Positions 1 to 64,000 of a stretch of DNA of 64,000 nt are shown here, piece after piece. The stretch spans positions 1 through 64,000 of the forward strand of contig JAIXUE010000044.1 in NCBI GenBank assembly GCA_027483605.1, given 5' to 3'. Under the pieces are notes generated by a model. It saw only the letters and a program-made list of their open reading frames with translations, was not told where the DNA came from and ran no database searches. The stretch is from Cryomorphaceae bacterium (GTDB taxonomy: Bacteria > Bacteroidota > Bacteroidia > Flavobacteriales_D > Crocinitomicaceae). The translations under genes and the position numbers were made by a program. Numbering within the stretch: position 1 is the first letter of the stretch; each line of letters opens with the position of its first letter.

Positions 1-1
1 C

Positions 2-75
2 GGGGATGTAGCTCAGTTGGCTAGAGCGCTTGACTGGCAGTCAAGAGGTCGTGGGTTCGAATCCCATCTTCTCCA
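2..75 (+). tRNA. tRNA-Ala (anticodon GGC)
   Basis: The cloverleaf can be read directly. The acceptor stem pairs 2-8 with 68-74. The D arm starts GCTC, the anticodon stem CTTGA/TCAAG encloses a loop with GGC, and the T arm GTGGG/CCCAT encloses TTCGAAT. The third acceptor pair is G:U, the alanine identity element, which agrees with the GGC anticodon reading GCC codons. Acceptor position 6:67 is a T:T mismatch. The discriminator is A at 75. CCA is not encoded. Confidence 0.95.
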
Positions 76-80
76 CAAAA

Positions 81-106
81 AAGCCTTGCATTGCAGGGCT
101 TTTTTT
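81..106 (+). terminator. Rho-independent terminator of tRNA-Ala
   Basis: A stem AAGCCTTGC / GCAGGGCTT (one G:U pair) with a 3-nt loop is followed by a T-tract at 100-106. It lies directly after the tRNA. The T-tract runs into the presumed -7 region of the next gene. Confidence 0.8.
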
Positions 107-117
107 ATTTTAGCAAT

Positions 118-813
118 ATGCAACTCACCAAACTCAACGCAGACAGTTCCTGGATGTTCCATTTCGATGGGCTTCACATACTTGTAGACCCTTGGTTTAG
201 TGAAGCACAAGTAGATTTTCATCCTTGGTTCAGCCGCCAGTTTCACCTCGATGAACAACCAAGAGTTGCAGTACTCCAAAAACCAGACTTCATTTTCATT
301 TCTCATCGCTACACTGATCATTGCAGCCGTGAAACACTACTGCAATTCTCTACAGATATAACTATCATCGCTATTCCTTCTGTTTTGAAGAAGATTTCTA
401 AATGGGGGCATTTTCAAAAATTGATACCACTTTCTGAGGCGCCTTTCGACATGCAACTCGTTGCAACGCGTCAAAATTTAGTTCATAAGGCCTACCTCAT
501 CTCCTCCTCAACCGGAAAACTGCTCTATGCGCCTCATGGTGCTCAATTAAAGCAGGAATGTACTGCTGATATTGTTATTGCTTCAACTTTGCGTTACGAG
601 TTGCCTTTCTTCCTTGGTGGGGCCATTAATTTAGGATTAAATGCGGCAATGGATCTAAAAGAAGACGTGAGGGCTCAGCACTTGTTGTGCACGCATGCTG
701 AAAACAAAAGGGCAGAAGGTTTGGTCTCTGTACTTGCTAAAAAGAAGTTTCAAAAGGAAGACAGTGTTACCTATCTGAATCCAGGAGAAACTTTCGTGTT
801 TGATCTTAGCTAA
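118..813 (+). CDS. MBL-fold metallo-hydrolase-like protein with degenerate metal motif
   Basis: The protein is 231 aa with a metallo-beta-lactamase-fold layout: an N-terminal beta region, then SHRYTDHC where the family has HxHxDH, and a late TCTHAENK segment that may supply a further His. The second His of the signature is Tyr, so metal binding may be altered or absent. MBL-fold proteins hydrolyse a wide range of esters, lactones and phosphodiesters, so no substrate is assigned. I chose the ATG at 118. An upstream in-frame ATG at 91 lies inside the tRNA terminator hairpin and would add nine residues with no family support. It is monocistronic between the tRNA terminator and a convergent gene that ends 6 nt away. 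Confidence 0.7.
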   Translation: MQLTKLNADSSWMFHFDGLHILVDPWFSEAQVDFHPWFSRQFHLDEQPRVAVLQKPDFIFISHRYTDHCSRETLLQFSTDITIIAIPSVLKKISKWGHFQKLIPLSEAPFDMQLVATRQNLVHKAYLISSSTGKLLYAPHGAQLKQECTADIVIASTLRYELPFFLGGAINLGLNAAMDLKEDVRAQHLLCTHAENKRAEGLVSVLAKKKFQKEDSVTYLNPGETFVFDLS

Positions 814-819
814 AAAAGA

Positions 820-1800
820 CTAGGGTTTGAAACGAAGGAGCGTTCCGTCAGCGAGGCTGGCATAAATAAAAATGCCGTTGAAAGTCATGCTGAGTGTATT
901 AGCTGTATACAGTTTTTTCCAAGTTTTACCTCCATTCGTGCTGCGGTCTATTCCGTTTGTTCCACAACAATAGATCAGGTCTCCAATATGGTAAACACAT
1001 GATCGATATCCAGCAGGTGAGCGCTTGGGTGTTTGCCAGGTTTTGCCACCATCTTGGGTGTAAAAACAAGTGTTTTGGTTGTTTTCAGGTTGCGTGTAGT
1101 CTCCTCCAACCACTACAATGCGCAAAGAATCAAGAACGGTTAAGGCGTATGGACCGCAGGTGGGGCAACTTGGAAATGGCAAAGGAAATGTTTGCCAAGA
1201 TGCACCAAAGTTTGGGCTGTAGTGCAAGGCAGACTTCAGGCCGCCAGAAACAAAATAAACTTGAGAACCCAAAAGTTGGCATGTTTGGCCACTCGCAGCG
1301 TAGGCAGCTTGTCCTTCTATTGCCATTACTTGTGAAGGTGTTGGCTCCCAGTTGTACCCGTTGTCAAAAGAGCGAAAAGTGCTAAAGGCGCCGTTTATAG
1401 GGTCGCCTAGTAAGAAAATGTTTTTACCAGATGAGCAGATGTCATCCAAAAAGAGCGCCTTTCTTTGTTGGAGCGGATAGATTACGGTATCAAGACGCAG
1501 CGCTTTGTCAAGTAAAACAATGCCGCTCGAATCATGACTCTGCATCGCAATGTAGCCCACATCAGTTTGGGCAAGCGCACGGAGTTCTTTGTGGGTGGCA
1601 TCGAGTTTTTGTGTGAGCAATACACTGCCATTTTGATCGTGAAGGCGCACCACGGCATGGCTAGACCCGCTTAAGAATTGGTTGTTTTCTAAAGGTAGGA
1701 GCGCGCGTTCGTGTTCCTTTCCGCTCACCCTAGGAAAGTATATTTGTGTTTGAGCAAAGCTTAGATTCGAACAAAAAAGAAGCAGCCAAAATTTATGCAT
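820..1800 (-). CDS. Secreted Asp-box (BNR/Ycf48-like) beta-propeller protein
   Basis: The protein is 326 aa when started at the ATG at 1800, which gives a signal peptide beginning MHKFWLLLFCSNLSFAQ. The longer in-frame ORF to 1842 would bury that signal behind 14 extra residues. At least four Asp-box motifs (SxDxGxxW type) are visible: FDNGYNWEP, PNFGASWQT, TQDGGKTWQ and STNGGKTWK. They indicate a beta-propeller related to sialidase/Ycf48/VPS10 folds. No catalytic function can be claimed. The start overlaps the upstream acyltransferase stop by 8 nt, so it is the last gene of the rarA-acyltransferase operon. There is no T9SS sorting domain. Confidence 0.75.
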   Translation of the reverse strand: MHKFWLLLFCSNLSFAQTQIYFPRVSGKEHERALLPLENNQFLSGSSHAVVRLHDQNGSVLLTQKLDATHKELRALAQTDVGYIAMQSHDSSGIVLLDKALRLDTVIYPLQQRKALFLDDICSSGKNIFLLGDPINGAFSTFRSFDNGYNWEPTPSQVMAIEGQAAYAASGQTCQLLGSQVYFVSGGLKSALHYSPNFGASWQTFPLPFPSCPTCGPYALTVLDSLRIVVVGGDYTQPENNQNTCFYTQDGGKTWQTPKRSPAGYRSCVYHIGDLIYCCGTNGIDRSTNGGKTWKKLYTANTLSMTFNGIFIYASLADGTLLRFKP

Positions 1801-2737
1801 GATTCCTGAATTTGGTTTCAAATTTTTGCCGTAGTGTAGCACTCAATTCAGACCAATTTGCGGGTTTTTGGTGCTTCCAGCGCTTATGAGACCAGAGCCA
1901 ACGCGCAGGGTTATCTATGATTTGTTGTTCTAGTTTTTGGACATGTAGTTGAGTTAGTTCTTGGTATGTGAGGTTTTTTGAATCCTTCACTAATACTTCA
2001 AGTTTTACATTGTAATTACCTCTATTTGAATTTGATAAACTTACAAAAACAACTGCGCAGTCGTATTTGTTGGCCATATATTCAGGCCCAAAAATGACGG
2101 GTGTATTTTGATGGAGGAATGGAATCCATAAGCACTCCGTTGGTGAACTGGGCGCTTGATCGGCCAAGACAAGAACAATAGGGTTCTTGGCTTCAAATGC
2201 TTCTTGGTAATTTTGTGCATGAACAACTTTCAAACCAAAACGCTCTCGTCTTTCGGTTAGATTTTGATTCCAAAATGGGTGACTCAGCGGCATGCCGATA
2301 CCGTAACTCGGTTGTTTGAACCATGAAGCCTGAGCCGTGATGAGCCACTCCCAGTTGTTGTAGTGGCCAGCAACTAACAGAATAGGTTTGTTTAAGGCTT
2401 TGATTTCTTCCAAGATTTCAGGATTCTCAAGCTGCATGCGCTGCAACAATTGTTTTTTAGAAATACTGAGGTTTTTTACGGATTCGACCAGTAGGTCTGA
2501 GAAATAGCGGTAAAAATCTTTTCTGATTTGTTGTCTTTCTTCAACTGATAAATTTGGAAAGGCGATCTGCAAGTTTTGGTCGATGACTCGCTTGCGATAT
2601 GGAAGCAGCGTGCAAAAGAGGGCAAACAAGAAATCTGCCAAAACATATAGTATCCTTAGCGGAAGATAGGATAGGGGTAGGACCAATCCGTAATAGAGCA
2701 AAGCGCCACTTAAAATTTGTATTTGTCTTGCCACCAT
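1793..2737 (-). CDS. Lysophospholipid/lipid A acyltransferase, HtrB/LpxL family
   Basis: The 314-aa protein has the family's usual length. An N-terminal membrane segment (about 11-45) is followed by the catalytic Hx4E motif GHYNNWEW (His125, Glu130). Family members add secondary acyl chains to lipid A at the inner membrane, or transfer to related lipids; the exact acceptor cannot be read from sequence. The start overlaps the end of rarA by 28 nt, and its own end overlaps the Asp-box gene by 8 nt, so translation is probably coupled across the three genes. Confidence 0.85.
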   Translation of the reverse strand: MVARQIQILSGALLYYGLVLPLSYLPLRILYVLADFLFALFCTLLPYRKRVIDQNLQIAFPNLSVEERQQIRKDFYRYFSDLLVESVKNLSISKKQLLQRMQLENPEILEEIKALNKPILLVAGHYNNWEWLITAQASWFKQPSYGIGMPLSHPFWNQNLTERRERFGLKVVHAQNYQEAFEAKNPIVLVLADQAPSSPTECLWIPFLHQNTPVIFGPEYMANKYDCAVVFVSLSNSNRGNYNVKLEVLVKDSKNLTYQELTQLHVQKLEQQIIDNPARWLWSHKRWKHQKPANWSELSATLRQKFETKFRNHA

Positions 2738-3987
2738 TTTTTGATGAGTTGTGCGATTTCTTGTTCTTTAGAGCTGCTGCCGGGATGGAAAAAGTTGGTG
2801 CCAACGAGTTGTTCAGGCAAGAACTCTTGGGCATAAAAATTGCCCGGATGATCATGGCTGTATTGGTAGCCATCACCGTAACCAAGTTCTTTCATGAGTT
2901 TGGTTGGGGAATTGCGCAGCGCAAGGGGCACACCGAGGTTGCCAGTTTGCTGGACAATCTGCTGGGCTTTATTGATGGCCATGTAGGCTGCGTTTCCTTT
3001 GGGTGAACTCGCTAAATATAACGTGCATTCGCTCAAGATGATCCTGGATTCTGGCCAGCCAACGTTTTCGACGGCCTGAAAACACGCGTTGGCAAGTAAC
3101 AAGGCATTGGGGTTGGCCAAGCCGATGTCTTCGGCTGCCAAAATAACCAAGCGCCGCGCAATGAATTTGGGGTCTTCACCGCCTTCTACCATTCTGGCTA
3201 GCCAATAAACTGCTGCATTGGGGTCTGATCCCCTGACAGATTTGATAAAAGCCGAAATGATGTCGTAATGCTGTTCGCCGTCTTTATCGTAGCTAGCCAG
3301 GCTTTGTTGTGCATTGGACAAAACAACTTCATCTGTAATTTCAATTTCGGTCTGGCCTTGAAAAGTGCCAATGATGATTTCAAAAACATTGAGCAGTTTG
3401 CGGGCATCTCCGCCCGAAATTCGAAGCAGGGCATTGGTTTCAAGTAAGGAGATCTGCTTTTTTTGAAGTTGTAGGTCTTCCTTAATAGCCCGTTCGAGTA
3501 GGGTGATGAGATCGTTTTTCGTGTGCTGCTCAAGGGTGTATACCTGACACCGTGACAACAAAGCCGAAATGACTTCAAATGATGGATTTTCAGTGGTGGC
3601 GCCGATGAGCGTAACAACCCCTTTTTCTACTGCTCCAAGCAGTGAATCTTGCTGTGCTTTAGAAAAACGATGGATTTCATCGATAAATAGGATGCTGCCT
3701 TGAGGGCTGAACATACCGCCACCTTGAACTTTAGCAATGACCTCCCGTACATCCTTGACACCGCTTGAAATAGCAGAAAGCGTATGAATGGGTCGATTGA
3801 GGTGTTGGGCAATGAGTTGAGCGAGTGTCGTTTTGCCTACGCCTGGCGGGCCCCAAAAAATCATAGAGGGAATCACGTCAGCGTCTAATGCTCTACGCAA
3901 AGAAGCGTTCGATGCCAATAAATGCTGTTGACCAATATATTGATCTAGCGTCTTGGGGCGCATGCGTTCTGCGAGCGGAGCATTCAT
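2710..3987 (-). CDS. rarA: Replication-associated recombination protein A (AAA+ ATPase)
   Basis: The protein is 425 aa. Walker A GPPGVGKTT lies at 46-54 and Walker B FIDEIHRF near 100-107, followed by sensor motifs and the long C-terminal region of the RarA/MgsA/WRNIP1 family. These proteins act at stalled replication forks, related to clamp-loader AAA+ ATPases. It is the first gene of a leftward three-gene operon. A -7 box TATCTTTG on the minus strand ends 4 nt before the ATG, so the mRNA may be leaderless. It is divergent from the cysteine desulfurase gene across about 50 nt. Confidence 0.95.
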   Translation of the reverse strand: MNAPLAERMRPKTLDQYIGQQHLLASNASLRRALDADVIPSMIFWGPPGVGKTTLAQLIAQHLNRPIHTLSAISSGVKDVREVIAKVQGGGMFSPQGSILFIDEIHRFSKAQQDSLLGAVEKGVVTLIGATTENPSFEVISALLSRCQVYTLEQHTKNDLITLLERAIKEDLQLQKKQISLLETNALLRISGGDARKLLNVFEIIIGTFQGQTEIEITDEVVLSNAQQSLASYDKDGEQHYDIISAFIKSVRGSDPNAAVYWLARMVEGGEDPKFIARRLVILAAEDIGLANPNALLLANACFQAVENVGWPESRIILSECTLYLASSPKGNAAYMAINKAQQIVQQTGNLGVPLALRNSPTKLMKELGYGDGYQYSHDHPGNFYAQEFLPEQLVGTNFFHPGSSSKEQEIAQLIKKWWQDKYKF

Positions 3988-3991
3988 TACT

Positions 3992-3999
3992 CAAAGATA
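3992..3999 (-). promoter_or_regulatory. -7 box of rarA, predicted leaderless
   Basis: TATCTTTG on the minus strand matches the Bacteroidota -7 consensus TAnnTTTG. Only AGTA separates it from the ATG, placing the transcription start at or next to the start codon. I see no convincing TTG at the -33 position. Confidence 0.55.
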
Positions 4000-4015
4000 A
4001 GCAAACTAATTTTAG

Positions 4016-4023
4016 TATCTTCG
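4016..4023 (+). promoter_or_regulatory. -7 box of the cysteine desulfurase operon
   Basis: TATCTTCG is a one-base variant of TAnnTTTG, 16 nt before the ATG at 4040. It lies back to back with the rarA box in a short divergent region. Confidence 0.45.
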
Positions 4024-4039
4024 TGGCAAAACAGTTTGA

Positions 4040-5176
4040 ATGAACGTCTATCTTGACAACGCCGCCACCACACCTGTTGCGCCAGAAGTGGTAGAAGCCA
4101 TGACCCCAGTATTGTATCATACTTTTGGGAATCCATCCTCCACACACGCTTTTGGTCGCCAAGCCAAAGCCCTTTTAGAAAATTCAAGACGCAGTATAGC
4201 GCAAGCGCTGCATTGTGCGCCATCCGAAATCATATTCACCTCTGGGGGCACAGAAGCCGACAATATGGCTTTACACGCAGCCGTTACGCAGCTTGGTGTC
4301 ACGCGCATTATCACAAGCGCAATTGAACACCATGCCGTTGGTCATACAGCCGCTGCCATAAAAGATTCAAATGGCACTGATGTTGTTCACCTTTCACTTG
4401 ATTCAAAAGGCAATGTCAATTTGCAAGAGCTTGAAGCCTATTTAAAAGACGGAACACCCTCATTGGTTTCATTAATGCATGCCAACAATGAAATCGCAAC
4501 GCTGCTACCTTTAGCTGAAGTTGCGCAATTGTGTCGACACTACGGAGCTTATTTTCATTCTGACACCGTACAAACAATGGGGCATTATCAATTTGATTTG
4601 TCCGTACTTGACATCGATTTCATTACATGTGCAGCCCACAAATTTCATGGGCCAAAAGGCATCGGATTTTTATATGTCAATAAAAAAACGCGTGTCAATC
4701 CGCTCATTCATGGTGGGTCGCAGGAGCGCGGTTTGCGCGGAGGCACTGAAAATATTGCTGGTGTAGTAGGTTTGGCAAAAGCCATTGAATTGGCCTATAC
4801 AGATTTAGAGGAACATCAGCAACATGTTTGGGGGCTGAAAAACTACATGATGACCCGTTTGCAAGAAATGTTTGCAGACGTGCGTTTTCATGGTGAAACC
4901 AGTTATGAAAAAGCTTTGTATACTGTCCTTAATGTTTGTTTGCCAGCAACTGCCAAAGCAGGTTTGTTGTTGTTTACCCTAGACCTGAAAGGTGTTGCGG
5001 TGAGCGGTGGCTCAGCCTGTACTTCAGGTGCTACCAAGGGCTCTCATGTACTAGAAGGAATTGGTGCCGATATGAGTCGTCCGAATGCGCGCTTCTCTTT
5101 TTCGCGTTACACCACTAAAGAAGAAATTGATTACGCGCTACAACAACTCCAAGAAGTGTATCAAAAGAATTTGTAA
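4040..5176 (+). CDS. Cysteine desulfurase (NifS/IscS-like aminotransferase class V)
   Basis: The 378-aa protein has the PLP-binding lysine in AAHKFHGPKG (Lys201), the substrate-region HSDTVQT motif, and the catalytic loop SGGSACTSG (Cys327). The enzyme removes sulfur from cysteine to form a persulfide that feeds Fe-S cluster and thio-cofactor synthesis. NifS versus IscS cannot be separated safely; no iscU or iscR lies nearby. It heads a rightward run, with the glycosyltransferase beginning 9 nt downstream. That link is probably positional rather than functional. Confidence 0.9.
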   Translation: MNVYLDNAATTPVAPEVVEAMTPVLYHTFGNPSSTHAFGRQAKALLENSRRSIAQALHCAPSEIIFTSGGTEADNMALHAAVTQLGVTRIITSAIEHHAVGHTAAAIKDSNGTDVVHLSLDSKGNVNLQELEAYLKDGTPSLVSLMHANNEIATLLPLAEVAQLCRHYGAYFHSDTVQTMGHYQFDLSVLDIDFITCAAHKFHGPKGIGFLYVNKKTRVNPLIHGGSQERGLRGGTENIAGVVGLAKAIELAYTDLEEHQQHVWGLKNYMMTRLQEMFADVRFHGETSYEKALYTVLNVCLPATAKAGLLLFTLDLKGVAVSGGSACTSGATKGSHVLEGIGADMSRPNARFSFSRYTTKEEIDYALQQLQEVYQKNL

Positions 5177-5185
5177 ATTCAAATT

Positions 5186-6337
5186 ATGCAAGCGCGGCCT
5201 AAAGTATTGTTTATCTCAAGTTGGTATCCGTCGGTCCTCAAACCAACAGAAGGCAACTTTGTACAGCAGCACATTCGCGCTGCCCAACTTATAGCAGATG
5301 TAGCCTTGGTTCATGTTGTTTTGAGTACAAAACATCAAGAGCTCACCCACGAGACAAGACAAGATCCTTATGAAGAGCAAGTGATCTATATTCCCAAAAA
5401 TGAACTTTTTTTAGTGGGTATGTTGGTGAATTATTTCAAGATTTTCATGGCCTATTGGAAATTTGCTGCTCAAACAAAACTTGCAAAGCCAGACCTTATC
5501 CACGCCAACGTATTGTATCCGATTGGCTTAGTTGGTCTCATGCTTAAACTCCGTTGGCGCATTCCGCTGCTCTTTACCGAGCACTGGACCTGCTATCACG
5601 AGGAGGCAAAGCCTCAACCTACGCGAGTGCAACAGTACTTCTTGCGCTGGATTGGTAAAAAGGCAACGTTGTTGATGCCGGTTTCATTAGACCTCGCAGC
5701 TGCCATGCAACGTTTCGGGATCACAGCGCCGATGAAAGTAGTGCCCAATGTAGTGGACCCACTCATTTTTACTCCTGTACAAAAGCGCCCTCATGGTGTC
5801 TACCGTTTTGTGCATATTTCATCGCTAGATCCCGAGCAGAAAAACTTTCATTTGTTGCTGCGGGCTTTTCATCAACTCAAAAAACAACAAGCAAAAGTAG
5901 AGTTGCATGTTATTTCAGATGGTGCTTTCAATGATTATGCGCAATTAATCAAAGGTTTTGAATTTGCCAAATCCATCCATTTTCATGGCTGTCAAGATAG
6001 CGCGGGAGTGGCGGCTATGCTGCAATTTGCCGATGCACTGGTCTTGAGTAGTCGTTTTGAAAATTTACCCTGTGTGCTTTTGGAGGCACTTTCTACCGGT
6101 ACACCCATGATTGCTACGCAAGTTGGGGGTGTAGCGGAGCTTGTTAATGACAGCAATGGAATCTTGGTTGCATCCGAAGATGAACAAGCGCTTTTGGCAG
6201 CCATGATTGCCATTCAGCAACGCCAATATGAGGTGCAGGCACTTCATCAAGCTGCACTGCAAAAATACAGCCCGGCGGTCATAGCGGGTTTGTTTTCAGA
6301 GGCCTACCAATTGGTGCTCAACAAAGATGTGGCGTAG
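5186..6337 (+). CDS. Glycosyltransferase family 4 protein
   Basis: The 383-aa protein has two Rossmann-like halves (GT-B fold). The early FISSWYPSVLKPTEG segment is followed by the C-terminal GT4 donor-site motif around SRFENLPCVLLEALSTGTP (E-x7-E type). It probably adds a sugar to a lipid-linked or polysaccharide precursor at the cytoplasmic face of the inner membrane; donor and acceptor are unknown. It sits between cysteine desulfurase (9 nt) and a flippase (11-nt overlap), consistent with a small surface-glycan set. Confidence 0.88.
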   Translation: MQARPKVLFISSWYPSVLKPTEGNFVQQHIRAAQLIADVALVHVVLSTKHQELTHETRQDPYEEQVIYIPKNELFLVGMLVNYFKIFMAYWKFAAQTKLAKPDLIHANVLYPIGLVGLMLKLRWRIPLLFTEHWTCYHEEAKPQPTRVQQYFLRWIGKKATLLMPVSLDLAAAMQRFGITAPMKVVPNVVDPLIFTPVQKRPHGVYRFVHISSLDPEQKNFHLLLRAFHQLKKQQAKVELHVISDGAFNDYAQLIKGFEFAKSIHFHGCQDSAGVAAMLQFADALVLSSRFENLPCVLLEALSTGTPMIATQVGGVAELVNDSNGILVASEDEQALLAAMIAIQQRQYEVQALHQAALQKYSPAVIAGLFSEAYQLVLNKDVA

Positions 6338-7595
6338 TATATTCGGCAATTTTAGCGTCAGGGTGCTTTCTGCACTGCTCAATTTAGGATTGGTTATTCT
6401 TTTTTCTCAGCTCACCGGTGCTATCGGTAAAGGAGAACAAAGTTTGCTTCTGACTTCCATCGCTATTCTGACTATTTTTGACTCTTTGGTGGGCGGTGCG
6501 GCACTCGTGTATTTGTCGTCGCGATTTTCTTGGCTTGGGCTTCTGGGCGCTTCCTATACTTGGATTGTCTTGATCAGTTGCAGTGCGTTTGTCACCTTAT
6601 ATATACTCGATGTTTTTACCCTGAACTATTTATTTCATGTGGTCATGCTGAGTGCACTAAGTGCAACTTCATCAGTACACGCATCTTTGTTGCTCGGACA
6701 GCAACGTTTAAAGATGTATAATTTGATCACGATCTCCATTCCTTTGCTGACGTTTCTGACATGTATGGCACAATGGTTTTTATTCAACCAATTGAATTAT
6801 CAAGTTGCCCTGTATGTAGCTTTTGCAAGTTCTTTGATCATTAGTATTGTAGGTGTGCTCAGGTTTTTTCCAACGCCTCAAACAATGGGACATTCATGGC
6901 TTTCTATTTGGAAAAATATGTTTACGCTTGGTTTTTACAACCAGTTGGCGCACGTTACGCAATTACTTAGTTTTAGAGCAAGTTATTACATTTTAGAGCA
7001 GTATAAAGGCGAAGCCGCGGTGGGGGTCTTTTCAAATGCGAGTTCAATAACCGAATCTATTTGGCTCATTGCTACAAGTATTTCTTTATGGCAGTACGCC
7101 GTCATTTCAAATGCCCAAGACCAAAAATACACCATTCAATTGACCGAAAAACTGACCCGATTTGGGATGTTGGCCGCTTTGGTAGCTGTTGTGTTTTTCT
7201 TGTTGCTTCCACCATCTTTCTATCAACTTGTTTTTGGTCCAGATTTCGGTAGCTTGCATTCGCTAATGTGGTTTTTAGCTCCGGGTGTTTGGGTTTTTAC
7301 CTATGCTTTGGTAGTGGGGCATTATTTTTCTGGACACGGACGCTATGTAGTGAATGCAGTAGCTTCTGGCGTGGGCTTGGTATTGAGTCTTGGTATTTCA
7401 TGGTTGCTGATTCCGCAATTGGGTGCGTTGGGTGCCGCAATAGCCGCAAGCCTGTCTTATTTGGCCACGAGTCTGGTGGTGTTGTATTATTTTTTGAAGG
7501 ATGGCGCTTCCTTTTCGCTTTTTCCAAGTAGAGCGGAATTCAAGCAATTATTTACACAAATGCGCATGATTTTGCGCAAGTCTAGCTATGAATAA
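6327..7595 (+). CDS. Polysaccharide flippase, Wzx/MATE-like membrane protein
   Basis: The 422-aa protein is almost entirely hydrophobic, with about 12 membrane segments in the arrangement of the oligosaccharidyl-lipid flippase superfamily. The early GAIGKGEQSLL segment matches the loop after the first helix in these proteins. It is expected to flip lipid-linked oligosaccharides across the inner membrane. It overlaps the upstream glycosyltransferase by 11 nt and the downstream methyltransferase by 8 nt, so the three are probably co-translated. No polymerase or ligase is visible in the window. Confidence 0.8.
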   Translation: MWRSIFGNFSVRVLSALLNLGLVILFSQLTGAIGKGEQSLLLTSIAILTIFDSLVGGAALVYLSSRFSWLGLLGASYTWIVLISCSAFVTLYILDVFTLNYLFHVVMLSALSATSSVHASLLLGQQRLKMYNLITISIPLLTFLTCMAQWFLFNQLNYQVALYVAFASSLIISIVGVLRFFPTPQTMGHSWLSIWKNMFTLGFYNQLAHVTQLLSFRASYYILEQYKGEAAVGVFSNASSITESIWLIATSISLWQYAVISNAQDQKYTIQLTEKLTRFGMLAALVAVVFFLLLPPSFYQLVFGPDFGSLHSLMWFLAPGVWVFTYALVVGHYFSGHGRYVVNAVASGVGLVLSLGISWLLIPQLGALGAAIAASLSYLATSLVVLYYFLKDGASFSLFPSRAEFKQLFTQMRMILRKSSYE

Positions 7596-8391
7596 AGTCA
7601 GTAAGTTACTTAATGCAATAAGGCTGATCTTACAAAGACCAGCACTCTTAAACCTTGTGCTCAAGGATGAAGCGGTCTTGAAAGCCAACTTTCAAAAAGA
7701 ATTTCCTGGGCTACAATTGCAAGAAATGGACATGTTTTCTTGGTCTGAATCTGCAGCACTGCGCATTACGCCATATGCATTTCTTTCGGGTTCTTCAATG
7801 GTGACTGATTTTGCGTTATTGCAATTGTTGTGTCGTCGATATAAAGTAGCAACCTATTTAGAGATCGGGACTTGGCGCGGCGAAAGCGTGGCTAATGTGG
7901 CGCCGTTTGTTAGCGAAGCATTTACCTTAAATTTGCCTGATGAAACGCTGCGTCAAATGGGTCAAAATGAAGCTTACATCAAATCACATCGCTTCTTTTC
8001 TAGCCAACTGAATAATGTAACGCATCTTTTTGGCGATTCAGCCACCTTTGACTGGACACCATACCAGCAAAAATGCGATCTCATTTTCATTGATGGAGAC
8101 CACTCCACAGAGGCTGTTCAAAGAGATACCCAAACGGCGCTGCAATTGCGCAAATCAGAAAATTCTATATTGGTTTGGCACGACGCGAAAGCAGACGGAG
8201 AGTATCCTCGATACGAGGTGCTTTTAGGTATTTACCGCGCTTTACCTAAAGAGCTACACAGTAAACTATATTTGGTCAAGCATGCGTTGTGTGCGGTTTA
8301 TTTGCCAGATGGGGCAGAGGCAAGTCCTATTGCGCTCAATGCCTTGCCCACTCGCGCTTTTGAAATCGAACTGAAAAATATAAATCTTTAG
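7588..8391 (+). CDS. Class I SAM-dependent methyltransferase (Methyltransf_24 type)
   Basis: The 267-aa protein has motif I as YLEIGTWRGES and a later acidic segment DLIFIDGDHSTEAV, characteristic of the Methyltransf_24/cephalosporin-hydroxylase-like group. In glycan clusters such enzymes often methylate sugars or polysaccharide ends. This is inferred from its position directly after the flippase. The 3' end overlaps the convergent asnB gene by 4 nt with no terminator between them. Confidence 0.8.
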   Translation: MNKVSKLLNAIRLILQRPALLNLVLKDEAVLKANFQKEFPGLQLQEMDMFSWSESAALRITPYAFLSGSSMVTDFALLQLLCRRYKVATYLEIGTWRGESVANVAPFVSEAFTLNLPDETLRQMGQNEAYIKSHRFFSSQLNNVTHLFGDSATFDWTPYQQKCDLIFIDGDHSTEAVQRDTQTALQLRKSENSILVWHDAKADGEYPRYEVLLGIYRALPKELHSKLYLVKHALCAVYLPDGAEASPIALNALPTRAFEIELKNINL

Positions 8392-10256
8392 TCGAAGTAT
8401 TTGATATCAAACTGCTCAATCCAAATTAGATAACAGGCATATCTAAACGCAAAGTTTTGTTCAACAGCATGTTTTTCATCGCTAAAAATACGCGGCATCT
8501 CCAGTATTAATTTCTCGGAATTCACGACACCGCTCCGATCTAAATTTACTTTTTCTTTGATCAGATTTTGCCAATAAGCGGCTGTCTCCATAAGCCATTG
8601 ACTTTCTGGTACAGAGAAGCCTTTTTTATCGCGTCGCCAAGAGATGCTTTCCGGTAATGCGCCATCTAAGGCTTTGCGCAACGCAAATTTAGACCAGCCA
8701 TTCTGGATGAGGTAGCTGGCGGGCAAGGAGCGTGCGAGCGCAAGTAAGTGTGTGTCGTCGGCAAATGGTGTCCGCGATTCGATGCTGTACTGCATAGAAC
8801 AGCGGTCTTCCCATCTGAGTAAGCTTTTTAATTCATGACCATGGCAATAAGCTGCTAAGTGATCCTGAAGTTTTTGAAATCTTTTTCTTTTGATTAATTT
8901 GAATGGGCTCAGGTAGTTTGCATTCGGATGGCTTCTTTTAAATGCCAATAATTGAATCTTCGTAGGCAGATAACTCAATAAATCTTTGCCCCATTCTTTC
9001 AACACATATTTTTTGGAACTTGGCGAGTTGCTGAGTTGCTTCCATTCTTGGTGGAAAAGCCGAAATTTCCCAGTCCAGAATAGTTCTTTTAAAAATGTTG
9101 GATAAAATACTTGATAACCCGCAAAGAGTTCGTCTCCTCCTTGCCCGTCGATTAGTATTTTAATGCCTTGCTGCGCTGCGCTTTGCATCACGCTGCTCTG
9201 CGCAAATGTGCTCGTGCTCAGCAAAGGGATATCTTGATGGTAAACGAGTTTGCTTAGCGCCTCAATCAGCGCTTCACTTGATAACTCAGTAGTATGCCAA
9301 TGAGCTTTGGTTTGCTCAATCATTTGTGCTGCCCAGTTGCGCTCGTCTTGCGGAGAGTCGTGAACAGCTGTAAAGGCGTGCATGCCACCTGAAAGCGAAG
9401 CAACTGCATTTTCTTGTTGAATTTCAGTTGCCAGAAAGAGTAGGCTACTCGAGTCAAGGCCACCTGACAAACAAAAGCCCAGCGAAACATCAGCGCGCAA
9501 CCTCAGTTTTACAGCGTTTTTCAATGTTTTCCTGAGGTCTTGAGGCTTGTATTGCACTGCTATTTTTTCCGGAAAATAATAGCGCTTGATTTTTATTTTT
9601 TGCGCACTCAAATTGTAGTTTAGTACATGTCCAGGCAGTAATTCAAAGATTTGTTTGAAAAAACCTTCCTCGTCCATTTCAATTTTTGAGCCCGAAAAAT
9701 AGTCTAGAAGCGCTTTTTTGTTGGCCGTGGGTTGGTAACTGGGTAGGCTGAGGATGCTTTTGAACTCGGAGGCAAAGCCAAAATGCTGCTCGTTATTCAA
9801 GTAATAAAATGGCTTGACGCCGTAGGGGTCTCGGGCACAAAATAAGTGCTGTTTTTCAGTATCGAAAATGGCAAAGGCCCACATGCCGTTCAATTTTGAA
9901 AGGCAAGCTTCGCCCCAATATGCATAGGCCTGAAGCAAAACCTCCGCGTCTGAATGGCTTTTAAAAATTGCTCCGAGCGCACTTAACTCTTCTTTGAGCT
10001 CGAGGTAATTATAGATTTCTCCATTGAAGCTCAACCAGTAACGCTCAGCAAATTGCATTGGTTGAGAAGCGGCGAGGGATAAATCGATAATGGATAGGCG
10101 GCGGTGGGCCAAGCCGAAGTTTTCGGCATCAAACCAATGAAGACCCTCGCCATCAGGCCCTCGGTGTGAGAGTTTTTCGCTCATTGCAAAAAGCAAAGCA
10201 GCACCATCTTGGCCTGTTAGGTGCTGTTTGCAATGAAGTCCGGTGATGCCACACAT
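8388..10256 (-). CDS. asnB: Asparagine synthase (glutamine-hydrolysing)
   Basis: The 622-aa protein begins MCGITG, so Cys2 becomes the N-terminal nucleophile of the glutaminase domain (about 1-210). A PP-loop ATP-binding motif, SGGLDSSSLLF, opens the synthetase domain. It transfers amide nitrogen from glutamine to aspartate via beta-aspartyl-AMP. Some AsnB paralogues near glycan genes amidate sugar acids, and the neighbouring flippase set makes this possible, but nothing in the sequence proves it. It starts 7 nt after the M28 peptidase stop, suggesting a two-gene operon. Confidence 0.88.
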   Translation of the reverse strand: MCGITGLHCKQHLTGQDGAALLFAMSEKLSHRGPDGEGLHWFDAENFGLAHRRLSIIDLSLAASQPMQFAERYWLSFNGEIYNYLELKEELSALGAIFKSHSDAEVLLQAYAYWGEACLSKLNGMWAFAIFDTEKQHLFCARDPYGVKPFYYLNNEQHFGFASEFKSILSLPSYQPTANKKALLDYFSGSKIEMDEEGFFKQIFELLPGHVLNYNLSAQKIKIKRYYFPEKIAVQYKPQDLRKTLKNAVKLRLRADVSLGFCLSGGLDSSSLLFLATEIQQENAVASLSGGMHAFTAVHDSPQDERNWAAQMIEQTKAHWHTTELSSEALIEALSKLVYHQDIPLLSTSTFAQSSVMQSAAQQGIKILIDGQGGDELFAGYQVFYPTFLKELFWTGKFRLFHQEWKQLSNSPSSKKYVLKEWGKDLLSYLPTKIQLLAFKRSHPNANYLSPFKLIKRKRFQKLQDHLAAYCHGHELKSLLRWEDRCSMQYSIESRTPFADDTHLLALARSLPASYLIQNGWSKFALRKALDGALPESISWRRDKKGFSVPESQWLMETAAYWQNLIKEKVNLDRSGVVNSEKLILEMPRIFSDEKHAVEQNFAFRYACYLIWIEQFDIKYFD

Positions 10257-10263
10257 AGCTGAA

Positions 10264-11631
10264 CTACAGATTTTTGTCTAGCAAGTAAACGAAGCTGGCT
10301 ATTGCTGCTGCACCGAGTTCGAGCTCGCGCTTATTGACGGATTCAAAAACATCAGAAGGTGCATGATGGTAATCAAAATAGCGCTGAGAGTCCGGAACAA
10401 AACCAAAAAGGGGGATGCCTGGGTATTGTTCTTTCAGCGGACCAATATCCACACCACCATAACCTTTCTCAAAAACATGCAGGTCATAGGAGCGCAGCAT
10501 TGGCTCAAAACTTTGGAGCATGCCAAGGTATTGGTCGGGGCCATCGAGGCCAAAGCCGCGCGGTGCAAAACCGCCGCGGTCACTTTCCATTGCAGCGATT
10601 TGCTTTTCTCCGTTTGCCAAACACCATTTGGCATATTGTTGCCCACCTTGGTTTCCGTTTTCTTCATTCATGAAAAAGACAACGCGAATGGTGTGCGTAG
10701 GTTTGATCCCGAGCGTCTGAATGATGCGCAAGGCTTCTAGACAGTGAATGACACCTGCGCCGTCGTCGTGCGCGCCTTCTCCGGTGTCCCAGGAGTCGAG
10801 GTGTCCGCCGATGGTGATGATTTGTTCGGGGTGGATGCTTCCTTTGATTTCGGCCATGACATTATACGAGGTAGCATCTGGAAATTCGCGGCAATCCATC
10901 TCTAAGTAAAATCTAACTTTACCTGCTTGAAGAGCAGTAGAGAGTGCATCGGCGTCTTTGGTAGCAAGCGCCGCTGCTGGAATCTTGGGAATGTCTTTTT
11001 CGTAATGCATGGAGCCCGTGTGCGGGTGCTCGTCGATAGGCAAGCCCAGCGACCTGATCACAACAGCTTTTGCCCCGAGCTTGCCTGCTTCTACTGCACC
11101 GTTTCCGCGAATGGCATAACAAGCACCATATGCCTTAAACGTTTGTATTTGTGCAGCGTCCATTGGCTGGTTGAGAAAAACAATTTTACCTTCTACCTCT
11201 TTTGCTTTGGCGTTTTTGAGCTCAGCCATAGTCTCGAATTCGATGATCTCTGCCTCGAGTAGCCCGTTGGTACCGATAGATCCTCCCAAAGCAAGCAAAT
11301 GCAATTTGCGAACAGGGGCGTATTGATTGACAGATTTATACCAAGCGGTTTCCGTAGTTCCTCTTTCCCAGTGAGGTACGGTAATTTCTTGCTTCGTGAC
11401 TTTGTCGAACTGATAGGCGCGCATTTTTTCATAGCTCCAATCGACGGCCATTTGCGCTTGCGCTGAGCCAGACAAGCGAGGACCGATGTCTTTACATAGT
11501 TGGCGCAGGTTTTCATAGGCCTGGCCCCTTAGGAGTGCTTCGTCGTAGATTCGTCGGATCACAAGGCTATCTTGGGCCTTTGTTTGTCCGATTAGGAAAG
11601 AAAAAATAAATAGAATCCAGGCGTATTTCAT
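10264..11631 (-). CDS. Secreted M28-family metallopeptidase with PA-domain insertion
   Basis: Started at the ATG at 11631 it is 455 aa, with the signal peptide MKYAWILFIFSFLIGQTKAQ. The longer ORF to 11709 adds 26 residues that hide it. M28 zinc-site motifs are visible: GGHLDSWDTGEGAHDDGAG (His and Asp ligands) and FFMNEENGNQGG (catalytic and ligand Glu). A protease-associated domain is inserted before them. These are aminopeptidases or carboxypeptidases that degrade peptides outside the inner membrane. It lies upstream of asnB with 7 nt between. Confidence 0.87.
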   Translation of the reverse strand: MKYAWILFIFSFLIGQTKAQDSLVIRRIYDEALLRGQAYENLRQLCKDIGPRLSGSAQAQMAVDWSYEKMRAYQFDKVTKQEITVPHWERGTTETAWYKSVNQYAPVRKLHLLALGGSIGTNGLLEAEIIEFETMAELKNAKAKEVEGKIVFLNQPMDAAQIQTFKAYGACYAIRGNGAVEAGKLGAKAVVIRSLGLPIDEHPHTGSMHYEKDIPKIPAAALATKDADALSTALQAGKVRFYLEMDCREFPDATSYNVMAEIKGSIHPEQIITIGGHLDSWDTGEGAHDDGAGVIHCLEALRIIQTLGIKPTHTIRVVFFMNEENGNQGGQQYAKWCLANGEKQIAAMESDRGGFAPRGFGLDGPDQYLGMLQSFEPMLRSYDLHVFEKGYGGVDIGPLKEQYPGIPLFGFVPDSQRYFDYHHAPSDVFESVNKRELELGAAAIASFVYLLDKNL

Positions 11632-11685
11632 ATCGGGAATTTGCGTAAAAATACCAAAATTCAATCGAAGCACGCCGCTTTTGGC

Positions 11686-11693
11686 TATCTTTG
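11686..11693 (+). promoter_or_regulatory. -7 box of ychF
   Basis: TATCTTTG is a perfect TAnnTTTG match, 25 nt before the ATG at 11719. It probably drives ychF and possibly fahA and the ppGpp gene, which follow with little spacing. Confidence 0.5.
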
Positions 11694-11718
11694 CTACTTG
11701 ATCTAACAAACAAAGAAA

Positions 11719-12816
11719 ATGGCTTTAAAATGCGGAATCGTCGGCTTGCCCAACGTCGGAAAATCAACCTTATTTAACTGTTTGTCGAATGCCAAAGCGC
11801 AGTCTGCAAACTTTCCTTTTTGTACTATTGAACCCAACCTAGGCACAACCTCTGTTCCAGACCCACGCCTAGAAAAATTAGAAGAACTCGTCAATCCAGA
11901 GCGCGTAGTCCCGACCACCATGGAAATCGTCGATATCGCAGGTTTGGTCAAGGGCGCCTCCAAAGGCGAAGGATTGGGTAATCAATTTTTGGCCAACATC
12001 CGTGAAACCGATGCAATTTTACACGTGTTGCGTTGTTTTGACGATGGCAATATCGTGCACGTTGACGGCAGCGTAAACCCCATCCGAGACAAAGAAATCA
12101 TCGATATTGAGCTCCAGCTCAAAGACTTCGAAACCATCGATAAAAAAATCCAGAGTTTGGCCCGCGTGATCAAATCTGGCGATAAAGATGCCCTCAAAGA
12201 AAACGAATTGGCCTTGCGCATCAAAACAGGTCTAGAACAAGGAAAGTCTGTCAGAGGTTTGGGCTTTAGCCAAGATGAAATGGACGTCATCAAAAGTTTC
12301 AATCTGATTACCTCCAAGCCTGTGATGTATGTTTGTAACGTAGATGAGGCCTCTGTAAAGTCGGGCAACCAATACGTTGAGCAGGTCAGAGCAGCAGTTG
12401 CTGCAGAAAACGCAGAAGTTTTGGTCATAGGCGCTAAAATCGAAGCCGATATTACCGAGTTAGAAACTTATGACGAACGTCAGATGTTTTTAGAGGAACT
12501 CGGTCTAGAAGAACCAGGGGTAAACCGCCTGATTCGCCAAGCCTATCATTTACTCAACTTACAGACGTATTTCACGGCTGGTGTCAAAGAAGTTCGCGCC
12601 TGGACCATCCGCAAAGGCATGACCGCTCCTCAAGCTGCTGGTGTCATCCACTCCGACTTCGAAAAAGGATTCATCCGTGCCGAGGTCATGAAATACCACG
12701 ATTACATTCAATACGGTTCAGAAAGTGCCGTTAAAGATGCGGGTAAATTCAAAGTAGAGGGCAAAGAATATGTCGTTGAAGATGGCGACATCATGCACTT
12801 CCGTTTCAACGTTTAA
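11719..12816 (+). CDS. ychF: Redox-regulated Obg-like ATPase YchF
   Basis: The 365-aa protein has the P-loop GLPNVGKST at 9-17, the switch segment NFPFCTIEPN, and NVDE in place of the NKxD G4 motif, the feature that gives YchF/OLA1 proteins ATP preference. The C-terminal TGS domain includes YTFTAG-like FTAGVKEVRAW. It associates with ribosomes and affects stress responses. It precedes fahA by 15 nt. Confidence 0.95.
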   Translation: MALKCGIVGLPNVGKSTLFNCLSNAKAQSANFPFCTIEPNLGTTSVPDPRLEKLEELVNPERVVPTTMEIVDIAGLVKGASKGEGLGNQFLANIRETDAILHVLRCFDDGNIVHVDGSVNPIRDKEIIDIELQLKDFETIDKKIQSLARVIKSGDKDALKENELALRIKTGLEQGKSVRGLGFSQDEMDVIKSFNLITSKPVMYVCNVDEASVKSGNQYVEQVRAAVAAENAEVLVIGAKIEADITELETYDERQMFLEELGLEEPGVNRLIRQAYHLLNLQTYFTAGVKEVRAWTIRKGMTAPQAAGVIHSDFEKGFIRAEVMKYHDYIQYGSESAVKDAGKFKVEGKEYVVEDGDIMHFRFNV

Positions 12817-12831
12817 TAGTCTTCATCTCCT

Positions 12832-14103
12832 ATGCAAATTACAGCCAACAACCCCGAACTGCGCTCTTGGATCAGCGTTGCACCCGATTCAGAGTTTCCC
12901 ATTCAAAACCTCCCGTTTGGTATTTTTGAAACCGCTCAACACGGAAAGCGCGCCGGCGTTCGCATCGGCGACTTTGTTCTGGACCTCGCTCAAATGGCGC
13001 AATTCGGTTATTTTGACGACCTCGGTTTTGTGGCCTCTGACTTCAGTCAAGACTACCTCAATCCCATGATGCGTAGGGGCAAATTAGCCGTTCGCGCATT
13101 GCGCAATCGCATTTCTGAATTACTGGCCACCGCTAACCAAAGCTTTCGCCTCAATGAAAGCCAACATGTTGCGCTCTTGCCAGTCGCAAACGTAGAGATG
13201 TGCTTGCCTGTTCAAATTGGCGACTACACCGATTTTTATTCCTCCAAAGAACACGCTACCAACGTGGGCATCATGTTCCGCGACCCAGCCAATGCTTTGT
13301 TGCCAAACTGGCTTTGGATTCCAGTGGGTTACCATGGTAGAGCATCGTCGGTTATTGCCTCCGGGCATCCAGTAGTGCGTCCAAAAGGTCAGATCAAACC
13401 AGACGACAACGCAGCACCTATTTTTGCAGCCTCCCGACAAGTCGATTTCGAACTAGAAATGGGCTTCCTTACTTTTGATGGCAAGCCGCTAGGCGAGTCA
13501 ATTAGCACTGCCGAAGCAGAAGATTACATTTTTGGTTTGTGCTTATTCAATGACTGGTCTGCCCGCGATATTCAAAAATGGGAATACGTGCCACTTGGGC
13601 CTTTTTTAGCCAAAAATTTTGCCTCTTCCATGTCTTGCTGGATTGTCACGCTAGATGCGCTGCAACCTTTTGCCTGCCCAACACCCGTACAAGATCCAGA
13701 AGTGTTGTCCTACCTTCAATTTGAAGGTAATAAGTCTTACGATATTCATTTAGAAGTTGCCATTGAAGCGCCCTCTTGCCCCGAGCAAGTAGTAAGTCGT
13801 TCCAACTTTAAATATATGTATTGGAATATGGCTCAGCAGCTAGCGCATCATACCGTCAATGGCTGTAATGTTCGCTGCGGTGACCTCATGGGCTCTGGTA
13901 CCATTTCTGGCCCCACACCAGATTCTTACGGCTCTATGCTTGAGCTCGCTTGGAAAGGCACCAAACCCATACAAATGCCCGATGGATCGGAGCGTCGTTT
14001 CATCCAAGACAACGATACCGTCATCATGCGCGGTCATTGTGCGCAAAATGGCATTAAAATTGGTTTCGGAGAAGTCAAAAGCATCTTGCTACCCGCTCAC
14101 TAA
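12832..14103 (+). CDS. fahA: Fumarylacetoacetase
   Basis: The 423-aa protein matches the two-domain FAH family: an SH3-like N-terminal domain, then the catalytic domain with DYTDFYSSKEHATNVG, the metal-site segment FELEMGFL, and NDWSARDIQKWEY. It hydrolyses 4-fumarylacetoacetate to fumarate and acetoacetate, the last step of tyrosine degradation. No hppD or hmgA lies nearby. Its stop overlaps the ATG of the ppGpp enzyme (TAATG), so an amino-acid catabolic gene is translationally coupled to the stringent-response gene. Confidence 0.93.
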   Translation: MQITANNPELRSWISVAPDSEFPIQNLPFGIFETAQHGKRAGVRIGDFVLDLAQMAQFGYFDDLGFVASDFSQDYLNPMMRRGKLAVRALRNRISELLATANQSFRLNESQHVALLPVANVEMCLPVQIGDYTDFYSSKEHATNVGIMFRDPANALLPNWLWIPVGYHGRASSVIASGHPVVRPKGQIKPDDNAAPIFAASRQVDFELEMGFLTFDGKPLGESISTAEAEDYIFGLCLFNDWSARDIQKWEYVPLGPFLAKNFASSMSCWIVTLDALQPFACPTPVQDPEVLSYLQFEGNKSYDIHLEVAIEAPSCPEQVVSRSNFKYMYWNMAQQLAHHTVNGCNVRCGDLMGSGTISGPTPDSYGSMLELAWKGTKPIQMPDGSERRFIQDNDTVIMRGHCAQNGIKIGFGEVKSILLPAH

Positions 14104-16346
14104 TGCAATACGACGGCCATACTCCAATAGACCTCGAACAAGAGCGCATCGAAATCCTCAATGCGTTTAAAGGATTATTGCGCGCCACCAAAGACCGCAG
14201 TCGCGACGAAACCAAACTCATCCGAAAGGCTTTTGACATCGCTCTTGAAGCGCACAAAGACATGCGCAGAAAGTCCGGAGAGCCTTACATCTATCATCCC
14301 ATTTCTGTGGCGCGCATTTGCGCCGAAGAAATGGGCCTCGAGCCAACAGCAATCGTCTGTGCCTTGTTGCACGACACCGTAGAAGATACCCACATCACCC
14401 TCCAAGATATCGAAGATATATTTGGCGTAACGGTGCGTAAAATTATCGATGGACTCACCAAAATTCCCGAAGTTTTCGACGAAAACACCTCTATTCAGGC
14501 CGAGAATTTTCGTAAAATGATCCTCACCATCTCCGACGATTTCAGGGTGGTTTTGGTCAAGTTGGCTGATCGCCTGCACAACATGCGCACGCTCTCGAGC
14601 ATGAAGCCTGAAAAACAACTTAAAATTGCTTCAGAAACCAAGTTCTTATATGCACCTCTTGCACACCGCTTGGGTTTGTATCCAATTAAATCAGAGCTAG
14701 AAGACCTCTCTATGAAATACTGTGAGCCTGAGGTGTATCAGCAAATCGAAGGCAAACTGAAGTCTACACAAGATGTTCGAAATCGTTTTATTCGCAGGTT
14801 TGTGGCACCCATCCGCACAGAGCTTCAGCACCAAGGTTATGATTTTGATATCAAAGCCCGCACCAAATCCATCTCTTCAATTTGGCGCAAAATGCAAACC
14901 AAAGATGTTCCATTTGAAGAAGTTTTTGACGTTTTTGCACTGCGTATTATACTAAATACTCCTCACGAGCGCGAGAAATCAGATTGTTGGCGCGTCTATT
15001 CAGTGGTAACTGATTTCTACCAACCAAGCCCTGAACGTTTGCGAGATTGGGTTTCCACACCTAGAGCAAATGGTTATGAATCCTTACACACCACCGTGAT
15101 GTCGCCGCAAGGGCGCTGGGTAGAGGTTCAGATCCGAAGCAAGCGCATGGATGACATCGCTGAACACGGTTTAGCAGCCCACTACAAATACAAAGAATCC
15201 AACTCGGAGACCAATAAATTTGACCGTTGGATAGCCGAGATCCGAGACTTACTGGACAATCCAGATTCAAGTGCCCTGGACTTCGTTAATGACTTCAAGC
15301 TCAATCTTTTCAATGACGAGATTTATGTGTTTACGCCAAAAGGGGAGTTGCGTGTTTTGCCAACTGGATCTACCATTCTCGACTTTGCCTATGACATCCA
15401 TACTCAAATTGGCAACAAATGTATCGGGGCAAAAGTAAACAACCGCTTGGTGCCCCTCAGTTATGAATTACAAAACGGCGATCAGTTAGAAATCCTTACC
15501 TCAAATAAACAAAAACCAAACGACGAATGGCTGCGTTTTGTAGTTTCTGCCAAAGCCAAGCAACGCATCAAGCAAGCACTCAATGAGGCGCACAAACTAG
15601 TGGCTGCCGATGGCAAAGAAATTCTCGAACGCAAATTCAAACAGCACAACATACGCAATACGCCAGAGAACATTCGCGCGCTTGAAAAGCATTTTCATAT
15701 TGATACCACTACCAATTTTTATTACAAAATAGCCAAGGGAAAAATTGACCTTGCGCAACTGCGAGAACTCAATGTTGTTGCAGGAAACATCATTTTAGAG
15801 CGCAAAATCAGGTCCAAGAAAATCAAAGGTTCTGAAGAAGACTTACTCAATGAAGGCATCAATACCGATACCGATACCATCATCATTGGTGAAGATTTCA
15901 AGGGCTTTGATTACACGCTTGCCAAATGCTGTAGCCCCATTCCAGGCGATTCCATTTTTGGTTTCATTACCATTTCTTCTGGGATCAAAATTCATCGTTT
16001 CAATTGCCCTAATGCGGTACATTTGCTTTCTAAACTAGCTTATCGCTGCTTAAAGGCCCGTTGGCAAAATAATGCGCTTGTAGAACGCGTTGCTGCTATC
16101 CGAATTATTGGTATTGATCAAATTGGTTTGGTGAATAGACTCACCGAAATCATTTCCAAGCAGAACAATATCAACATGAAAAGTATTTCGTTTGAAACGA
16201 ACGATGGTGTTTTTGAAGGTCGTATTAAGGTGTTGGTCTTTGATACTGCTCAGCTCGAGCAATTGACTCGTAAATTCGAACAAGTAGAAGGTGTCAAGAG
16301 CGTAACGCGTTGGGACGCCGCCGTAGATTCCGAAGAACTCAGTTAG
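14103..16346 (+). CDS. Bifunctional (p)ppGpp synthetase/hydrolase, RelA/SpoT family
   Basis: The 747-aa protein has four regions in order. The HD hydrolase domain contains YHPISVARI and an intact HD pair (His90-Asp91 in LLHDTVEDT). The synthetase domain has RANGYESLHTTV and EVQIRSKRMDDIAEHG. A TGS domain (EIYVFTPKGELRVLP) and a C-terminal ACT domain follow. The intact HD pair argues for a two-way enzyme of the Rel/SpoT kind. Translation begins inside the fahA stop codon. The 3' end overlaps the convergent OstA-like gene by 8 nt. Confidence 0.94.
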   Translation: MQYDGHTPIDLEQERIEILNAFKGLLRATKDRSRDETKLIRKAFDIALEAHKDMRRKSGEPYIYHPISVARICAEEMGLEPTAIVCALLHDTVEDTHITLQDIEDIFGVTVRKIIDGLTKIPEVFDENTSIQAENFRKMILTISDDFRVVLVKLADRLHNMRTLSSMKPEKQLKIASETKFLYAPLAHRLGLYPIKSELEDLSMKYCEPEVYQQIEGKLKSTQDVRNRFIRRFVAPIRTELQHQGYDFDIKARTKSISSIWRKMQTKDVPFEEVFDVFALRIILNTPHEREKSDCWRVYSVVTDFYQPSPERLRDWVSTPRANGYESLHTTVMSPQGRWVEVQIRSKRMDDIAEHGLAAHYKYKESNSETNKFDRWIAEIRDLLDNPDSSALDFVNDFKLNLFNDEIYVFTPKGELRVLPTGSTILDFAYDIHTQIGNKCIGAKVNNRLVPLSYELQNGDQLEILTSNKQKPNDEWLRFVVSAKAKQRIKQALNEAHKLVAADGKEILERKFKQHNIRNTPENIRALEKHFHIDTTTNFYYKIAKGKIDLAQLRELNVVAGNIILERKIRSKKIKGSEEDLLNEGINTDTDTIIIGEDFKGFDYTLAKCCSPIPGDSIFGFITISSGIKIHRFNCPNAVHLLSKLAYRCLKARWQNNALVERVAAIRIIGIDQIGLVNRLTEIISKQNNINMKSISFETNDGVFEGRIKVLVFDTAQLEQLTRKFEQVEGVKSVTRWDAAVDSEELS

Positions 16347-17880
16347 CGTCTTTGCGCAACTCAGTTACATTTTGAGGCCTGAGCTCTGGATTCCATTTAA
16401 AATTTTTGATGAATTGCTCTTTCGGATCAATTTGATCCATCGGAAAAATGATGCCGTCCGGCTGGTCAAAGTAGGTGATTTCCTTCATTTCTCCTGCATT
16501 AAGTGCCACAAGCAATCTTTCTGCAAATAAGCGGTTGAGACCTTCGCGCTTGATTTCAACCAGTGAATCGTTTCTCTTCTGCTCTGATAAAGGATAGAAA
16601 ATGGTCCAAGCCTGACCGGTGGCATCTACGCTGGTGAGGACACCGCTTGAATCAAATTGAGCGAGAATTTTGCTTGCCGCAACCTGATTAAAGAGGCTGT
16701 CACCTGGTATTTTGAGCAGAACAGTAGCCTTTTCATTCAAAGCAATATGATCTAGTAGAGAATCCTTGAAAAATATCTGTGCATTTTCGCTTTTTAATTC
16801 ACCAGTTTGCGACCATAATATAGGATGCTGGCCAATTTGGAGCATTTGAGCGTCGAAAGAAAAGAGCGTGCTGTCGCCAATCCCTTGAAGATCAGGGTGT
16901 AAAAAACGAAAGTTGCGATTGGCTTTGAGGTACTTGGCCTTGTTTAATGTGTCTCGCTCCAAAAAAAGTGTATCGGCATGGACATAAAGCGTATCGCTCT
17001 GGTATTTTAAAAATCCGAGGCTCGACCCAGTGACGTAAGCAAGGTGTTTGGTGTCGCTAAACACCGCTTTTTGTCCGAGTAAGGCGAGTTGCTGCTCGAG
17101 GTCTTTGAAGTATACCGACCCGCGACCCTCGTAATCATTGAGCTTGGTATTGATCAGTAGGGTGTCACCTTTGATGATTTGGTTCTTTTGATAGATTTCT
17201 GCGCGCTTGTATAGTGCACCATTTTCATTTTGAACATCAAACCAACCTTTTTGACAATAAATTTGCGTGCTGTCGTTGCGCATTTGAGTTTGCCCTAAGA
17301 AATAGAGCTTTTGTTGTTCGTAGGCAAACTGAAGGGTGTCTGTCTTGACATCTAGGTCTGCTTTGGTGTAGTGTACCTTGCCACTGAAAAAGAAAGAGCC
17401 ATTGGATGGATAGAAATAACCGCGTTGGCAAGTGATGCGTTCGTCGGACACTGTAGATTCGATTTTTCCTGCACTTCTAAAGATCGCGCGCCCTTTTTTG
17501 GCGTCGTAATCCATGGAGTCGGCTGTCATTTTGTAGGCGTTGTCTCGGGCTTTGACGTGCCCCCAAAGTTTGGCATACTTTTCTTTTTCCGCATAAAAAA
17601 TGGAATCGGCATATAGATTGATGCCGTTTTTTTGAATGTGTACGTTGCCGTAGGCTCGGACGTTTTTAGCTTTTTCGTTATAGTGCGCGGAGTCACAGTA
17701 CATCGTGTTTCCTTGGTAAGTAAAACTTACGGTACCAACCAAACGGTGCACACCATTTTCAATGGCATAGATTTTTTCGGTGCCAGGAAGAAGTTGGAGT
17801 TGACCCTGGCTATAAACTTGAATCAAGGACAGTAGCGCAGCACAGAAGATGGCAATTTGCTTACTGATCGGTTGTTTCAT
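16339..17880 (-). CDS. OstA/LptA-like periplasmic protein
   Basis: The protein is 513 aa from the ATG at 17880, with the signal peptide MKQPISKQIAIFCAALLSLIQVYSQ. The longer ORF to 17916 would start inside purA. The repetitive beta-strand pattern (MYCDSAHYNEKAKNVRAYG and similar repeats such as MTADSMDYDAKKGRA) is that of OstA-like/LptA-LptD N-terminal domains, which form a beta-jellyroll bridge for lipopolysaccharide transport across the periplasm. It is much longer than LptA of enterobacteria but lacks an LptD barrel. It follows purA by one nucleotide and is last in the fur-STAS-purA operon. Confidence 0.82.
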   Translation of the reverse strand: MKQPISKQIAIFCAALLSLIQVYSQGQLQLLPGTEKIYAIENGVHRLVGTVSFTYQGNTMYCDSAHYNEKAKNVRAYGNVHIQKNGINLYADSIFYAEKEKYAKLWGHVKARDNAYKMTADSMDYDAKKGRAIFRSAGKIESTVSDERITCQRGYFYPSNGSFFFSGKVHYTKADLDVKTDTLQFAYEQQKLYFLGQTQMRNDSTQIYCQKGWFDVQNENGALYKRAEIYQKNQIIKGDTLLINTKLNDYEGRGSVYFKDLEQQLALLGQKAVFSDTKHLAYVTGSSLGFLKYQSDTLYVHADTLFLERDTLNKAKYLKANRNFRFLHPDLQGIGDSTLFSFDAQMLQIGQHPILWSQTGELKSENAQIFFKDSLLDHIALNEKATVLLKIPGDSLFNQVAASKILAQFDSSGVLTSVDATGQAWTIFYPLSEQKRNDSLVEIKREGLNRLFAERLLVALNAGEMKEITYFDQPDGIIFPMDQIDPKEQFIKNFKWNPELRPQNVTELRKDAN

Positions 17881-17881
17881 C

Positions 17882-19150
17882 TTAGTTTTGAAGCGTCTGT
17901 TTGCGGTCAGGTCCAACAGAAATAACGCGAATAGGAACGTTTAATTGTGCTTGCAAATACGTGACGTAGTTTTTGAGTGGGGCAGGTGCGGATTCAAAGT
18001 CTTCAAGTTCAGTGAGGTCACAATGCCAGCCTTCAAGTTGTTCGTAGACAGGCTCAATTTCGAGGTCGGTGACGTCGTAGGGGAAGTCCGTGACTTTTTC
18101 GCCGTTAATGAGGTAGTGCGTACAGACATTGATGTGTTCAAAGATACCTAGTACATCGCTTTTCATCATGGAAAGTTCGGTAACGCCATTGACCATAATG
18201 GCGTAGCGCAATTGAACGAGGTCTAGCCAACCGCAGCGACGCGGCCTGCCGGTGGTGGCACCAAACTCGTTGCCTTCTTTGCGAATGAGTTCGCCAGTTG
18301 CGTCGTTGAGTTCGGTAGGGAAGGGGCCGCTGCCCACACGCGTACAATAAGCCTTGAAAATTCCAATGACCGAACCAATTTTTGTAGGTGCAATTCCCAA
18401 GCCGGTGCAAGTTCCGGCTGTAACGGTATTTGAAGAGGTTACGAACGGATAGGTTCCAAAATCGATGTCGAGCATGGTGCCTTGTGCGCCTTCTGCCAAT
18501 ACTTTTTTGCCGTTTTGCAGCGCTTGATTAAGGTAGTGCTCTGAGTCTACAGCTTGCAATGTTTTGAGTACTTCGATGGCTGCAAACCAAGGTTGCTCAA
18601 GAGCTGCTAAGTCGTAGGTGAAATCGGTGTGGTGAACAAGGATTCCTTCGTGTTTTTCAACGAGGGCTTGGTATTTCTCCATGAAATTTGGCGAGAAGAT
18701 GTCTCCAACGCGCAAACCGTTTCGGCCAGTTTTGTCCATGTAGGTGGGGCCGATTCCCTTTAGGGTAGATCCAATTTTATTTTTTCCCTTTGCCTGTTCA
18801 GATGCGGCGTCGAGTAATTTGTGAGTAGGTAAGATCAAGTGTGCTTTTTTGGAAAGCAACAGTCTTGAGCTAAAGTCTATTCCAAAAGGCTTGAGTTTAT
18901 CTAGTTCGGCACTAAAAACTACTGGGTCAATGACGACGCCGTTGCCAACCAAATTGATGACATTTGGATGGAAAATCCCAGAAGGGATTGTGTGTAAAAC
19001 ATGCTTGATGCCTTCAAACTCTAGGGTGTGACCTGCGTTCGGGCCACCTTGAAACCTGGCAATAATGTCGTAGGAAGGTGTGAGTACATCGACAATTTTC
19101 CCTTTGCCTTCATCTCCCCATTGTAAGCCTAATAGTACGTCTACCTTCAT
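17882..19150 (-). CDS. purA: Adenylosuccinate synthase
   Basis: The 422-aa protein has the GTP-binding loop GDEGKGK at 12-18 (catalytic Asp13), GGPNAGHT with catalytic His41, the IMP-binding region GIGPTYMDKTGR, and TTGRPRRCGWLD. It condenses IMP and aspartate, the committed step to AMP. Its ATG overlaps the STAS stop codon (ATGA), and the OstA-like gene begins 1 nt after its stop, so translation is likely coupled across both junctions. Confidence 0.97.
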   Translation of the reverse strand: MKVDVLLGLQWGDEGKGKIVDVLTPSYDIIARFQGGPNAGHTLEFEGIKHVLHTIPSGIFHPNVINLVGNGVVIDPVVFSAELDKLKPFGIDFSSRLLLSKKAHLILPTHKLLDAASEQAKGKNKIGSTLKGIGPTYMDKTGRNGLRVGDIFSPNFMEKYQALVEKHEGILVHHTDFTYDLAALEQPWFAAIEVLKTLQAVDSEHYLNQALQNGKKVLAEGAQGTMLDIDFGTYPFVTSSNTVTAGTCTGLGIAPTKIGSVIGIFKAYCTRVGSGPFPTELNDATGELIRKEGNEFGATTGRPRRCGWLDLVQLRYAIMVNGVTELSMMKSDVLGIFEHINVCTHYLINGEKVTDFPYDVTDLEIEPVYEQLEGWHCDLTELEDFESAPAPLKNYVTYLQAQLNVPIRVISVGPDRKQTLQN

Positions 19151-19485
19151 GATTCTTGTTCAAAAAACTTTTTAATTTGTTCGAAATCTTGAAAAATCCC
19201 AAATATGTGTTCCATACGGGTTAGTTCAAATATTTTATTGAGTTGTGTGTTTGGTTGGTATAATACGGTATCCCCGAGATTGAGTCTGGAGCGGGTAAGC
19301 GTTTTGACTAGAAAGGCGATGCCCGTAGAATTGATGTATTCGAGTTCTGATAAATCGATGACTAAATTCCAGTTGTCGATCTGATCGAGTTTTTCGATGG
19401 CATTTTCTCTGTCACTTTCTGTAAAAAAGCGACCCTGCAACTTGAGGATACTCAAGGGTCCGTTTTGTAAAACCTGTACTTCCAT
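19147..19485 (-). CDS. STAS-domain protein (anti-sigma-factor-antagonist-like)
   Basis: The protein is 112 aa, the size of a single SpoIIAA/RsbV-type STAS domain. The central YINSTGIAFL contains the Ser-Thr-Gly at which anti-anti-sigma factors are phosphorylated by serine kinases. No RsbW-like kinase or PP2C phosphatase is present in the window, so the partner is unknown. It overlaps the Fur stop by 1 nt (TAATG) and purA by 4 nt (ATGA). Confidence 0.8.
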   Translation of the reverse strand: MEVQVLQNGPLSILKLQGRFFTESDRENAIEKLDQIDNWNLVIDLSELEYINSTGIAFLVKTLTRSRLNLGDTVLYQPNTQLNKIFELTRMEHIFGIFQDFEQIKKFFEQES

Positions 19486-19931
19486 TAGTCTAGCTTGTTT
19501 TTTTTGATACCGTAAAAATAAAGCGAATGGTGTTGAACGTCTACACCGAAAAGTTCTTCAATGGTGGCTTTGATTTGTTGGATGCGGGGGTCGCAAAATT
19601 CAATTACTTCTCCGGTATCAGTGATAATGAGGTGGTCGTGTTGTTTGGATGCATGCGATTTTTCAAATTGCGCCAAGTTTTTGCCAAACTGGTGTTTTCT
19701 AACCAAGTTACAAGCCAAGAGGAGTTCAATGGTGTTGTAAAGCGTTGCGCGGGAAACACGGTAATTGTGGTTTTTCATTTTGATATAGAGCGATTCGACA
19801 TCAAAATGACCGTCGTAGGCATAAATTTCTGCGAGTATGGCAAAGCGCTCCGGAGTTTTGCGGTGGCTATTTTGCTCGAGGTAGGCAGCAAAAATATCTT
19901 TTACGGTTGTTGAAATTTGATTTGTTCCCAT
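19485..19931 (-). CDS. Fur-family transcriptional regulator
   Basis: The 148-aa protein has an N-terminal winged helix ([23 protein letters not shown] and [14 protein letters not shown]) and a C-terminal dimerisation region. Its metal-site histidines appear as [11 protein letters not shown], followed by [10 protein letters not shown]. It has no clear pair of CxxC structural zinc motifs; the cysteines are isolated. Fur, PerR or Zur cannot be separated by eye. It heads the fur-STAS-purA-OstA operon. A weak -7-like TAACTTTA lies on the minus strand at 19950..19943, 11 nt before the start. Confidence 0.88.
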
Positions 19932-19975
19932 CTTTCAGGCTCTAAAGTTAAGTATAAATTTGGGAAAGACGGCAA

Positions 19976-20001
19976 TAAAAAAGGGGGCCGAAGCCCCCTT
20001 T
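19976..20001 (-). terminator. Rho-independent terminator of rpsA with UUCG tetraloop
   Basis: On the minus strand a 9-bp stem AAAGGGGGC/GCCCCCTTT closes a TTCG loop (the stable C(UUCG)G tetraloop) and is followed by a T-run. It sits just after the rpsA stop and before the Fur gene. Confidence 0.92.
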
Positions 20002-20019
20002 CATTGGATTTAGACGGGC

Positions 20020-21807
20020 TTATTCGCCACGCTCCATTTTTTCTTTTAATTCAGCAAGTGCATCGAGGTCACCGAGTGTAGATTTTTCTGCACTTTGGTT
20101 GATCGCTTTAACTGCTTGATCGGTAGAAGAACCACTTGGTTTCTTGCCACCTTTGCTTGGTGTAGTTGGTTTGTCTTCGCCTTCTTCGAAAAGACGGGTG
20201 TGGGACAGAACGATTTTCTTCGCGTCTTTGTTGAATTCAATGACTTTGAAGTCAAGGGTTTCTTCCACTTTGGCGTTTGAACCATCTTCTTTGCGCAAGT
20301 GCTTAGACGGGCAAATGCCTTCTACGCCATAAGGCAAAGCAACGATACCAGACTTGTCTTTCATGTCGATGATTGTACCGCTATGAACGCTACCTTCGGC
20401 GAAAGTGTTTTCAAATACATCCCAAGGGTTTTCTTCAAGTTGTTTGTGACCCAAAGAAATGCGTCGGTTGTCGCGGTCGATTTCAAGAACAAGAACTTCC
20501 ATTGCATCACCAACCTTACAGAATTCTGAAGGATGCTTGATTTTTTTCTGCCAAGAAAGGTCAGAAATGTGGATGAGTCCGTCGACACCTTCTTCTAGTT
20601 CTACAAATACACCAAAGTTGGTGAAGTTGCGAACTTTAGCGCTGTGGCGTGTACCCACTGCGTATTTGATTTCGATATCGTTCCATGGATCTGGCATAAG
20701 TTGTTTGATGCCCAAAGACATTTTGCGCTCTTCGCGGTCTAGGGTGAGTACAACTGCTTCAACGCTGTCTCCGATTTTCAAGAAATCTTGAGCAGAGCGA
20801 AGGTGTTGTGACCAGCTCATTTCAGAAACGTGGATGAGGCCTTCTACGCCAGCAGCGATTTCGATGAATGCGCCGTAGTCTGCCATGACAACAACTTTAC
20901 CAGTGACTTTGTCACCTACGTTGAGGTTGGTGTCGAGTGAATCCCATGGATGTGGTTGTAATTGTTTCAAGCCAAGTGCAATGCGTTTTTTGTCGTCGTC
21001 GAAGTCGAGGATAACCACATTGATTTTTTGATCCAATTCGAGCATTTCTTCTGGGTGCGTAACACGACCCCAAGAAAGGTCAGTGATATGGATAAGGCCA
21101 TCAACACCACCGAGGTCGATGAAGACACCGTATGAAGTAATGTTTTTAACCACACCTTCCAATACTTGTCCTTTTTCGAGACCAGAAATGATTTGTTTCT
21201 TTTGCTCTTCAAGTTCTGCCTCGATAAGTGCTTTGTGAGATACCACAACGTTGCGGAATTCTTCGTTGATCTTCACCACTTTGAATTCCATGTTTTTACC
21301 AACGTAGATATCGTAGTCGCGGATAGGCTTCACGTCGATTTGTGAACCTGGCAAGAAAGCTTCAATTCCGAAAACGTCTACGATCAAACCACCTTTGGTT
21401 CTGCACTTGACATAACCTGTGATGATTTCACCTGTGCGCAATACGTCGTTGACGCGAATCCATGCGCTGTGCATGCGCGCTGTGCGGTGAGAAACGATCA
21501 ATTGACCTGTTTTGTCTTCGAGGCAGTCTACGTATACGTCAACTACGTCTCCAGCTTTGAGGTCTGGATTGTAGCGGAATTCGTTGGCTGCAACAACACC
21601 TTCAGATTTGTATCCGATGTTGATGATGACTTCTTTTTTGTTGATCATGACAACAGTACCTTGAATGACTTCTTTTTCCATGATGGAAGTCAAGGTTTTT
21701 TCGTAGCGATCTCCGAGTTCAGAGCGTTCTACATGATTGTAGCCATCCAGTTGGAGCGCTTCCCAATCAAAATCTGCAGTTCCCTGCGGTTCAATGTTTT
21801 TGGCCAT
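20020..21807 (-). CDS. rpsA: 30S ribosomal protein S1
   Basis: The protein is 595 aa from the ATG at 21807 (MAKNIEPQG). The longer ORF to 21885 runs through the leader and is unlikely. Six S1/OB-fold repeats can be followed, with recurring segments such as YGVFIDLGGVDGLIHITDLSW, YGAFIEIAAGVEGLIHVSEMSW and FGVFVELEEGVDGLIHISDLSW. An acidic N-terminal and a low-complexity C-terminal tail flank them. S1 binds mRNA on the small subunit, and autoregulates its own mRNA in enterobacteria. Here the gene has an unusually long leader (about 90 nt) with an inverted repeat, and its own strong terminator. Confidence 0.95.
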   Translation of the reverse strand: MAKNIEPQGTADFDWEALQLDGYNHVERSELGDRYEKTLTSIMEKEVIQGTVVMINKKEVIINIGYKSEGVVAANEFRYNPDLKAGDVVDVYVDCLEDKTGQLIVSHRTARMHSAWIRVNDVLRTGEIITGYVKCRTKGGLIVDVFGIEAFLPGSQIDVKPIRDYDIYVGKNMEFKVVKINEEFRNVVVSHKALIEAELEEQKKQIISGLEKGQVLEGVVKNITSYGVFIDLGGVDGLIHITDLSWGRVTHPEEMLELDQKINVVILDFDDDKKRIALGLKQLQPHPWDSLDTNLNVGDKVTGKVVVMADYGAFIEIAAGVEGLIHVSEMSWSQHLRSAQDFLKIGDSVEAVVLTLDREERKMSLGIKQLMPDPWNDIEIKYAVGTRHSAKVRNFTNFGVFVELEEGVDGLIHISDLSWQKKIKHPSEFCKVGDAMEVLVLEIDRDNRRISLGHKQLEENPWDVFENTFAEGSVHSGTIIDMKDKSGIVALPYGVEGICPSKHLRKEDGSNAKVEETLDFKVIEFNKDAKKIVLSHTRLFEEGEDKPTTPSKGGKKPSGSSTDQAVKAINQSAEKSTLGDLDALAELKEKMERGE

Positions 21808-21833
21808 AAGGCGGTAAGTTTGTATTTCCAATA

Positions 21834-21880
21834 CCCTGAATATCAGAAAGTTGTTAAACAAAAAGATGGTGCTTTCAGGG
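21834..21880 (-). promoter_or_regulatory. Inverted repeat in the rpsA leader
   Basis: CCCTGAA (21834-21840) and TTCAGGG (21874-21880) are perfect complements separated by 33 nt. They lie inside the predicted 5' UTR of rpsA, 27 nt upstream of its ATG. The pair could form a long-loop hairpin, a candidate site for S1 feedback control. This is inference only. Confidence 0.4.
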
Positions 21881-21901
21881 AGCACACTTCAAAATGAGGT
21901 G

Positions 21902-21931
21902 CAAAGGTAGCAATAATTACCTGAAAAACAA
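21902..21931 (-). promoter_or_regulatory. rpsA promoter (-33 TTG, -7 TACCTTTG)
   Basis: On the minus strand a TTG at 21931..21929 is followed after 19 nt by TACCTTTG at 21909..21902. Both the motif and the spacing fit the Bacteroidota primary sigma consensus. The predicted start gives a leader of about 90 nt. Confidence 0.65.
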
Positions 21932-21944
21932 GCAGCTGTCTGGA

Positions 21945-22526
21945 TTAATTGTCTGAGGCGTTGAGCGGAAAATGCGCAAACAAAGCGAGGTTGGGTTCTT
22001 GTTCGAGCATGCATTTTTTCCAAAGTTTGGAGGCCTCTATTTGAAAAAGTTGCTGTTCTTGGAAAACAGTGGTGCAAATCCAAGCGTGGTCAGTCAGTTC
22101 TTGTTCGAGTTGCTGGGCTCCCCAACCTGCATAACCTGCAAATAAACGCAAGTGGTTTGCGGGGTTTCTGAGCACCACTGCATTGGTCAAGACTTCTTGC
22201 CAGTCGCCACCGAAATAAAGGTGCTCTGTAACACGTGTAGCACTTTTGATGTGTGCAAAGCGATGTAGGTAAAAAAGTTGTTCTGGTGCAACTGGCCCTC
22301 CGTTGAAAATCGGCAAATCGAGTTCGATGTGTTCAAAAAGATCACTCAGTACAAGTTCTGTCGGATGATTGAGCACCAAACCAAAACTTTCAGACGCATC
22401 ATGGGCAACAAGTAAAATAGCTGCACGCTGAAAGAAATCTTCGGTAAGATGTGGATCAGCAAGCAGTAAACTACCTTGTTTGGGTGCTGTTTTTGATTGA
22501 AAGATGTGTCGTTCTCGGATCTTCAT
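21945..22526 (-). CDS. YqgE/AlgH family protein
   Basis: The protein is 193 aa from the ATG at 22526 (MKIRERHIFQ). The 16-residue longer ORF start is not supported by the family. Family signatures include GSLLLADPHLTEDFFQRAAILL, the SFGLVLNHPT segment, FNGGPVAPEQLFYLH and YAGWGAQQLEQEL. AlgH/YqgE proteins have no settled function, although the fold is known. The gene lies upstream of rpsA on the same strand, with rpsA having its own promoter, and diverges from Ppx/GppA. Confidence 0.92.
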   Translation of the reverse strand: MKIRERHIFQSKTAPKQGSLLLADPHLTEDFFQRAAILLVAHDASESFGLVLNHPTELVLSDLFEHIELDLPIFNGGPVAPEQLFYLHRFAHIKSATRVTEHLYFGGDWQEVLTNAVVLRNPANHLRLFAGYAGWGAQQLEQELTDHAWICTTVFQEQQLFQIEASKLWKKCMLEQEPNLALFAHFPLNASDN

Positions 22527-22553
22527 AGAGGTGCTAACAAATAAACGAAATAT

Positions 22554-22586
22554 TTTGCTGTTTGCAAAAGGCAATGTTTAATTTTG
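22554..22586 (+). promoter_or_regulatory. Promoter of the Ppx/GppA gene, predicted leaderless
   Basis: TTTG at 22554-22557, a 21-nt spacer, then TAATTTTG at 22579-22586. Only TCAT separates the -7 box from the ATG at 22591, so transcription should begin at or beside the start codon. Confidence 0.6.
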
Positions 22587-22590
22587 TCAT

Positions 22591-23472
22591 ATGAAATTTG
22601 CTGCCATAGATATCGGAACCAATGCCGCAAGGCTCCTGATTGCCAATGTGCAACGAACCGAAGGGCGCATTCATTTTCAAAAATTGGCCTATTATCGCGT
22701 GCCGCTCCGTTTAGGAGAAGAAGTATTCGACAAAGGGAAAATCAGTGCACAAAAAGCCCTTCAGTTTCAGCAAACCATTCAAGCATTCAGTTTGTTGGCC
22801 ACTACACACGAGGTGCAGGCGCTCAGAGCAGTAGCCACTTCAGCGATGAGAGAAGCGAGTAATAGCAAGAAAATAGCGAAGCAAATTTTTCAAGAAACCG
22901 GCATTGAAATCGATGTCATTTCCGGTGACGAAGAAGCGCAACTTATTTTCAATTCTTTTGAGCTTTTGCAATTGCAAAAGCAACAACAATTTGTGGTGGT
23001 AGACGTTGGTGGTGGCAGTACAGAAATCAGCATTTTTGAACATGGTCAGAAAGTAGCCGCTCGGTCTTTTGAACTCGGCACCATTCGCATTTTAAAAGGC
23101 AAAACAAATCCACAAAGTTGGTCTGATTTTTCAGCCTGGATTCAAGATCATGTTCGCCTTGACGAAGCGCATACCATTTTTGGTACGGGTGGAAACATCA
23201 ATCGGGCGCTCAAGATGCTGGCGCCTAAGCAAAAAGAAACCTTAACACTTGCTTCTTTAGTGAGTCTGCACAGTACCTTGTCTGCACTATCGCCAGAGGA
23301 GCGCTGCATCCAATACCAACTCAAACCAGACCGAGCTGACGTCATTGTTCCGGCCCTGAAAATTTATATCACAGCCCTAGAGGCTCTGGGGCAGCAAACG
23401 CTTGTAGTACCCAAAATCGGTTTGTCTGATGGCGTGATCTACCAATTATTTCTTCAAAATACCCAAGTTTAA
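22591..23472 (+). CDS. Ppx/GppA family exopolyphosphatase-type phosphatase
   Basis: The 293-aa protein is a single ASKHA catalytic module. The phosphate-binding loops are AAIDIGTNAARLLIANV at the start and VVDVGGGSTEISIF in the middle. It lacks the C-terminal HD-like domain of E. coli Ppx, as is common in Bacteroidota. It hydrolyses polyphosphate and/or pppGpp. The leaderless-type promoter lies directly upstream. hisS follows 2 nt after its stop, so the two are probably an operon. Confidence 0.88.
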   Translation: MKFAAIDIGTNAARLLIANVQRTEGRIHFQKLAYYRVPLRLGEEVFDKGKISAQKALQFQQTIQAFSLLATTHEVQALRAVATSAMREASNSKKIAKQIFQETGIEIDVISGDEEAQLIFNSFELLQLQKQQQFVVVDVGGGSTEISIFEHGQKVAARSFELGTIRILKGKTNPQSWSDFSAWIQDHVRLDEAHTIFGTGGNINRALKMLAPKQKETLTLASLVSLHSTLSALSPEERCIQYQLKPDRADVIVPALKIYITALEALGQQTLVVPKIGLSDGVIYQLFLQNTQV

Positions 23473-23474
23473 AA

Positions 23475-24851
23475 ATGGCTCAAAAACCTGCAATCCCGAA
23501 AGGTACCCGTGATTTTCTACCAACAGAAGTAGCTAAGCGCAACTTTATGTTTGCCACAATTAAAGAAGTTTTCAGACGCTACGGTTATGCGCCAATTGAA
23601 ACCCCGAGCTTCGAGTTGTCTAGCACACTACTTGGTAAATACGGCGAGGAAGGGGATCGCCTGATTTTCAGGATTCTCAATTCTGGCGAAAAAATGAGAA
23701 AAGCAGATCTCGATGCATTGGCTCAAGACAACCTACCACGCTTTGCCAATTCGTTAGCTGAAAAGGCTTTGCGCTACGACCTCACTGTGCCTTTTGCGCG
23801 CTTTGTTGTACAGCATCAAAATGACCTTACTTTTCCTTTCAAGCGTTATCAAATTCAGCCTGTTTGGCGTGCAGATCGTCCGCAGCACGGTCGTTACCAA
23901 GAATTTACGCAATGCGATGTCGATGTGGTTGGGTCAGATGCGCTGATGTATGAAGTCGAACTTGTTCAAATTTTCGACGAAGTATTGAGCAAGTTAGGTT
24001 TGCCAGGCTTTTCCATTCAAATCAATAACCGCAAGATTTTAAGTGGAATTGCAGAAGTGTGTGGAGAAACTGCTCGCATCGTCGATCTAACCGTCGCTTT
24101 GGATAAACTAGATAAAATAGGTGATGAGGGTGTTGTGACAGAACTTGAACAAAAAGGTTTTACCGCTGAATCGATAGAGAAAATCAAACCGCTTTTTCAT
24201 TTTGAGGGCACAAATGAAGCAAAGTTAAATCTCATGCGTGCGTATTTGGCTGAAAGTGAAATAGGTCTCAAAGGCCTCGATGAACTCTCAGAAGTATTTG
24301 CGCAAATAAACGAACTTGGCCTGCAACGCGGCGAGCTCATCTTTGACTTGACTTTAGCCCGCGGACTCAATTACTACACAGGCGCCATTTTTGAAGTAAA
24401 GGCCCAAGGTGTCAAGATGGGCAGTATATGTGGCGGTGGCCGCTACGACGACCTCACTGCACTATTTGGTTTAAAAGGTTTGTCGGGTGTTGGCATCTCG
24501 TTTGGTGCAGACCGTATTTACGATGTCATGACTGAACTTTCACTTTTTCCTAAAGAACTCGATCGAACACTCGACATTTTGTTTGTCAATTTTGGTTCAG
24601 AGGAGGCAAAGTACTGCATGAAATTACTTCGGGAGGTACGTAATTTAGGTATTGCAGCTGAGTTGTATCCGAATGCCGCCAAAATGCAAAAACAATTCAA
24701 ATATGCCAACGATAGAAATGTGGCTTATTGCGTCGTGATTGGTGCCGAAGAGGCTGCCGCAGGAATGCTCAGCTTTAAAAATATGGAAACAGGCGCTCAA
24801 GAACAGCTCTCAAGCGCCGATTTTCTTACCAAATGCGGGCAACTTTTTTGA
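23475..24851 (+). CDS. hisS: Histidine-tRNA ligase
   Basis: The 458-aa class II synthetase shows motif 2 around RYDLTVPFARFVV, the HisRS-specific LARGLNYYTGAIFEV, and motif 3 GVGISFGADRIYDVM. A C-terminal anticodon-binding domain starts near TLDILFVNFGSEEA. It charges tRNA-His. It starts 2 nt after the Ppx/GppA stop, leaving no room for a T-box. The 3' end overlaps the convergent M13 peptidase by 26 nt. Confidence 0.96.
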   Translation: MAQKPAIPKGTRDFLPTEVAKRNFMFATIKEVFRRYGYAPIETPSFELSSTLLGKYGEEGDRLIFRILNSGEKMRKADLDALAQDNLPRFANSLAEKALRYDLTVPFARFVVQHQNDLTFPFKRYQIQPVWRADRPQHGRYQEFTQCDVDVVGSDALMYEVELVQIFDEVLSKLGLPGFSIQINNRKILSGIAEVCGETARIVDLTVALDKLDKIGDEGVVTELEQKGFTAESIEKIKPLFHFEGTNEAKLNLMRAYLAESEIGLKGLDELSEVFAQINELGLQRGELIFDLTLARGLNYYTGAIFEVKAQGVKMGSICGGGRYDDLTALFGLKGLSGVGISFGADRIYDVMTELSLFPKELDRTLDILFVNFGSEEAKYCMKLLREVRNLGIAAELYPNAAKMQKQFKYANDRNVAYCVVIGAEEAAAGMLSFKNMETGAQEQLSSADFLTKCGQLF

Positions 24852-26859
24852 TGTCGTTGCGCATTTCTCTTCCTTCAGGTATCTGAAATGCTTCAAAAAA
24901 TTCAGGGCAATTTTTGAGTGGTCCGTTGACGCGATACATTCCAGGCGAGTGCGGGTCTGTAGCCAAGCGCTTTTTCATTTCGGCATCGGTATACTTGATT
25001 TTCCAAAGTTGCGCATAGGCAATAAAGAAACGCTGTGCAGGTGTGTAGCCAGCTACAAGCTCATTTGCTTTAAATTCATCTGTTCTTTTGTAAGCATAAT
25101 AAGCCATGGTAAGGCCGCCTAAGTCCGCGATGTTTTCACCCATTGTGAGCTCTGGATTGACGCAGTGGTCTTCTATGGGGCAAAAACCAGAAAAAGTAGC
25201 ACCTAAAAGTTTGGTTTTTTCTTCAAAGAGCAAGCGGTCTTCTTCAGTCCACCAGTTGGTGAAAGAGCCATCAGCGGCAAATTTACTACCCATGTCGTCA
25301 AAGCCGTGGGTAAACTCATGTCCAATGACCATTCCAATGCGTCCGTAGTTGACTGCATCCTCGAATGTCTCATCGAAAAATGGCGCTTGCATGATGCCTG
25401 CTGGAAATGCGATTTCATTGAGTAATGGATGGTAATAGGCATTGACCATATGCGCAGGCATTCCCCATTTTTCTTGGTCTACGGGTTTTCCAAGTTCAGC
25501 AAGATTTTTAGCCACACTAAATCGACTCATTTCACGGTAGTTCAGCGCATAGCGGTCGGCAAAAAAGCGGAGGCTAGAGTAATCTTCCCACTTGCTCGGG
25601 AAGCCCAATTTGCGCCCAATCGCATTGAGTTTTACGATGGCTTCTTTTTTGGTTGCATCAGACATCCAGTCGAGTTGCTCAATGCGCTCTTTGTAAACAA
25701 AAAGCAAGTTGTCAACCATCTCGTTGACGCGTTCTTGTGCAGCTTTAGAAAAATGTTTGTCGACAAAAGCTTTGCCTAAGAGTTCGCCCACTTCTAAATT
25801 CGTCATTTCTTCAATGGCTTGCTCGTAGATAGGCTGTTGTTCGCGTTTGCCAGACAACACCCCTTCGTAGAAATTGAAGTTCAAATTGACAAATGCCTCG
25901 TTGAGATGCCCTGCATAATGATTGATGACACACCATTGTAAATAACTTTTAAGTTCTTCAATAGTGACTTCTTCAAAAAGGCGAGAAAGTTTGAGGTTGA
26001 ATTCCGGATTGCTCACAATGATTGTATCTGGTATCTGACTGCCAAGCTCAGAGAGATACATTTTAAAGTTAAAGTGAGGTCCAAAGCTGCGCATTACTTC
26101 AGCAAAAGCTTGTTTGTTGTAAGTCTTTTCTGGTTCGCGCATCTCTGAAGGGCGAAGCATTGGTTGGGCAAGTTTCAGTTCAAAGTCAAATACTTTTTGT
26201 GCGGCGCTTGCTGCATCTGTGATTTGAGCAAGTGCAAATGAGGCTTCAATATGCTTGATGTACGCACTGCGGATGCTGGCGTATTTTTCGTCGTAATAGT
26301 AATCACGGTTGGGCAGGCCAATACCTCCTTGGCCAAGATAGGCGACGTTTGTGGTGACGTTTTTGAGGTCCTGGCCAACGCCGTAACCAAAAAAAGCGCC
26401 AATTCCATCTTTGTGTAAGCTTGAGACAATGCTTTGAATGCCGTCGAGGTTGTTGAGGGCTTCAATTTTTTGTAAATCTTCAAGAAGAGGTGTCAGGCCC
26501 AGTTGGTTTCTGCGCGTCATATCCGTGTAAGAAATGAAATAAGCGCCTAAAAGTTGATTTTGAGAGCCTAACTCCCCAGGATTATCGCCCGCTTCTTTGA
26601 GAATGGTAATTAACTTTTTATTGTTGGCTTGCTCAAGCTCATTAAAACTACCCCAACGAGACTCACTAGCGGGAATTTCGGTGTTGGCAATCCAGGTGCC
26701 GTTGGCAAAAAGGAAAAAGTCATCGGCCGGACTAATTGTTGAGTCGAGTGCTTTCAAGTCTATTGTTTGCAATTGAGCAGTGGATTTCTTCACTTTTGAT
26801 GTGGAGCAGCCGATCAAAATTGAACCGGTCATGACGGTGAGCAGTAAGGTTTTTTTCAT
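24826..26859 (-). CDS. M13-family (neprilysin/PepO-like) metallopeptidase lipoprotein
   Basis: The 677-aa protein has an N-terminal signal with lipobox ILIGC, so it should be lipid-anchored. The zinc motif HEFTHG (first His about 514) and the third-ligand motif ENIADLGG are both present. M13 enzymes are oligopeptidases with an enclosed active site; cargo here is unknown, perhaps nutrient peptides at the cell surface or in the periplasm. The C terminus is typical for the family (near NCPEFFEAF). Confidence 0.93.
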   Translation of the reverse strand: MKKTLLLTVMTGSILIGCSTSKVKKSTAQLQTIDLKALDSTISPADDFFLFANGTWIANTEIPASESRWGSFNELEQANNKKLITILKEAGDNPGELGSQNQLLGAYFISYTDMTRRNQLGLTPLLEDLQKIEALNNLDGIQSIVSSLHKDGIGAFFGYGVGQDLKNVTTNVAYLGQGGIGLPNRDYYYDEKYASIRSAYIKHIEASFALAQITDAASAAQKVFDFELKLAQPMLRPSEMREPEKTYNKQAFAEVMRSFGPHFNFKMYLSELGSQIPDTIIVSNPEFNLKLSRLFEEVTIEELKSYLQWCVINHYAGHLNEAFVNLNFNFYEGVLSGKREQQPIYEQAIEEMTNLEVGELLGKAFVDKHFSKAAQERVNEMVDNLLFVYKERIEQLDWMSDATKKEAIVKLNAIGRKLGFPSKWEDYSSLRFFADRYALNYREMSRFSVAKNLAELGKPVDQEKWGMPAHMVNAYYHPLLNEIAFPAGIMQAPFFDETFEDAVNYGRIGMVIGHEFTHGFDDMGSKFAADGSFTNWWTEEDRLLFEEKTKLLGATFSGFCPIEDHCVNPELTMGENIADLGGLTMAYYAYKRTDEFKANELVAGYTPAQRFFIAYAQLWKIKYTDAEMKKRLATDPHSPGMYRVNGPLKNCPEFFEAFQIPEGREMRNDIKKVARIW

Positions 26860-26882
26860 GTTCTTGTACTGAGGTAAGATTG

Positions 26883-27332
26883 CTATTTATTTCTTTCCAT
26901 ATGGATGTGAGGGATGCCGTCTTCTAAGTAGATGGCTCCTCGAGGTGCAAAGTTGTGCTTTTTGTAAAAATTTTGCAAATGCGCTTGTGCCGAAAGCACT
27001 ATTTTTTGTTTGCCAAAGTTTGTTTCTATGGTGTCAATACAATAGCGCATGAGGACATGGCCAAGTTCTTGCTTTCGATATGGTGCTGCCACAAGTACCC
27101 GACCAATAGAAATATCAGGGTATTTTTCATTTGCTGGCACAATGCGTGCGCAGGCCACGAGCGTGTTTTGGTCATGAATAAATACATGCAATGAACCTTG
27201 GTCTAGGTTATCGAGGTCTTGATAGATACAATTTTGCTCCACGACAAATACTTCGCTGCGCAATTGCAGATAGGCATACAATTGTTGTGATGTGAGGTCA
27301 TGAAAAGAATGAGTTGAAGTCTTCAAATGCAT
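26883..27332 (-). CDS. GNAT N-acetyltransferase, ElaA-like
   Basis: The 149-aa protein opens with LRSEVFVVEQNCIYQDLDNLD, the ElaA-type N-terminal segment. The acetyl-CoA-binding region is GRVLVAAPYRKQELGHVLM, followed by the C-terminal YKKHNFAPRG. The substrate is not known. It starts 15 nt after the YiiX-like gene on the same strand, so it is probably the last gene of that operon. Confidence 0.85.
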   Translation of the reverse strand: MHLKTSTHSFHDLTSQQLYAYLQLRSEVFVVEQNCIYQDLDNLDQGSLHVFIHDQNTLVACARIVPANEKYPDISIGRVLVAAPYRKQELGHVLMRYCIDTIETNFGKQKIVLSAQAHLQNFYKKHNFAPRGAIYLEDGIPHIHMERNK

Positions 27333-27347
27333 AGCAAAACTGCGGTT

Positions 27348-27938
27348 TTAATAAACCTTAAAAAGGAGTTTGGATTCGGTCAGTTGCCCTGGAGCAACCA
27401 TTGGTTCGTCGTACGGAATATTGGAGCCATAACGCTGGGCCAAAATGCGTTTAACAGTGGGGTGTTCTAAGCGAAAGGAGCCTAGCGGTAAAGGCTGACA
27501 AAGTTCTACACCAATTGCTTTGTACGCTTTGTAGGCCAATTCTGAACAGTACATTTCTTTTTCAGACCAATTGAATCCGAGGTCGTAATGCTTGTCGAGT
27601 TGTGCTCTTAAATAGCCTTTCATTGTCTCGAGCTCTGTTGCAGAAAGTGTTTTGTCTTTGAGTCGGTAAACAGCATAATGGCTTTTTTCACCACTGGCAA
27701 TCCATTGATCGAGTTTGCGCACGCCAACGGGCTCTATTGCTTCAAAAACATAGGCCTCGCCATTCAGGTGAAAAATAATACCGCAATGTGAATAATAGGA
27801 ATTGGTGGCTAGCTGAACAGCGGTACTCTGCGAGCTGACACTGTGCTGAAAAATCAAATCGCCGTCTTTAAAAGTTTGTGCGAGGCTAAGTGAGCAAATA
27901 ATAAAGGCGAACGAAAGGAAATATACACGCATAGTCAT
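27348..27938 (-). CDS. YiiX/YebB-like NlpC/P60-type cysteine hydrolase, secreted
   Basis: The protein is 196 aa from the ATG at 27938 (MTMRVYFLSF), 2 nt after the upstream stop. A second ATG at 27932 is possible. A signal peptide ends near LSLAQ. The core shows GDLIFQHSV, SYYSHCGIIF with the likely catalytic His, and EMYCSELAYKAY with the likely Cys, the permuted order of the YiiX group. Family members may cleave peptidoglycan peptides or lipid esters. The gene is coupled to the VWA-type membrane protein upstream. Confidence 0.8.
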   Translation of the reverse strand: MTMRVYFLSFAFIICSLSLAQTFKDGDLIFQHSVSSQSTAVQLATNSYYSHCGIIFHLNGEAYVFEAIEPVGVRKLDQWIASGEKSHYAVYRLKDKTLSATELETMKGYLRAQLDKHYDLGFNWSEKEMYCSELAYKAYKAIGVELCQPLPLGSFRLEHPTVKRILAQRYGSNIPYDEPMVAPGQLTESKLLFKVY

Positions 27939-27940
27939 GA

Positions 27941-30022
27941 TCAATAAGAACCGTGGTATCTTCTCAAAAACCATTCCGCAATGAGCAAGACACTGAGCAG
28001 TAAAAACAGCAGGAGGTAGTCCAGTAAGGGATCGAACTGATGGGTTTCTGTTCTCAGCGCAACTAGATCTTCGCTTTTTTCGAGCTGTGAGATCAGCTTT
28101 TGGTAGTCTTTGATGTCAAAAACTTTGGCGTCTGTCTGGGCTGCTAATTGATAAAGTGTGCTGTGTCGGGCAGCTGATTCCAGTTGTTCAAGGTCGATAT
28201 CTTCGACGATAAAAGCGCCAGTCTTGAGGTATTTTTTTTGATTGTGGACGGTGCTCGCTTTCCAATAGTATCGACCTGGTTTCAGGCGTCCAAGTTGCTG
28301 TTGATAAAATGCACCTTTTGTTGCAAAACTGCCTTTACGTGTTTTTTTGTGTTCGTAATCGAGTTCCCAACTGATTTTTGGGCTTGAAATGGCTTGCATG
28401 GCTTCGTTATAGAAGCTGGCATTGAGAATGCAGTTGTCAGCAGTGCTGAGTTTTTTGGGGGCTTGTACGCGCAAGCCGTTACCTTCTTTTTTGACCAGTA
28501 AATATGAACAGATTTCACCTGCAAATGCATCAAACGCTTCGTGATTTTGTTTTTTAAGGTAACAAACCATTCGCCAACGCCACAAACCTTCCCCAAGCAA
28601 TACGGCATGTCTTTGTTGGTCTTTTTCATTAAAACTGAGCAAGGGGCTGTCTTTTTGCAGCTTGCCAATGCGCTGCGTGAATAAAATTTGTGTACCAGCA
28701 TTGGCTTTCGCTTCTCCAAAACGCTTGGTAAGTGGGGGTAGAAAAGGGGTGAGGCTTAGCCACTCTGGATGCGGTGCGTAGAGCGCAAAGCTGGTGTTGG
28801 CTTGCGCTTGAATTTCCTCAAGTTGCTGGCGCAGTTCGAGTTGCAAACCAAGTTGTAATTTTGCAGCAGTTTGCTGATCGGTTTGCGAGCCAAGTATATA
28901 CCAAACGGGAATTTTTTTAGTTTGTGCTGTTTCAAAGAGGCTTTTGGCAAAGTTTTTTCCTGGGTCGTGCCAGACAATTAGATCAATACTTTTGAGAGGA
29001 ATTTCTTTGAGCTGAGCAGCATGCGCAACGACTACTTCGTAATTTTCATTTCCTGACAACGCTTGCTGTAAGGCGGCAATGTCTGGGTGAGGTGCATGGC
29101 TGTATAAGAGAATCTTGCTGCGACTGTCAATGACTTCGATGTAAATAGTTCGGCTATTGTTTTGATAAGAAAACTCACCTTTTCTTTTCTCGATAACGAC
29201 TTTGTACTCGTGAATTCCAGGTTTTTTGGCCTTGAGTTCAAAGGAAAGAGTGGCTTGAGCACTTCTTTGTTTATTGAATTGCGTGTTTTGAGTCGCTACT
29301 TTTTTACCATCTTCATACAAGCTGACACGGATGTTTTGGCCGGGAAAACGCTGGGCTTCTAAATCGACTTCTAAGGTGAAGTTGTTGTTTAAAAATGCAA
29401 GTTCATTATAGGCAATGTTGGTTAGGACAAGATCTCTTTTAAGAGTGGTATCTCCGACGGCCAAGCTGTAAACCGCAGTAAGTGGTAGATTTTCTGCGTT
29501 GTACATGGGATGAGCCCCCGTATTGTAGTTGCCGTCGGACACCAGCACCACCGCACCTAAATTACGGTTTAAAAATTGGTTTGCAGCTTGTTCAAAAGGC
29601 AGCTCCATGTTGGTTTGATCCGCCGTAAAGCCTTTGTTTGGTACTTGAAGGTTTTTTCCGAAATCCCAGGTTTGGAGTTCAAAACGAGCACCTAGTTTTT
29701 CATTTACTTTATTTTGATACGCTGCGATTTGTTTTTCTAAAGCGGCACTTTCCTTGTAGTTGTTCATCGAGGAAGAGCGGTCAATGAGCGTCAGGATAAC
29801 TGGTTTTTCAGTTTCAAAATGCGTTTGCTCTAAAAGCAGGCCTAAAAGCAGTATTCCTAGTAAAGAAAAGCTCGAGGTCCTAAGAATTAAAAGTATGTAC
29901 TTAAGGTATTTAGATTTGGTTTTTATCCAGGTTTCATTGCGGTAAAAAAGGTGACTCAATGCGGCCGAAAGCAAAACAATCGGCAGGATCCACCATAAAG
30001 AATAAGAAGATAGCAAATGCAT
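27941..30022 (-). CDS. Membrane protein with VWA-like domain
   Basis: The protein is 693 aa from the ATG at 30022 (MHLLSSYSLWW). The five-codon longer start at 30037 lies upstream of the -7 box. Two N-terminal membrane segments precede a von Willebrand A-like region beginning ILTLIDRSSSMNNY (a MIDAS-like DxSxS) with a later VLVSDGNYNTGA. A long beta-rich periplasmic region follows, with a final membrane helix near LLDYLLLFLLLSVLLIAEWF. Such proteins are common and poorly characterised in Bacteroidota and resemble BatA/BatB topology. It is the first gene of the operon with YiiX and GNAT. Confidence 0.78.
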   Translation of the reverse strand: MHLLSSYSLWWILPIVLLSAALSHLFYRNETWIKTKSKYLKYILLILRTSSFSLLGILLLGLLLEQTHFETEKPVILTLIDRSSSMNNYKESAALEKQIAAYQNKVNEKLGARFELQTWDFGKNLQVPNKGFTADQTNMELPFEQAANQFLNRNLGAVVLVSDGNYNTGAHPMYNAENLPLTAVYSLAVGDTTLKRDLVLTNIAYNELAFLNNNFTLEVDLEAQRFPGQNIRVSLYEDGKKVATQNTQFNKQRSAQATLSFELKAKKPGIHEYKVVIEKRKGEFSYQNNSRTIYIEVIDSRSKILLYSHAPHPDIAALQQALSGNENYEVVVAHAAQLKEIPLKSIDLIVWHDPGKNFAKSLFETAQTKKIPVWYILGSQTDQQTAAKLQLGLQLELRQQLEEIQAQANTSFALYAPHPEWLSLTPFLPPLTKRFGEAKANAGTQILFTQRIGKLQKDSPLLSFNEKDQQRHAVLLGEGLWRWRMVCYLKKQNHEAFDAFAGEICSYLLVKKEGNGLRVQAPKKLSTADNCILNASFYNEAMQAISSPKISWELDYEHKKTRKGSFATKGAFYQQQLGRLKPGRYYWKASTVHNQKKYLKTGAFIVEDIDLEQLESAARHSTLYQLAAQTDAKVFDIKDYQKLISQLEKSEDLVALRTETHQFDPLLDYLLLFLLLSVLLIAEWFLRRYHGSY

Positions 30023-30026
30023 AAGC

Positions 30027-30034
30027 CAAAAATA
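30027..30034 (-). promoter_or_regulatory. -7 box of the VWA membrane protein gene, predicted leaderless
   Basis: TATTTTTG on the minus strand is followed by GCTT and then the ATG at 30022. The exact 4-nt spacing matches that at rarA and ppx/gppA, and supports the shorter start. Confidence 0.55.
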
Positions 30035-30048
30035 CATACATTTTTACT

Positions 30049-30056
30049 TAAATTCG
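30049..30056 (+). promoter_or_regulatory. -7 box of the thiolase gene
   Basis: TAAATTCG, a one-base variant of TAnnTTTG, lies 19 nt before the thiolase ATG, back to back with the divergent VWA promoter. Confidence 0.4.
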
Positions 30057-30075
30057 TGGCTCAAAAACAATCAAC

Positions 30076-31254
30076 ATGTCAAAAACTGTTTATATCCTCT
30101 CCGCTGCTCGCACGCCAATGGGCTCATTCATGGGCGCTTTTTCAGGTGTTACTGCAACCCAACTTGGCGCTGCTGCCATCCAAGGTGCACTTCAAAAAGC
30201 GCAATTAGATCCGTCTTTAGTAGATGAAGTTTTTATGGGTAACGTCCTACAAGCGGGTGTAGGTCAGGCGCCAGCGCGTCAGGCCGCTTTAGCTGCTGGC
30301 TTAGGTAAAAATGTTCCTTGTACAACTGTCAATAAAGTGTGTGCGTCAGGCATGAAGTCAATTATGCTCGGTGCTCAGAGCATCCTTGCAGGAGACAACC
30401 ATGTTGTGGTTGTCGGTGGTATGGAAAACATGTCTCAAACACCACATTACTTAGATGGCCGAAACGGTACTAAATTCGGCAATATCTCGATGCTAGACGG
30501 CATCACCAAAGATGGTTTGTTAGACGTTTATAATAAGGTGCCGATGGGCAACTGTGCGGAGTTGTGTGCAACTAAATATGAAATCACACGCGAAGATCAA
30601 GACGCATTCGCCATCACTTCTTACAAGCGTGCTGCTGCTGCTTGGCAGGAGGGGCGTTTTGCAGATGAAGTGGTTGGGGTGTCAGTACCGCAGCGAAAAG
30701 GCGATCCAATCATGGTACTTGAAGACGAAGAATACAAAAATGTTTTTTTAGATAAAATTCCTGCTTTGCGACCGGCTTTTGACAAAGAAGGAACTATTAC
30801 AGCAGCCAACGCTTCTACAATCAACGACGGCGCCTCAGCGCTTATCCTTGTTTCTGAAGAAGCTGTAGCAAAGTACAATCTAAAGCCAATGGCTAAAATT
30901 GTATCTTATGCCGATGCTGCGCAAGAACCTGAATGGTTCACCACTGCGCCTTCTTTGGCAATACCAAAAGCGCTTGATAAAGCGGGTCTTGCTATTTCTG
31001 ATATCGATTACTGGGAGCTCAATCAAGCATTTTCAGTGGTAGGTTTGGCCAATATCAAAATCTTGGGCCTAGACCCAGCAAAAGTAGATGTCAACGGTGG
31101 CGCGGTAGCGCTTGGTCACCCACTTGGTAATTCCGGATCGCGCATCATCGTTACACTACTCAACGTGCTCAAGCAAAATGGTGCCAAGCGCGGCGCAGCC
31201 GGAATTTGTAACGGCGGCGGGGGAGCATCAGCAATGGTGGTAGAGCTCTTGTAA
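30076..31254 (+). CDS. Acetyl-CoA C-acetyltransferase (thiolase)
   Basis: The 392-aa protein has all three thiolase residues: the nucleophile Cys89 in NKVCASGMKS, His348 in ALGHPLGNSG, and Cys378 in ICNGGGGA. It interconverts two acetyl-CoA and acetoacetyl-CoA, either degrading acetoacetate or starting C4 synthesis. Acetoacetate is a product of fumarylacetoacetase encoded elsewhere in the window. It is monocistronic with its own terminator. Confidence 0.93.
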   Translation: MSKTVYILSAARTPMGSFMGAFSGVTATQLGAAAIQGALQKAQLDPSLVDEVFMGNVLQAGVGQAPARQAALAAGLGKNVPCTTVNKVCASGMKSIMLGAQSILAGDNHVVVVGGMENMSQTPHYLDGRNGTKFGNISMLDGITKDGLLDVYNKVPMGNCAELCATKYEITREDQDAFAITSYKRAAAAWQEGRFADEVVGVSVPQRKGDPIMVLEDEEYKNVFLDKIPALRPAFDKEGTITAANASTINDGASALILVSEEAVAKYNLKPMAKIVSYADAAQEPEWFTTAPSLAIPKALDKAGLAISDIDYWELNQAFSVVGLANIKILGLDPAKVDVNGGAVALGHPLGNSGSRIIVTLLNVLKQNGAKRGAAGICNGGGGASAMVVELL

Positions 31255-31275
31255 ATAGCTTTCAATATATTTTAC

Positions 31276-31310
31276 AAAGCACGGTTTGATTTCAAGCCGT
31301 GCTTTTTTTT
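31276..31310 (+). terminator. Rho-independent terminator of the thiolase gene
   Basis: Stem AAAGCACGG (31276-31284) / CCGTGCTTT (31297-31305), extended by a few inner pairs, followed by a T-run to 31310. The T-run continues into a TATATTTA sequence just before the GH92 start. Confidence 0.88.
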
Positions 31311-31320
31311 ATATTTAACG

Positions 31321-33627
31321 ATGCGTTTGTTTTCCTTTTTTAGCCTTGCTTTCAACGTTTTCTTCAGCATGGCGCAGCAAGATCTCCATCTTTTCGTCAG
31401 GCCTTTTATCGGAACTGCTGAGGCTGGGCATACCTTTCCTGGGGCTACTGTTCCGTTTGGAGCGGTCCAGTTGAGCCCCGACACAGACACTATTCCATTC
31501 GCAATTGATGGAAAGTACCAGCCTGAAGTCTATCGTTATTGCGCGGGTTATCAGTACAAAGATTCAAGTATTGTTGGTTTTTCGCACACGCATTTCAGCG
31601 GAACAGGCCACTCCGATTTGGGCGATATTTTGATCATGCCAAATCGCGGCGTGGTTCAATGGAATCCGGGAACGGCGCAAGCGCCCGAAAAAGGCTACCG
31701 TTCTGTTTATCATCATGACGAGCAAGCGCAACCCGGTTACTATGGTGTGCACTTAGATGAAGTGGGGGTCGATGTCGAACTAACGACTACCAAACGCGTG
31801 GGAGTTCACCGATACCGACTTCAGGAGGGCAATCCGGCGCATTTTATGCTCGACCTCACTCATGGTATATATAACTATGAGGGCAAAAACGTTTGGTGCT
31901 TTTTACGCGTAGAAAACGATACGCTGTTAACCGGGTACAAACAAACTAACGGCTGGGGCAGAACCCGAACCATCTATTTTGCAATTGCCTTATCAGTTCC
32001 TTTGTCTAGTTATCAAATAAAAGACTTTAAGCCAAGTATATACAAAGGTTTCTGGCGAAAATTTGACACCGAACATCAGTTTGCCGAAGGGGCAGGCGAG
32101 GGGCTGAAAGCGGCTTTGTTTTTTGGCGAGGCCAAAGAGATAGAATTTAGGGTGGCGCTCTCGGGTGTTTCCATTGAAGGTGCCCTCGGAAACCTAATTG
32201 CCGAGGCTCCAAATACAGGATTCGACACTTATAGAGCAGCAGCGGCAAAAGAATGGGACAACGCCTTTTCAATCATCAAAGACGTTTCTTTTCTTCATTA
32301 CCAAGATCAAATTACATTTTACACCGCATGGTACCATAGTTTGATTGGATCTACGCTTTTTATGGACGTAGATTCGAGTTACCGAGGTTTGGATCAACGC
32401 ATTCACAAAGCCGATGGCTTTAGCAATTACACTACCTTTTCTTTATGGGATACCTATCGAGCTGAACAGCCTTTTTTAAATCTGTTTTACCCCAAGGTAA
32501 ATGCCGACATGATCGAATCAATGCAGCAGCATTATTTCCAAAGTGTGCATCATATGCTGCCTGTTTGGTCACATTACGCCAATGAAAATTGGTGCATGAT
32601 CGGCTATCATGCTGTAGCGGTATTGGCAGATGCAGTGGTAAAGCAAAATCCCTATTTGCGAGATCCCGAACGATTTTTGTGGTCTGCAGTTGAGACTTCC
32701 AACCAACGCTTCTACGAAGGTCTTGGCGCTTATCTCGACTTAGGATACGTACCAGAAGATCAAAGCGGTAGCGCTGTTTCTAAAACTTTAGAATATGCCT
32801 ATGACGACTGGTGTATTGCACAAATGGCCACTGTTTTTAAAAAGGATAGTGTGGCAGAGCAATACAACAAGCGCGCACAAAATTTTCAAAACGTTTTTGA
32901 TGTGCAGTCTGGTTTCATGCGTCCTCGGCTTACTAATGGTAGCTTCAAAACACCTTTTGACCCACTAGACACGCACGGTCAAGGATTTATTGAAGGAAAC
33001 GCCTGGAATTATAGTTTTTATGTTCCCCAAGCACCGCAAACGTTGATCGAACTCATGGGGGGTGAGGCGCGTTTTGTGGCGCATTTGGATTCGCTATTCA
33101 CGATGTCGCTCCCCGATCGTTATTTTGCAAATACGGAAGATATCATGCGTTCGGGCATCATTGGTAATTATGTTCATGGCAATGAACCTTCTCATCATAT
33201 ACCTTACTTCTACAATTTTACGACTCAACCCTGGAAGACCCAAGCCGCCACCCGTATGATACTCCGCAAGCAATATAGCTTGAATTCAGAGGGAATGGGT
33301 GGCAACGATGACTGCGGTCAAATGAGCGCTTGGTATTTATTTTCTGCGTTGGGCTTGTATCCGTTTGCGCCGGGCTCGCCAGATTATGCGCTCACGACGC
33401 CATTGGTCAAAGAAGCTACATTAGTACTCGATCAAGAACGAACTTTGCATATTGTCACTGAAAACAATTCAGATCAAAATGTCTATATTCAAGCTGTATT
33501 GTGGAATGGCAAACGTCTTTTTAAACCATTTATTTCGCATCTCGACCTCATGCAAGGTGGAGAGCTCCGTTTTGTTTTGGGCTCCAAGCCCTCCAAAAAA
33601 GCTTTTGTTGTGCCTAAAACAAAATAA
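31321..33627 (+). CDS. GH92 family glycoside hydrolase (alpha-mannosidase type)
   Basis: The 768-aa protein has the signal peptide MRLFSFFSLAFNVFFSMAQ. GH92 landmarks include FIGTAEAGHTFPGATVPFG at the start, TTFSLWDTYRAEQP, EGNAWNYSFYVPQ, and the catalytic-domain signature GNDDCGQMSAWY near residue 660. GH92 enzymes are calcium-dependent exo-alpha-mannosidases acting on N-glycan or fungal mannan in the periplasm. No SusC/SusD pair lies nearby, so it is a stand-alone gene rather than part of a polysaccharide utilisation locus. The SRPBCC gene begins 21 nt after it. Confidence 0.93.
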   Translation: MRLFSFFSLAFNVFFSMAQQDLHLFVRPFIGTAEAGHTFPGATVPFGAVQLSPDTDTIPFAIDGKYQPEVYRYCAGYQYKDSSIVGFSHTHFSGTGHSDLGDILIMPNRGVVQWNPGTAQAPEKGYRSVYHHDEQAQPGYYGVHLDEVGVDVELTTTKRVGVHRYRLQEGNPAHFMLDLTHGIYNYEGKNVWCFLRVENDTLLTGYKQTNGWGRTRTIYFAIALSVPLSSYQIKDFKPSIYKGFWRKFDTEHQFAEGAGEGLKAALFFGEAKEIEFRVALSGVSIEGALGNLIAEAPNTGFDTYRAAAAKEWDNAFSIIKDVSFLHYQDQITFYTAWYHSLIGSTLFMDVDSSYRGLDQRIHKADGFSNYTTFSLWDTYRAEQPFLNLFYPKVNADMIESMQQHYFQSVHHMLPVWSHYANENWCMIGYHAVAVLADAVVKQNPYLRDPERFLWSAVETSNQRFYEGLGAYLDLGYVPEDQSGSAVSKTLEYAYDDWCIAQMATVFKKDSVAEQYNKRAQNFQNVFDVQSGFMRPRLTNGSFKTPFDPLDTHGQGFIEGNAWNYSFYVPQAPQTLIELMGGEARFVAHLDSLFTMSLPDRYFANTEDIMRSGIIGNYVHGNEPSHHIPYFYNFTTQPWKTQAATRMILRKQYSLNSEGMGGNDDCGQMSAWYLFSALGLYPFAPGSPDYALTTPLVKEATLVLDQERTLHIVTENNSDQNVYIQAVLWNGKRLFKPFISHLDLMQGGELRFVLGSKPSKKAFVVPKTK

Positions 33628-33648
33628 AGCCAAGCGTGTTTTAAAAAC

Positions 33649-34098
33649 ATGTATCAACTCAAGCGCACGCAATTTATCAAGGCAGATTTACAGACCTGCT
33701 GGGACTTCTTTTCTTCTCCCCACAACTTAAAAGAAATCACACCGCCCTCTATGGGTTTTGTCGTGAAGTCCGATGTACCACAAAAAATGTATGAAGGTCT
33801 CATGATTGCCTATACTGTTAAACCGTTGGCAGGTATTCCTTTAGGTTGGGTGACCGAAATCAAAACTGTTAAGGACCTTTCTTTTTTTGTGGACGAACAA
33901 CGCGTAGGGCCTTACAAAGTCTGGCACCACGAACACCATTTCAAAGCAGTAGCTGGCGGTGTGGAAATGACTGATATTGTTACTTATGTTTTACCATTTG
34001 GCATTTTAGGCAAACTCGCGCACCCATGGTTGGTAAAGCCAAAGTTGGAGCAAATATTTTCATATCGCTTTAAGAAAGTCGATGAGCTCTTTGGGTAA
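33649..34098 (+). CDS. SRPBCC-fold protein
   Basis: The 149-aa START/Bet v1-like protein has the pattern FIKADLQTCWDFFSSPHNLKEITPP at the N terminus and a final amphipathic helix, as in cyclase/dehydrase and YfcH-type SRPBCC families. These bind lipids or other hydrophobic ligands. No signal peptide. Function unknown. It lies between GH92 and the ABC transporter operon. Confidence 0.75.
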   Translation: MYQLKRTQFIKADLQTCWDFFSSPHNLKEITPPSMGFVVKSDVPQKMYEGLMIAYTVKPLAGIPLGWVTEIKTVKDLSFFVDEQRVGPYKVWHHEHHFKAVAGGVEMTDIVTYVLPFGILGKLAHPWLVKPKLEQIFSYRFKKVDELFG

Positions 34099-34142
34099 CT
34101 TCAGTTGCTCAAGACCCAAACTATTTATTGTAACTTGTCCCC

Positions 34143-35060
34143 ATGAACCAAGAACCGATTATAGAAGTCAAAGGTTTGCAAAAGAACTTTGGTGCTTTTA
34201 CAGCCGTCAAAGATGTGAGTTTTACTGTCAATAAGGGTGATGTCTTTGGCTTTCTAGGTCCAAATGGCGCTGGCAAAAGCACTACTATGCGCTGCATGCT
34301 TTCCTTGATCAAGCCCAACGCGGGTCAAATCAATATTTTTGGTAAAAACCTTTTTGAGGCACGCAATGAAATTCTAGCGAAAGTGGGCAGCATTGTCGAA
34401 AAGCCAGATTTTTACAAGTACTTGTCTGCACGCAAGAACCTAGAGATTTTTGCACGCATCTCCGGTGCAGACGTCAGTCAGCAAACCATTTTCGAAACCC
34501 TCGATTTTGTCGGCTTAGCAGGTCGTGAGAAAGACAAAGTAGGTGGTTTTTCACATGGGATGCGCCAGCGCTTGGGTATTGCCCAAACCTTGTTGCATCA
34601 GCCAGAGCTGATTATTCTAGACGAGCCCACGACCGGTTTAGATCCGCAGGGCATCATTGAGGTAAGGGATCTTATTTTGCGCCTCAAAAACGAGCAAAAC
34701 AAAACGGTCATTTTATCCTCTCACCAGCTGGCCGAAATCGAACATGTGGCCAACCGAATGGTGATCATCAATAAAGGACAAACCATCATAGAAGGCTCCG
34801 TTTCGGAACTGATGAACGCCCAAGAGACGCTACTCTCCATCGAACTGCTCGAAAGAAGTAATGAGGCGCTGTATCTTCTCCAACAACAGTTTGCTCAGAT
34901 CAAAGCAGAAGCAATTTCTCCTAAAACACTGGAGCTGAACGTGGAAAGAAACCTGATCCCAGCCATCAATTCTGCATTAGTCAATGCCGGATTTGAAGTG
35001 GTTGCCTTAGAGCCCAAGCGCACACTCGAAGATTTTTTCATTCAAATGACCCAATCGTAA
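34143..35060 (+). CDS. ABC transporter ATP-binding protein
   Basis: The 305-aa protein has Walker A GPNGAGKST, Walker B plus signature around GFSHGMRQRLGIAQ, and LIILDEPTTGLD. The signature is FSHGM rather than LSGGQ, as in BcrA/NatA-like exporters, and a C-terminal extension follows the D-loop region. It pairs with the adjacent permease (TAATG overlap at 35060). Substrate unknown; the LolA-like third gene suggests a lipid or lipoprotein link. Confidence 0.9.
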   Translation: MNQEPIIEVKGLQKNFGAFTAVKDVSFTVNKGDVFGFLGPNGAGKSTTMRCMLSLIKPNAGQINIFGKNLFEARNEILAKVGSIVEKPDFYKYLSARKNLEIFARISGADVSQQTIFETLDFVGLAGREKDKVGGFSHGMRQRLGIAQTLLHQPELIILDEPTTGLDPQGIIEVRDLILRLKNEQNKTVILSSHQLAEIEHVANRMVIINKGQTIIEGSVSELMNAQETLLSIELLERSNEALYLLQQQFAQIKAEAISPKTLELNVERNLIPAINSALVNAGFEVVALEPKRTLEDFFIQMTQS

Positions 35061-35902
35061 TGCTCTGGAAAAACACCTACAACGAATTCATTAAGATACT
35101 CGCCAAGCCGCGCAGTTATATCGGCTTAGCTGCGCTCACCTTATTGATTCTCATTATTTTATTTGCGATGAAAGCAGATGGACGCATGTACATCTCTTTT
35201 GTGACGGCCTCTTTTGAGCAAACGCTTTCTTTCAATGGCAATATCCTCAATGGAAACCTCATTGCCTTTATTGTACTACAGATGCTCATCGTACACATTC
35301 CTTTGCTCGTGGCTTTGGTAACTGGTGATTTACTTTCTGGCGAGGCTGCAATGGGTACGTTGCGCATGTTGCTCACCAAGCCCATCAGTCGCAGCCAAGT
35401 AGTGTATTCCAAGTTGATCGCAGCTGCAGCATATACATTTATTCTCGTGGTTTGGATGGGTTTTCTGGCGCTTGTGGTCGGCAGATGGATGTTTGGAACG
35501 GGTGATTTAATTGTCCTGAATTCCGATGGCTTGGTCATCTTGAACTACGCAGATATTTTATGGCGTTATGGCTTGGCCTTCGCCGTTGCTTATTTAGCTC
35601 TCATGACCATTGCAACGCTTTCGATTGCTTTTTCTGCCTTTGCAGATAATTCAATTGGCCCAATTGTTTCCACAATGGCAGTAATCATTCTTTTTACGAT
35701 CATTGGTTCTTTGGATGTCAGTGTTTTTGATCACGTCAAACCCTGGTTGTTTACGACCCACATGGCCTCTTGGCGCTCTTTTTTCAGTGACCCCGTTCCT
35801 TGGGCGGCCATTAGAGAGTCTGTCTGGATTTTACTCGGGCACAATATTTTATTTATAGGCATTGCCATCATTAAATTCAAACACAAAGACATCACTTCAT
35901 GA
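35060..35902 (+). CDS. ABC-2 type transporter permease
   Basis: The 280-aa protein has about six predicted membrane helices with a loop around GDLLSGEAAMGTLRMLLTKPISR, characteristic of the ABC-2/NosY type. It should form the membrane part of the transporter with the upstream ATPase. Its stop overlaps the start of the LolA-like gene (ATGA at 35899-35902). Confidence 0.85.
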   Translation: MLWKNTYNEFIKILAKPRSYIGLAALTLLILIILFAMKADGRMYISFVTASFEQTLSFNGNILNGNLIAFIVLQMLIVHIPLLVALVTGDLLSGEAAMGTLRMLLTKPISRSQVVYSKLIAAAAYTFILVVWMGFLALVVGRWMFGTGDLIVLNSDGLVILNYADILWRYGLAFAVAYLALMTIATLSIAFSAFADNSIGPIVSTMAVIILFTIIGSLDVSVFDHVKPWLFTTHMASWRSFFSDPVPWAAIRESVWILLGHNILFIGIAIIKFKHKDITS

Positions 35903-36585
35903 AGCTATCTTTTCTTTTATCGCTCTTATTCTTGACACACCTCACAAGCGCTCAAGACCCCAATGAACTGGTCAAAGCAGTGAGGCTGAAGCTAGAGAAA
36001 GTTACGGACTACGCTGCCGATGTGCATATCAAAGCACAGGTACCCATGATCAAAATTGACGAAGTTGACGCTAAAATTTTCTACAAGCAGCCCAATCAAA
36101 TGAAGGTAGAATCTAAGGGAATTGCCATTTTACCCAAACAAGGCTTAGGCGAACTCAACAACTTTCTAACCAATGAAAAGGGATATACTTGCGCTTTAAA
36201 CGGGAGTAAAATGCTCGGAGATGTAAAGACCACCGTGGTTTCTGTATTGCCCCTTACCGAAAACGCCGATGTCATCTTGGTCAAGCTCTGGATTGATCCA
36301 GCAAAAGACCTCATCTTGAAATCTCAAATCACGAGCAAGAGTAATGGCACGTTAGATATTAACTATTATTATGGAGACCAAGCAAAGTACGGTTTACCTT
36401 ATAAAATGGTTTTTACAATCGATGTCAAGAAGTTCAAGTTGCCGAAAAGTGTAGCTGCCGATCTACATCAAAACAAGAAAAAAACCAAAGCTACTGAAGG
36501 TTCCCAAACTGGAACAATTGTCTTGCAGTTCAGTAATTACAAAGTGAATCAGGGCATACCTGCGTCCAAATTCAAAGCAAATTAG
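35899..36585 (+). CDS. LolA-like outer-membrane lipoprotein-carrier-related protein
   Basis: The 228-aa protein has the signal peptide MKLSFLLSLLFLTHLTSAQ. The beta-strand pattern (DAKIFYKQPNQMKVESKGIAILP and a VLPLTENADVILVKLWIDPAKDLILKSQ region) resembles the half-barrel of LolA/LolB/RseB. It probably carries a hydrophobic ligand in the periplasm. It is translationally coupled to the ABC permease. The 3' end overlaps a convergent lipoprotein gene by 4 nt. Confidence 0.7.
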   Translation: MKLSFLLSLLFLTHLTSAQDPNELVKAVRLKLEKVTDYAADVHIKAQVPMIKIDEVDAKIFYKQPNQMKVESKGIAILPKQGLGELNNFLTNEKGYTCALNGSKMLGDVKTTVVSVLPLTENADVILVKLWIDPAKDLILKSQITSKSNGTLDINYYYGDQAKYGLPYKMVFTIDVKKFKLPKSVAADLHQNKKKTKATEGSQTGTIVLQFSNYKVNQGIPASKFKAN

Positions 36586-37226
36586 TAGATTACCTCGATG
36601 TCGGTGGTGTCAAAAGCGGTCGTGAAGGTGCTTTTCTGTCCATTATTTGGCGTGTTCATTTCCCAATAGAAAAGCGAGTAAATTGTGTTGCCATTGTTCA
36701 GACAGTAAAATGTGGTATCTAACGGGCCATAAAAATTTTGAGTAGTGCTAGGGCAACAACTCAGGCAGGCTGCTAAGCCTTCCTGCTTGATATACCTGAA
36801 ATGATCGGTAGGGGTTGGGTTCAGGTTCTTGAAATGTATTTTTGCCCAAGCCATCGCTTTCGTGTTCAAATCAAAGATATTGTCATTTTGGATGCTGAGT
36901 TCAGAATAAAAAACTTCTTTCTCGATCGGAAAATATAAATCTTTGTTGAGGCGCAAGACATAACGCTCCATTTTTTCTCTCGGGACAACAAACTCATAGT
37001 TGCCATTTGAAGAAAGCATCATGCTTTTGACAAAAAGCTCATCGGAGGTGCCAATCGGTACTTTGAATAGCGATATTTGCGCTGCGCCAAGCGCTTGGTT
37101 AAAGGTATTGTCCGTAACGGTTCCTTTGATTCGAAATTCGCCGGTTCCTTTCTCGCAACCAATTAGCACGAAACTTAGACAAAGGGACGTAAACAAAAGA
37201 AAAAGAAGGGTGCTTATGCGTTCCAT
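36582..37226 (-). CDS. Uncharacterised lipoprotein with carboxypeptidase-regulatory-like domain
   Basis: The 214-aa protein has a signal and lipobox SFVLIGCEKG, so it should be lipid-anchored. Residues about 30-90 (FRIKGTVTDNTFNQALGAA) look like a CarboxypepD_reg-like beta-sandwich. A Cys-rich stretch CLSCCPSTTQ lies in the C-terminal half. I do not recognise a function. It overlaps the upstream FkbM gene by 13 nt. Confidence 0.7.
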   Translation of the reverse strand: MERISTLLFLLFTSLCLSFVLIGCEKGTGEFRIKGTVTDNTFNQALGAAQISLFKVPIGTSDELFVKSMMLSSNGNYEFVVPREKMERYVLRLNKDLYFPIEKEVFYSELSIQNDNIFDLNTKAMAWAKIHFKNLNPTPTDHFRYIKQEGLAACLSCCPSTTQNFYGPLDTTFYCLNNGNTIYSLFYWEMNTPNNGQKSTFTTAFDTTDIEVIY

Positions 37227-37963
37227 TTATTTATCAATTGTTGTTTTTCTGATGGAACAAAAAGGTAATCACCACCAAAGTGTTTTTCATTTTCAATTTT
37301 GCAAACCAAGCCATCTAGGCCGCAACGAACATAGTTCAAAGCATTAAAAAGGTGAAATAAATTGTGCTCGTTTTTGGGATCAATTTCGAGTTGAACGATA
37401 GGGCGTTTATCTTGTAAAATAGTTGCGAGTAACTCAAAAACCTCCCACTCGTGGCCTTCGATGTCGCATTTGATGTAGTCGATGCGCTCAAAGGTGTGGA
37501 AAAAATCGGTAGTGTTCACCATTTGCACGATTTGGGTGCGTTCAGTGGTGCTTTTTTCTTCTGGGCGAATGATGTGCGGTAAGCCCGTGCGCAGCATACC
37601 GTTGGTTTCGGGAAGTACCATGGTAATGCTACCTGCTTCTTTGCCAAGTGCAACATTGTGGAGCTCTACATTTTCTTGGTGTCCGATGAAGTGATTCAGG
37701 ATGGCGTGGAATTGGGGTAAGGGCTCAATCGCAATGACTTTTCCTTTATTGGCCAAGCGTGCAAAATTTTTGGCAAAGTACCCGAGGTTGGCTCCGATGT
37801 CTATGACCACAAAGTCGGGCTTGATGATGCGCTTGATGAAATAATGAAATTTAAAGGCTTCTTTGTTCTTGAGCAAGCCAAAATCATAGAGCAGGTAGAA
37901 GAACCGGTGCAGGGTGAGTAAGTAAGCCCTTTCGGGTAAGATCATGTAAAGGAATTTCTTCAT
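37214..37963 (-). CDS. FkbM family methyltransferase
   Basis: The protein is 249 aa from the ATG at 37963 (MKKFLYMILP). The longer ORF to 38173 runs into the divergent S9 peptidase gene and its promoter, so it is rejected. SAM-binding motif VVIDIGANLGYFAKNF, and the FkbM motif DYIKCDIEGHEWEVF. FkbM enzymes O-methylate sugars, polyketides or glycan residues; the acceptor is unknown. The divergent promoter region is about 45 nt. Confidence 0.85.
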   Translation of the reverse strand: MKKFLYMILPERAYLLTLHRFFYLLYDFGLLKNKEAFKFHYFIKRIIKPDFVVIDIGANLGYFAKNFARLANKGKVIAIEPLPQFHAILNHFIGHQENVELHNVALGKEAGSITMVLPETNGMLRTGLPHIIRPEEKSTTERTQIVQMVNTTDFFHTFERIDYIKCDIEGHEWEVFELLATILQDKRPIVQLEIDPKNEHNLFHLFNALNYVRCGLDGLVCKIENEKHFGGDYLFVPSEKQQLINKWNA

Positions 37964-37978
37964 GCCGATTCTTTCATT

Positions 37979-37986
37979 CAAAAGTA
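37979..37986 (-). promoter_or_regulatory. -7 box of the FkbM gene
   Basis: TACTTTTG on the minus strand matches TAnnTTTG, 15 nt before the ATG at 37963. It lies face to face with the S9 peptidase box 10 nt away. Confidence 0.5.
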
Positions 37987-37996
37987 CAATTATTTC

Positions 37997-38004
37997 TATT
38001 TTTA
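37997..38004 (+). promoter_or_regulatory. -7-like box of the S9 peptidase gene, predicted leaderless
   Basis: TATTTTTA, one base from TAnnTTTG, is followed by GCGA and the ATG at 38009. This is the same 4-nt spacing seen at rarA, ppx/gppA and the VWA gene. Confidence 0.45.
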
Positions 38005-38008
38005 GCGA

Positions 38009-40258
38009 ATGAAATTTACCTTGTTCATCTCTTTTGTTTGTTGTTTGGCTGTTTATGGCCGGGCACAGCTTCAACTTGATCAAATCATGAAAGGCCCAGG
38101 TTTTGTGGGCGCTTTGCCTGAGGCCCCTGAGTGGTCTGTTGATGGCAAGCTTATCTATTATTGGAAAAAGCACCCAGATTCCTTACAGAAAACATATTAT
38201 TGCCATGACCTCAGTCAAAAGCAAACTAAAGTTTTGAGCAAAAATGCTTGGCAAGACCGTTGGGTTTGGACGCCAGGTGCTGGGCAACTCAATTACATTC
38301 GACTTCACGACGAAAAATTGCAATGTCTGGATGTCCAAACGCAGCAAGTGAAGTCCTATGCCTTGTTTACCAATTCAATTTGGAATTTACAAGTTCAAAA
38401 CAACATCCAAACTGTAGTTTTTCAGCAGGGTCAGCGTTTGTTTGTATTTGACCTTCAAAATGGCCTGGCAAAAAATTTAGTAAGCTACCAGAAAGCAGCA
38501 TCTGAAAAGCGTTCGTCCGACGGCTTGTCTCAAACAGAACTTGAATTTTTTGAAAGTGTTCGCAAGCAAGAACTACAAAGCACCAAATTAGATTTACCTA
38601 GCGTTAAATTCATTTCATTTGACCAGCAAGGTGCGCTGCAAGTGGACCCAACGGCCCGTTTTGTATTGCTCAAGGAAGAGCAACAGCCCGAAGAAACAGC
38701 GACTGAAGTGCCACATTTCATATCAGCTGATGCGCATGTTTACAACGAAAAGGCGCGTTCAAAAGTGATGAATGAAGAACCAACCCAACACTTGTATTTA
38801 CACGACTTAGTTGCTGACTCTTTAGTTCAAATCGATTTCTCGGGGCTCACTCAAATGAATACTGAAAACCGTGCGCTGATCATTCATCCGGCTATTTTTG
38901 CCAAAACCAAACCTCTGGCTTTACTCGATATCCGTAGCGCCGACAACAAAGACCGCTGGATAGTTTGCCTTGAACTTGAAACAAGCCAAATCAAAGAATT
39001 GGAGCATCAACACGACAGCGCATGGATAGGCGGGCCAGGGATTTCTTCTTGGAACTTCGAAACAGGTACACTCGGTTGGCTCCGAGATGCGCAAACCATC
39101 TATTTTCAGTCAGAAGCATCGGGTTATGCTCACTTGTATACCTTGGATCTTCAAACCAAAACCAAGATTGCACTCACAAGCGGCAATTATGAGGTCCATC
39201 AGGTGCTCTTGTCAAAGGATAGCAATTCTTTTTACCTGAACACCAATATGTATCATCCTGGGGCGCGTAGTTTTCACAAGTTGGATCTTAAAAAGCTAGA
39301 GATTAAATCCCTGCTTTCAGAACAAGGGGCCTACGAAGTGCAACTTTCACCCGATGAAAAACAATTGGCTTATCGTTTCAGTACCTCTACCAATCCTTGG
39401 GAAATCTATACTTGTTCGCTCAAAAATCCAAAAGATCAAGTTCAACTAACTACTTCAACTACAGAAATATTCAGCACTTATCCGTGGCAAAAACCCGAAG
39501 TCTTGAGCTTTAAGGGCTCTGATGGCGTTTCTGTTTATGCCCGTCTCTATTCACCAAAAGCCGAATTTAAAAATGGCGCTGCTGTCTTATTTGTTCACGG
39601 TGCCGGTTACTTACAAAATGCGCATCATTACTGGAGTTATTACCAGCGAGAGTTTATGTTTCATCAAATGCTCCTCGATAAAGGCTACACCGTACTAGAT
39701 GTCGATTACCGCGCAAGCGAGGGCTATGGCCGCAACTACCGCACCGCCATTTACCGCCACATGGGCGGCCGCGACTTACAAGATTTTGTCGATGCCAAAC
39801 AATTTTTGGTTTCGCAATATGGTATAGATAGCAATAGAGTAGGGATTTATGGAGGTTCCTATGGTGGTTTCATTACTTTAATGGGACTTTTTACCGAGCC
39901 AGGTACTTTCGCTTGTGGTGCAGCCCTACGCTCAGTTACCGATTGGGCACATTACAACCACGAATACACCACGAACATTTTGAATACACCAGCTGCAGAT
40001 CCAGAAGCTTACCGTCAAAGTTCTCCAATTTACTTTGCTGATGGCCTTGCAGATCCGCTTTTGATTCTGCACGGCATGATCGACGATAACGTGCAGTTCC
40101 AAGACGTCGTGCGCCTCAATCAGCGCTTAATTGAGCTCGGTAAAAAAGATTGGTGGATGGCTTTGTACCCAGTAGAGCGCCATGGTTTTGAGTACACGTC
40201 ATCTTGGACAGACGAATACCGTCGCATTTTCGAATTATTTGAAACCTATTTAAAGTAA
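38009..40258 (+). CDS. S9-family (dipeptidyl peptidase IV-like) serine peptidase
   Basis: The 749-aa protein has the signal peptide MKFTLFISFVCCLAVYGRAQ. An eight-bladed-type beta-propeller region covers about 30-480, then an alpha/beta-hydrolase domain. The triad is Ser617 in GGSYGG, Asp692 in GMIDDNV, and His725 in RHGFEY. The GGSYGGF signature fits DPP IV/prolyl tripeptidyl peptidases. It trims proline-containing peptides outside the inner membrane. The GNAT gene begins 6 nt after its stop. Confidence 0.92.
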   Translation: MKFTLFISFVCCLAVYGRAQLQLDQIMKGPGFVGALPEAPEWSVDGKLIYYWKKHPDSLQKTYYCHDLSQKQTKVLSKNAWQDRWVWTPGAGQLNYIRLHDEKLQCLDVQTQQVKSYALFTNSIWNLQVQNNIQTVVFQQGQRLFVFDLQNGLAKNLVSYQKAASEKRSSDGLSQTELEFFESVRKQELQSTKLDLPSVKFISFDQQGALQVDPTARFVLLKEEQQPEETATEVPHFISADAHVYNEKARSKVMNEEPTQHLYLHDLVADSLVQIDFSGLTQMNTENRALIIHPAIFAKTKPLALLDIRSADNKDRWIVCLELETSQIKELEHQHDSAWIGGPGISSWNFETGTLGWLRDAQTIYFQSEASGYAHLYTLDLQTKTKIALTSGNYEVHQVLLSKDSNSFYLNTNMYHPGARSFHKLDLKKLEIKSLLSEQGAYEVQLSPDEKQLAYRFSTSTNPWEIYTCSLKNPKDQVQLTTSTTEIFSTYPWQKPEVLSFKGSDGVSVYARLYSPKAEFKNGAAVLFVHGAGYLQNAHHYWSYYQREFMFHQMLLDKGYTVLDVDYRASEGYGRNYRTAIYRHMGGRDLQDFVDAKQFLVSQYGIDSNRVGIYGGSYGGFITLMGLFTEPGTFACGAALRSVTDWAHYNHEYTTNILNTPAADPEAYRQSSPIYFADGLADPLLILHGMIDDNVQFQDVVRLNQRLIELGKKDWWMALYPVERHGFEYTSSWTDEYRRIFELFETYLK

Positions 40259-40264
40259 ACAAAA

Positions 40265-40708
40265 ATGGCGCTACGCACTGAATTTCTCTCTCAAAAAAAG
40301 CAAATGTTGGCACACCTAGACGTGCTACAAGAACTCTATCCGAGCCTTACAGCTGAGCAATATGCCATAGAACTCGATTTGATGTTGCCGCACAACTATA
40401 GCCAGTTAGCGGTTTATGACAATGAACTTTGCATAGCAATCTGCGGCGTTTGGATCGGCAATAAGCTTTGGGTGGGCAAGTATTTAGAGCTTGATAACAT
40501 CGTGGTCTGCGCCAGCCACCGCAGTCAAGGAGTAGGGGATTTGATTTTTCAAACCCTAGAGCAAAAGGCAAAAGCGGAAAACTGCAACATGCTCGCTTTG
40601 GACTCTTATACGAGTAATTTTAAAGCCCATAAATTCTTTTACAACCAAGGGTATAGCCCCAAGGGCTTTCACTTCATTAAGTTGTTAAATGAAAAAGCAG
40701 TGCGTTGA
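40265..40708 (+). CDS. GNAT family N-acetyltransferase
   Basis: The 147-aa protein has the acetyl-CoA motif HRSQGVGDLIFQTLEQKA and the C-terminal YTSNFKAHKFFYNQGY. Substrate unknown. It follows the S9 peptidase by 6 nt. Its stop codon lies in the loop of the downstream terminator hairpin, an unusual but functional arrangement. Confidence 0.85.
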   Translation: MALRTEFLSQKKQMLAHLDVLQELYPSLTAEQYAIELDLMLPHNYSQLAVYDNELCIAICGVWIGNKLWVGKYLELDNIVVCASHRSQGVGDLIFQTLEQKAKAENCNMLALDSYTSNFKAHKFFYNQGYSPKGFHFIKLLNEKAVR

Positions 40709-40723
40709 GCACTGCTTTTTTTT
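40692..40723. terminator. Bidirectional terminator between GNAT and trxB
   Basis: An AAAAAGCAGTGC arm and a GCACTGCTTTTT arm with loop GTTGA form a hairpin with T-runs on both strands. It can terminate both convergent genes. The GNAT stop codon TGA overlaps the loop. Confidence 0.88.
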
Positions 40724-40728
40724 ATGAA

Positions 40729-41679
40729 TCAATGACCCTTTGCTGCTAAGTAGCGTTCTGCATCTAAAGCCGCCATACAACCTGTTCCAGCAGCGGTAAT
40801 GGCTTGTCGGTAGGTTTTGTCGGCAGCATCACCGGCAACAAAAACTCCTGCGACATTGGTTTTACTCGTGCCTGGTTGAGCATATTTGATATAGCCCGTT
40901 TCGTCGAGGTCGATGTAGTCTTGGAATACTGCTGTGTTGGGTTGGTGTCCGATGGCGACAAAGAAACCAGTACAAGCGATTTCGCTTTCTTGGTTCGTGG
41001 CGCGGTCAATTGCACGAACACCTGTAACTAACTGACCGTCGCCCAATACTTCTAGTGTTTCGGTATTGAAGCGGATCTCGATATTTGGTGTTTTTTTAAC
41101 GCGGTCTGCCATGATTTTGGAGGCGCGGAATTCATCGCGACGCACGAGCATTGTTACTTTTGTACACAATTTGGAGAGGTAGTGTGCTTCTTCGCAAGCG
41201 GAGTCGCCGGCACCTACAATAACGACTTCCTGGTTGCGGTAAAAAAATCCGTCACAAACTGCACAAGCCGATACGCCACCGCCTAATTTAAGGTAGTGTT
41301 GTTCGCTGTCTAAGCCGAGGTATTTGGCAGAGGCACCAGTTGAAATGATAATGGTGTCGGCATGGATTTCATGGCCATCTTCGGTCCAGCATTTGTGTGT
41401 GCTTCCAGAGAAATCTACGCGGGTAATGAAACCGCTGCGCACATCGGTTTCAAAACGCTTGGCTTGTGCTTCTAATTGGAGCATCATTTCGGGTCCAGTA
41501 ATACCGTCTGGATAACCTGGGAAATTTTCAACTTCGTTGGTGGTGGTTAACTGCCCGCCAGGCTGTAGGCCTTGGTACATAACGGGTTTCATGTCTGCTC
41601 TAGCGGCGTAAATTGCTGCTGTGTAGCCCGCTGGGCCAGAACCTATAATAAGGCAAGAAATGCGTTCAATTTGACTCAT
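40729..41679 (-). CDS. trxB: Thioredoxin-disulfide reductase
   Basis: The protein is 316 aa from the ATG at 41679 (MSQIERISCL). The longer ORF to 41763 begins in the intergenic region. FAD-binding GSGPAGYTAAIYAAR near the start, active-site CxxC as CAVCDGFFYR, NADPH-binding GAGDSACEEA, and C-terminal GVFVAGDAADKTYRQA. It reduces thioredoxin with NADPH. Divergent from the subtilase gene across 155 nt. Confidence 0.96.
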   Translation of the reverse strand: MSQIERISCLIIGSGPAGYTAAIYAARADMKPVMYQGLQPGGQLTTTNEVENFPGYPDGITGPEMMLQLEAQAKRFETDVRSGFITRVDFSGSTHKCWTEDGHEIHADTIIISTGASAKYLGLDSEQHYLKLGGGVSACAVCDGFFYRNQEVVIVGAGDSACEEAHYLSKLCTKVTMLVRRDEFRASKIMADRVKKTPNIEIRFNTETLEVLGDGQLVTGVRAIDRATNQESEIACTGFFVAIGHQPNTAVFQDYIDLDETGYIKYAQPGTSKTNVAGVFVAGDAADKTYRQAITAAGTGCMAALDAERYLAAKGH

Positions 41680-41694
41680 GGTGTTTGTTTTGAA

Positions 41695-41702
41695 CAAAAT
41701 TA
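41695..41702 (-). promoter_or_regulatory. -7 box of trxB
   Basis: TAATTTTG on the minus strand matches TAnnTTTG, 15 nt before the ATG at 41679. The remaining 100 or so bases of this divergent region hold no ORF; another -7-like box lies near its other end. Confidence 0.45.
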
Positions 41703-41805
41703 ATGCTTTGTTTGGTCTTAATTTGTAACGAGCGCTACATTGTTTTGAACGTTTTCTCCACAAAGTAACTTTTCAACAAGATTTTCGTCTGCTGAAAATA
41801 AAATG

Positions 41806-41813
41806 TATTTTCG
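41806..41813 (+). promoter_or_regulatory. -7-like box of the subtilase gene
   Basis: TATTTTCG, a one-base variant of TAnnTTTG, 21 nt before the ATG at 41835. Confidence 0.4.
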
Positions 41814-41834
41814 TTTTCTCAAATAAAACAACCC

Positions 41835-43418
41835 ATGACAAGAAACTTAATTTTATGTACGTTCGTCGGTCTTTCTTTGGTGTCTTATGCACAAAAAGGT
41901 GAGTCAGAAGGACCAGAAAATCTCAATTGGTACCTCAAAGATCCTAAAGCCGATGGCGTATACGGAACAGGGGCCACCAAGGCTTACGAAATGCTCAATG
42001 CAGCAGGTAAAAAATCTACAACAGTTATTGTTGCGGTCATTGATTCTGGCGTAGAAACCGATCATCCAGACCTCAAAGACGTCATTTGGATCAACGAAGA
42101 CGAAATTCCAAATAACGGCATTGACGATGACAAAAATGGTTACATCGATGACGTCAATGGTTGGTCTTTCTTGGGTGGCCCCACTTTAGACATCGACAAA
42201 GAAGCTTTAGAGCTTGCCCGTATGTACCGCACAGAGTCTGCATATTTTCAAGGTAAAAAAGTTGAAGACATCTCAAGTGCAGAACTCGCGCGTTTTGCTA
42301 CCTATGAAAAAATCAAAATTGCCTTTGAAAAAGAAATGGCCGAGAAAGAAGCTTCGGTAAAAAATATTCAAATGCTCGCTTCCTACATGCAACGCGTCGA
42401 AAAACAATCAGGAGTGTCTTTTTCTAAAGAAACCAACGCAGCTTATGTTCCTGCAACAGAAATTGATACGCGCATCCAAAACCGCATGAAGTCAATTTTG
42501 GAAAATATTCCAGCTGATCAGCTCAATACTGAAATTGCCGGAGCACTCAGCTCGATGCAAAGTGCTATCGAAATGTCTAAGCGCGACGCAGATTCTATTC
42601 GTACGGCAATTGTTGGCGACAACCCGAACGACTTAACGAGCAAAATCTACGGATGCAACCGCTACGAAGGTCCAGACGCCATGCATGGTACGCACGTTTC
42701 CGGAATTATTGCAGCTTCAAGAGGCAACGGAATGGGCATCGATGGTGTTGCCGATAACGTTCGCATTATGGTGCTGCGTGCAGTTCCTGATGGCGACGAG
42801 CGCGACAAAGACGTAGCCAATGCCATTATTTATGCAGTAGATAACGGTGCAAAGGTGATCAACATGTCTTTTGGTAAATACTGGACGCCCAACAAAGACT
42901 ACGTAGATGCGGCTATCTTATACGCACAAAGCAAAGACGTATTACTTGTACATGCTGCCGGCAACGATGCCAAAAATAAAGATGTAGAAGATTCATACCC
43001 TACAAGAAAGCTCAACAACAAAACGACAGCGCCAAACTGGATCGAAGTAGGAGCGAGCAGTAGCTCAAAAAGTGGCAAAGATATCCTCGCGAATTTTTCA
43101 AACTACGGTGCCACAACCGTAGACTTCTTTGCGCCAGGTGTGGATATCTATTCTACAGTTCCTGACTACAACTACGAAAACGCAAGCGGTACTTCAATGG
43201 CATGCCCAGCCACTGCTGGTGTGGCAGCCCTAATCAGAAGTTACTTTCCTGAATTGAGTGCCTCAGAAGTGCGCCAAGTCTTGATGGCTACCACTACACC
43301 TTATAAAAAGACCGTGATTGCACCAAACGGTGAAAAAGCAAAAATGAAAGACCTCTGCATTACCGGCGGATTCGTGAATGCTGCCAATGCAGTCACTTAT
43401 TTACTCGAGAAAAAATAA
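41835..43418 (+). CDS. S8 (subtilisin-like) serine peptidase with a large insertion
   Basis: The 527-aa protein has the signal peptide MTRNLILCTFVGLSLVSYAQ. The triad is Asp70 in VAVIDSGVETDHPD, His287 in HGTHVSG, and Ser454 in SGTSMACPATAG. Asp and His are about 217 residues apart; in subtilisin they are about 30 apart. The extra 180 or so residues are charged and helix-rich (about 110-270). There is no obvious inhibitor-type propeptide and no C-terminal T9SS domain. It is presumably exported to the periplasm or surface; substrate unknown. Confidence 0.9.
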   Translation: MTRNLILCTFVGLSLVSYAQKGESEGPENLNWYLKDPKADGVYGTGATKAYEMLNAAGKKSTTVIVAVIDSGVETDHPDLKDVIWINEDEIPNNGIDDDKNGYIDDVNGWSFLGGPTLDIDKEALELARMYRTESAYFQGKKVEDISSAELARFATYEKIKIAFEKEMAEKEASVKNIQMLASYMQRVEKQSGVSFSKETNAAYVPATEIDTRIQNRMKSILENIPADQLNTEIAGALSSMQSAIEMSKRDADSIRTAIVGDNPNDLTSKIYGCNRYEGPDAMHGTHVSGIIAASRGNGMGIDGVADNVRIMVLRAVPDGDERDKDVANAIIYAVDNGAKVINMSFGKYWTPNKDYVDAAILYAQSKDVLLVHAAGNDAKNKDVEDSYPTRKLNNKTTAPNWIEVGASSSSKSGKDILANFSNYGATTVDFFAPGVDIYSTVPDYNYENASGTSMACPATAGVAALIRSYFPELSASEVRQVLMATTTPYKKTVIAPNGEKAKMKDLCITGGFVNAANAVTYLLEKK

Positions 43419-43439
43419 CTTTTTCTTTTACCGATAGTC

Positions 43440-43473
43440 GAAAGCCACATGAGTTTCATGTGGCTTTCTTTTT
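43440..43473 (+). terminator. Rho-independent terminator of the subtilase gene
   Basis: A perfect 13-bp stem, GAAAGCCACATGA / TCATGTGGCTTTC, with loop GTT is followed by a T-run. The last T is also the first base of the terC -7 box. Confidence 0.92.
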
Positions 43474-43480
43474 ATCTTTG
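43473..43480 (+). promoter_or_regulatory. -7 box of the TerC gene
   Basis: TATCTTTG is a perfect match, 15 nt before the ATG at 43496. It begins in the T-tract of the upstream terminator, so the -33 region lies inside the hairpin. Confidence 0.5.
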
Positions 43481-43495
43481 CACAAACTTATTTAG

Positions 43496-44515
43496 ATGAA
43501 TTTTAATCCTTGGTTACTTGGTATTTTTGTAGTCGTCATTTTTACGATGCTGCTCATCGATCTAGGCCTCGTTAATAAGAAATCACACCAAATTTCTAAT
43601 AAAGAAGCCCTGCGCTGGACGCTCATCTGGATCAGTCTGTCCATGGGTTTTAGTGCGCTCATTTGGTTTCAGATGGGCTTTGCCAAATTCGCCGAATACC
43701 AATCTGCTTATTGGATTGAAGAGGCGCTGTCCGTAGACAACATGTTTGTCTTTATCCTGGTTTTTAAGTTTTTTAAGTTAGAAGGAAAACTTCAGCACCG
43801 CGTACTCTTTTGGGGGATCATCGGTGCGCTTGTATTTAGAGGCATTTTTATTTTCTCTGGAATTGGCTTGATCAAATTAACCTACTTACCTGCCTTTGAA
43901 GTATTTGGCTATCAGTTCAGTCTTGAACAAGGTGCGCACGCCATGCCGGGCTATTTTTTCCGTCCCAATCTCATTCTAACTATTTTTGGTGCATTTTTAG
44001 TCTATGCAGGTATCAAATCACTCACCGATTCCGAAGACGACGACAAAAAAGACTTCAATAAAAGTTTAGGTGCTCGCTTACTCAGAAAGGTATTTCCTGT
44101 CACCAAGAACTACCACGATGATCACTTCTTTATCAAGCGTGGCAGCAAACGAATTGCCACTAAGTTATTTCTGGTTTTAATGGTCATTGAAACTACCGAC
44201 CTCATTTTTGCCATTGATTCCATCCCTGCAATTTTTGCGATTGCACCCAACGACCCATTGATTTTATATACGTCGAATATTTTTGCTGTACTTGGCTTGC
44301 GTTCTATGTACTTCTTACTGGCCAACTCCATTCACCTGTTTTCCAAACTTAAATATGGCTTGGCTTTCATCTTGAGTTTTATTGGTCTCAAAATGCTGAT
44401 CGCACCATTTTATCATGTAGAGGCAAGTATATCCTTACTTATTGTACTAGGTGCTTTGCTGTTATCTGTACTGGCCTCTCTCATTTGGAAAGAGGAAGCC
44501 GCAGAAGTGCAATAA
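43496..44515 (+). CDS. TerC/Alx-family membrane protein
   Basis: The 339-aa protein has about nine hydrophobic helices. TerC landmarks are EEALSVDNMFVFILVF and IETTDLIFAIDSIPAI, whose acidic residues are thought to bind metal. Relatives (Alx, MeeF/MeeY-type) export manganese or are involved in tellurite resistance and in metallating secreted proteins. It is monocistronic. Its stop is followed closely by the convergent edd gene. Confidence 0.9.
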   Translation: MNFNPWLLGIFVVVIFTMLLIDLGLVNKKSHQISNKEALRWTLIWISLSMGFSALIWFQMGFAKFAEYQSAYWIEEALSVDNMFVFILVFKFFKLEGKLQHRVLFWGIIGALVFRGIFIFSGIGLIKLTYLPAFEVFGYQFSLEQGAHAMPGYFFRPNLILTIFGAFLVYAGIKSLTDSEDDDKKDFNKSLGARLLRKVFPVTKNYHDDHFFIKRGSKRIATKLFLVLMVIETTDLIFAIDSIPAIFAIAPNDPLILYTSNIFAVLGLRSMYFLLANSIHLFSKLKYGLAFILSFIGLKMLIAPFYHVEASISLLIVLGALLLSVLASLIWKEEAAEVQ

Positions 44516-44527
44516 GCTGAAAGTATT

Positions 44528-46327
44528 TTAGACGATAAACGACGCTCCTTCCTCGCTCATGCTGACGCCTGCGCGCAACTTTGCAAATAATTCACGGCCA
44601 AAATGATACTGGTTATTGTCTTTTTGAATAGCGGCGCGTTGTGCAATATCCGCGTCATTCAATACTTCAATGACACCATGTTCGCTATCTAGTCTAATGA
44701 TATCACCTGTCTGAATTTTACAAATGAGCCCGCCGTCGTAGGCTTCTGGGGTAAGATGGATAGCAGCAGGTACTTTTCCCGATGCGCCAGACATACGACC
44801 ATCGGTAACGAGCCCCACTTTATAACCTTTCTTTTGAAGGACGGTAAGCGTTGGGGTCAGGCTGTGTAATTCTGGCATGCCATTGAATTTTGGACCTTGG
44901 AAAGGTACAACAGCAATAAAGTCTTTGTCTAGCTCGCCTCGTTTGAATGCGGCAATGAGGTCGGCTTGCTCATAAAAAACAATTGCGGGTGCTTCAACAA
45001 CACGGTGTTCTGGAGCCACCGCTGCTGTTTTGATTACCGCACGTCCTAAATTACCTTTCAATAGTTTGATGCCACCATCTAAGGTAAAGGGATCGTTGGC
45101 AGGGCGTATAATACTCAGATTGAGTGATTCACGCGCCCCTTCTGCCCAAACTAATTTCCCTTCTTGAATTTTTGGTTCTTGTGTATATGCCCGAAGGCCC
45201 TTGCCAATGATGGTTTCTACGTCTTCGTGCAACAGATGCTGTTCGAGTAAAGTACGAATGACGAAGCCCATTCCTCCTGCAGCATGAAAATGATTGACAT
45301 CTGCCGCACCGTTCGGATACATGCGTGTAATGAGCGGAACAACAGCTGATAAATCAGACATGTCGTCCCAATTGATGATGATGCCTGCAGCGCGTGCAAT
45401 GGCAATCAGGTGTATGGTATGATTGGTAGAACCACCTGTGGCTAACAAACCAATGATCCCGTTTACAACCGTTTTTTCATTGAATAAATTCGCAAGACTA
45501 CGGCTTTTTCCAATCTTGACATTTTCAATCGCAACGCGGACCGCTTCTTTGTTGAGTAGGTCGCGCAGCGGTGTGTTTGGATTCACAAAGCTAGAGCCGG
45601 GTAGGTGTAGCCCCATGATTTCCATGAGCATTTGATTGCTGTTGGCAGTACCATAAAAAGTACAAGTGCCCGGCGAGTGGTAAGAGTCTGACTCGCCTTT
45701 GAGTAGTTCTTCGCGGCCAATTTTACCTTCTGCATACGCTTGGCGAATGGCAGATTTTTCTTCATTGCTGATTCCGCTTGGCATGGGGCCTCCAGGCATA
45801 AAAACTGCAGGTAGGTGCCCAAAGCGAAGCGCGCTCATGAGTAGGCCAGGTACAATTTTGTCACAAATACCCAAATAAAGCCCTGCATCGAACATGTTGT
45901 GTGTGAGCCCTACTGCGGCTGATAACGCAATTACATCGCGGCTATAAAGAGATAGTTCCATGCCGGGCTGACCTTGTGTGACACCATCACACATGGCGGG
46001 GACGCCTCCTGCAACTTGTGCCACTGCACCAAACTCGTTGGCAAATCTTTTGATGGCTTTCGGGTAATCTTCATACACCTGATGTGCAGACAGCATGTCA
46101 TTGAAAGCTGTAATAATTCCAAGATTAGGAATGAAATCTGCCGCCAATGCTGCTTTATCGTGCTGATTACAAGCTGCAAAGCCATGCGCCAAATTGCCGC
46201 AATTCAAGGTGCTTCTGTGCACACCTTCTAAGTAGGCTTCTTCAATTTGAGCGAGATATGCTTTTCTTGTCTGGAGGCTTCGTTGTACAATGCGCTCGGT
46301 AATTGTGGCAATGGATGGATGTATCAT
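44528..46327 (-). CDS. edd: Phosphogluconate dehydratase (Entner-Doudoroff)
   Basis: The 599-aa IlvD/Edd family protein has [29 protein letters not shown], the Edd-specific form of the Fe-S cluster segment, and [16 protein letters not shown] with [16 protein letters not shown] near the C terminus. It converts 6-phosphogluconate to KDPG. The start overlaps the pgl stop (ATGA at 46324-46327). No eda (KDPG aldolase) lies in the window. Confidence 0.93.
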
Positions 46328-46989
46328 ATTGCAGAGGTGTAAAATGTTTGTGTTATGGCTGCTTGAAAGGCTGCGATAGGGAGTTGTTGTTTTTGGCTGT
46401 CTTCAAAAATTGCTTTTTTCTGTTCGCCTGTAAACATGAGGTACAAATGTGTTGCCCGGCGCAAAACCGGACCATTTAAGGTAATGCGCAAGTTGGGTTC
46501 GCTAGGCGCATTTGTATTGGAAAGCAAGTCGCTTTCATTGCTGTTGGCGTTTTGAGACGCTTCATCATTAGGGAATATAGAAGCGGTATGTCCATCGGCT
46601 CCCATGCCGAGCAGGCAAACGTCTGGGTCCGTAAAAACACGGTACGTCTCTTGAATTTCTTTTAAATTTTGGTCGTAATCATGCGCATTCAGCACCATCG
46701 GGTAGATGACTACATTTTTCGCTAGATTTTGACCAAGGGTTTCTTGTAATAACTTGAAGTTTGAAAAGGTGCTGTGTGCGGGTACAAAACGCTCGTCAAC
46801 AAGCCCAACATGGATCTTCGTCCAGTTCAGGTTTTCTTGAGATAACAAGCGATAAACGCCACTTGGTGTAGTGCCACCTGAAAGCAGCAGTGTTGCCGTT
46901 CCTTTCTGCTCTATGGCTTGTTGAAGTGCTTGCGAAATGGCAACGGCCAATGCTTGTTCGAGCGCTGCCTTTGAGTCAAATTCGATCAT
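46324..46989 (-). CDS. pgl: 6-phosphogluconolactonase
   Basis: The protein is 221 aa if translation starts at the ATG at 46989, which overlaps the zwf stop as ATGA. An upstream ATG at 47013 would overlap zwf by 28 nt and is less likely. Family motifs are [15 protein letters not shown] and [13 protein letters not shown]. It hydrolyses 6-phosphogluconolactone, between Zwf and Edd. Both junctions are ATGA overlaps, indicating one coupled operon. Confidence 0.93.
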
Positions 46990-48473
46990 TCTCTCCAAGT
47001 TTTGGTGATCCATGATTCGTTTTCGTTTAGGATGTCGTCACCGGGGCCCCAAGTGCCTGCTTCGTAGAGAACATTGGGCATGCCAGAGCTTTTCCAGCTA
47101 CTCGTTACGGATTCTATCCAGGTCCAGGCGGCTTGCAGCTCATCTTGACGCATGAATAGCGTTTGGTTTCCGCGTATGACATCTACAATTAAGCGCTCAT
47201 AGGCTTCTGGGAAGCGCTCTTTAAAAGAATCGTTGTAGTCTAGTTTGAGTGCAATTGGCTTGTAGCGATAGCCCCCAGGACCAGGTATTTTGGTCATTTG
47301 GATGAGTTCGATGCGCTCTTCAGGTTGTAGGCGGATAATGAGCTTGTTGTTGTTGAGTTTTTCTTTTGAAGGAAAAATGTTGTGCTTGACTTCTCTGAAG
47401 TTGATGACGATTTCGGAGTAGCGTTTGATCATGCGTTTGCCTGTGCGCAGCATAAACGGAACGCCTTTCCAGCGCCAGTTATCAACGTAGGTTTTGATGG
47501 CGACGAAGGTCTCGGTTTTGGACTCGTATTTTTCGATGTCTTCCAAATAGCTGTTGACTTGTACGCCGTTAGAAATCCCGCGGGTATATTGACCTTTGAC
47601 GGTATCTTGTTCGATCGTTTTTTTGGTGAGCGGTCTGAGCGCTTTGAGGACTTTCAGTTTTTCGTTGCGCACCTCGTCGGCTTCTAGCGCTACAGGCGGC
47701 TCCATGGCCACCAAACAAAGAAGTTGTAAAAGGTGGTTTTGGATCATGTCGAGTAGGGCACCCGATTGGTCGTAGTACGATGCGCGTTTTTCCACGCCAA
47801 GGCTTTCAGCAACTGTAATTTGAACGCTTTCAATGTTTTCGGCATTCCAAGCACGTTCAAAGAGGTTATTGGCAAAGCGCAAGACCATTAAGTTCTGAAC
47901 GGTTTCTTTGCCTAAGTAGTGATCTATGCGATAAATTTGATGTTCTTCAAAGGCAAGTGTGATCTCTGCATTGATCGCATTTGAAGACGCCAAAGAATGA
48001 CCTAGTGGCTTCTCGAGCACGACTTTACTGCTCTTGTTGACCAAGCCGCAGGTCTTTAAGGTTTGTGTAATAGGGCCAAATGCTGAAGAAGGTGTGGAGT
48101 AGTAATAGATGTTTTGTCTTTCAGGAAACTTTTCCAAAAAGGCTTTAAGTTCTGTATATGCTTCAGGACTAGGGCTTTCAGCTTTGATTAAAACCAGTTT
48201 GTTGAGGAACTTTTCGATTTCATTGCGGCTATATTTGTGGTGGTCACTCACTTCTAAGAAAGGAATGAGCCGCGCTTGAAATGCTTTTAAATCTGGGTCT
48301 TTGCGGGTGATGGCAATGACGTTATAGGCAATATTGAGCTGGCCATCGAGGTCGCGGTGAAAAATAGCGGGTAAGATTTTGCGAATCGAGAGGTCGCCGT
48401 CGCCGCCAAAGACAACAATATTGAAGGGCTGGAATCGTTCTTGGTGCGAGTTGTTTTTTATTTGGGCTTTCAT
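46986..48473 (-). CDS. zwf: Glucose-6-phosphate dehydrogenase
   Basis: The 495-aa protein has the nucleotide-binding GGDGDLSIRKILPA at the N terminus, in a variant of GASGDL. The active-site signature is YRIDHYLGKETVQNLMVLRFAN. It makes NADPH and 6-phosphogluconolactone. First gene of zwf-pgl-edd, with a good promoter at 48496-48526. The order means glucose-6-phosphate is likely routed through the Entner-Doudoroff path rather than, or as well as, the oxidative pentose phosphate path; no gnd is present here. Confidence 0.96.
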   Translation of the reverse strand: MKAQIKNNSHQERFQPFNIVVFGGDGDLSIRKILPAIFHRDLDGQLNIAYNVIAITRKDPDLKAFQARLIPFLEVSDHHKYSRNEIEKFLNKLVLIKAESPSPEAYTELKAFLEKFPERQNIYYYSTPSSAFGPITQTLKTCGLVNKSSKVVLEKPLGHSLASSNAINAEITLAFEEHQIYRIDHYLGKETVQNLMVLRFANNLFERAWNAENIESVQITVAESLGVEKRASYYDQSGALLDMIQNHLLQLLCLVAMEPPVALEADEVRNEKLKVLKALRPLTKKTIEQDTVKGQYTRGISNGVQVNSYLEDIEKYESKTETFVAIKTYVDNWRWKGVPFMLRTGKRMIKRYSEIVINFREVKHNIFPSKEKLNNNKLIIRLQPEERIELIQMTKIPGPGGYRYKPIALKLDYNDSFKERFPEAYERLIVDVIRGNQTLFMRQDELQAAWTWIESVTSSWKSSGMPNVLYEAGTWGPGDDILNENESWITKTWRE

Positions 48474-48495
48474 GCCAATGGTGTTTAGTATGTGT

Positions 48496-48526
48496 CAAAT
48501 TTACACTAAGTAAGAGTAAAAAGCAA
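48496..48526 (-). promoter_or_regulatory. zwf-pgl-edd promoter (-33 TTG, -7 TAAATTTG)
   Basis: On the minus strand TTG at 48526..48524, a 20-nt spacer, then TAAATTTG at 48503..48496. Both elements fit the Bacteroidota primary sigma consensus. The -7 box is 22 nt before the ATG. Confidence 0.62.
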
Positions 48527-48550
48527 TTAAAATTATTAAATTTAGCAACC

Positions 48551-48558
48551 TATCTTTG
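48551..48558 (+). promoter_or_regulatory. -7 box of the first T9SS surface protein gene
   Basis: TATCTTTG, perfect match, 11 nt before the ATG at 48570. It is divergent from the zwf promoter, with about 25 nt between the two elements. Confidence 0.5.
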
Positions 48559-48569
48559 TTTATAACGTT

Positions 48570-51353
48570 ATGACGCCGATGAGAGTTTATTTTCTGTATT
48601 CAGTTATTATTTTCGCCTTCATTTTAAACAGTTTACATGCCCAAACATTTGTTTTTGGCCAACTTACTGGGTCTCCAAACATGAGCACTAGCGGTTGGAA
48701 TTTAAACGGAAATGCCACTATCGGAGATACACCAGGCGACGTCGATAATTTCCCAAACGAGCTCATCCTAACCAACGCCACCACAAGCCAATCGGGCGGT
48801 GTCTTCTACAATACACCCATAAATCTTGGTGTTTGTCAGCAATGGACTGTAGAATTTGAATACCGCATTTGGGGTGGGAACGCCGCCGACGGCTTGGCAT
48901 TTTGTTTCATTCCTACACCTCCAACAGGTTTTGTAGTCGGAGGAGGGATCGGAATTCCGGGCACTGCAAACGGACTTAAAGTGGTGATTGATACCTATGA
49001 TAATTGCAGTCAGGGAGGTACCAATCCTGAAATTCAAATTTTCAATGGAGTTGGTTACAACGAATGCTTGCCTGGTACTCCTAAAATTCAAAACTCAGGC
49101 GGATCCTTGAACTATCTGAGAAATTCAAATTACCAACATGTTAAAATTATATACAATAATGGTGTCATTTCCGTTTTTGTCAATAATGTACAGCTCTTAA
49201 CCGCAAATTTTCTAATTACCTATACAGGATATATGGGGTTTACAGCTGGTACCGGAGCGCTTTTCGACCAGCACTCTATTCGCAATGTCATCATTTACAC
49301 CAATCAAGCCCAATCAAATGCAGGGGTAGATGTTACAACTTGTTCCAATACGCCGGTTACTATCGGCACCGCTCCCAATCCGAACAATAGTTATAGTTGG
49401 TCGCCTGCTACAGGTTTATCGGCCACGAATGTGGCCAACCCAGTAGTAACCTTGCCCAATACCACCGGTGCGCCCATCACCCAAACCTATACGGTCACCA
49501 CTACTATGGCCAATTCACCTGGGATGTGCCCCACAACCGATCAAATTGTTGTGACTGTTCAGCCTCAGTTTTCACAAACGCTCAATCAGGTTACTTGCTC
49601 TGGTCAATATTCCTTCAATGGACAAGTTTTGACACAGTCGGGAGTTTATCAAGACACCCTCAATACGGTGCATGGTTGCGATTCGATCATTACACTCAAT
49701 CTTACTATTGGCAATACGCCTGCAGCCAACGCTGGGCAGAATATTTCCGTTTGTTCTGGTGAAACTGGTAATTTAGGCTTGGCCGCTCAAGCAGGTCTGA
49801 GTTACAGTTGGTCGCCAGCAACCGGTCTAAGCGCGAGTAATGTGGCGAATCCGACTGTTGTCTTGAATAATATCAATACCGGATGGCCCATCGTTCAAAC
49901 CTATACACTTACCGTTACCGATAATGGCAGTGCTTTAGGTTGCACCACAACTGATCAAGTAGATGTCACGGTCTTGCCAAGTTATCAAATTCAAGTGATC
50001 GATACGCTCTGCGATGGTGGTCCCTTCACGTACAATGGTCAAACATATTCACAAACGGGAATCTACATAGATTCTTCTCAAACTGCATTTGGTTGCGATT
50101 CGGTCACCACCATCAATATCTCCATTTCGCAAGAACCCGTTTTTGCGCTCAACGACACACTCATTTGTTTTGGGGGGCAGGCATCTTTGGTTCCGCAAAG
50201 CAATTTCAGCAATGTAAGCTACGCATGGCTCGCGCAAAATACCACTATTCCAACGGTAAGCCCTGCATTATTTGTCAGTCCACAGCAAACTATTTCTTAT
50301 GTGGTTACAGCAGTAGATAACTTCTTGTGTACCCACACTGAGAACTTCACCATTACCGTTGCACCGTTGCCAGTAATGACTTTACTTGCCAATCAGATGA
50401 CACTTTGTGCTTACGATACGCTTACGCTAACAGCAACGGGGGCGCTTTCTTATGATTGGAGTGGCCCTGTGGCTTTTGCGGCCAGTGCGGCCACTCAAAA
50501 TGTTTTCAATCCTCAAAGTGGCAATTACCAAGTAATCGGAACAACCTTAGATGGCTGCCAAGATAGTACATCGTTAGCTATTACGGTCCATCCGGCACCT
50601 CAATTACAAATCACCCCCGATCAAGGAATTTGTCCGGGTTTTGCTGCCACAATTGGGGTTTCAGGTGCACTGAACTATACCTGGACGGACGTTCAATTAT
50701 CAGGAGCAAATATCGTTGTCACACCTCTTGTTACAACAACTTATACAGTCACCGGGTCAAATCAATATAACTGCATCGATACCGCACAAACTACTGTAAC
50801 GGTTTATGCGCAACCAAGTGCAGCTTTTACAGCAAGTCCTCTGATCCTGACCAGCGATAATCCGACTGTTAACTTTACATCTAATGCACAGAATGCGGCC
50901 ACAAGTATTTGGGACTTTGGGGATGGTAGCACTGCTGAAAACGGCCAGAATGAATTTACCTATACGTATCCTTTTGTAGAAGATCAAACCTATACCGTTA
51001 CACTTTTTGTGGAGAGTGCCGAGGGCTGTACTGATCAAAGTCAAGTCCAAATTCAGATCAAAGGTGGAATTATTTACTATGTTCCCAACACCTTTACGCC
51101 CGATGGAGATGCCCTTAACAACCTCTTTACGCCTGTATTTACCTCGGGTTTTGACCCACAATCTTTCCACATGACCATCTATAATAGATGGGGAGAGCCT
51201 GTTTTTGAGTCCTATGATGCGAATTCGGGTTGGGATGGCAAAATTGATATTTACGCTGCACCAGAAGGTACCTACACGTACCTCATCGATTTCAAGACGC
51301 TCAATACCGATCAAATCATGCGCGTCAGTGGGCATGTGCTGCTCATGAGGTAA
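48570..51353 (+). CDS. Lectin-type, PKD-containing T9SS type-B surface protein
   Basis: The 927-aa protein has a signal peptide ending near LNSLHAQ; an alternative ATG at 48579 is possible. Residues about 25-245 look like a bacterial L-type lectin domain (WTVEFEYRIWGGNAADGLAF, GLKVVIDTYDNC). Two repeat units follow, each with NAG..C, then YSWSPATGLSA.NVANP, then a CxG..FNGQ..GCDSI segment (about 249-380 and 386-515). A PKD domain (IWDFGDGSTAENGQN) begins near 750. A gliding-motility/type-B T9SS C-terminal domain starts near 835 (VPNTFTPDGDALNN, YNRWGEPVFES, ending GHVLLMR). It is probably a secreted, surface-attached glycan-binding adhesin. Confidence 0.9.
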   Translation: MTPMRVYFLYSVIIFAFILNSLHAQTFVFGQLTGSPNMSTSGWNLNGNATIGDTPGDVDNFPNELILTNATTSQSGGVFYNTPINLGVCQQWTVEFEYRIWGGNAADGLAFCFIPTPPTGFVVGGGIGIPGTANGLKVVIDTYDNCSQGGTNPEIQIFNGVGYNECLPGTPKIQNSGGSLNYLRNSNYQHVKIIYNNGVISVFVNNVQLLTANFLITYTGYMGFTAGTGALFDQHSIRNVIIYTNQAQSNAGVDVTTCSNTPVTIGTAPNPNNSYSWSPATGLSATNVANPVVTLPNTTGAPITQTYTVTTTMANSPGMCPTTDQIVVTVQPQFSQTLNQVTCSGQYSFNGQVLTQSGVYQDTLNTVHGCDSIITLNLTIGNTPAANAGQNISVCSGETGNLGLAAQAGLSYSWSPATGLSASNVANPTVVLNNINTGWPIVQTYTLTVTDNGSALGCTTTDQVDVTVLPSYQIQVIDTLCDGGPFTYNGQTYSQTGIYIDSSQTAFGCDSVTTINISISQEPVFALNDTLICFGGQASLVPQSNFSNVSYAWLAQNTTIPTVSPALFVSPQQTISYVVTAVDNFLCTHTENFTITVAPLPVMTLLANQMTLCAYDTLTLTATGALSYDWSGPVAFAASAATQNVFNPQSGNYQVIGTTLDGCQDSTSLAITVHPAPQLQITPDQGICPGFAATIGVSGALNYTWTDVQLSGANIVVTPLVTTTYTVTGSNQYNCIDTAQTTVTVYAQPSAAFTASPLILTSDNPTVNFTSNAQNAATSIWDFGDGSTAENGQNEFTYTYPFVEDQTYTVTLFVESAEGCTDQSQVQIQIKGGIIYYVPNTFTPDGDALNNLFTPVFTSGFDPQSFHMTIYNRWGEPVFESYDANSGWDGKIDIYAAPEGTYTYLIDFKTLNTDQIMRVSGHVLLMR
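49318..50110 (+). repeat. Tandem duplicated module in the lectin-type T9SS protein
   Basis: Two copies of about 137 residues (DNA about 49318-49710 and 49728-50110). Shared residues include NAG at the start, SWSPATGLSA, NVANP, TTDQ, FNGQ/YNGQ, and GCDS near the end. They diverge at the DNA level, so the duplication is old. Confidence 0.75.
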
Positions 51354-51390
51354 ATCTTTTCTGTTCTGAAATGCTTTGCATTCAAATGCT

Positions 51391-51398
51391 TATCTTTG
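51391..51398 (+). promoter_or_regulatory. -7 box of the second T9SS surface protein gene
   Basis: TATCTTTG, perfect match, in the 73-nt gap between the two surface-protein genes and 28 nt before the ATG at 51427. It suggests the two genes can be transcribed separately. Confidence 0.5.
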
Positions 51399-51426
51399 AC
51401 CTAGAAGCATTTTGAATCATTTTCTC

Positions 51427-54204
51427 ATGTCAAAGAATAGTCAACGCGTATATCTTCATTTATTATCATTAGTGTTCTTGCTCGCGTTTTATACAAGACT
51501 AAACGCACAATCTATCGGTGGTATCGTCAATATCTATACAGCCGTTACCAACATGACTTCAAACAGTGTCACCGTGAATAGTGCAGCGGGTTTTGCTGTT
51601 GGCGATCGTGTGTTATTGATTCAAATGAAAGGGGCCACTATCAACCAAACCAACACCGCAAGTTTTGGTCAAATCGTGGCCTTGGGCTCGGCTGGTAACT
51701 TTGAATTCACCAACATTGCCAGCATCAGCGCCAATAACATCACTTTTGTAAGCAATCTATGTAAGCCTTTTTCAGTAGCGGGTAGAGTTCAGCTCATAAG
51801 GGTGCCGGTGTATAATCAAGCTACCATCAACGCTGTAGTGACCTCAAGTCCTTGGAACGGAAGCACGGGTGGGGTGGTAGCCATTGAAGCCACTACAAGC
51901 CTTACTTTTAACAATAGCATAGATGTCAGCGGCAAAGGTTTTGTGGGTGGTGCAGTGACTACAGGTTGGTTCATGTGCAATGACCCGAATTTTGCGAGTT
52001 CTGGCGCAAGTGCCGGGAAAAAAGGAGAGGGGATTGCGCTTGCGCCACTCAATTTAGATGGCAATAGAGCGCCGCTTGCCAATGGCGGTGGTGGAGCCAA
52101 TTCTGGCAACCCGGGAGCAGGTGGTGGTTCAAACGGTGGTGTTGGCGGACGTGGCGGCAATCAGTTTTCAGGGTCTTGCCCGGTAAACACAGCGTTTGGC
52201 ATGGGTGGTTACTTACTTGACTACAGCACATACCGCGCATATCTCGGTGGCGGTGGCGGTCGCGGCTACAAAGACAATGGCCTCAATGCTACGCCAGGAT
52301 CAAATGGCGGCGGAATTGTTTTTATTATTACCCCAACTATTGTTGGTAACAACCAGCAAATAGCGGCAAATGGCTTAAATGTTATCGGCAACACCGATTC
52401 TGAGGGCGCGGGTGCTGGTGGAGCTGGTGGCTGTGTTTACCTGCTCACGCAGAATGTCAGTAGCAATCTAAATGTCAATGTAAGTGGTGGCAATGGTGGA
52501 AATATCTTTAGCACCATGTGGTCTTCGGCTTGTCATGGCCCAGGTGGCGGCGGCGGCGGCGGCGCCATTGTTTTTCAGCAAGCCACCACACCTACCAACA
52601 TCGTTCCTGTTTTGAGTGGCGGAAATCCCGGTACTATTTTACATACTGGGCCTGCCTGCGCCGGATCTTCTTTTGGTGCGCAGGCTGGTGCTGCGGGTAT
52701 TTTAGTCTACAATTACCAAACACCAAGTCCAGGAACACCTCCCAATTTGGGACCAGATACCTTAATTTGTGCTGGCACGGCCATCACTTTGCAGCCAGAT
52801 TCCACATATAATAGTTATACCTGGAGCAACGGTGCAACAACAGCCAGTATCAGTGTCAATACAGCAGGTACTTATTGGCTAGATGTACCGAGTGGCTGTG
52901 GCATGGCCCGAGATTCTATCGTAGTCACAACCCAGCAACCTATAATTGACCTGGGTCCCGATGTTTCTCACTGTATTGGTGATTCAACCCTTCTGCAACC
53001 AACAGGTTCTACAGGTTCCTTTTTGTGGTCAACGGGTGCTACTACCGCCACCATTTATGTACAAAATGCAGGAAACTACGTGCTCAATGTACTGGATAAT
53101 TTAGGTTGTTCAGCACAAGATGAAGTCGTCGTGAACTTGCTTCAGCCCGACACCTCATCGAGTAGCCTAAGTTTGTGCGTTGGTTCAATTTATAACTTTT
53201 ACGGTCAGCAAGTTAACTCGGCCGGGACCTATCAAACAACGCTCAGTAACCAGTTTGGCTGCGATTCTTTGGTGTTCTTGACTGTCAATATGGAGGCAGA
53301 CACCAGTTATGTCTCTATGACTATTTGTGCCGATTCGACGCTTTCCTTCAATGGTTTGACTTTGACCAATCCTGGGGTTTATACAGTGCATTTAAGCAAT
53401 CAAAATGGTTGTGATTCTATGGTGGTCTTGACCTTATCTGAATGGGCTTTACCTGTGGTAAGTGTTGCTGATACTTTTGTTTGTGCAAATACCTGTGTTA
53501 CACTCGTGCCAAGTGGTGCTTTGGATTATGTTTGGGATGTTTCTCAAAATCCATCGGGCAGCATAACGGTTTGCCCTACTCAAACCACCGTCTACACAGT
53601 TATTGGTACAGATGTCAATGGTTGTCAGTCGCAGCCTACACAGGCAAGCGTTCAAATAGACCCTATTCCCAATCCTGACTTTTATATCAATCCAGATCAG
53701 GTAGAAATCGATGATCCCACCATTACTGTTTATAATGTTACAGCGGGTAATCTAAATCACCTCTGGACCATCAACGGTGACACTTTTGAAAATACTGCAA
53801 GTAGTTTCAATTATCTTTTGCCTTTTGCAGAAGGAACTTATAGCATTCAACTTGTGAGTTCAAGTGATTTAGGATGTACAGATTCTCTTACCTTAACGGC
53901 AAGCGTAATGAATAACATTGCCGTGTATATACCTAATGCCTTTACGCCAGATGAGCATGAATTCAATACGGTCTTTTTCCCTGTGTTCTCAACCGGATTT
54001 ACGCCGAAGGCATATCAGTTTACAATTTTTAACCGTTGGGGCGAAGAAATTTTCTTTAGTCAGGATCCAACTTCTTTTTGGGATGGCTCACTGCCAGATG
54101 GCACTGATTGCCCAGACGGCACCTACAACTACTTGCTCGAGTACCAAGAAATTGATAAAGGTGAAGTTAGGCGCATTCTTGGTTTTGTGCACTTACTGAG
54201 ATAA
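51427..54204 (+). CDS. Glycine-rich T9SS type-B surface protein
   Basis: The protein is 925 aa from the ATG at 51427 (MSKNSQRVYL). The five-codon longer reading would need a TTG. A signal peptide ends near TRLNAQ. Residues about 217-380 are Gly-rich with runs of four to seven Gly. Three to four beta-rich modules with paired Cys follow from about 438 to 745 (GPDTLICAG, GPDVSHCIGDS, CVGSIYNFYGQ, CADSTLSFNGL). A PKD-like region precedes the type-B T9SS CTD near 830 (IPNAFTPDEHEFN, FNRWGEEIFFS, ending GFVHLLR). It shares the CxG..FNG..GCDS modules with the preceding protein, so the two are probably related paralogues or partners at the cell surface. Confidence 0.88.
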   Translation: MSKNSQRVYLHLLSLVFLLAFYTRLNAQSIGGIVNIYTAVTNMTSNSVTVNSAAGFAVGDRVLLIQMKGATINQTNTASFGQIVALGSAGNFEFTNIASISANNITFVSNLCKPFSVAGRVQLIRVPVYNQATINAVVTSSPWNGSTGGVVAIEATTSLTFNNSIDVSGKGFVGGAVTTGWFMCNDPNFASSGASAGKKGEGIALAPLNLDGNRAPLANGGGGANSGNPGAGGGSNGGVGGRGGNQFSGSCPVNTAFGMGGYLLDYSTYRAYLGGGGGRGYKDNGLNATPGSNGGGIVFIITPTIVGNNQQIAANGLNVIGNTDSEGAGAGGAGGCVYLLTQNVSSNLNVNVSGGNGGNIFSTMWSSACHGPGGGGGGGAIVFQQATTPTNIVPVLSGGNPGTILHTGPACAGSSFGAQAGAAGILVYNYQTPSPGTPPNLGPDTLICAGTAITLQPDSTYNSYTWSNGATTASISVNTAGTYWLDVPSGCGMARDSIVVTTQQPIIDLGPDVSHCIGDSTLLQPTGSTGSFLWSTGATTATIYVQNAGNYVLNVLDNLGCSAQDEVVVNLLQPDTSSSSLSLCVGSIYNFYGQQVNSAGTYQTTLSNQFGCDSLVFLTVNMEADTSYVSMTICADSTLSFNGLTLTNPGVYTVHLSNQNGCDSMVVLTLSEWALPVVSVADTFVCANTCVTLVPSGALDYVWDVSQNPSGSITVCPTQTTVYTVIGTDVNGCQSQPTQASVQIDPIPNPDFYINPDQVEIDDPTITVYNVTAGNLNHLWTINGDTFENTASSFNYLLPFAEGTYSIQLVSSSDLGCTDSLTLTASVMNNIAVYIPNAFTPDEHEFNTVFFPVFSTGFTPKAYQFTIFNRWGEEIFFSQDPTSFWDGSLPDGTDCPDGTYNYLLEYQEIDKGEVRRILGFVHLLR
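52546..52563 (+). repeat. GGC trinucleotide tract in the glycine-rich region
   Basis: Six consecutive GGC codons, following one GGT, encode seven glycines. In-frame slippage here would change length without changing the frame. Confidence 0.9.
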
Positions 54205-54206
54205 AA

Positions 54207-54232
54207 AAAAGCCCTGTATATACAGGGCTTTT
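54207..54232. terminator. Bidirectional terminator after the second T9SS gene
   Basis: A perfect 26-nt palindrome has the core arm GCCCTGTA / TACAGGGC with A-tracts and T-tracts on the two sides. It can stop both the T9SS gene and the convergent DUF2795 gene. Confidence 0.85.
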
Positions 54233-54255
54233 AAGTTTTAGATCAATTGTCTTGA

Positions 54256-54477
54256 TCAATATTCATCTTCGTTGAAAAGAAAGTCTTCTCTTGAGGGGTA
54301 GTCGGGCCAAATTTCTTCGATGCTTTCATACATATCGCCCTCGTCTTCGAGGTCCTGTAGGTTTTCAACAACTTCTAGAGGCGCGCCGGTGCGAATGGCA
54401 AAATCGATGAGTTCTTCTTTAGTGGCAGGCCACGGTGCATCTTCAAGGTAGGAGGCAAGTTCCAGTGTCCAGTACAT
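54256..54477 (-). CDS. Small acidic DUF2795 protein
   Basis: The 73-aa protein has MYWTLELASYLEDAPWPATK at the start, then LIDFAIRTGAPLEVVENLQDL and an acidic tail ending EDFLFNEDEY. The core matches DUF2795, small proteins common in Bacteroidota and actinobacteria. No function is established. It has its own promoter at 54506-54535. Confidence 0.8.
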   Translation of the reverse strand: MYWTLELASYLEDAPWPATKEELIDFAIRTGAPLEVVENLQDLEDEGDMYESIEEIWPDYPSREDFLFNEDEY

Positions 54478-54505
54478 GAGTCAAATATTTAGGTTTAATT
54501 TTTGG

Positions 54506-54535
54506 CAAAAGTAATTTTTATTTCCAAAAATCCAA
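54506..54535 (-). promoter_or_regulatory. Promoter of the DUF2795 gene (-33 TTG, -7 TACTTTTG)
   Basis: On the minus strand TTG at 54535..54533, a 19-nt spacer, then TACTTTTG at 54513..54506, 28 nt before the ATG at 54477. Confidence 0.6.
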
Positions 54536-54562
54536 GTGTCAATCAAAAAAACTAGTAAAAAA

Positions 54563-55111
54563 TTAATGTCGAGGTGTCCAGGTATGTTCTTGAGCGCCTT
54601 TGTCTAGGCTGAGTTTCCGTGACAATACAAAGAGGTAGTCACTAAGGCGATTGAGGTAGGTGAGTACCAGTGCTTCTACGCCTTCTAATTCATCTAATGT
54701 AACCGCCATGCGTTCTGCTCTGCGGCAAATGCAACGCGCTACGTGCGCATGGGCGCTAATGGCATGACCACCTGGTAAAATAAAAGCGGTGAGTGGGGGC
54801 AAGGCTTCATCCATGACATCCATCCAGTGTTCGAGTTTTTCGACGTCACTTTCAAGAAGATCGGGTAATTGCATTTTAGACTTCTCGGGGTCGGCAGCTA
54901 AATGAGAGCCAATCGTAAACAAGCGGTCTTGTATCTCTTGAAGTTGCGAGACATAAAGCACATTGATGTCGAGTGTGCTGATCAGACCGATATACGAGTT
55001 GAGTTCATCTACGGTGCCGTAGGCTTCTATGCGAACATCTCCTTTAGAGACGCGTGTGCCGCCAATGAGGCCAGTACTGCCTTGATCTCCTTTTTTGGTG
55101 TAAATTTTCAT
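54563..55111 (-). CDS. PduO-type ATP:cob(I)alamin adenosyltransferase
   Basis: The 182-aa protein has KIYTKKGDQGSTGLIGGTRVSK, RIEAYGTVDELNSYIG, and the conserved CRRAERMAV and YLNRLSDYLFVLSRKL helices that form the PduO trimer active site. It makes adenosylcobalamin, the cofactor of methylmalonyl-CoA mutase and other radical mutases. It starts 7 nt after the ispH stop, so the two are probably co-transcribed. No B12 riboswitch space exists between them. Confidence 0.93.
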   Translation of the reverse strand: MKIYTKKGDQGSTGLIGGTRVSKGDVRIEAYGTVDELNSYIGLISTLDINVLYVSQLQEIQDRLFTIGSHLAADPEKSKMQLPDLLESDVEKLEHWMDVMDEALPPLTAFILPGGHAISAHAHVARCICRRAERMAVTLDELEGVEALVLTYLNRLSDYLFVLSRKLSLDKGAQEHTWTPRH

Positions 55112-55118
55112 CTGAATG

Positions 55119-56336
55119 CTAGTCTAGGGAAGCAAGCAAAGCGCTCACCTCTGAGTGTGTATATTTTATGGCTAAAATAGCGTGCATGACTTGCTCAACG
55201 ATGCTATCTGGGCAAGACGCCCCAGAGGTCAAGACCACGCGGATGTCATCTTGAAGTGGAAGAAATGTTTCGGACCGAAGAATTTCTTTACTGTGGAAAT
55301 CAAAATGCTGAATAGCAGCGCCATTGATCTCGGTAGCATCTTTGATATAGTAGGTCGGAAACTTTTGCTCGAGGAGCTCCACCAAATGGCTTGTGTTGGA
55401 GCTGTTGTAGCCTCCTACCACTACCGCGAGGTCTGCTTCTTGTTCGAGTAAGCCAAGGGTGGCAGATTGGTTGTCATTGGTAGCGTAGCAAAGCGTATCG
55501 CGGGTATCAGCCATGAAGTTTTTGATTTGCGCTTCACCATGCAGCGAAATGTAGCAACTCCTTAAATAATCAGTGATTGCTTGGGTTTCAGAAGCGAGCA
55601 TGGTGGTTTGATTCACCACACCTATTTTTGATAAATCGCGCGCTGGGTCAAAGCCATTACTCATTTTTCCCTCAAAGTGAGCCAAAAGTTCTTTTGCTGA
55701 TTGCTGTCCCAAAATGTAAGCGCCTAGTAATTGTGCTTCTTTCATATCTTTGACAATCAGTGCCGGACCATTAGCGACAGCATGCGAAAAAGTGGCGCGC
55801 GTTTCTTCGTGGTCGTGCTTGCCGTGAATGATGATCGTGTGCTGTGTTTCACCTAGTTTTTCTGAACGGTTCCAGACTTTTTCTACAAAGGGGCAGGTGG
55901 TATTGTACGTTTGAATGTCTAGCCCCAAATTAGTGAGTTCTTGCTCGATTTCAAGCGTAGTGCCGAAAGCTGGAATCAGGACGATGTCGTTGGGTGTAAG
56001 GGTGTCAAAAGCAATCAATTGCTTTCCGTGGGTATCTTGTAAAAACTGAATGCCATTACTTGTAAGGTCTTCATTGACCGCAGGATTATGGATCATTTGG
56101 CTGAGTAAGAAAATACGTTTGCCGGGATGCTCTTGTAGGGCTTTGTAGCTGCGCTCGATGGCATTTTCCACACCGTAGCAGAATCCAAAATGTCGAGCGA
56201 TAAGAAAGGTAAACGAGCCAATTTGAAGCGTGCTTGGGCTAAAATCTTTTTTGCGCGGATCTGCAAGCTTGCGCTGTGCTTTGATTTTGCTCAGCAAAGG
56301 AGACCTATAAAAAGTAGGGACTTCAAATTGTTTCAT
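55119..56336 (-). CDS. ispH: 4-hydroxy-3-methylbut-2-enyl diphosphate reductase, long form
   Basis: The protein is 405 aa, about 100 residues longer than the E. coli enzyme. The three Fe-S ligand cysteines are visible in FGFCYGVENA, YNTTCPFVEKVW and GASCPDSIVE. HGKHDHEETRA, VVNQTTM and GGYNSSNTSHL are also intact. The spacing and motifs (TTCPFVxKVWN, NGFDPxxDLxKIGVxNQTTM, YNSSNT) are those of cyanobacterial/plant IspH, not of the short proteobacterial type. It carries out the last step of the non-mevalonate isoprenoid route. The aminotransferase lies 37 nt upstream. Confidence 0.92.
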   Translation of the reverse strand: MKQFEVPTFYRSPLLSKIKAQRKLADPRKKDFSPSTLQIGSFTFLIARHFGFCYGVENAIERSYKALQEHPGKRIFLLSQMIHNPAVNEDLTSNGIQFLQDTHGKQLIAFDTLTPNDIVLIPAFGTTLEIEQELTNLGLDIQTYNTTCPFVEKVWNRSEKLGETQHTIIIHGKHDHEETRATFSHAVANGPALIVKDMKEAQLLGAYILGQQSAKELLAHFEGKMSNGFDPARDLSKIGVVNQTTMLASETQAITDYLRSCYISLHGEAQIKNFMADTRDTLCYATNDNQSATLGLLEQEADLAVVVGGYNSSNTSHLVELLEQKFPTYYIKDATEINGAAIQHFDFHSKEILRSETFLPLQDDIRVVLTSGASCPDSIVEQVMHAILAIKYTHSEVSALLASLD

Positions 56337-56373
56337 AGTCTTTTAACACTTTAACGCAACCAATGTTTTCAAA

Positions 56374-57576
56374 CTAGTGGTTCAGTTTGCCGGGATATTG
56401 CTCGAGCGCTACACGCAAGCACTCCACAGCAGCTTTGAGGTGCGCTTGATCGAGTACATATGCAATGCGCGCTTCTTGCAAGCCTGCACCTGGGGTGGCA
56501 TAAAATCCATTGGCTGGCGCCATCATAACTGTCTGTCCTTCGAAAGAGAATTCTTCCAATAACCATTGACAAAAATGCTCGGCGTTTGCAACCGGGAATT
56601 TAGCAACGCAATAAAATGCGCCACTCGGTTTAGGACAAAAAACACCCGGGATGCTGTTGAGCCCCTCTACCATTATATTGCGACGCGCTACGTATTCGGC
56701 TACCACTTCATCGAAATAGCTTTGAGGCGTAGCCAATGCAGCTTCTGCAGCTATCTGATCTACTGTTGGCGGAGACAAACGCGCTTGCCCGAACTTCAGG
56801 GCAGCAGCCATGAATTCTTTGTTTTTGGAAATGAGTGCTCCAATGCGGGCACCACACATCGAGTAGCGCTTAGAAACGGAGTCTATCATGACGACATTTT
56901 GCTCAATCCCTGTTAAGTTCATCGTGGAAAATGGCTTGGCACCATCGTAACAAAACTCGCGGTAAACTTCGTCGGCAAATAAGAAAAGATCGTGTTTTTG
57001 AACGATGTCTCGGAGTTGCTCGAGTTCTGCTTGGGTGTAGAGGTAGCCAGTAGGGTTGCCTGGGTTGCAAATAATAATGGCTTTCGTTTTTGCTGTGATT
57101 TTTGCTTCAATTTGCGCCACTGGTGGCAAAGCAAAACCATTTTCGATATGTGAAGTAACCGGAACAACCTTAAGCCCAGCCATGACAGCAAAACCGTTGT
57201 AGTTTGCATAAAACGGTTCTGGAATAATGATTTCATCGCCTGGGTTACATGCGGTCATGAGGCCAAAAATAAGTGCTTCTGAGCCGCCCGTGGTAATGAT
57301 GATGTCTTCTGTTTGAACTGGAATACCTTGTTTTTGATAGCTGAGGGCCAATTTTTGACGGTAAGACTCAAAACCGGCCGAATGGCTGTATTCGAGTACC
57401 TGCTGATCGAGGTTGCGGATGGCCTCTAGAGCGGAGGCTGGTGTGTGGATATCAGGCTGTCCAATATTCAGGTGGTATACTGTCTTGCCCGCTTTTTTTG
57501 CGGCTTCCGCATACGGAACCAATTTGCGAATTGGAGAAGCGGGCATGTCGATGGCTTTTGAAGCGATTAGAGGCAT
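56374..57576 (-). CDS. Pyridoxal-phosphate-dependent aminotransferase, class I/II
   Basis: The 400-aa protein has LNIGQPDIHTP near the N terminus, NPGNPTG in the middle, and the PLP lysine in DSVSKRYSMCGARIG. The fold type I pattern and YANYNGF fit aspartate/aromatic aminotransferase subgroup Ib. The exact amino donor cannot be read. It is upstream of ispH and pduO on the same strand. Confidence 0.9.
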   Translation of the reverse strand: MPLIASKAIDMPASPIRKLVPYAEAAKKAGKTVYHLNIGQPDIHTPASALEAIRNLDQQVLEYSHSAGFESYRQKLALSYQKQGIPVQTEDIIITTGGSEALIFGLMTACNPGDEIIIPEPFYANYNGFAVMAGLKVVPVTSHIENGFALPPVAQIEAKITAKTKAIIICNPGNPTGYLYTQAELEQLRDIVQKHDLFLFADEVYREFCYDGAKPFSTMNLTGIEQNVVMIDSVSKRYSMCGARIGALISKNKEFMAAALKFGQARLSPPTVDQIAAEAALATPQSYFDEVVAEYVARRNIMVEGLNSIPGVFCPKPSGAFYCVAKFPVANAEHFCQWLLEEFSFEGQTVMMAPANGFYATPGAGLQEARIAYVLDQAHLKAAVECLRVALEQYPGKLNH

Positions 57577-57594
57577 TTGTTAAATTTTAGTGTT

Positions 57595-57602
57595 CAAAAT
57601 TA
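57595..57602 (-). promoter_or_regulatory. -7 box of the aminotransferase gene
   Basis: TAATTTTG on the minus strand, 18 nt before the ATG at 57576. The rest of this 163-nt divergent region is AT-rich with no ORF; I see no clear -7 box for the sigma-factor gene, though TATATTCG at 57651-57658 is a weak candidate. Confidence 0.42.
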
Positions 57603-57739
57603 AGCAAACTTTTTTTTGTAGATTTTTTTTATTTCATGACAAATAATCTATATATTCGCTGAAATAAACCCTAAAAGTCGCCTATAGATCAAATTTACCT
57701 TTAACCGCCGAAACTACTTTCAGCACAAAAGTGTAAACT

Positions 57740-58339
57740 ATGATCTTATCTCAATTAAGCGATTCTCAGCTCATTCAATCTTATGTTGCCGGTAACGAAG
57801 ACGCTTTTGCACAGCTCTTGTCGCGCCATCAAGAAGCCATTTTTAAGTTCATTTACAATAAAGTAAAAGACGCAGAACTGACCAACGATCTTTTTCAAGA
57901 GACTTTCGTTAAAGTCATTCAGAAGCTCAAGTTAGGCGCCTACAATGAAGAGGGTAAGTTTTTGCCTTGGGTGTTGCGCATTGCCCACAACCTCGTGATT
58001 GACCATTTTCGGAAGCAAACCAAACACCGCATGATCTCCGAGCGCCACTCGTGGTCAGAAGATTACAATATCTTTCACCGTATAGCTAGTGAAGATGCCA
58101 ATTTTGTGCAGCAGACGACTGCAGAAGAAATCGCAGATCAACTCCATGCTTTAATGGCACACCTTCCTGAAAGTCAACGTGAAATGATTTACATGCGCTT
58201 GTTTGAGGAGCGTTCTTTTAAAGAGATCTCCGAGTCTGAAGGCGTAAGCATCAATACGGCTTTGGGAAGAATGCGCTATGCCTTACTTAATTTGCGAAAA
58301 ATGATTGATGAACATGCGCTTAGCATGGAGCTTTCTTAG
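57740..58339 (+). CDS. RNA polymerase sigma factor, ECF/sigma-70 region 2-4 type
   Basis: The 199-aa protein has region 2 (RHQEAIFKFIYNKVKDAELTNDLFQETFVKV, with ILRIAHNLVIDHFRK) and region 4 (LPESQREMIYMRLFEERSFKEISESEGVSINTALGRMRYAL). No anti-sigma gene is adjacent. ffh follows 44 nt downstream with its own -7 box. Regulon unknown. Confidence 0.9.
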   Translation: MILSQLSDSQLIQSYVAGNEDAFAQLLSRHQEAIFKFIYNKVKDAELTNDLFQETFVKVIQKLKLGAYNEEGKFLPWVLRIAHNLVIDHFRKQTKHRMISERHSWSEDYNIFHRIASEDANFVQQTTAEEIADQLHALMAHLPESQREMIYMRLFEERSFKEISESEGVSINTALGRMRYALLNLRKMIDEHALSMELS

Positions 58340-58359
58340 TCCAATTCAAATTTGCTGTG

Positions 58360-58367
58360 TATCTTTG
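58360..58367 (+). promoter_or_regulatory. -7 box of ffh
   Basis: TATCTTTG, perfect match, 16 nt before the ATG at 58384. Confidence 0.5.
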
Positions 58368-58383
58368 CAGACACGTTTGAATT

Positions 58384-59730
58384 ATGTTTGAGAATCTTAC
58401 CGATAAGTTTGAAAGAGCCTTTAAAGTCCTCAAAGGACAAGGCCAAATTACCGAAATTAACGTAGCTGAAACGCTCAAAGAAGTGCGTCGTGCGCTACTT
58501 GATGCCGATGTCAGTTTCAATACAGCTAAGCAGTTTACCAATACTGTCAAAGAAAAGGCACTTGGTCGCGACGTCTTAAATGCTGTTTCTCCAGGTCAGC
58601 TCATGATCAAAATTTGCCATGAAGAACTCATTGAGCTCATGGGTGGCAACGAGGTGGAAATCAGCTTGAAAGGCGCTCCTGCTATTGTGCTTATGTCGGG
58701 CTTGCAGGGTTCAGGTAAAACGACCTTTACTGGTAAGTTAGGTTCTTATCTTCAAAACAAAAAAGGCAAAAAAGTATTGCTCGTTGCCTGCGACGTCTAC
58801 CGCCCAGCGGCTATTGACCAATTGCACGTGCTCGGAGAGCAGCTTTCTATAGAAGTCTACTCCAATAAAGAAGAAAAAAATCCAATCGCCATTGCGCAAG
58901 CCGCAATTGCGCATGCAAAAAGCAATGCATTCAACGTCGTTTTGGTCGATACCGCCGGCCGTTTGGCTGTCGATAGCCAAATGATGGACGAAATCGCGGG
59001 GCTCAAACAAGCCTTGCAACCTTCCGAAACGCTATTTGTAGTCGATTCCATGACGGGTCAAGACGCTGTCAATACTGCAAAAGCTTTCAACGACCGCATT
59101 AATTTTGATGGAGTAGTGCTCACTAAACTAGATGGCGACACCCGCGGGGGTGCAGCACTCTCGATCAAATCTGTGGTCAACAAGCCCATTAAGTTTGTCG
59201 GAACCGGCGAAAAAATGGATGCGCTCGATATCTTCTATCCCAAAAGAATGGCAGACCGCATCCTCGGGATGGGCGATGTCGTTTCCTTGGTAGAGCGCGC
59301 TCAAGAGCAATTCAACGAAGAAGAAGCGCGCCGTTTGCAAAAGAAAATCATGAAAGATCAGTTTGATCTCAATGATTTCCTTGCGCAGCTCCAACAGATC
59401 AAAAAAATGGGCAACGTCAAAGACCTCATGGGCATGATTCCCGGAATGGGCAAAGCCATGAAAGATGTCGACATCCCAGACGACGCCTTCAAAGGCATCG
59501 AAGCCATTATCCTATCCATGACGCCTAAAGAAAGAGCCAATCCTGGTTTGCTCAATCCTTCGCGCAAAAACCGCATCGCCAAAGGAAGCGGTACCAATAT
59601 TCAAGAAATCAATAAGTTACTCAAGCAATTCGAAGACATGCGCAAAATGATGAAACTCATGAGCAACCCGCGCAACATGATGGGCATGATGAGCAAACTC
59701 AAGGGCATGGGCGGAATGCCAGGCATGTAA
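58384..59730 (+). CDS. ffh: Signal recognition particle protein Ffh
   Basis: The 448-aa protein has an N-terminal helical bundle, then the NG GTPase with P-loop GLQGSGKTT, DVYRPAAIDQL, DTAGRL and TKLDGDTRGGAAL. The M domain is methionine-rich and ends in MMGMMSKLKGMGG. It binds signal peptides and 4.5S RNA to target proteins to the membrane. The membrane protease-like gene starts 3 nt after its stop. Confidence 0.97.
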   Translation: MFENLTDKFERAFKVLKGQGQITEINVAETLKEVRRALLDADVSFNTAKQFTNTVKEKALGRDVLNAVSPGQLMIKICHEELIELMGGNEVEISLKGAPAIVLMSGLQGSGKTTFTGKLGSYLQNKKGKKVLLVACDVYRPAAIDQLHVLGEQLSIEVYSNKEEKNPIAIAQAAIAHAKSNAFNVVLVDTAGRLAVDSQMMDEIAGLKQALQPSETLFVVDSMTGQDAVNTAKAFNDRINFDGVVLTKLDGDTRGGAALSIKSVVNKPIKFVGTGEKMDALDIFYPKRMADRILGMGDVVSLVERAQEQFNEEEARRLQKKIMKDQFDLNDFLAQLQQIKKMGNVKDLMGMIPGMGKAMKDVDIPDDAFKGIEAIILSMTPKERANPGLLNPSRKNRIAKGSGTNIQEINKLLKQFEDMRKMMKLMSNPRNMMGMMSKLKGMGGMPGM

Positions 59731-59733
59731 ACC

Positions 59734-60687
59734 ATGGAAAACCCAAACCCATCGGATTGGTATGCGCCTAAACCCGTGCTTGAAAAAGTAAAAGTACAGA
59801 GCAATTGGGGTCTGACGCTGTTTTCGGTGTTGTTGTTCGCCCTGAGCTTTCTTTATATTTTCTCCGATGAGCTCGATTTTGTTTTTTACTTGGTGACGGT
59901 GCTTTTTTTGCACGAAATGGGCCATTACCTGCTCATGAAACAATTCAAATACGAAGACATGCGTATGCTCTTTATTCCACTCATGGGAGCATTTGTACAG
60001 GGCAGCAAGAAGCATTACTCTCAAAAAGAAAGTTTTTTAGTCATTGCAGCAGGTCCCTTTCCAGGGGTGATTTTTGGTTTGGTTCTGCTTTTTCTAGCCG
60101 ACCATTACCAGCAAACCTGGCTTTTGGAATTTAGTTTTTTGTTCTTGTTTCTAAATGTCATCAATCTGCTACCAATAGATCCACTGGACGGCGGGCAGCT
60201 GTTCAAGTTGTTTGTACGTCAAAAACGCGATTTATTCTTATTGGTTTTTGCATTGCTCTCGTCTTTGCTCATGATTACCGTTGGTTACCTTATCGAAAGT
60301 TGGATTCTTTTTGCTTTTGGCTTACTGATGTCTTTTAAGGTGCGTAGCTTTCAGCGCAATTACCACCTGCGTCAAGAACTCGATCTGCAGGGCGTAGATT
60401 ACGAACTCAACTACGAAGATTTATCGGATCAGGCCTATCATGAAATCAAGCAAATTGTGATGGAGCACAATCCCAAACTTAAAAAACTAGAGGTCATCCA
60501 TGGCGAGGCTGCTCAGGAGCTTATTGCCAGTCATGTCAATGCTGTTTTGTCGGTTCCGATAGATCGCGACGCGAGTTGGCTTTTTAAAATTTTGCTGGTA
60601 TTCTTGTGGTTACTTTTGGTCTGTTTACCCGTCTTTTTGTTAATTGGTCCATTTTTAGATTTTACTTGGTACTTTGAAACACTCTAA
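59734..60687 (+). CDS. Site-2-protease-like membrane metalloprotease (M50 type)
   Basis: The 317-aa protein has the zinc motif HEMGH in a membrane helix (His60, Glu61, His64) and a second conserved motif LPIDPLDGGQLF, which supplies the third ligand in M50 proteases. There are about six membrane segments. Site-2 proteases cut membrane-bound regulators; the target here is unknown. The gene begins 3 nt after ffh. Its end overlaps the next gene, which starts at a TTG. Confidence 0.85.
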   Translation: MENPNPSDWYAPKPVLEKVKVQSNWGLTLFSVLLFALSFLYIFSDELDFVFYLVTVLFLHEMGHYLLMKQFKYEDMRMLFIPLMGAFVQGSKKHYSQKESFLVIAAGPFPGVIFGLVLLFLADHYQQTWLLEFSFLFLFLNVINLLPIDPLDGGQLFKLFVRQKRDLFLLVFALLSSLLMITVGYLIESWILFAFGLLMSFKVRSFQRNYHLRQELDLQGVDYELNYEDLSDQAYHEIKQIVMEHNPKLKKLEVIHGEAAQELIASHVNAVLSVPIDRDASWLFKILLVFLWLLLVCLPVFLLIGPFLDFTWYFETL

Positions 60688-61381
60688 AATAACATACCTC
60701 CTTTTTTGTTTGCTCGCGCTGAGTAGTCAGGCAATAGCACAATGCGAGCAAGTGTTGGTGAGTGGAAAAATAGTCGATACACTGCGCCTGCAGAATTTCT
60801 ATAACCTCATGGTGGTCAATAAAACCACTGGCCGCGGCGTTTTTGGTCAGCCGAACGGACATTTTTCGGTCTATGCCAATACCGGCGACCTCATTGCACT
60901 TTCTACTAAAGGATATCCTGTTTATCAATTTGTCGTCAAGCCCGACGATAATTGCCAGTCAAAAGTATTGGCCTATATAGAGCGTTTGCCGCAAGAAACC
61001 CCCGACGTCATCGTTAGGCCGCTCAAAACGCTGGAGCAAATCAAAGAGGAGCGCGAAAACCTAGCATTACGTGAAACCCGCACCGTAACAGGAGTCAGCG
61101 CCTTGCAAAGCCCCATTACTTTTCTCTATCAGGCTTTTTCCAAAAAAGAACAAAATAAGCGCTGGATTGCCGAACAAGAATTCAAAGACGATCAGCGCCG
61201 CATTGTTAAGGAGCTCTTGAGGCTGTATGTGGCTTTTGATATCATAGCGCTTTCTGACGCTGATTTCGATGCCTTTATTACCTTTTTAAATATCGACGAA
61301 CAATTCATCAAGACAGCCACAGAAATGGAACTCATCTTGTTTATCAAAGACAAGTATGAACATTTCAAAACAATCAAATAG
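60674..61381 (+). CDS. Secreted protein of unknown function, TTG start
   Basis: The protein is 235 aa. Translation starts at a TTG at 60674: this gives a clear signal peptide MKHSKITYLLFCLLALSSQAIAQ and no in-frame ATG occurs before about residue 45. The start lies 14 nt before the end of the upstream membrane-protease gene, so translation is probably coupled. A CarboxypepD_reg-like beta region (about 30-100, VSGKIVDTLRLQNFYNLMV) is followed by a helical C-terminal half with many charged residues. No known function; I do not recognise a family beyond this. Confidence 0.72.
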   Translation: MKHSKITYLLFCLLALSSQAIAQCEQVLVSGKIVDTLRLQNFYNLMVVNKTTGRGVFGQPNGHFSVYANTGDLIALSTKGYPVYQFVVKPDDNCQSKVLAYIERLPQETPDVIVRPLKTLEQIKEERENLALRETRTVTGVSALQSPITFLYQAFSKKEQNKRWIAEQEFKDDQRRIVKELLRLYVAFDIIALSDADFDAFITFLNIDEQFIKTATEMELILFIKDKYEHFKTIK

Positions 61382-61406
61382 TATTGTCAATGAATGTTTA
61401 CGGCTA

Positions 61407-62792
61407 CTATTGTAAACCTTTGATTTCATTCATGATACGAAGAGCCAAGTTTGTAGCTGCTGCTTCGTCCTTGGATTCCGCATAAATGCGGATGATTGGT
61501 TCAGTATTGCTCTTGCGCAAATGCACCCATTCTTTGTCGATATAGATTTTCACACCATCGGTAGTGTCTACCTCATTTCCTTCGTATTTTTTTGCCATCT
61601 GCTGTAAGATATGGTCTACATTGGTTTGTGGATCGAGGTCGATTTTGTTCTTTGAAATGACGTAATTCGGATAGCTTGCACGCAAAGCTGTGAGGCTACA
61701 TTTTTTATGGGCCAGGTGACTTAAAAATAAGGCAATGCCCACCAAAGAGTCTCGGCCGTAGTGAAGTTCAGGGTAAATGATTCCGCCATTGCCTTCGCCA
61801 CCAATAACGGCGCCAATTTCTTTCATCTTGACCACTACATTCACTTCGCCGACAGCTGCAGCTTCATAACGCAAGCCACGCGCTTCTGTGATGTCTCGAA
61901 GGGCGCGTGTAGAGGAGAGGTTAGAAACTGTTGGTCCTGGAGTATGGGTCAGGATGTAATCTGCAACAGCTACCAAAGTATATTCCTCTCCAAACATGCT
62001 GCCATCTTCGCAAACCAAGGCCAGGCGGTCTACATCCGGATCTACGGTAATGCCTAGGTGGGCATTTTCTTTGACAACAACAGCCGATAATTCGGTGAGG
62101 TGTTCGGGTAACGGTTCAGGATTGTGCGGGAAGTGCCCAGTGGGTTCGCAGTAGAGCTCCGTGACCTCAGATACACCTAGTGCGCGCAACAAAGCAGGTA
62201 CGAAAGTTCCGCCAGTAGAATTGACGGCATCTACAACAACTTTAAATTGAGCTGCAGCAATAGCTGCTTTGTCTACTAATGGGAGGTCTAGAATGGCTTG
62301 AATATGTTTTTCAAGATAGGTGTTATCGGGTGTAATGGTGCCGAGGTCGTCTACTTCGGCAAAGCTAAAAGCTTCGGAATCGGCAATTTGCATTAATGCC
62401 TCGCCTTCGGCCCCAGAAATAAATTCACCTTTTGAGTTGAGTAGTTTCAGCGCATTCCATTGTTTGGGGTTGTGGCTCGCGGTTAAAATAATGCCACCTT
62501 GTGCCTTCTCCAATGGCACCGCAACTTCTACTGTTGGGGTGGTGGAAAGCCCGAGGTCGATGATGTCGATGCCTAAACCTACTAGTGTTTGTTGAACCAA
62601 GCCAGCGATCATAGGACCTGAAATACGTGCATCTCGGCCAATGACCACTTTTAAGCGTTGGCCAGGATATTGCTGCTGCAACCAAGTGCCGTAAGCGGCT
62701 GCAAATTTAACGGCGTCGATAGGCGTGAGGCCGTGGTCTACAGCACCACCAATGGTGCCTCGAATGCCAGAAATAGATTTGATGAGTGTCAT
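61407..62792 (-). CDS. glmM: Phosphoglucosamine mutase/phosphohexomutase
   Basis: The protein is 461 aa from the ATG at 62792 (MTLIKSISGIRG). The longer ORF extends into ribH. Phosphoserine loop TASHNPKQWNALK, metal loop DPDVDRLALV, sugar-binding GEGNGGIIYP, and C-terminal RKSNTEPIIRIY. The GEGNGG form is common in Bacteroidota and archaeal members; GlmM is the likeliest role (UDP-GlcNAc synthesis), phosphomannomutase less so. The start overlaps the ribH stop by 4 nt (ATGA). Confidence 0.85.
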   Translation of the reverse strand: MTLIKSISGIRGTIGGAVDHGLTPIDAVKFAAAYGTWLQQQYPGQRLKVVIGRDARISGPMIAGLVQQTLVGLGIDIIDLGLSTTPTVEVAVPLEKAQGGIILTASHNPKQWNALKLLNSKGEFISGAEGEALMQIADSEAFSFAEVDDLGTITPDNTYLEKHIQAILDLPLVDKAAIAAAQFKVVVDAVNSTGGTFVPALLRALGVSEVTELYCEPTGHFPHNPEPLPEHLTELSAVVVKENAHLGITVDPDVDRLALVCEDGSMFGEEYTLVAVADYILTHTPGPTVSNLSSTRALRDITEARGLRYEAAAVGEVNVVVKMKEIGAVIGGEGNGGIIYPELHYGRDSLVGIALFLSHLAHKKCSLTALRASYPNYVISKNKIDLDPQTNVDHILQQMAKKYEGNEVDTTDGVKIYIDKEWVHLRKSNTEPIIRIYAESKDEAAATNLALRIMNEIKGLQ

Positions 62793-63274
62793 GATAAAGA
62801 GAGTTGGAGCATTTGCAAAACTGCGACCATTGCTTCGGTACCTTTGTTGCCGTGGATGCCGCCTGCGCGGTCTAGAGATTGTTGTTCGGTGTTGTCGGTG
62901 AGCAAGCAAAAACCAACAGGTTTGTCGTGCTTGAGCATGACGTCCATGAGGCCTTGCGTGGCGCCGCTGCATACAAAATCAAAATGGCGGGTTTCACCTT
63001 GGATCACGACGCCGATGGCCAACACGCCATCGATATCGGCTTGCTGACAAAGTTTTTGCGCGCCAAGCGGCAATTCAAAAGCGCCAGGAACAGTGATGAT
63101 TTTGCGCAGCTCAGGGCGTTGGCCTATGGCATCTAAAACGCTTGTAGCGCCAGCTAACAAACTTTCAGTGATGTGCCCGTTCCAAGCAGAAACAACAATG
63201 CCGATTCGAAAATCGGCACAGTTGAGTAATGTTGTTGGATCAAAGGCAGAGAGGTTTTTACCTGCTGTAGCCAT
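62789..63274 (-). CDS. ribH: 6,7-dimethyl-8-ribityllumazine synthase
   Basis: The 161-aa protein has FRIGIVVSAWNGHITESL, VPGAFELPLGAQKL and GVVIQGETRHFDFV, followed by the catalytic-region EQQSLDRAGGIHGNKGTEA. It joins the pyrimidine and butanone precursors in riboflavin synthesis and assembles into a capsid-like shell. It starts 8 nt after the TPR gene. No FMN riboswitch is seen upstream of the TPR gene. Confidence 0.96.
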   Translation of the reverse strand: MATAGKNLSAFDPTTLLNCADFRIGIVVSAWNGHITESLLAGATSVLDAIGQRPELRKIITVPGAFELPLGAQKLCQQADIDGVLAIGVVIQGETRHFDFVCSGATQGLMDVMLKHDKPVGFCLLTDNTEQQSLDRAGGIHGNKGTEAMVAVLQMLQLSLS

Positions 63275-63282
63275 AAGAATAA

Positions 63283-63918
63283 TTATTTAGTAGCGCATCG
63301 AGCGATGTAGCGATCGATGGTTTTGGTACTTGCGTAGTTAGGGTAGTCGTCTTTGATGCGTTGGTAGTGCGCTGCTGCATCTGCTTTTTTATTGAGTTTT
63401 TTCTCGCAGACCAGACCTGCTTTGAATAAGTACATTGGCGTAGTGAACTCGTTGTCTTCGCGATCAGCGGCTTCTAAATACATGTTGAGTGCATCGTTGT
63501 ATTTCTTCATTTGGCTGTAGCAGTCTCCTTGAAGGCCAATGCTCATGGTAGAAACGTAAGTGTCTTCGAGATTAACGCCTTCGAGCATTTTGAGTGCAGC
63601 CGTGAATTTGCCTTTTTCCATGTATTGGGTTGCAAGCAAATATTGACCGATTTCGCCACCTGTTTTGCCATCGTTGTTCTTGACAAAAGGTTCGAGTAAG
63701 CGAATGGCTTGGTCGGTAGAGTCTTTGGTAACATAGTTGAGAGCAACCCACCATCCGTCGTTAGACTTCTCGTTGGCAGGCCCCCAAATAAACTGACGGT
63801 AAGAGAAATAAAGAACTACTACACCAATGATTCCTGCTACTAAATAAGTGCCTAATTTGAAGTTTTTGTTGGTGTTGAATTTGTTTTTAAGGTCTTCGAA
63901 GCTGAATTGCTCTGTCAT
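63283..63918 (-). CDS. Membrane-anchored TPR protein
   Basis: The protein is 211 aa from the ATG at 63918 (MTEQFSFEDL). One membrane helix (about 25-45, TYLVAGIIGVVVLYFSY) is followed by tetratricopeptide-like repeats in the C-terminal part (YLLATQYMEKGKFTAALKML, GLQGDCYSQMKKYNDALNMY). It resembles YfgM-type proteins that associate with the Sec translocon or other envelope complexes. First gene of the TPR-ribH-glmM operon. Confidence 0.8.
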   Translation of the reverse strand: MTEQFSFEDLKNKFNTNKNFKLGTYLVAGIIGVVVLYFSYRQFIWGPANEKSNDGWWVALNYVTKDSTDQAIRLLEPFVKNNDGKTGGEIGQYLLATQYMEKGKFTAALKMLEGVNLEDTYVSTMSIGLQGDCYSQMKKYNDALNMYLEAADREDNEFTTPMYLFKAGLVCEKKLNKKADAAAHYQRIKDDYPNYASTKTIDRYIARCATK

Positions 63919-63937
63919 AATCCATTTTTTTGAAACG

Positions 63938-63945
63938 CAAATATA
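63938..63945 (-). promoter_or_regulatory. -7 box of the TPR-ribH-glmM operon
   Basis: TATATTTG on the minus strand matches TAnnTTTG, 19 nt before the ATG at 63918. Confidence 0.5.
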
Positions 63946-63969
63946 AATCATTTTAGCAAATGAATTGCG

Positions 63970-63977
63970 TATTTTTG
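63970..63977 (+). promoter_or_regulatory. -7 box of the gene entering the right edge, predicted leaderless
   Basis: TATTTTTG, perfect match, followed by CGCT and an ATG at 63982. The 4-nt spacing repeats that of rarA, ppx/gppA and the VWA gene. It is divergent from the TPR operon box 24 nt away. Confidence 0.5.
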
Positions 63978-63981
63978 CGCT

Positions 63982-64000
63982 ATGTTTCAACGCGATTGCT
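63982..64000 (+). CDS. Start of a gene leaving the window
   Basis: Only MFQRDC is visible before the window ends. The upstream -7 box with 4-nt spacing makes the ATG credible. The product cannot be identified from six residues. Confidence 0.4.

Follow-up and report, generated by a model that had tools for sequence, protein, structure and literature searches.

Bacteroidota initiate translation without Shine-Dalgarno pairing, and the bases that directly precede the start codon modulate initiation (PMC6847099); how their ribosomes choose start codons is still being worked out. Leaderless transcription from promoters of the sigma-ABfr type has been reported, at low frequency, for Flavobacterium and Bacteroides. 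In F. psychrophilum, leaderless transcripts make up 5.5% of the mRNAs with mapped starts and come from sigma-A promoters carrying TAnnTTTG (PMC9723704). In B. thetaiotaomicron, 3.7% of 5' UTRs are shorter than 10 nt (PMC7366714), and about 13% of F. johnsoniae leaders measure 10 nt or less (PMC6847099). Start mapping in F. psychrophilum puts the box of sigma-A promoters at -12 to -5 (PMC9723704), and 4 or 5 nt lie between box and transcription start in F. johnsoniae (PMC6847099). A survey based on Pribnow-like boxes, the only kind it sees, found leaderless genes in one of 37 Bacteroidetes/Chlorobi genomes (PMC3160421).

We analyzed a stretch of 64,000 nt (the window) from a freshwater Bacteroidota genome, a 2.39-Mb draft in 50 contigs whose closest named relatives are metagenome-assembled Crocinitomicaceae and Flavobacteriales. 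An earlier note on this DNA had pointed to four genes with a box exactly 4 nt before the ATG and to a fifth, encoding an S9 peptidase, with a variant box at the same spacing, and had proposed that their mRNAs are leaderless. All four TANNTTTG-N4-ATG sites and the fifth site were located as described (Table 1). The pattern TANNTTTG-N4-ATG occurs seven times in the window against 1.16 expected, and none of 100 shuffles reached seven. Four of these matches are gene starts. The other three resemble chance occurrences and were rejected as gene starts: the match at 7928 (+) lies out of frame within a gene, and those at 49475 and 49889 (-) lie inside a gene and have the TAGG form shunned by real boxes.

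The start codons of ppx/gppA and of the gene at 63982 are unambiguous, with no in-frame start further upstream, and for rarA and the S9 peptidase the ATG at 4 nt is the earliest possible start. The gene at 27941-30022 has a second in-frame ATG 15 nt upstream of the proposed start; its longest open reading frame begins at 30037 and overlaps the promoter box. If this gene is leaderless, longest-ORF annotation puts its start five codons too early, an example of how the signature can correct start annotation. The name 'VWA' given to its product in the earlier note found no support in Pfam or NCBIfam, where the protein has no family hit.

Table 1. Box sites and associated genes in the 64,000-nt window.
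Feature	Sequence	Position	Strand	Remarks
rarA -7 box	TATCTTTG-AGTA-ATG	3985..3999	-	4 nt ahead of rarA start; identical in same-genus G041
rarA CDS		2710-3987	-	Pfam MgsA_C
ppx/gppA -7 box	TAATTTTG	22579..22586	+	at 4 or 5 nt in 10/10 nearest relatives; box through ATG, 22579..22593
ppx/gppA spacer, 4 nt	TCAT	22587..22590	+	next base is the predicted transcription start
ppx/gppA CDS, predicted leaderless (ATG = +1)		22591..23472	+	Pfam Ppx-GppA 4.5e-41
Box of 693-aa protein gene (27941-30022)	TATTTTTG-GCTT-ATG	30020..30034	-	G041 retains box and spacing
S9 peptidase variant box	TATTTTTA-GCGA-ATG	37997..38011	+	CDS 38009-40258, Pfam-supported; TAHHTTTA enriched at 4 nt
Box of TonB-dependent receptor-like gene	TATTTTTG-CGCT-ATG	63970..63984	+	820 aa, start 63982, extends beyond window

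Gene-level statistics were taken from stretches totalling 1.21 of the 2.39 Mb, including the window, in which a simple coding-potential finder called 1081 genes. Because the choice of stretches leaned to contigs with listed matches (94 of 130 whole-genome matches in 51% of the genome), rates in this sample are about 1.4-fold too high; genome-wide estimates rest on whole-genome counts, which are free of the sampling choice. A histogram of box-to-ATG distance, suggested in the earlier note, has a single-base peak at 4 nt. TAHHTTTG precedes called starts by 3, 4 and 5 nt in 9, 62 and 10 cases, respectively, and of 896 ATG starts, 57 have the 4-nt spacing, where dinucleotide shuffles of each upstream region yield a mean of 0.49 and no more than 3. 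In raw distances from TAHHTTTG to any ATG (1.21 Mb), 4 nt is the sole outlier, with 80 matches compared with about 19 at most other spacings, next to a broad leadered hump at 14-21 nt; 65 of the 80 are in frame and no more than 200 nt from a called start. Neither GTG (12) nor TTG (16) has a spike at 4 nt in the same 1.21 Mb, both counts being background.

Across the whole genome, the pattern occurs 108 times at 4 nt; a control spacing of 40 nt gives 25 matches and the reversed pattern 15. The excess corresponds to about 80-95 genes, or about 4% of some 2100 genes, a gene number extrapolated from the sample. In the sample, 262 genes have a strict box no more than 60 nt from the start; in 62 of them (24%) the spacing is 4 nt, a share nearer 18% after correction for the sampling bias. 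The excess at 4 nt is limited to TAHHTTTG and two single-mismatch forms, TAHHTTTA (15 vs 0.42) and TAHHTTCG (4 vs 0.14), and since these forms are also enriched, the strict-box count is a lower bound. The earlier expectation that the spacing exceeds chance was thus borne out both in the window and at the sampled starts.

A fixed distance to the ATG could also be translational, because Bacteroidota lack Shine-Dalgarno pairing and tune initiation by bases near the start (PMC6847099); the motif would then be a non-Shine-Dalgarno ribosome-binding element in the mRNA and no promoter at all. We regard this as very unlikely, since the box is identical to the -7 element published for sigma-ABfr and behaves like one. 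Of 65 TAnnTTTG boxes with the 4-nt spacing, 62 match TAHHTTTG, and G is missing from both free positions, as in leadered boxes. Both classes share an AT-rich extension that lies 4-6 nt before the TA, with 80-96% A/T at box-relative positions -14 to -12 and similar values in leadered boxes, and the box together with this extension is also found 14-28 nt from starts. In the region 20-30 nt upstream of the box, where a TTTG/TTG element near -33 was sought, neither class has a clear base preference; as mapped F. johnsoniae promoters, too, show this element far less clearly (PMC6847099), its lack does not separate members from non-members. The 4-nt class is, moreover, concentrated in first genes, with 45 of 54 being operon-first-like or divergent versus 337 of 824 others (p=8e-10), and its genes generally have no other promoter upstream: a second strict box 12-80 nt upstream is present in 1 of 57, versus 161 of 839 other genes. 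We conclude that the 4-nt box, which has the features of leadered promoters, is very probably a promoter element and not a ribosome signal.

Comparison with a second genome of the same genus, G041, bears on the remaining alternatives. There, 19 of 20 orthologues with aligned starts hold the box at exactly 4 nt, and the single exception, TAACTTTA, differs by one mismatch. Substitutions affect 1 of 120 fixed box positions, 2 of 40 free positions, 22 of 80 spacer positions and 156 of 960 upstream bases, and no spacer indels occur in the 20 pairs, a pattern which indicates that the box and its spacing are under purifying selection. In leadered genes, the exact spacing is kept in 51 of 68 and some box is still present in 61 of 68. 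An AT-rich genome contains many copies of TAnnTTTG, some of which will lie 4 nt before an ATG, as the three random-looking matches in the window illustrate; as an explanation of the class, however, chance is practically negligible in view of 57 sites observed at starts for 0.49 expected and of their retention in the sister genome. A further alternative is that start codons are miscalled, so that ribosomes pass over the ATG at 4 nt and start at a codon further downstream, on an mRNA with a short leader. Some ORFs do have further in-frame ATGs (rarA at +24, the S9 peptidase at +78), but the one-base spike is tied to ATG only and most raw matches are in frame near a called start, the ATG is unchanged in 20 of 20 sister pairs while spacer letters vary, and in ppx/gppA no further ATG follows in the next 150 nt. 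Miscalling as a general explanation is therefore most improbable.

Beyond the genus, conservation differs among sites. Retention of the ppx/gppA box in the ten nearest relatives (L061-L070) extends down to 63% protein identity, and beyond them the box lies mostly at 8-9 nt or is absent. The 4-nt boxes of rarA and the S9 peptidase were not seen outside the genus among the genomes compared, and the 27941-30022 family uses other boxes (TAnnTTCG) 4-11 nt ahead of the ATG, from which it follows that individual sites turn over quickly. The TAnnTTCG variant recurs in these positions family-wide (L169-L182 upstream regions) and is mildly enriched genome-wide. Within the window it is also present (TATCTTCG, TAAATTCG) 16-19 nt before the genes at 4040 (+) and 30076 (+), which are divergent from rarA and 27941-30022; both copies are followed by TGGC.

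The promoter reading leads to a simple model. The present analysis shows what the box is, that its spacing is exact and specific to ATG, that it precedes first genes, and that box and spacing are under purifying selection; the placement of +1 at the fifth base after the box comes from the literature; from these we infer the RNA 5' ends and their translation. The boxes would be -7 elements recognized by sigma-ABfr, the housekeeping sigma factor of Bacteroidota, and transcription from a box exactly 4 nt before the ATG would begin on the A of the start codon. The resulting mRNAs would have no 5' leader, and ribosomes would have to load at a 5'-terminal AUG. The geometry assumed in the earlier note, with transcription starting about 4 nt past the box, matches the mapped starts of two Flavobacterium species (PMC9723704, PMC6847099), and given a box at -12 to -5, the 4-nt spacing puts the predicted +1 on the A of ATG and leaderless mRNAs are thus predicted for roughly 80-95 genes (about 4%). 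Together, the 4-nt excess and the published geometry support the leaderless reading as a strong prediction: we consider it very probable that these sigma-ABfr -7 boxes start transcription at the A of the ATG. We further predict that the leaderless genes are mostly first in their transcription units.

Bacterial start bases are expected to follow a pyrimidine. Of the 57 4-nt genes, 50 (88%) have a pyrimidine at -1, versus 507 of 839 (60%) others (p=1.5e-5), which is supporting, although not decisive, for a start at the A of ATG. In leadered promoters, the pyrimidine-purine step at box+4/+5 is not raised (0.22), so the start base is fixed with the help of the literature rather than independently of it. 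Should transcription from some promoters begin 5 nt past the box, the transcript would miss the A of AUG. By folding, the first 40 nt of 4-nt-gene coding sequences are not less structured than those of other genes.

The genes with a 4-nt box, named from Pfam domains and length, include rarA, ppx, uvrC, sua5, RF1 (L036:14960-16039, +), RF2 (L054:617-1699, -), chorismate synthase, purK, gpsA and nadC. The RF2 gene appears to be in frame throughout, without a programmed frameshift.

To place the class within the phylum, densities per Mb were calculated as the count minus a reversed-pattern control for some 370 Bacteroidota genomes. Seven genomes of the host genus have an excess of 29-43 per Mb, and the eight nearest relatives one of 35-48 per Mb; the next highest value in the phylum sample, as read from the tables, is about 25 per Mb (G115), and one member of the order (G312) is near 30 per Mb. 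In others, such as Marinifilum (about 2 per Mb) and most of family f17, the excess is near zero. The class thus varies by degrees across the phylum and peaks in the host lineage, and the host genus and its close relatives seem to have the highest density among the genomes counted. One public record, CAMDFN010000011.1, is titled Chryseobacterium gleum and carries sequence of the host's Crocinitomicaceae-like genus; it is probably mislabelled. A bolder reading, which we offer tentatively and hold to be somewhat doubtful, is that this lineage moved a large fixed housekeeping set (both class-I release factors, uvrC, chorismate synthase, purK, gpsA and nadC) to leaderless expression, reaching the highest leaderless share in Bacteroidota, possibly with an adaptation of the ribosome or initiation factors.

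With a base-exact promoter-ATG signature, the leaderless genes of uncultured members of the phylum can be catalogued without data other than the sequence, and the signature points to lineages suited for testing leaderless translation. What is new here is this in silico signature, its conservation, its gene set and its lineage peak, for which we found no earlier report in the literature searched, most subscription journals being outside its scope. The Bacteroidetes/Chlorobi survey, limited to Pribnow-like boxes (PMC3160421), would miss the 4-nt class. F. psychrophilum has what is predicted for the host, a leaderless class and the -7 box at -12 to -5 of +1; its class was measured by start mapping, and the host density appears higher in silico, the two measures not being identical (PMC9723704). 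F. johnsoniae shares with the host the TAHHTTTG consensus without G at the free positions and the 4-5 nt to the start. Unlike what is predicted for the host set, its authors hold leaderless translation not to be the rule, and the part of their report drawn on here describes no 4-nt-to-ATG peak (PMC6847099). The 'TA-led' leaderless genes of Actinobacteria and Deinococcus-Thermus have, as in the host, a promoter element at a fixed distance before the ATG, but that element is a Pribnow-type TANNNT about 12 bp upstream (PMC3160421).
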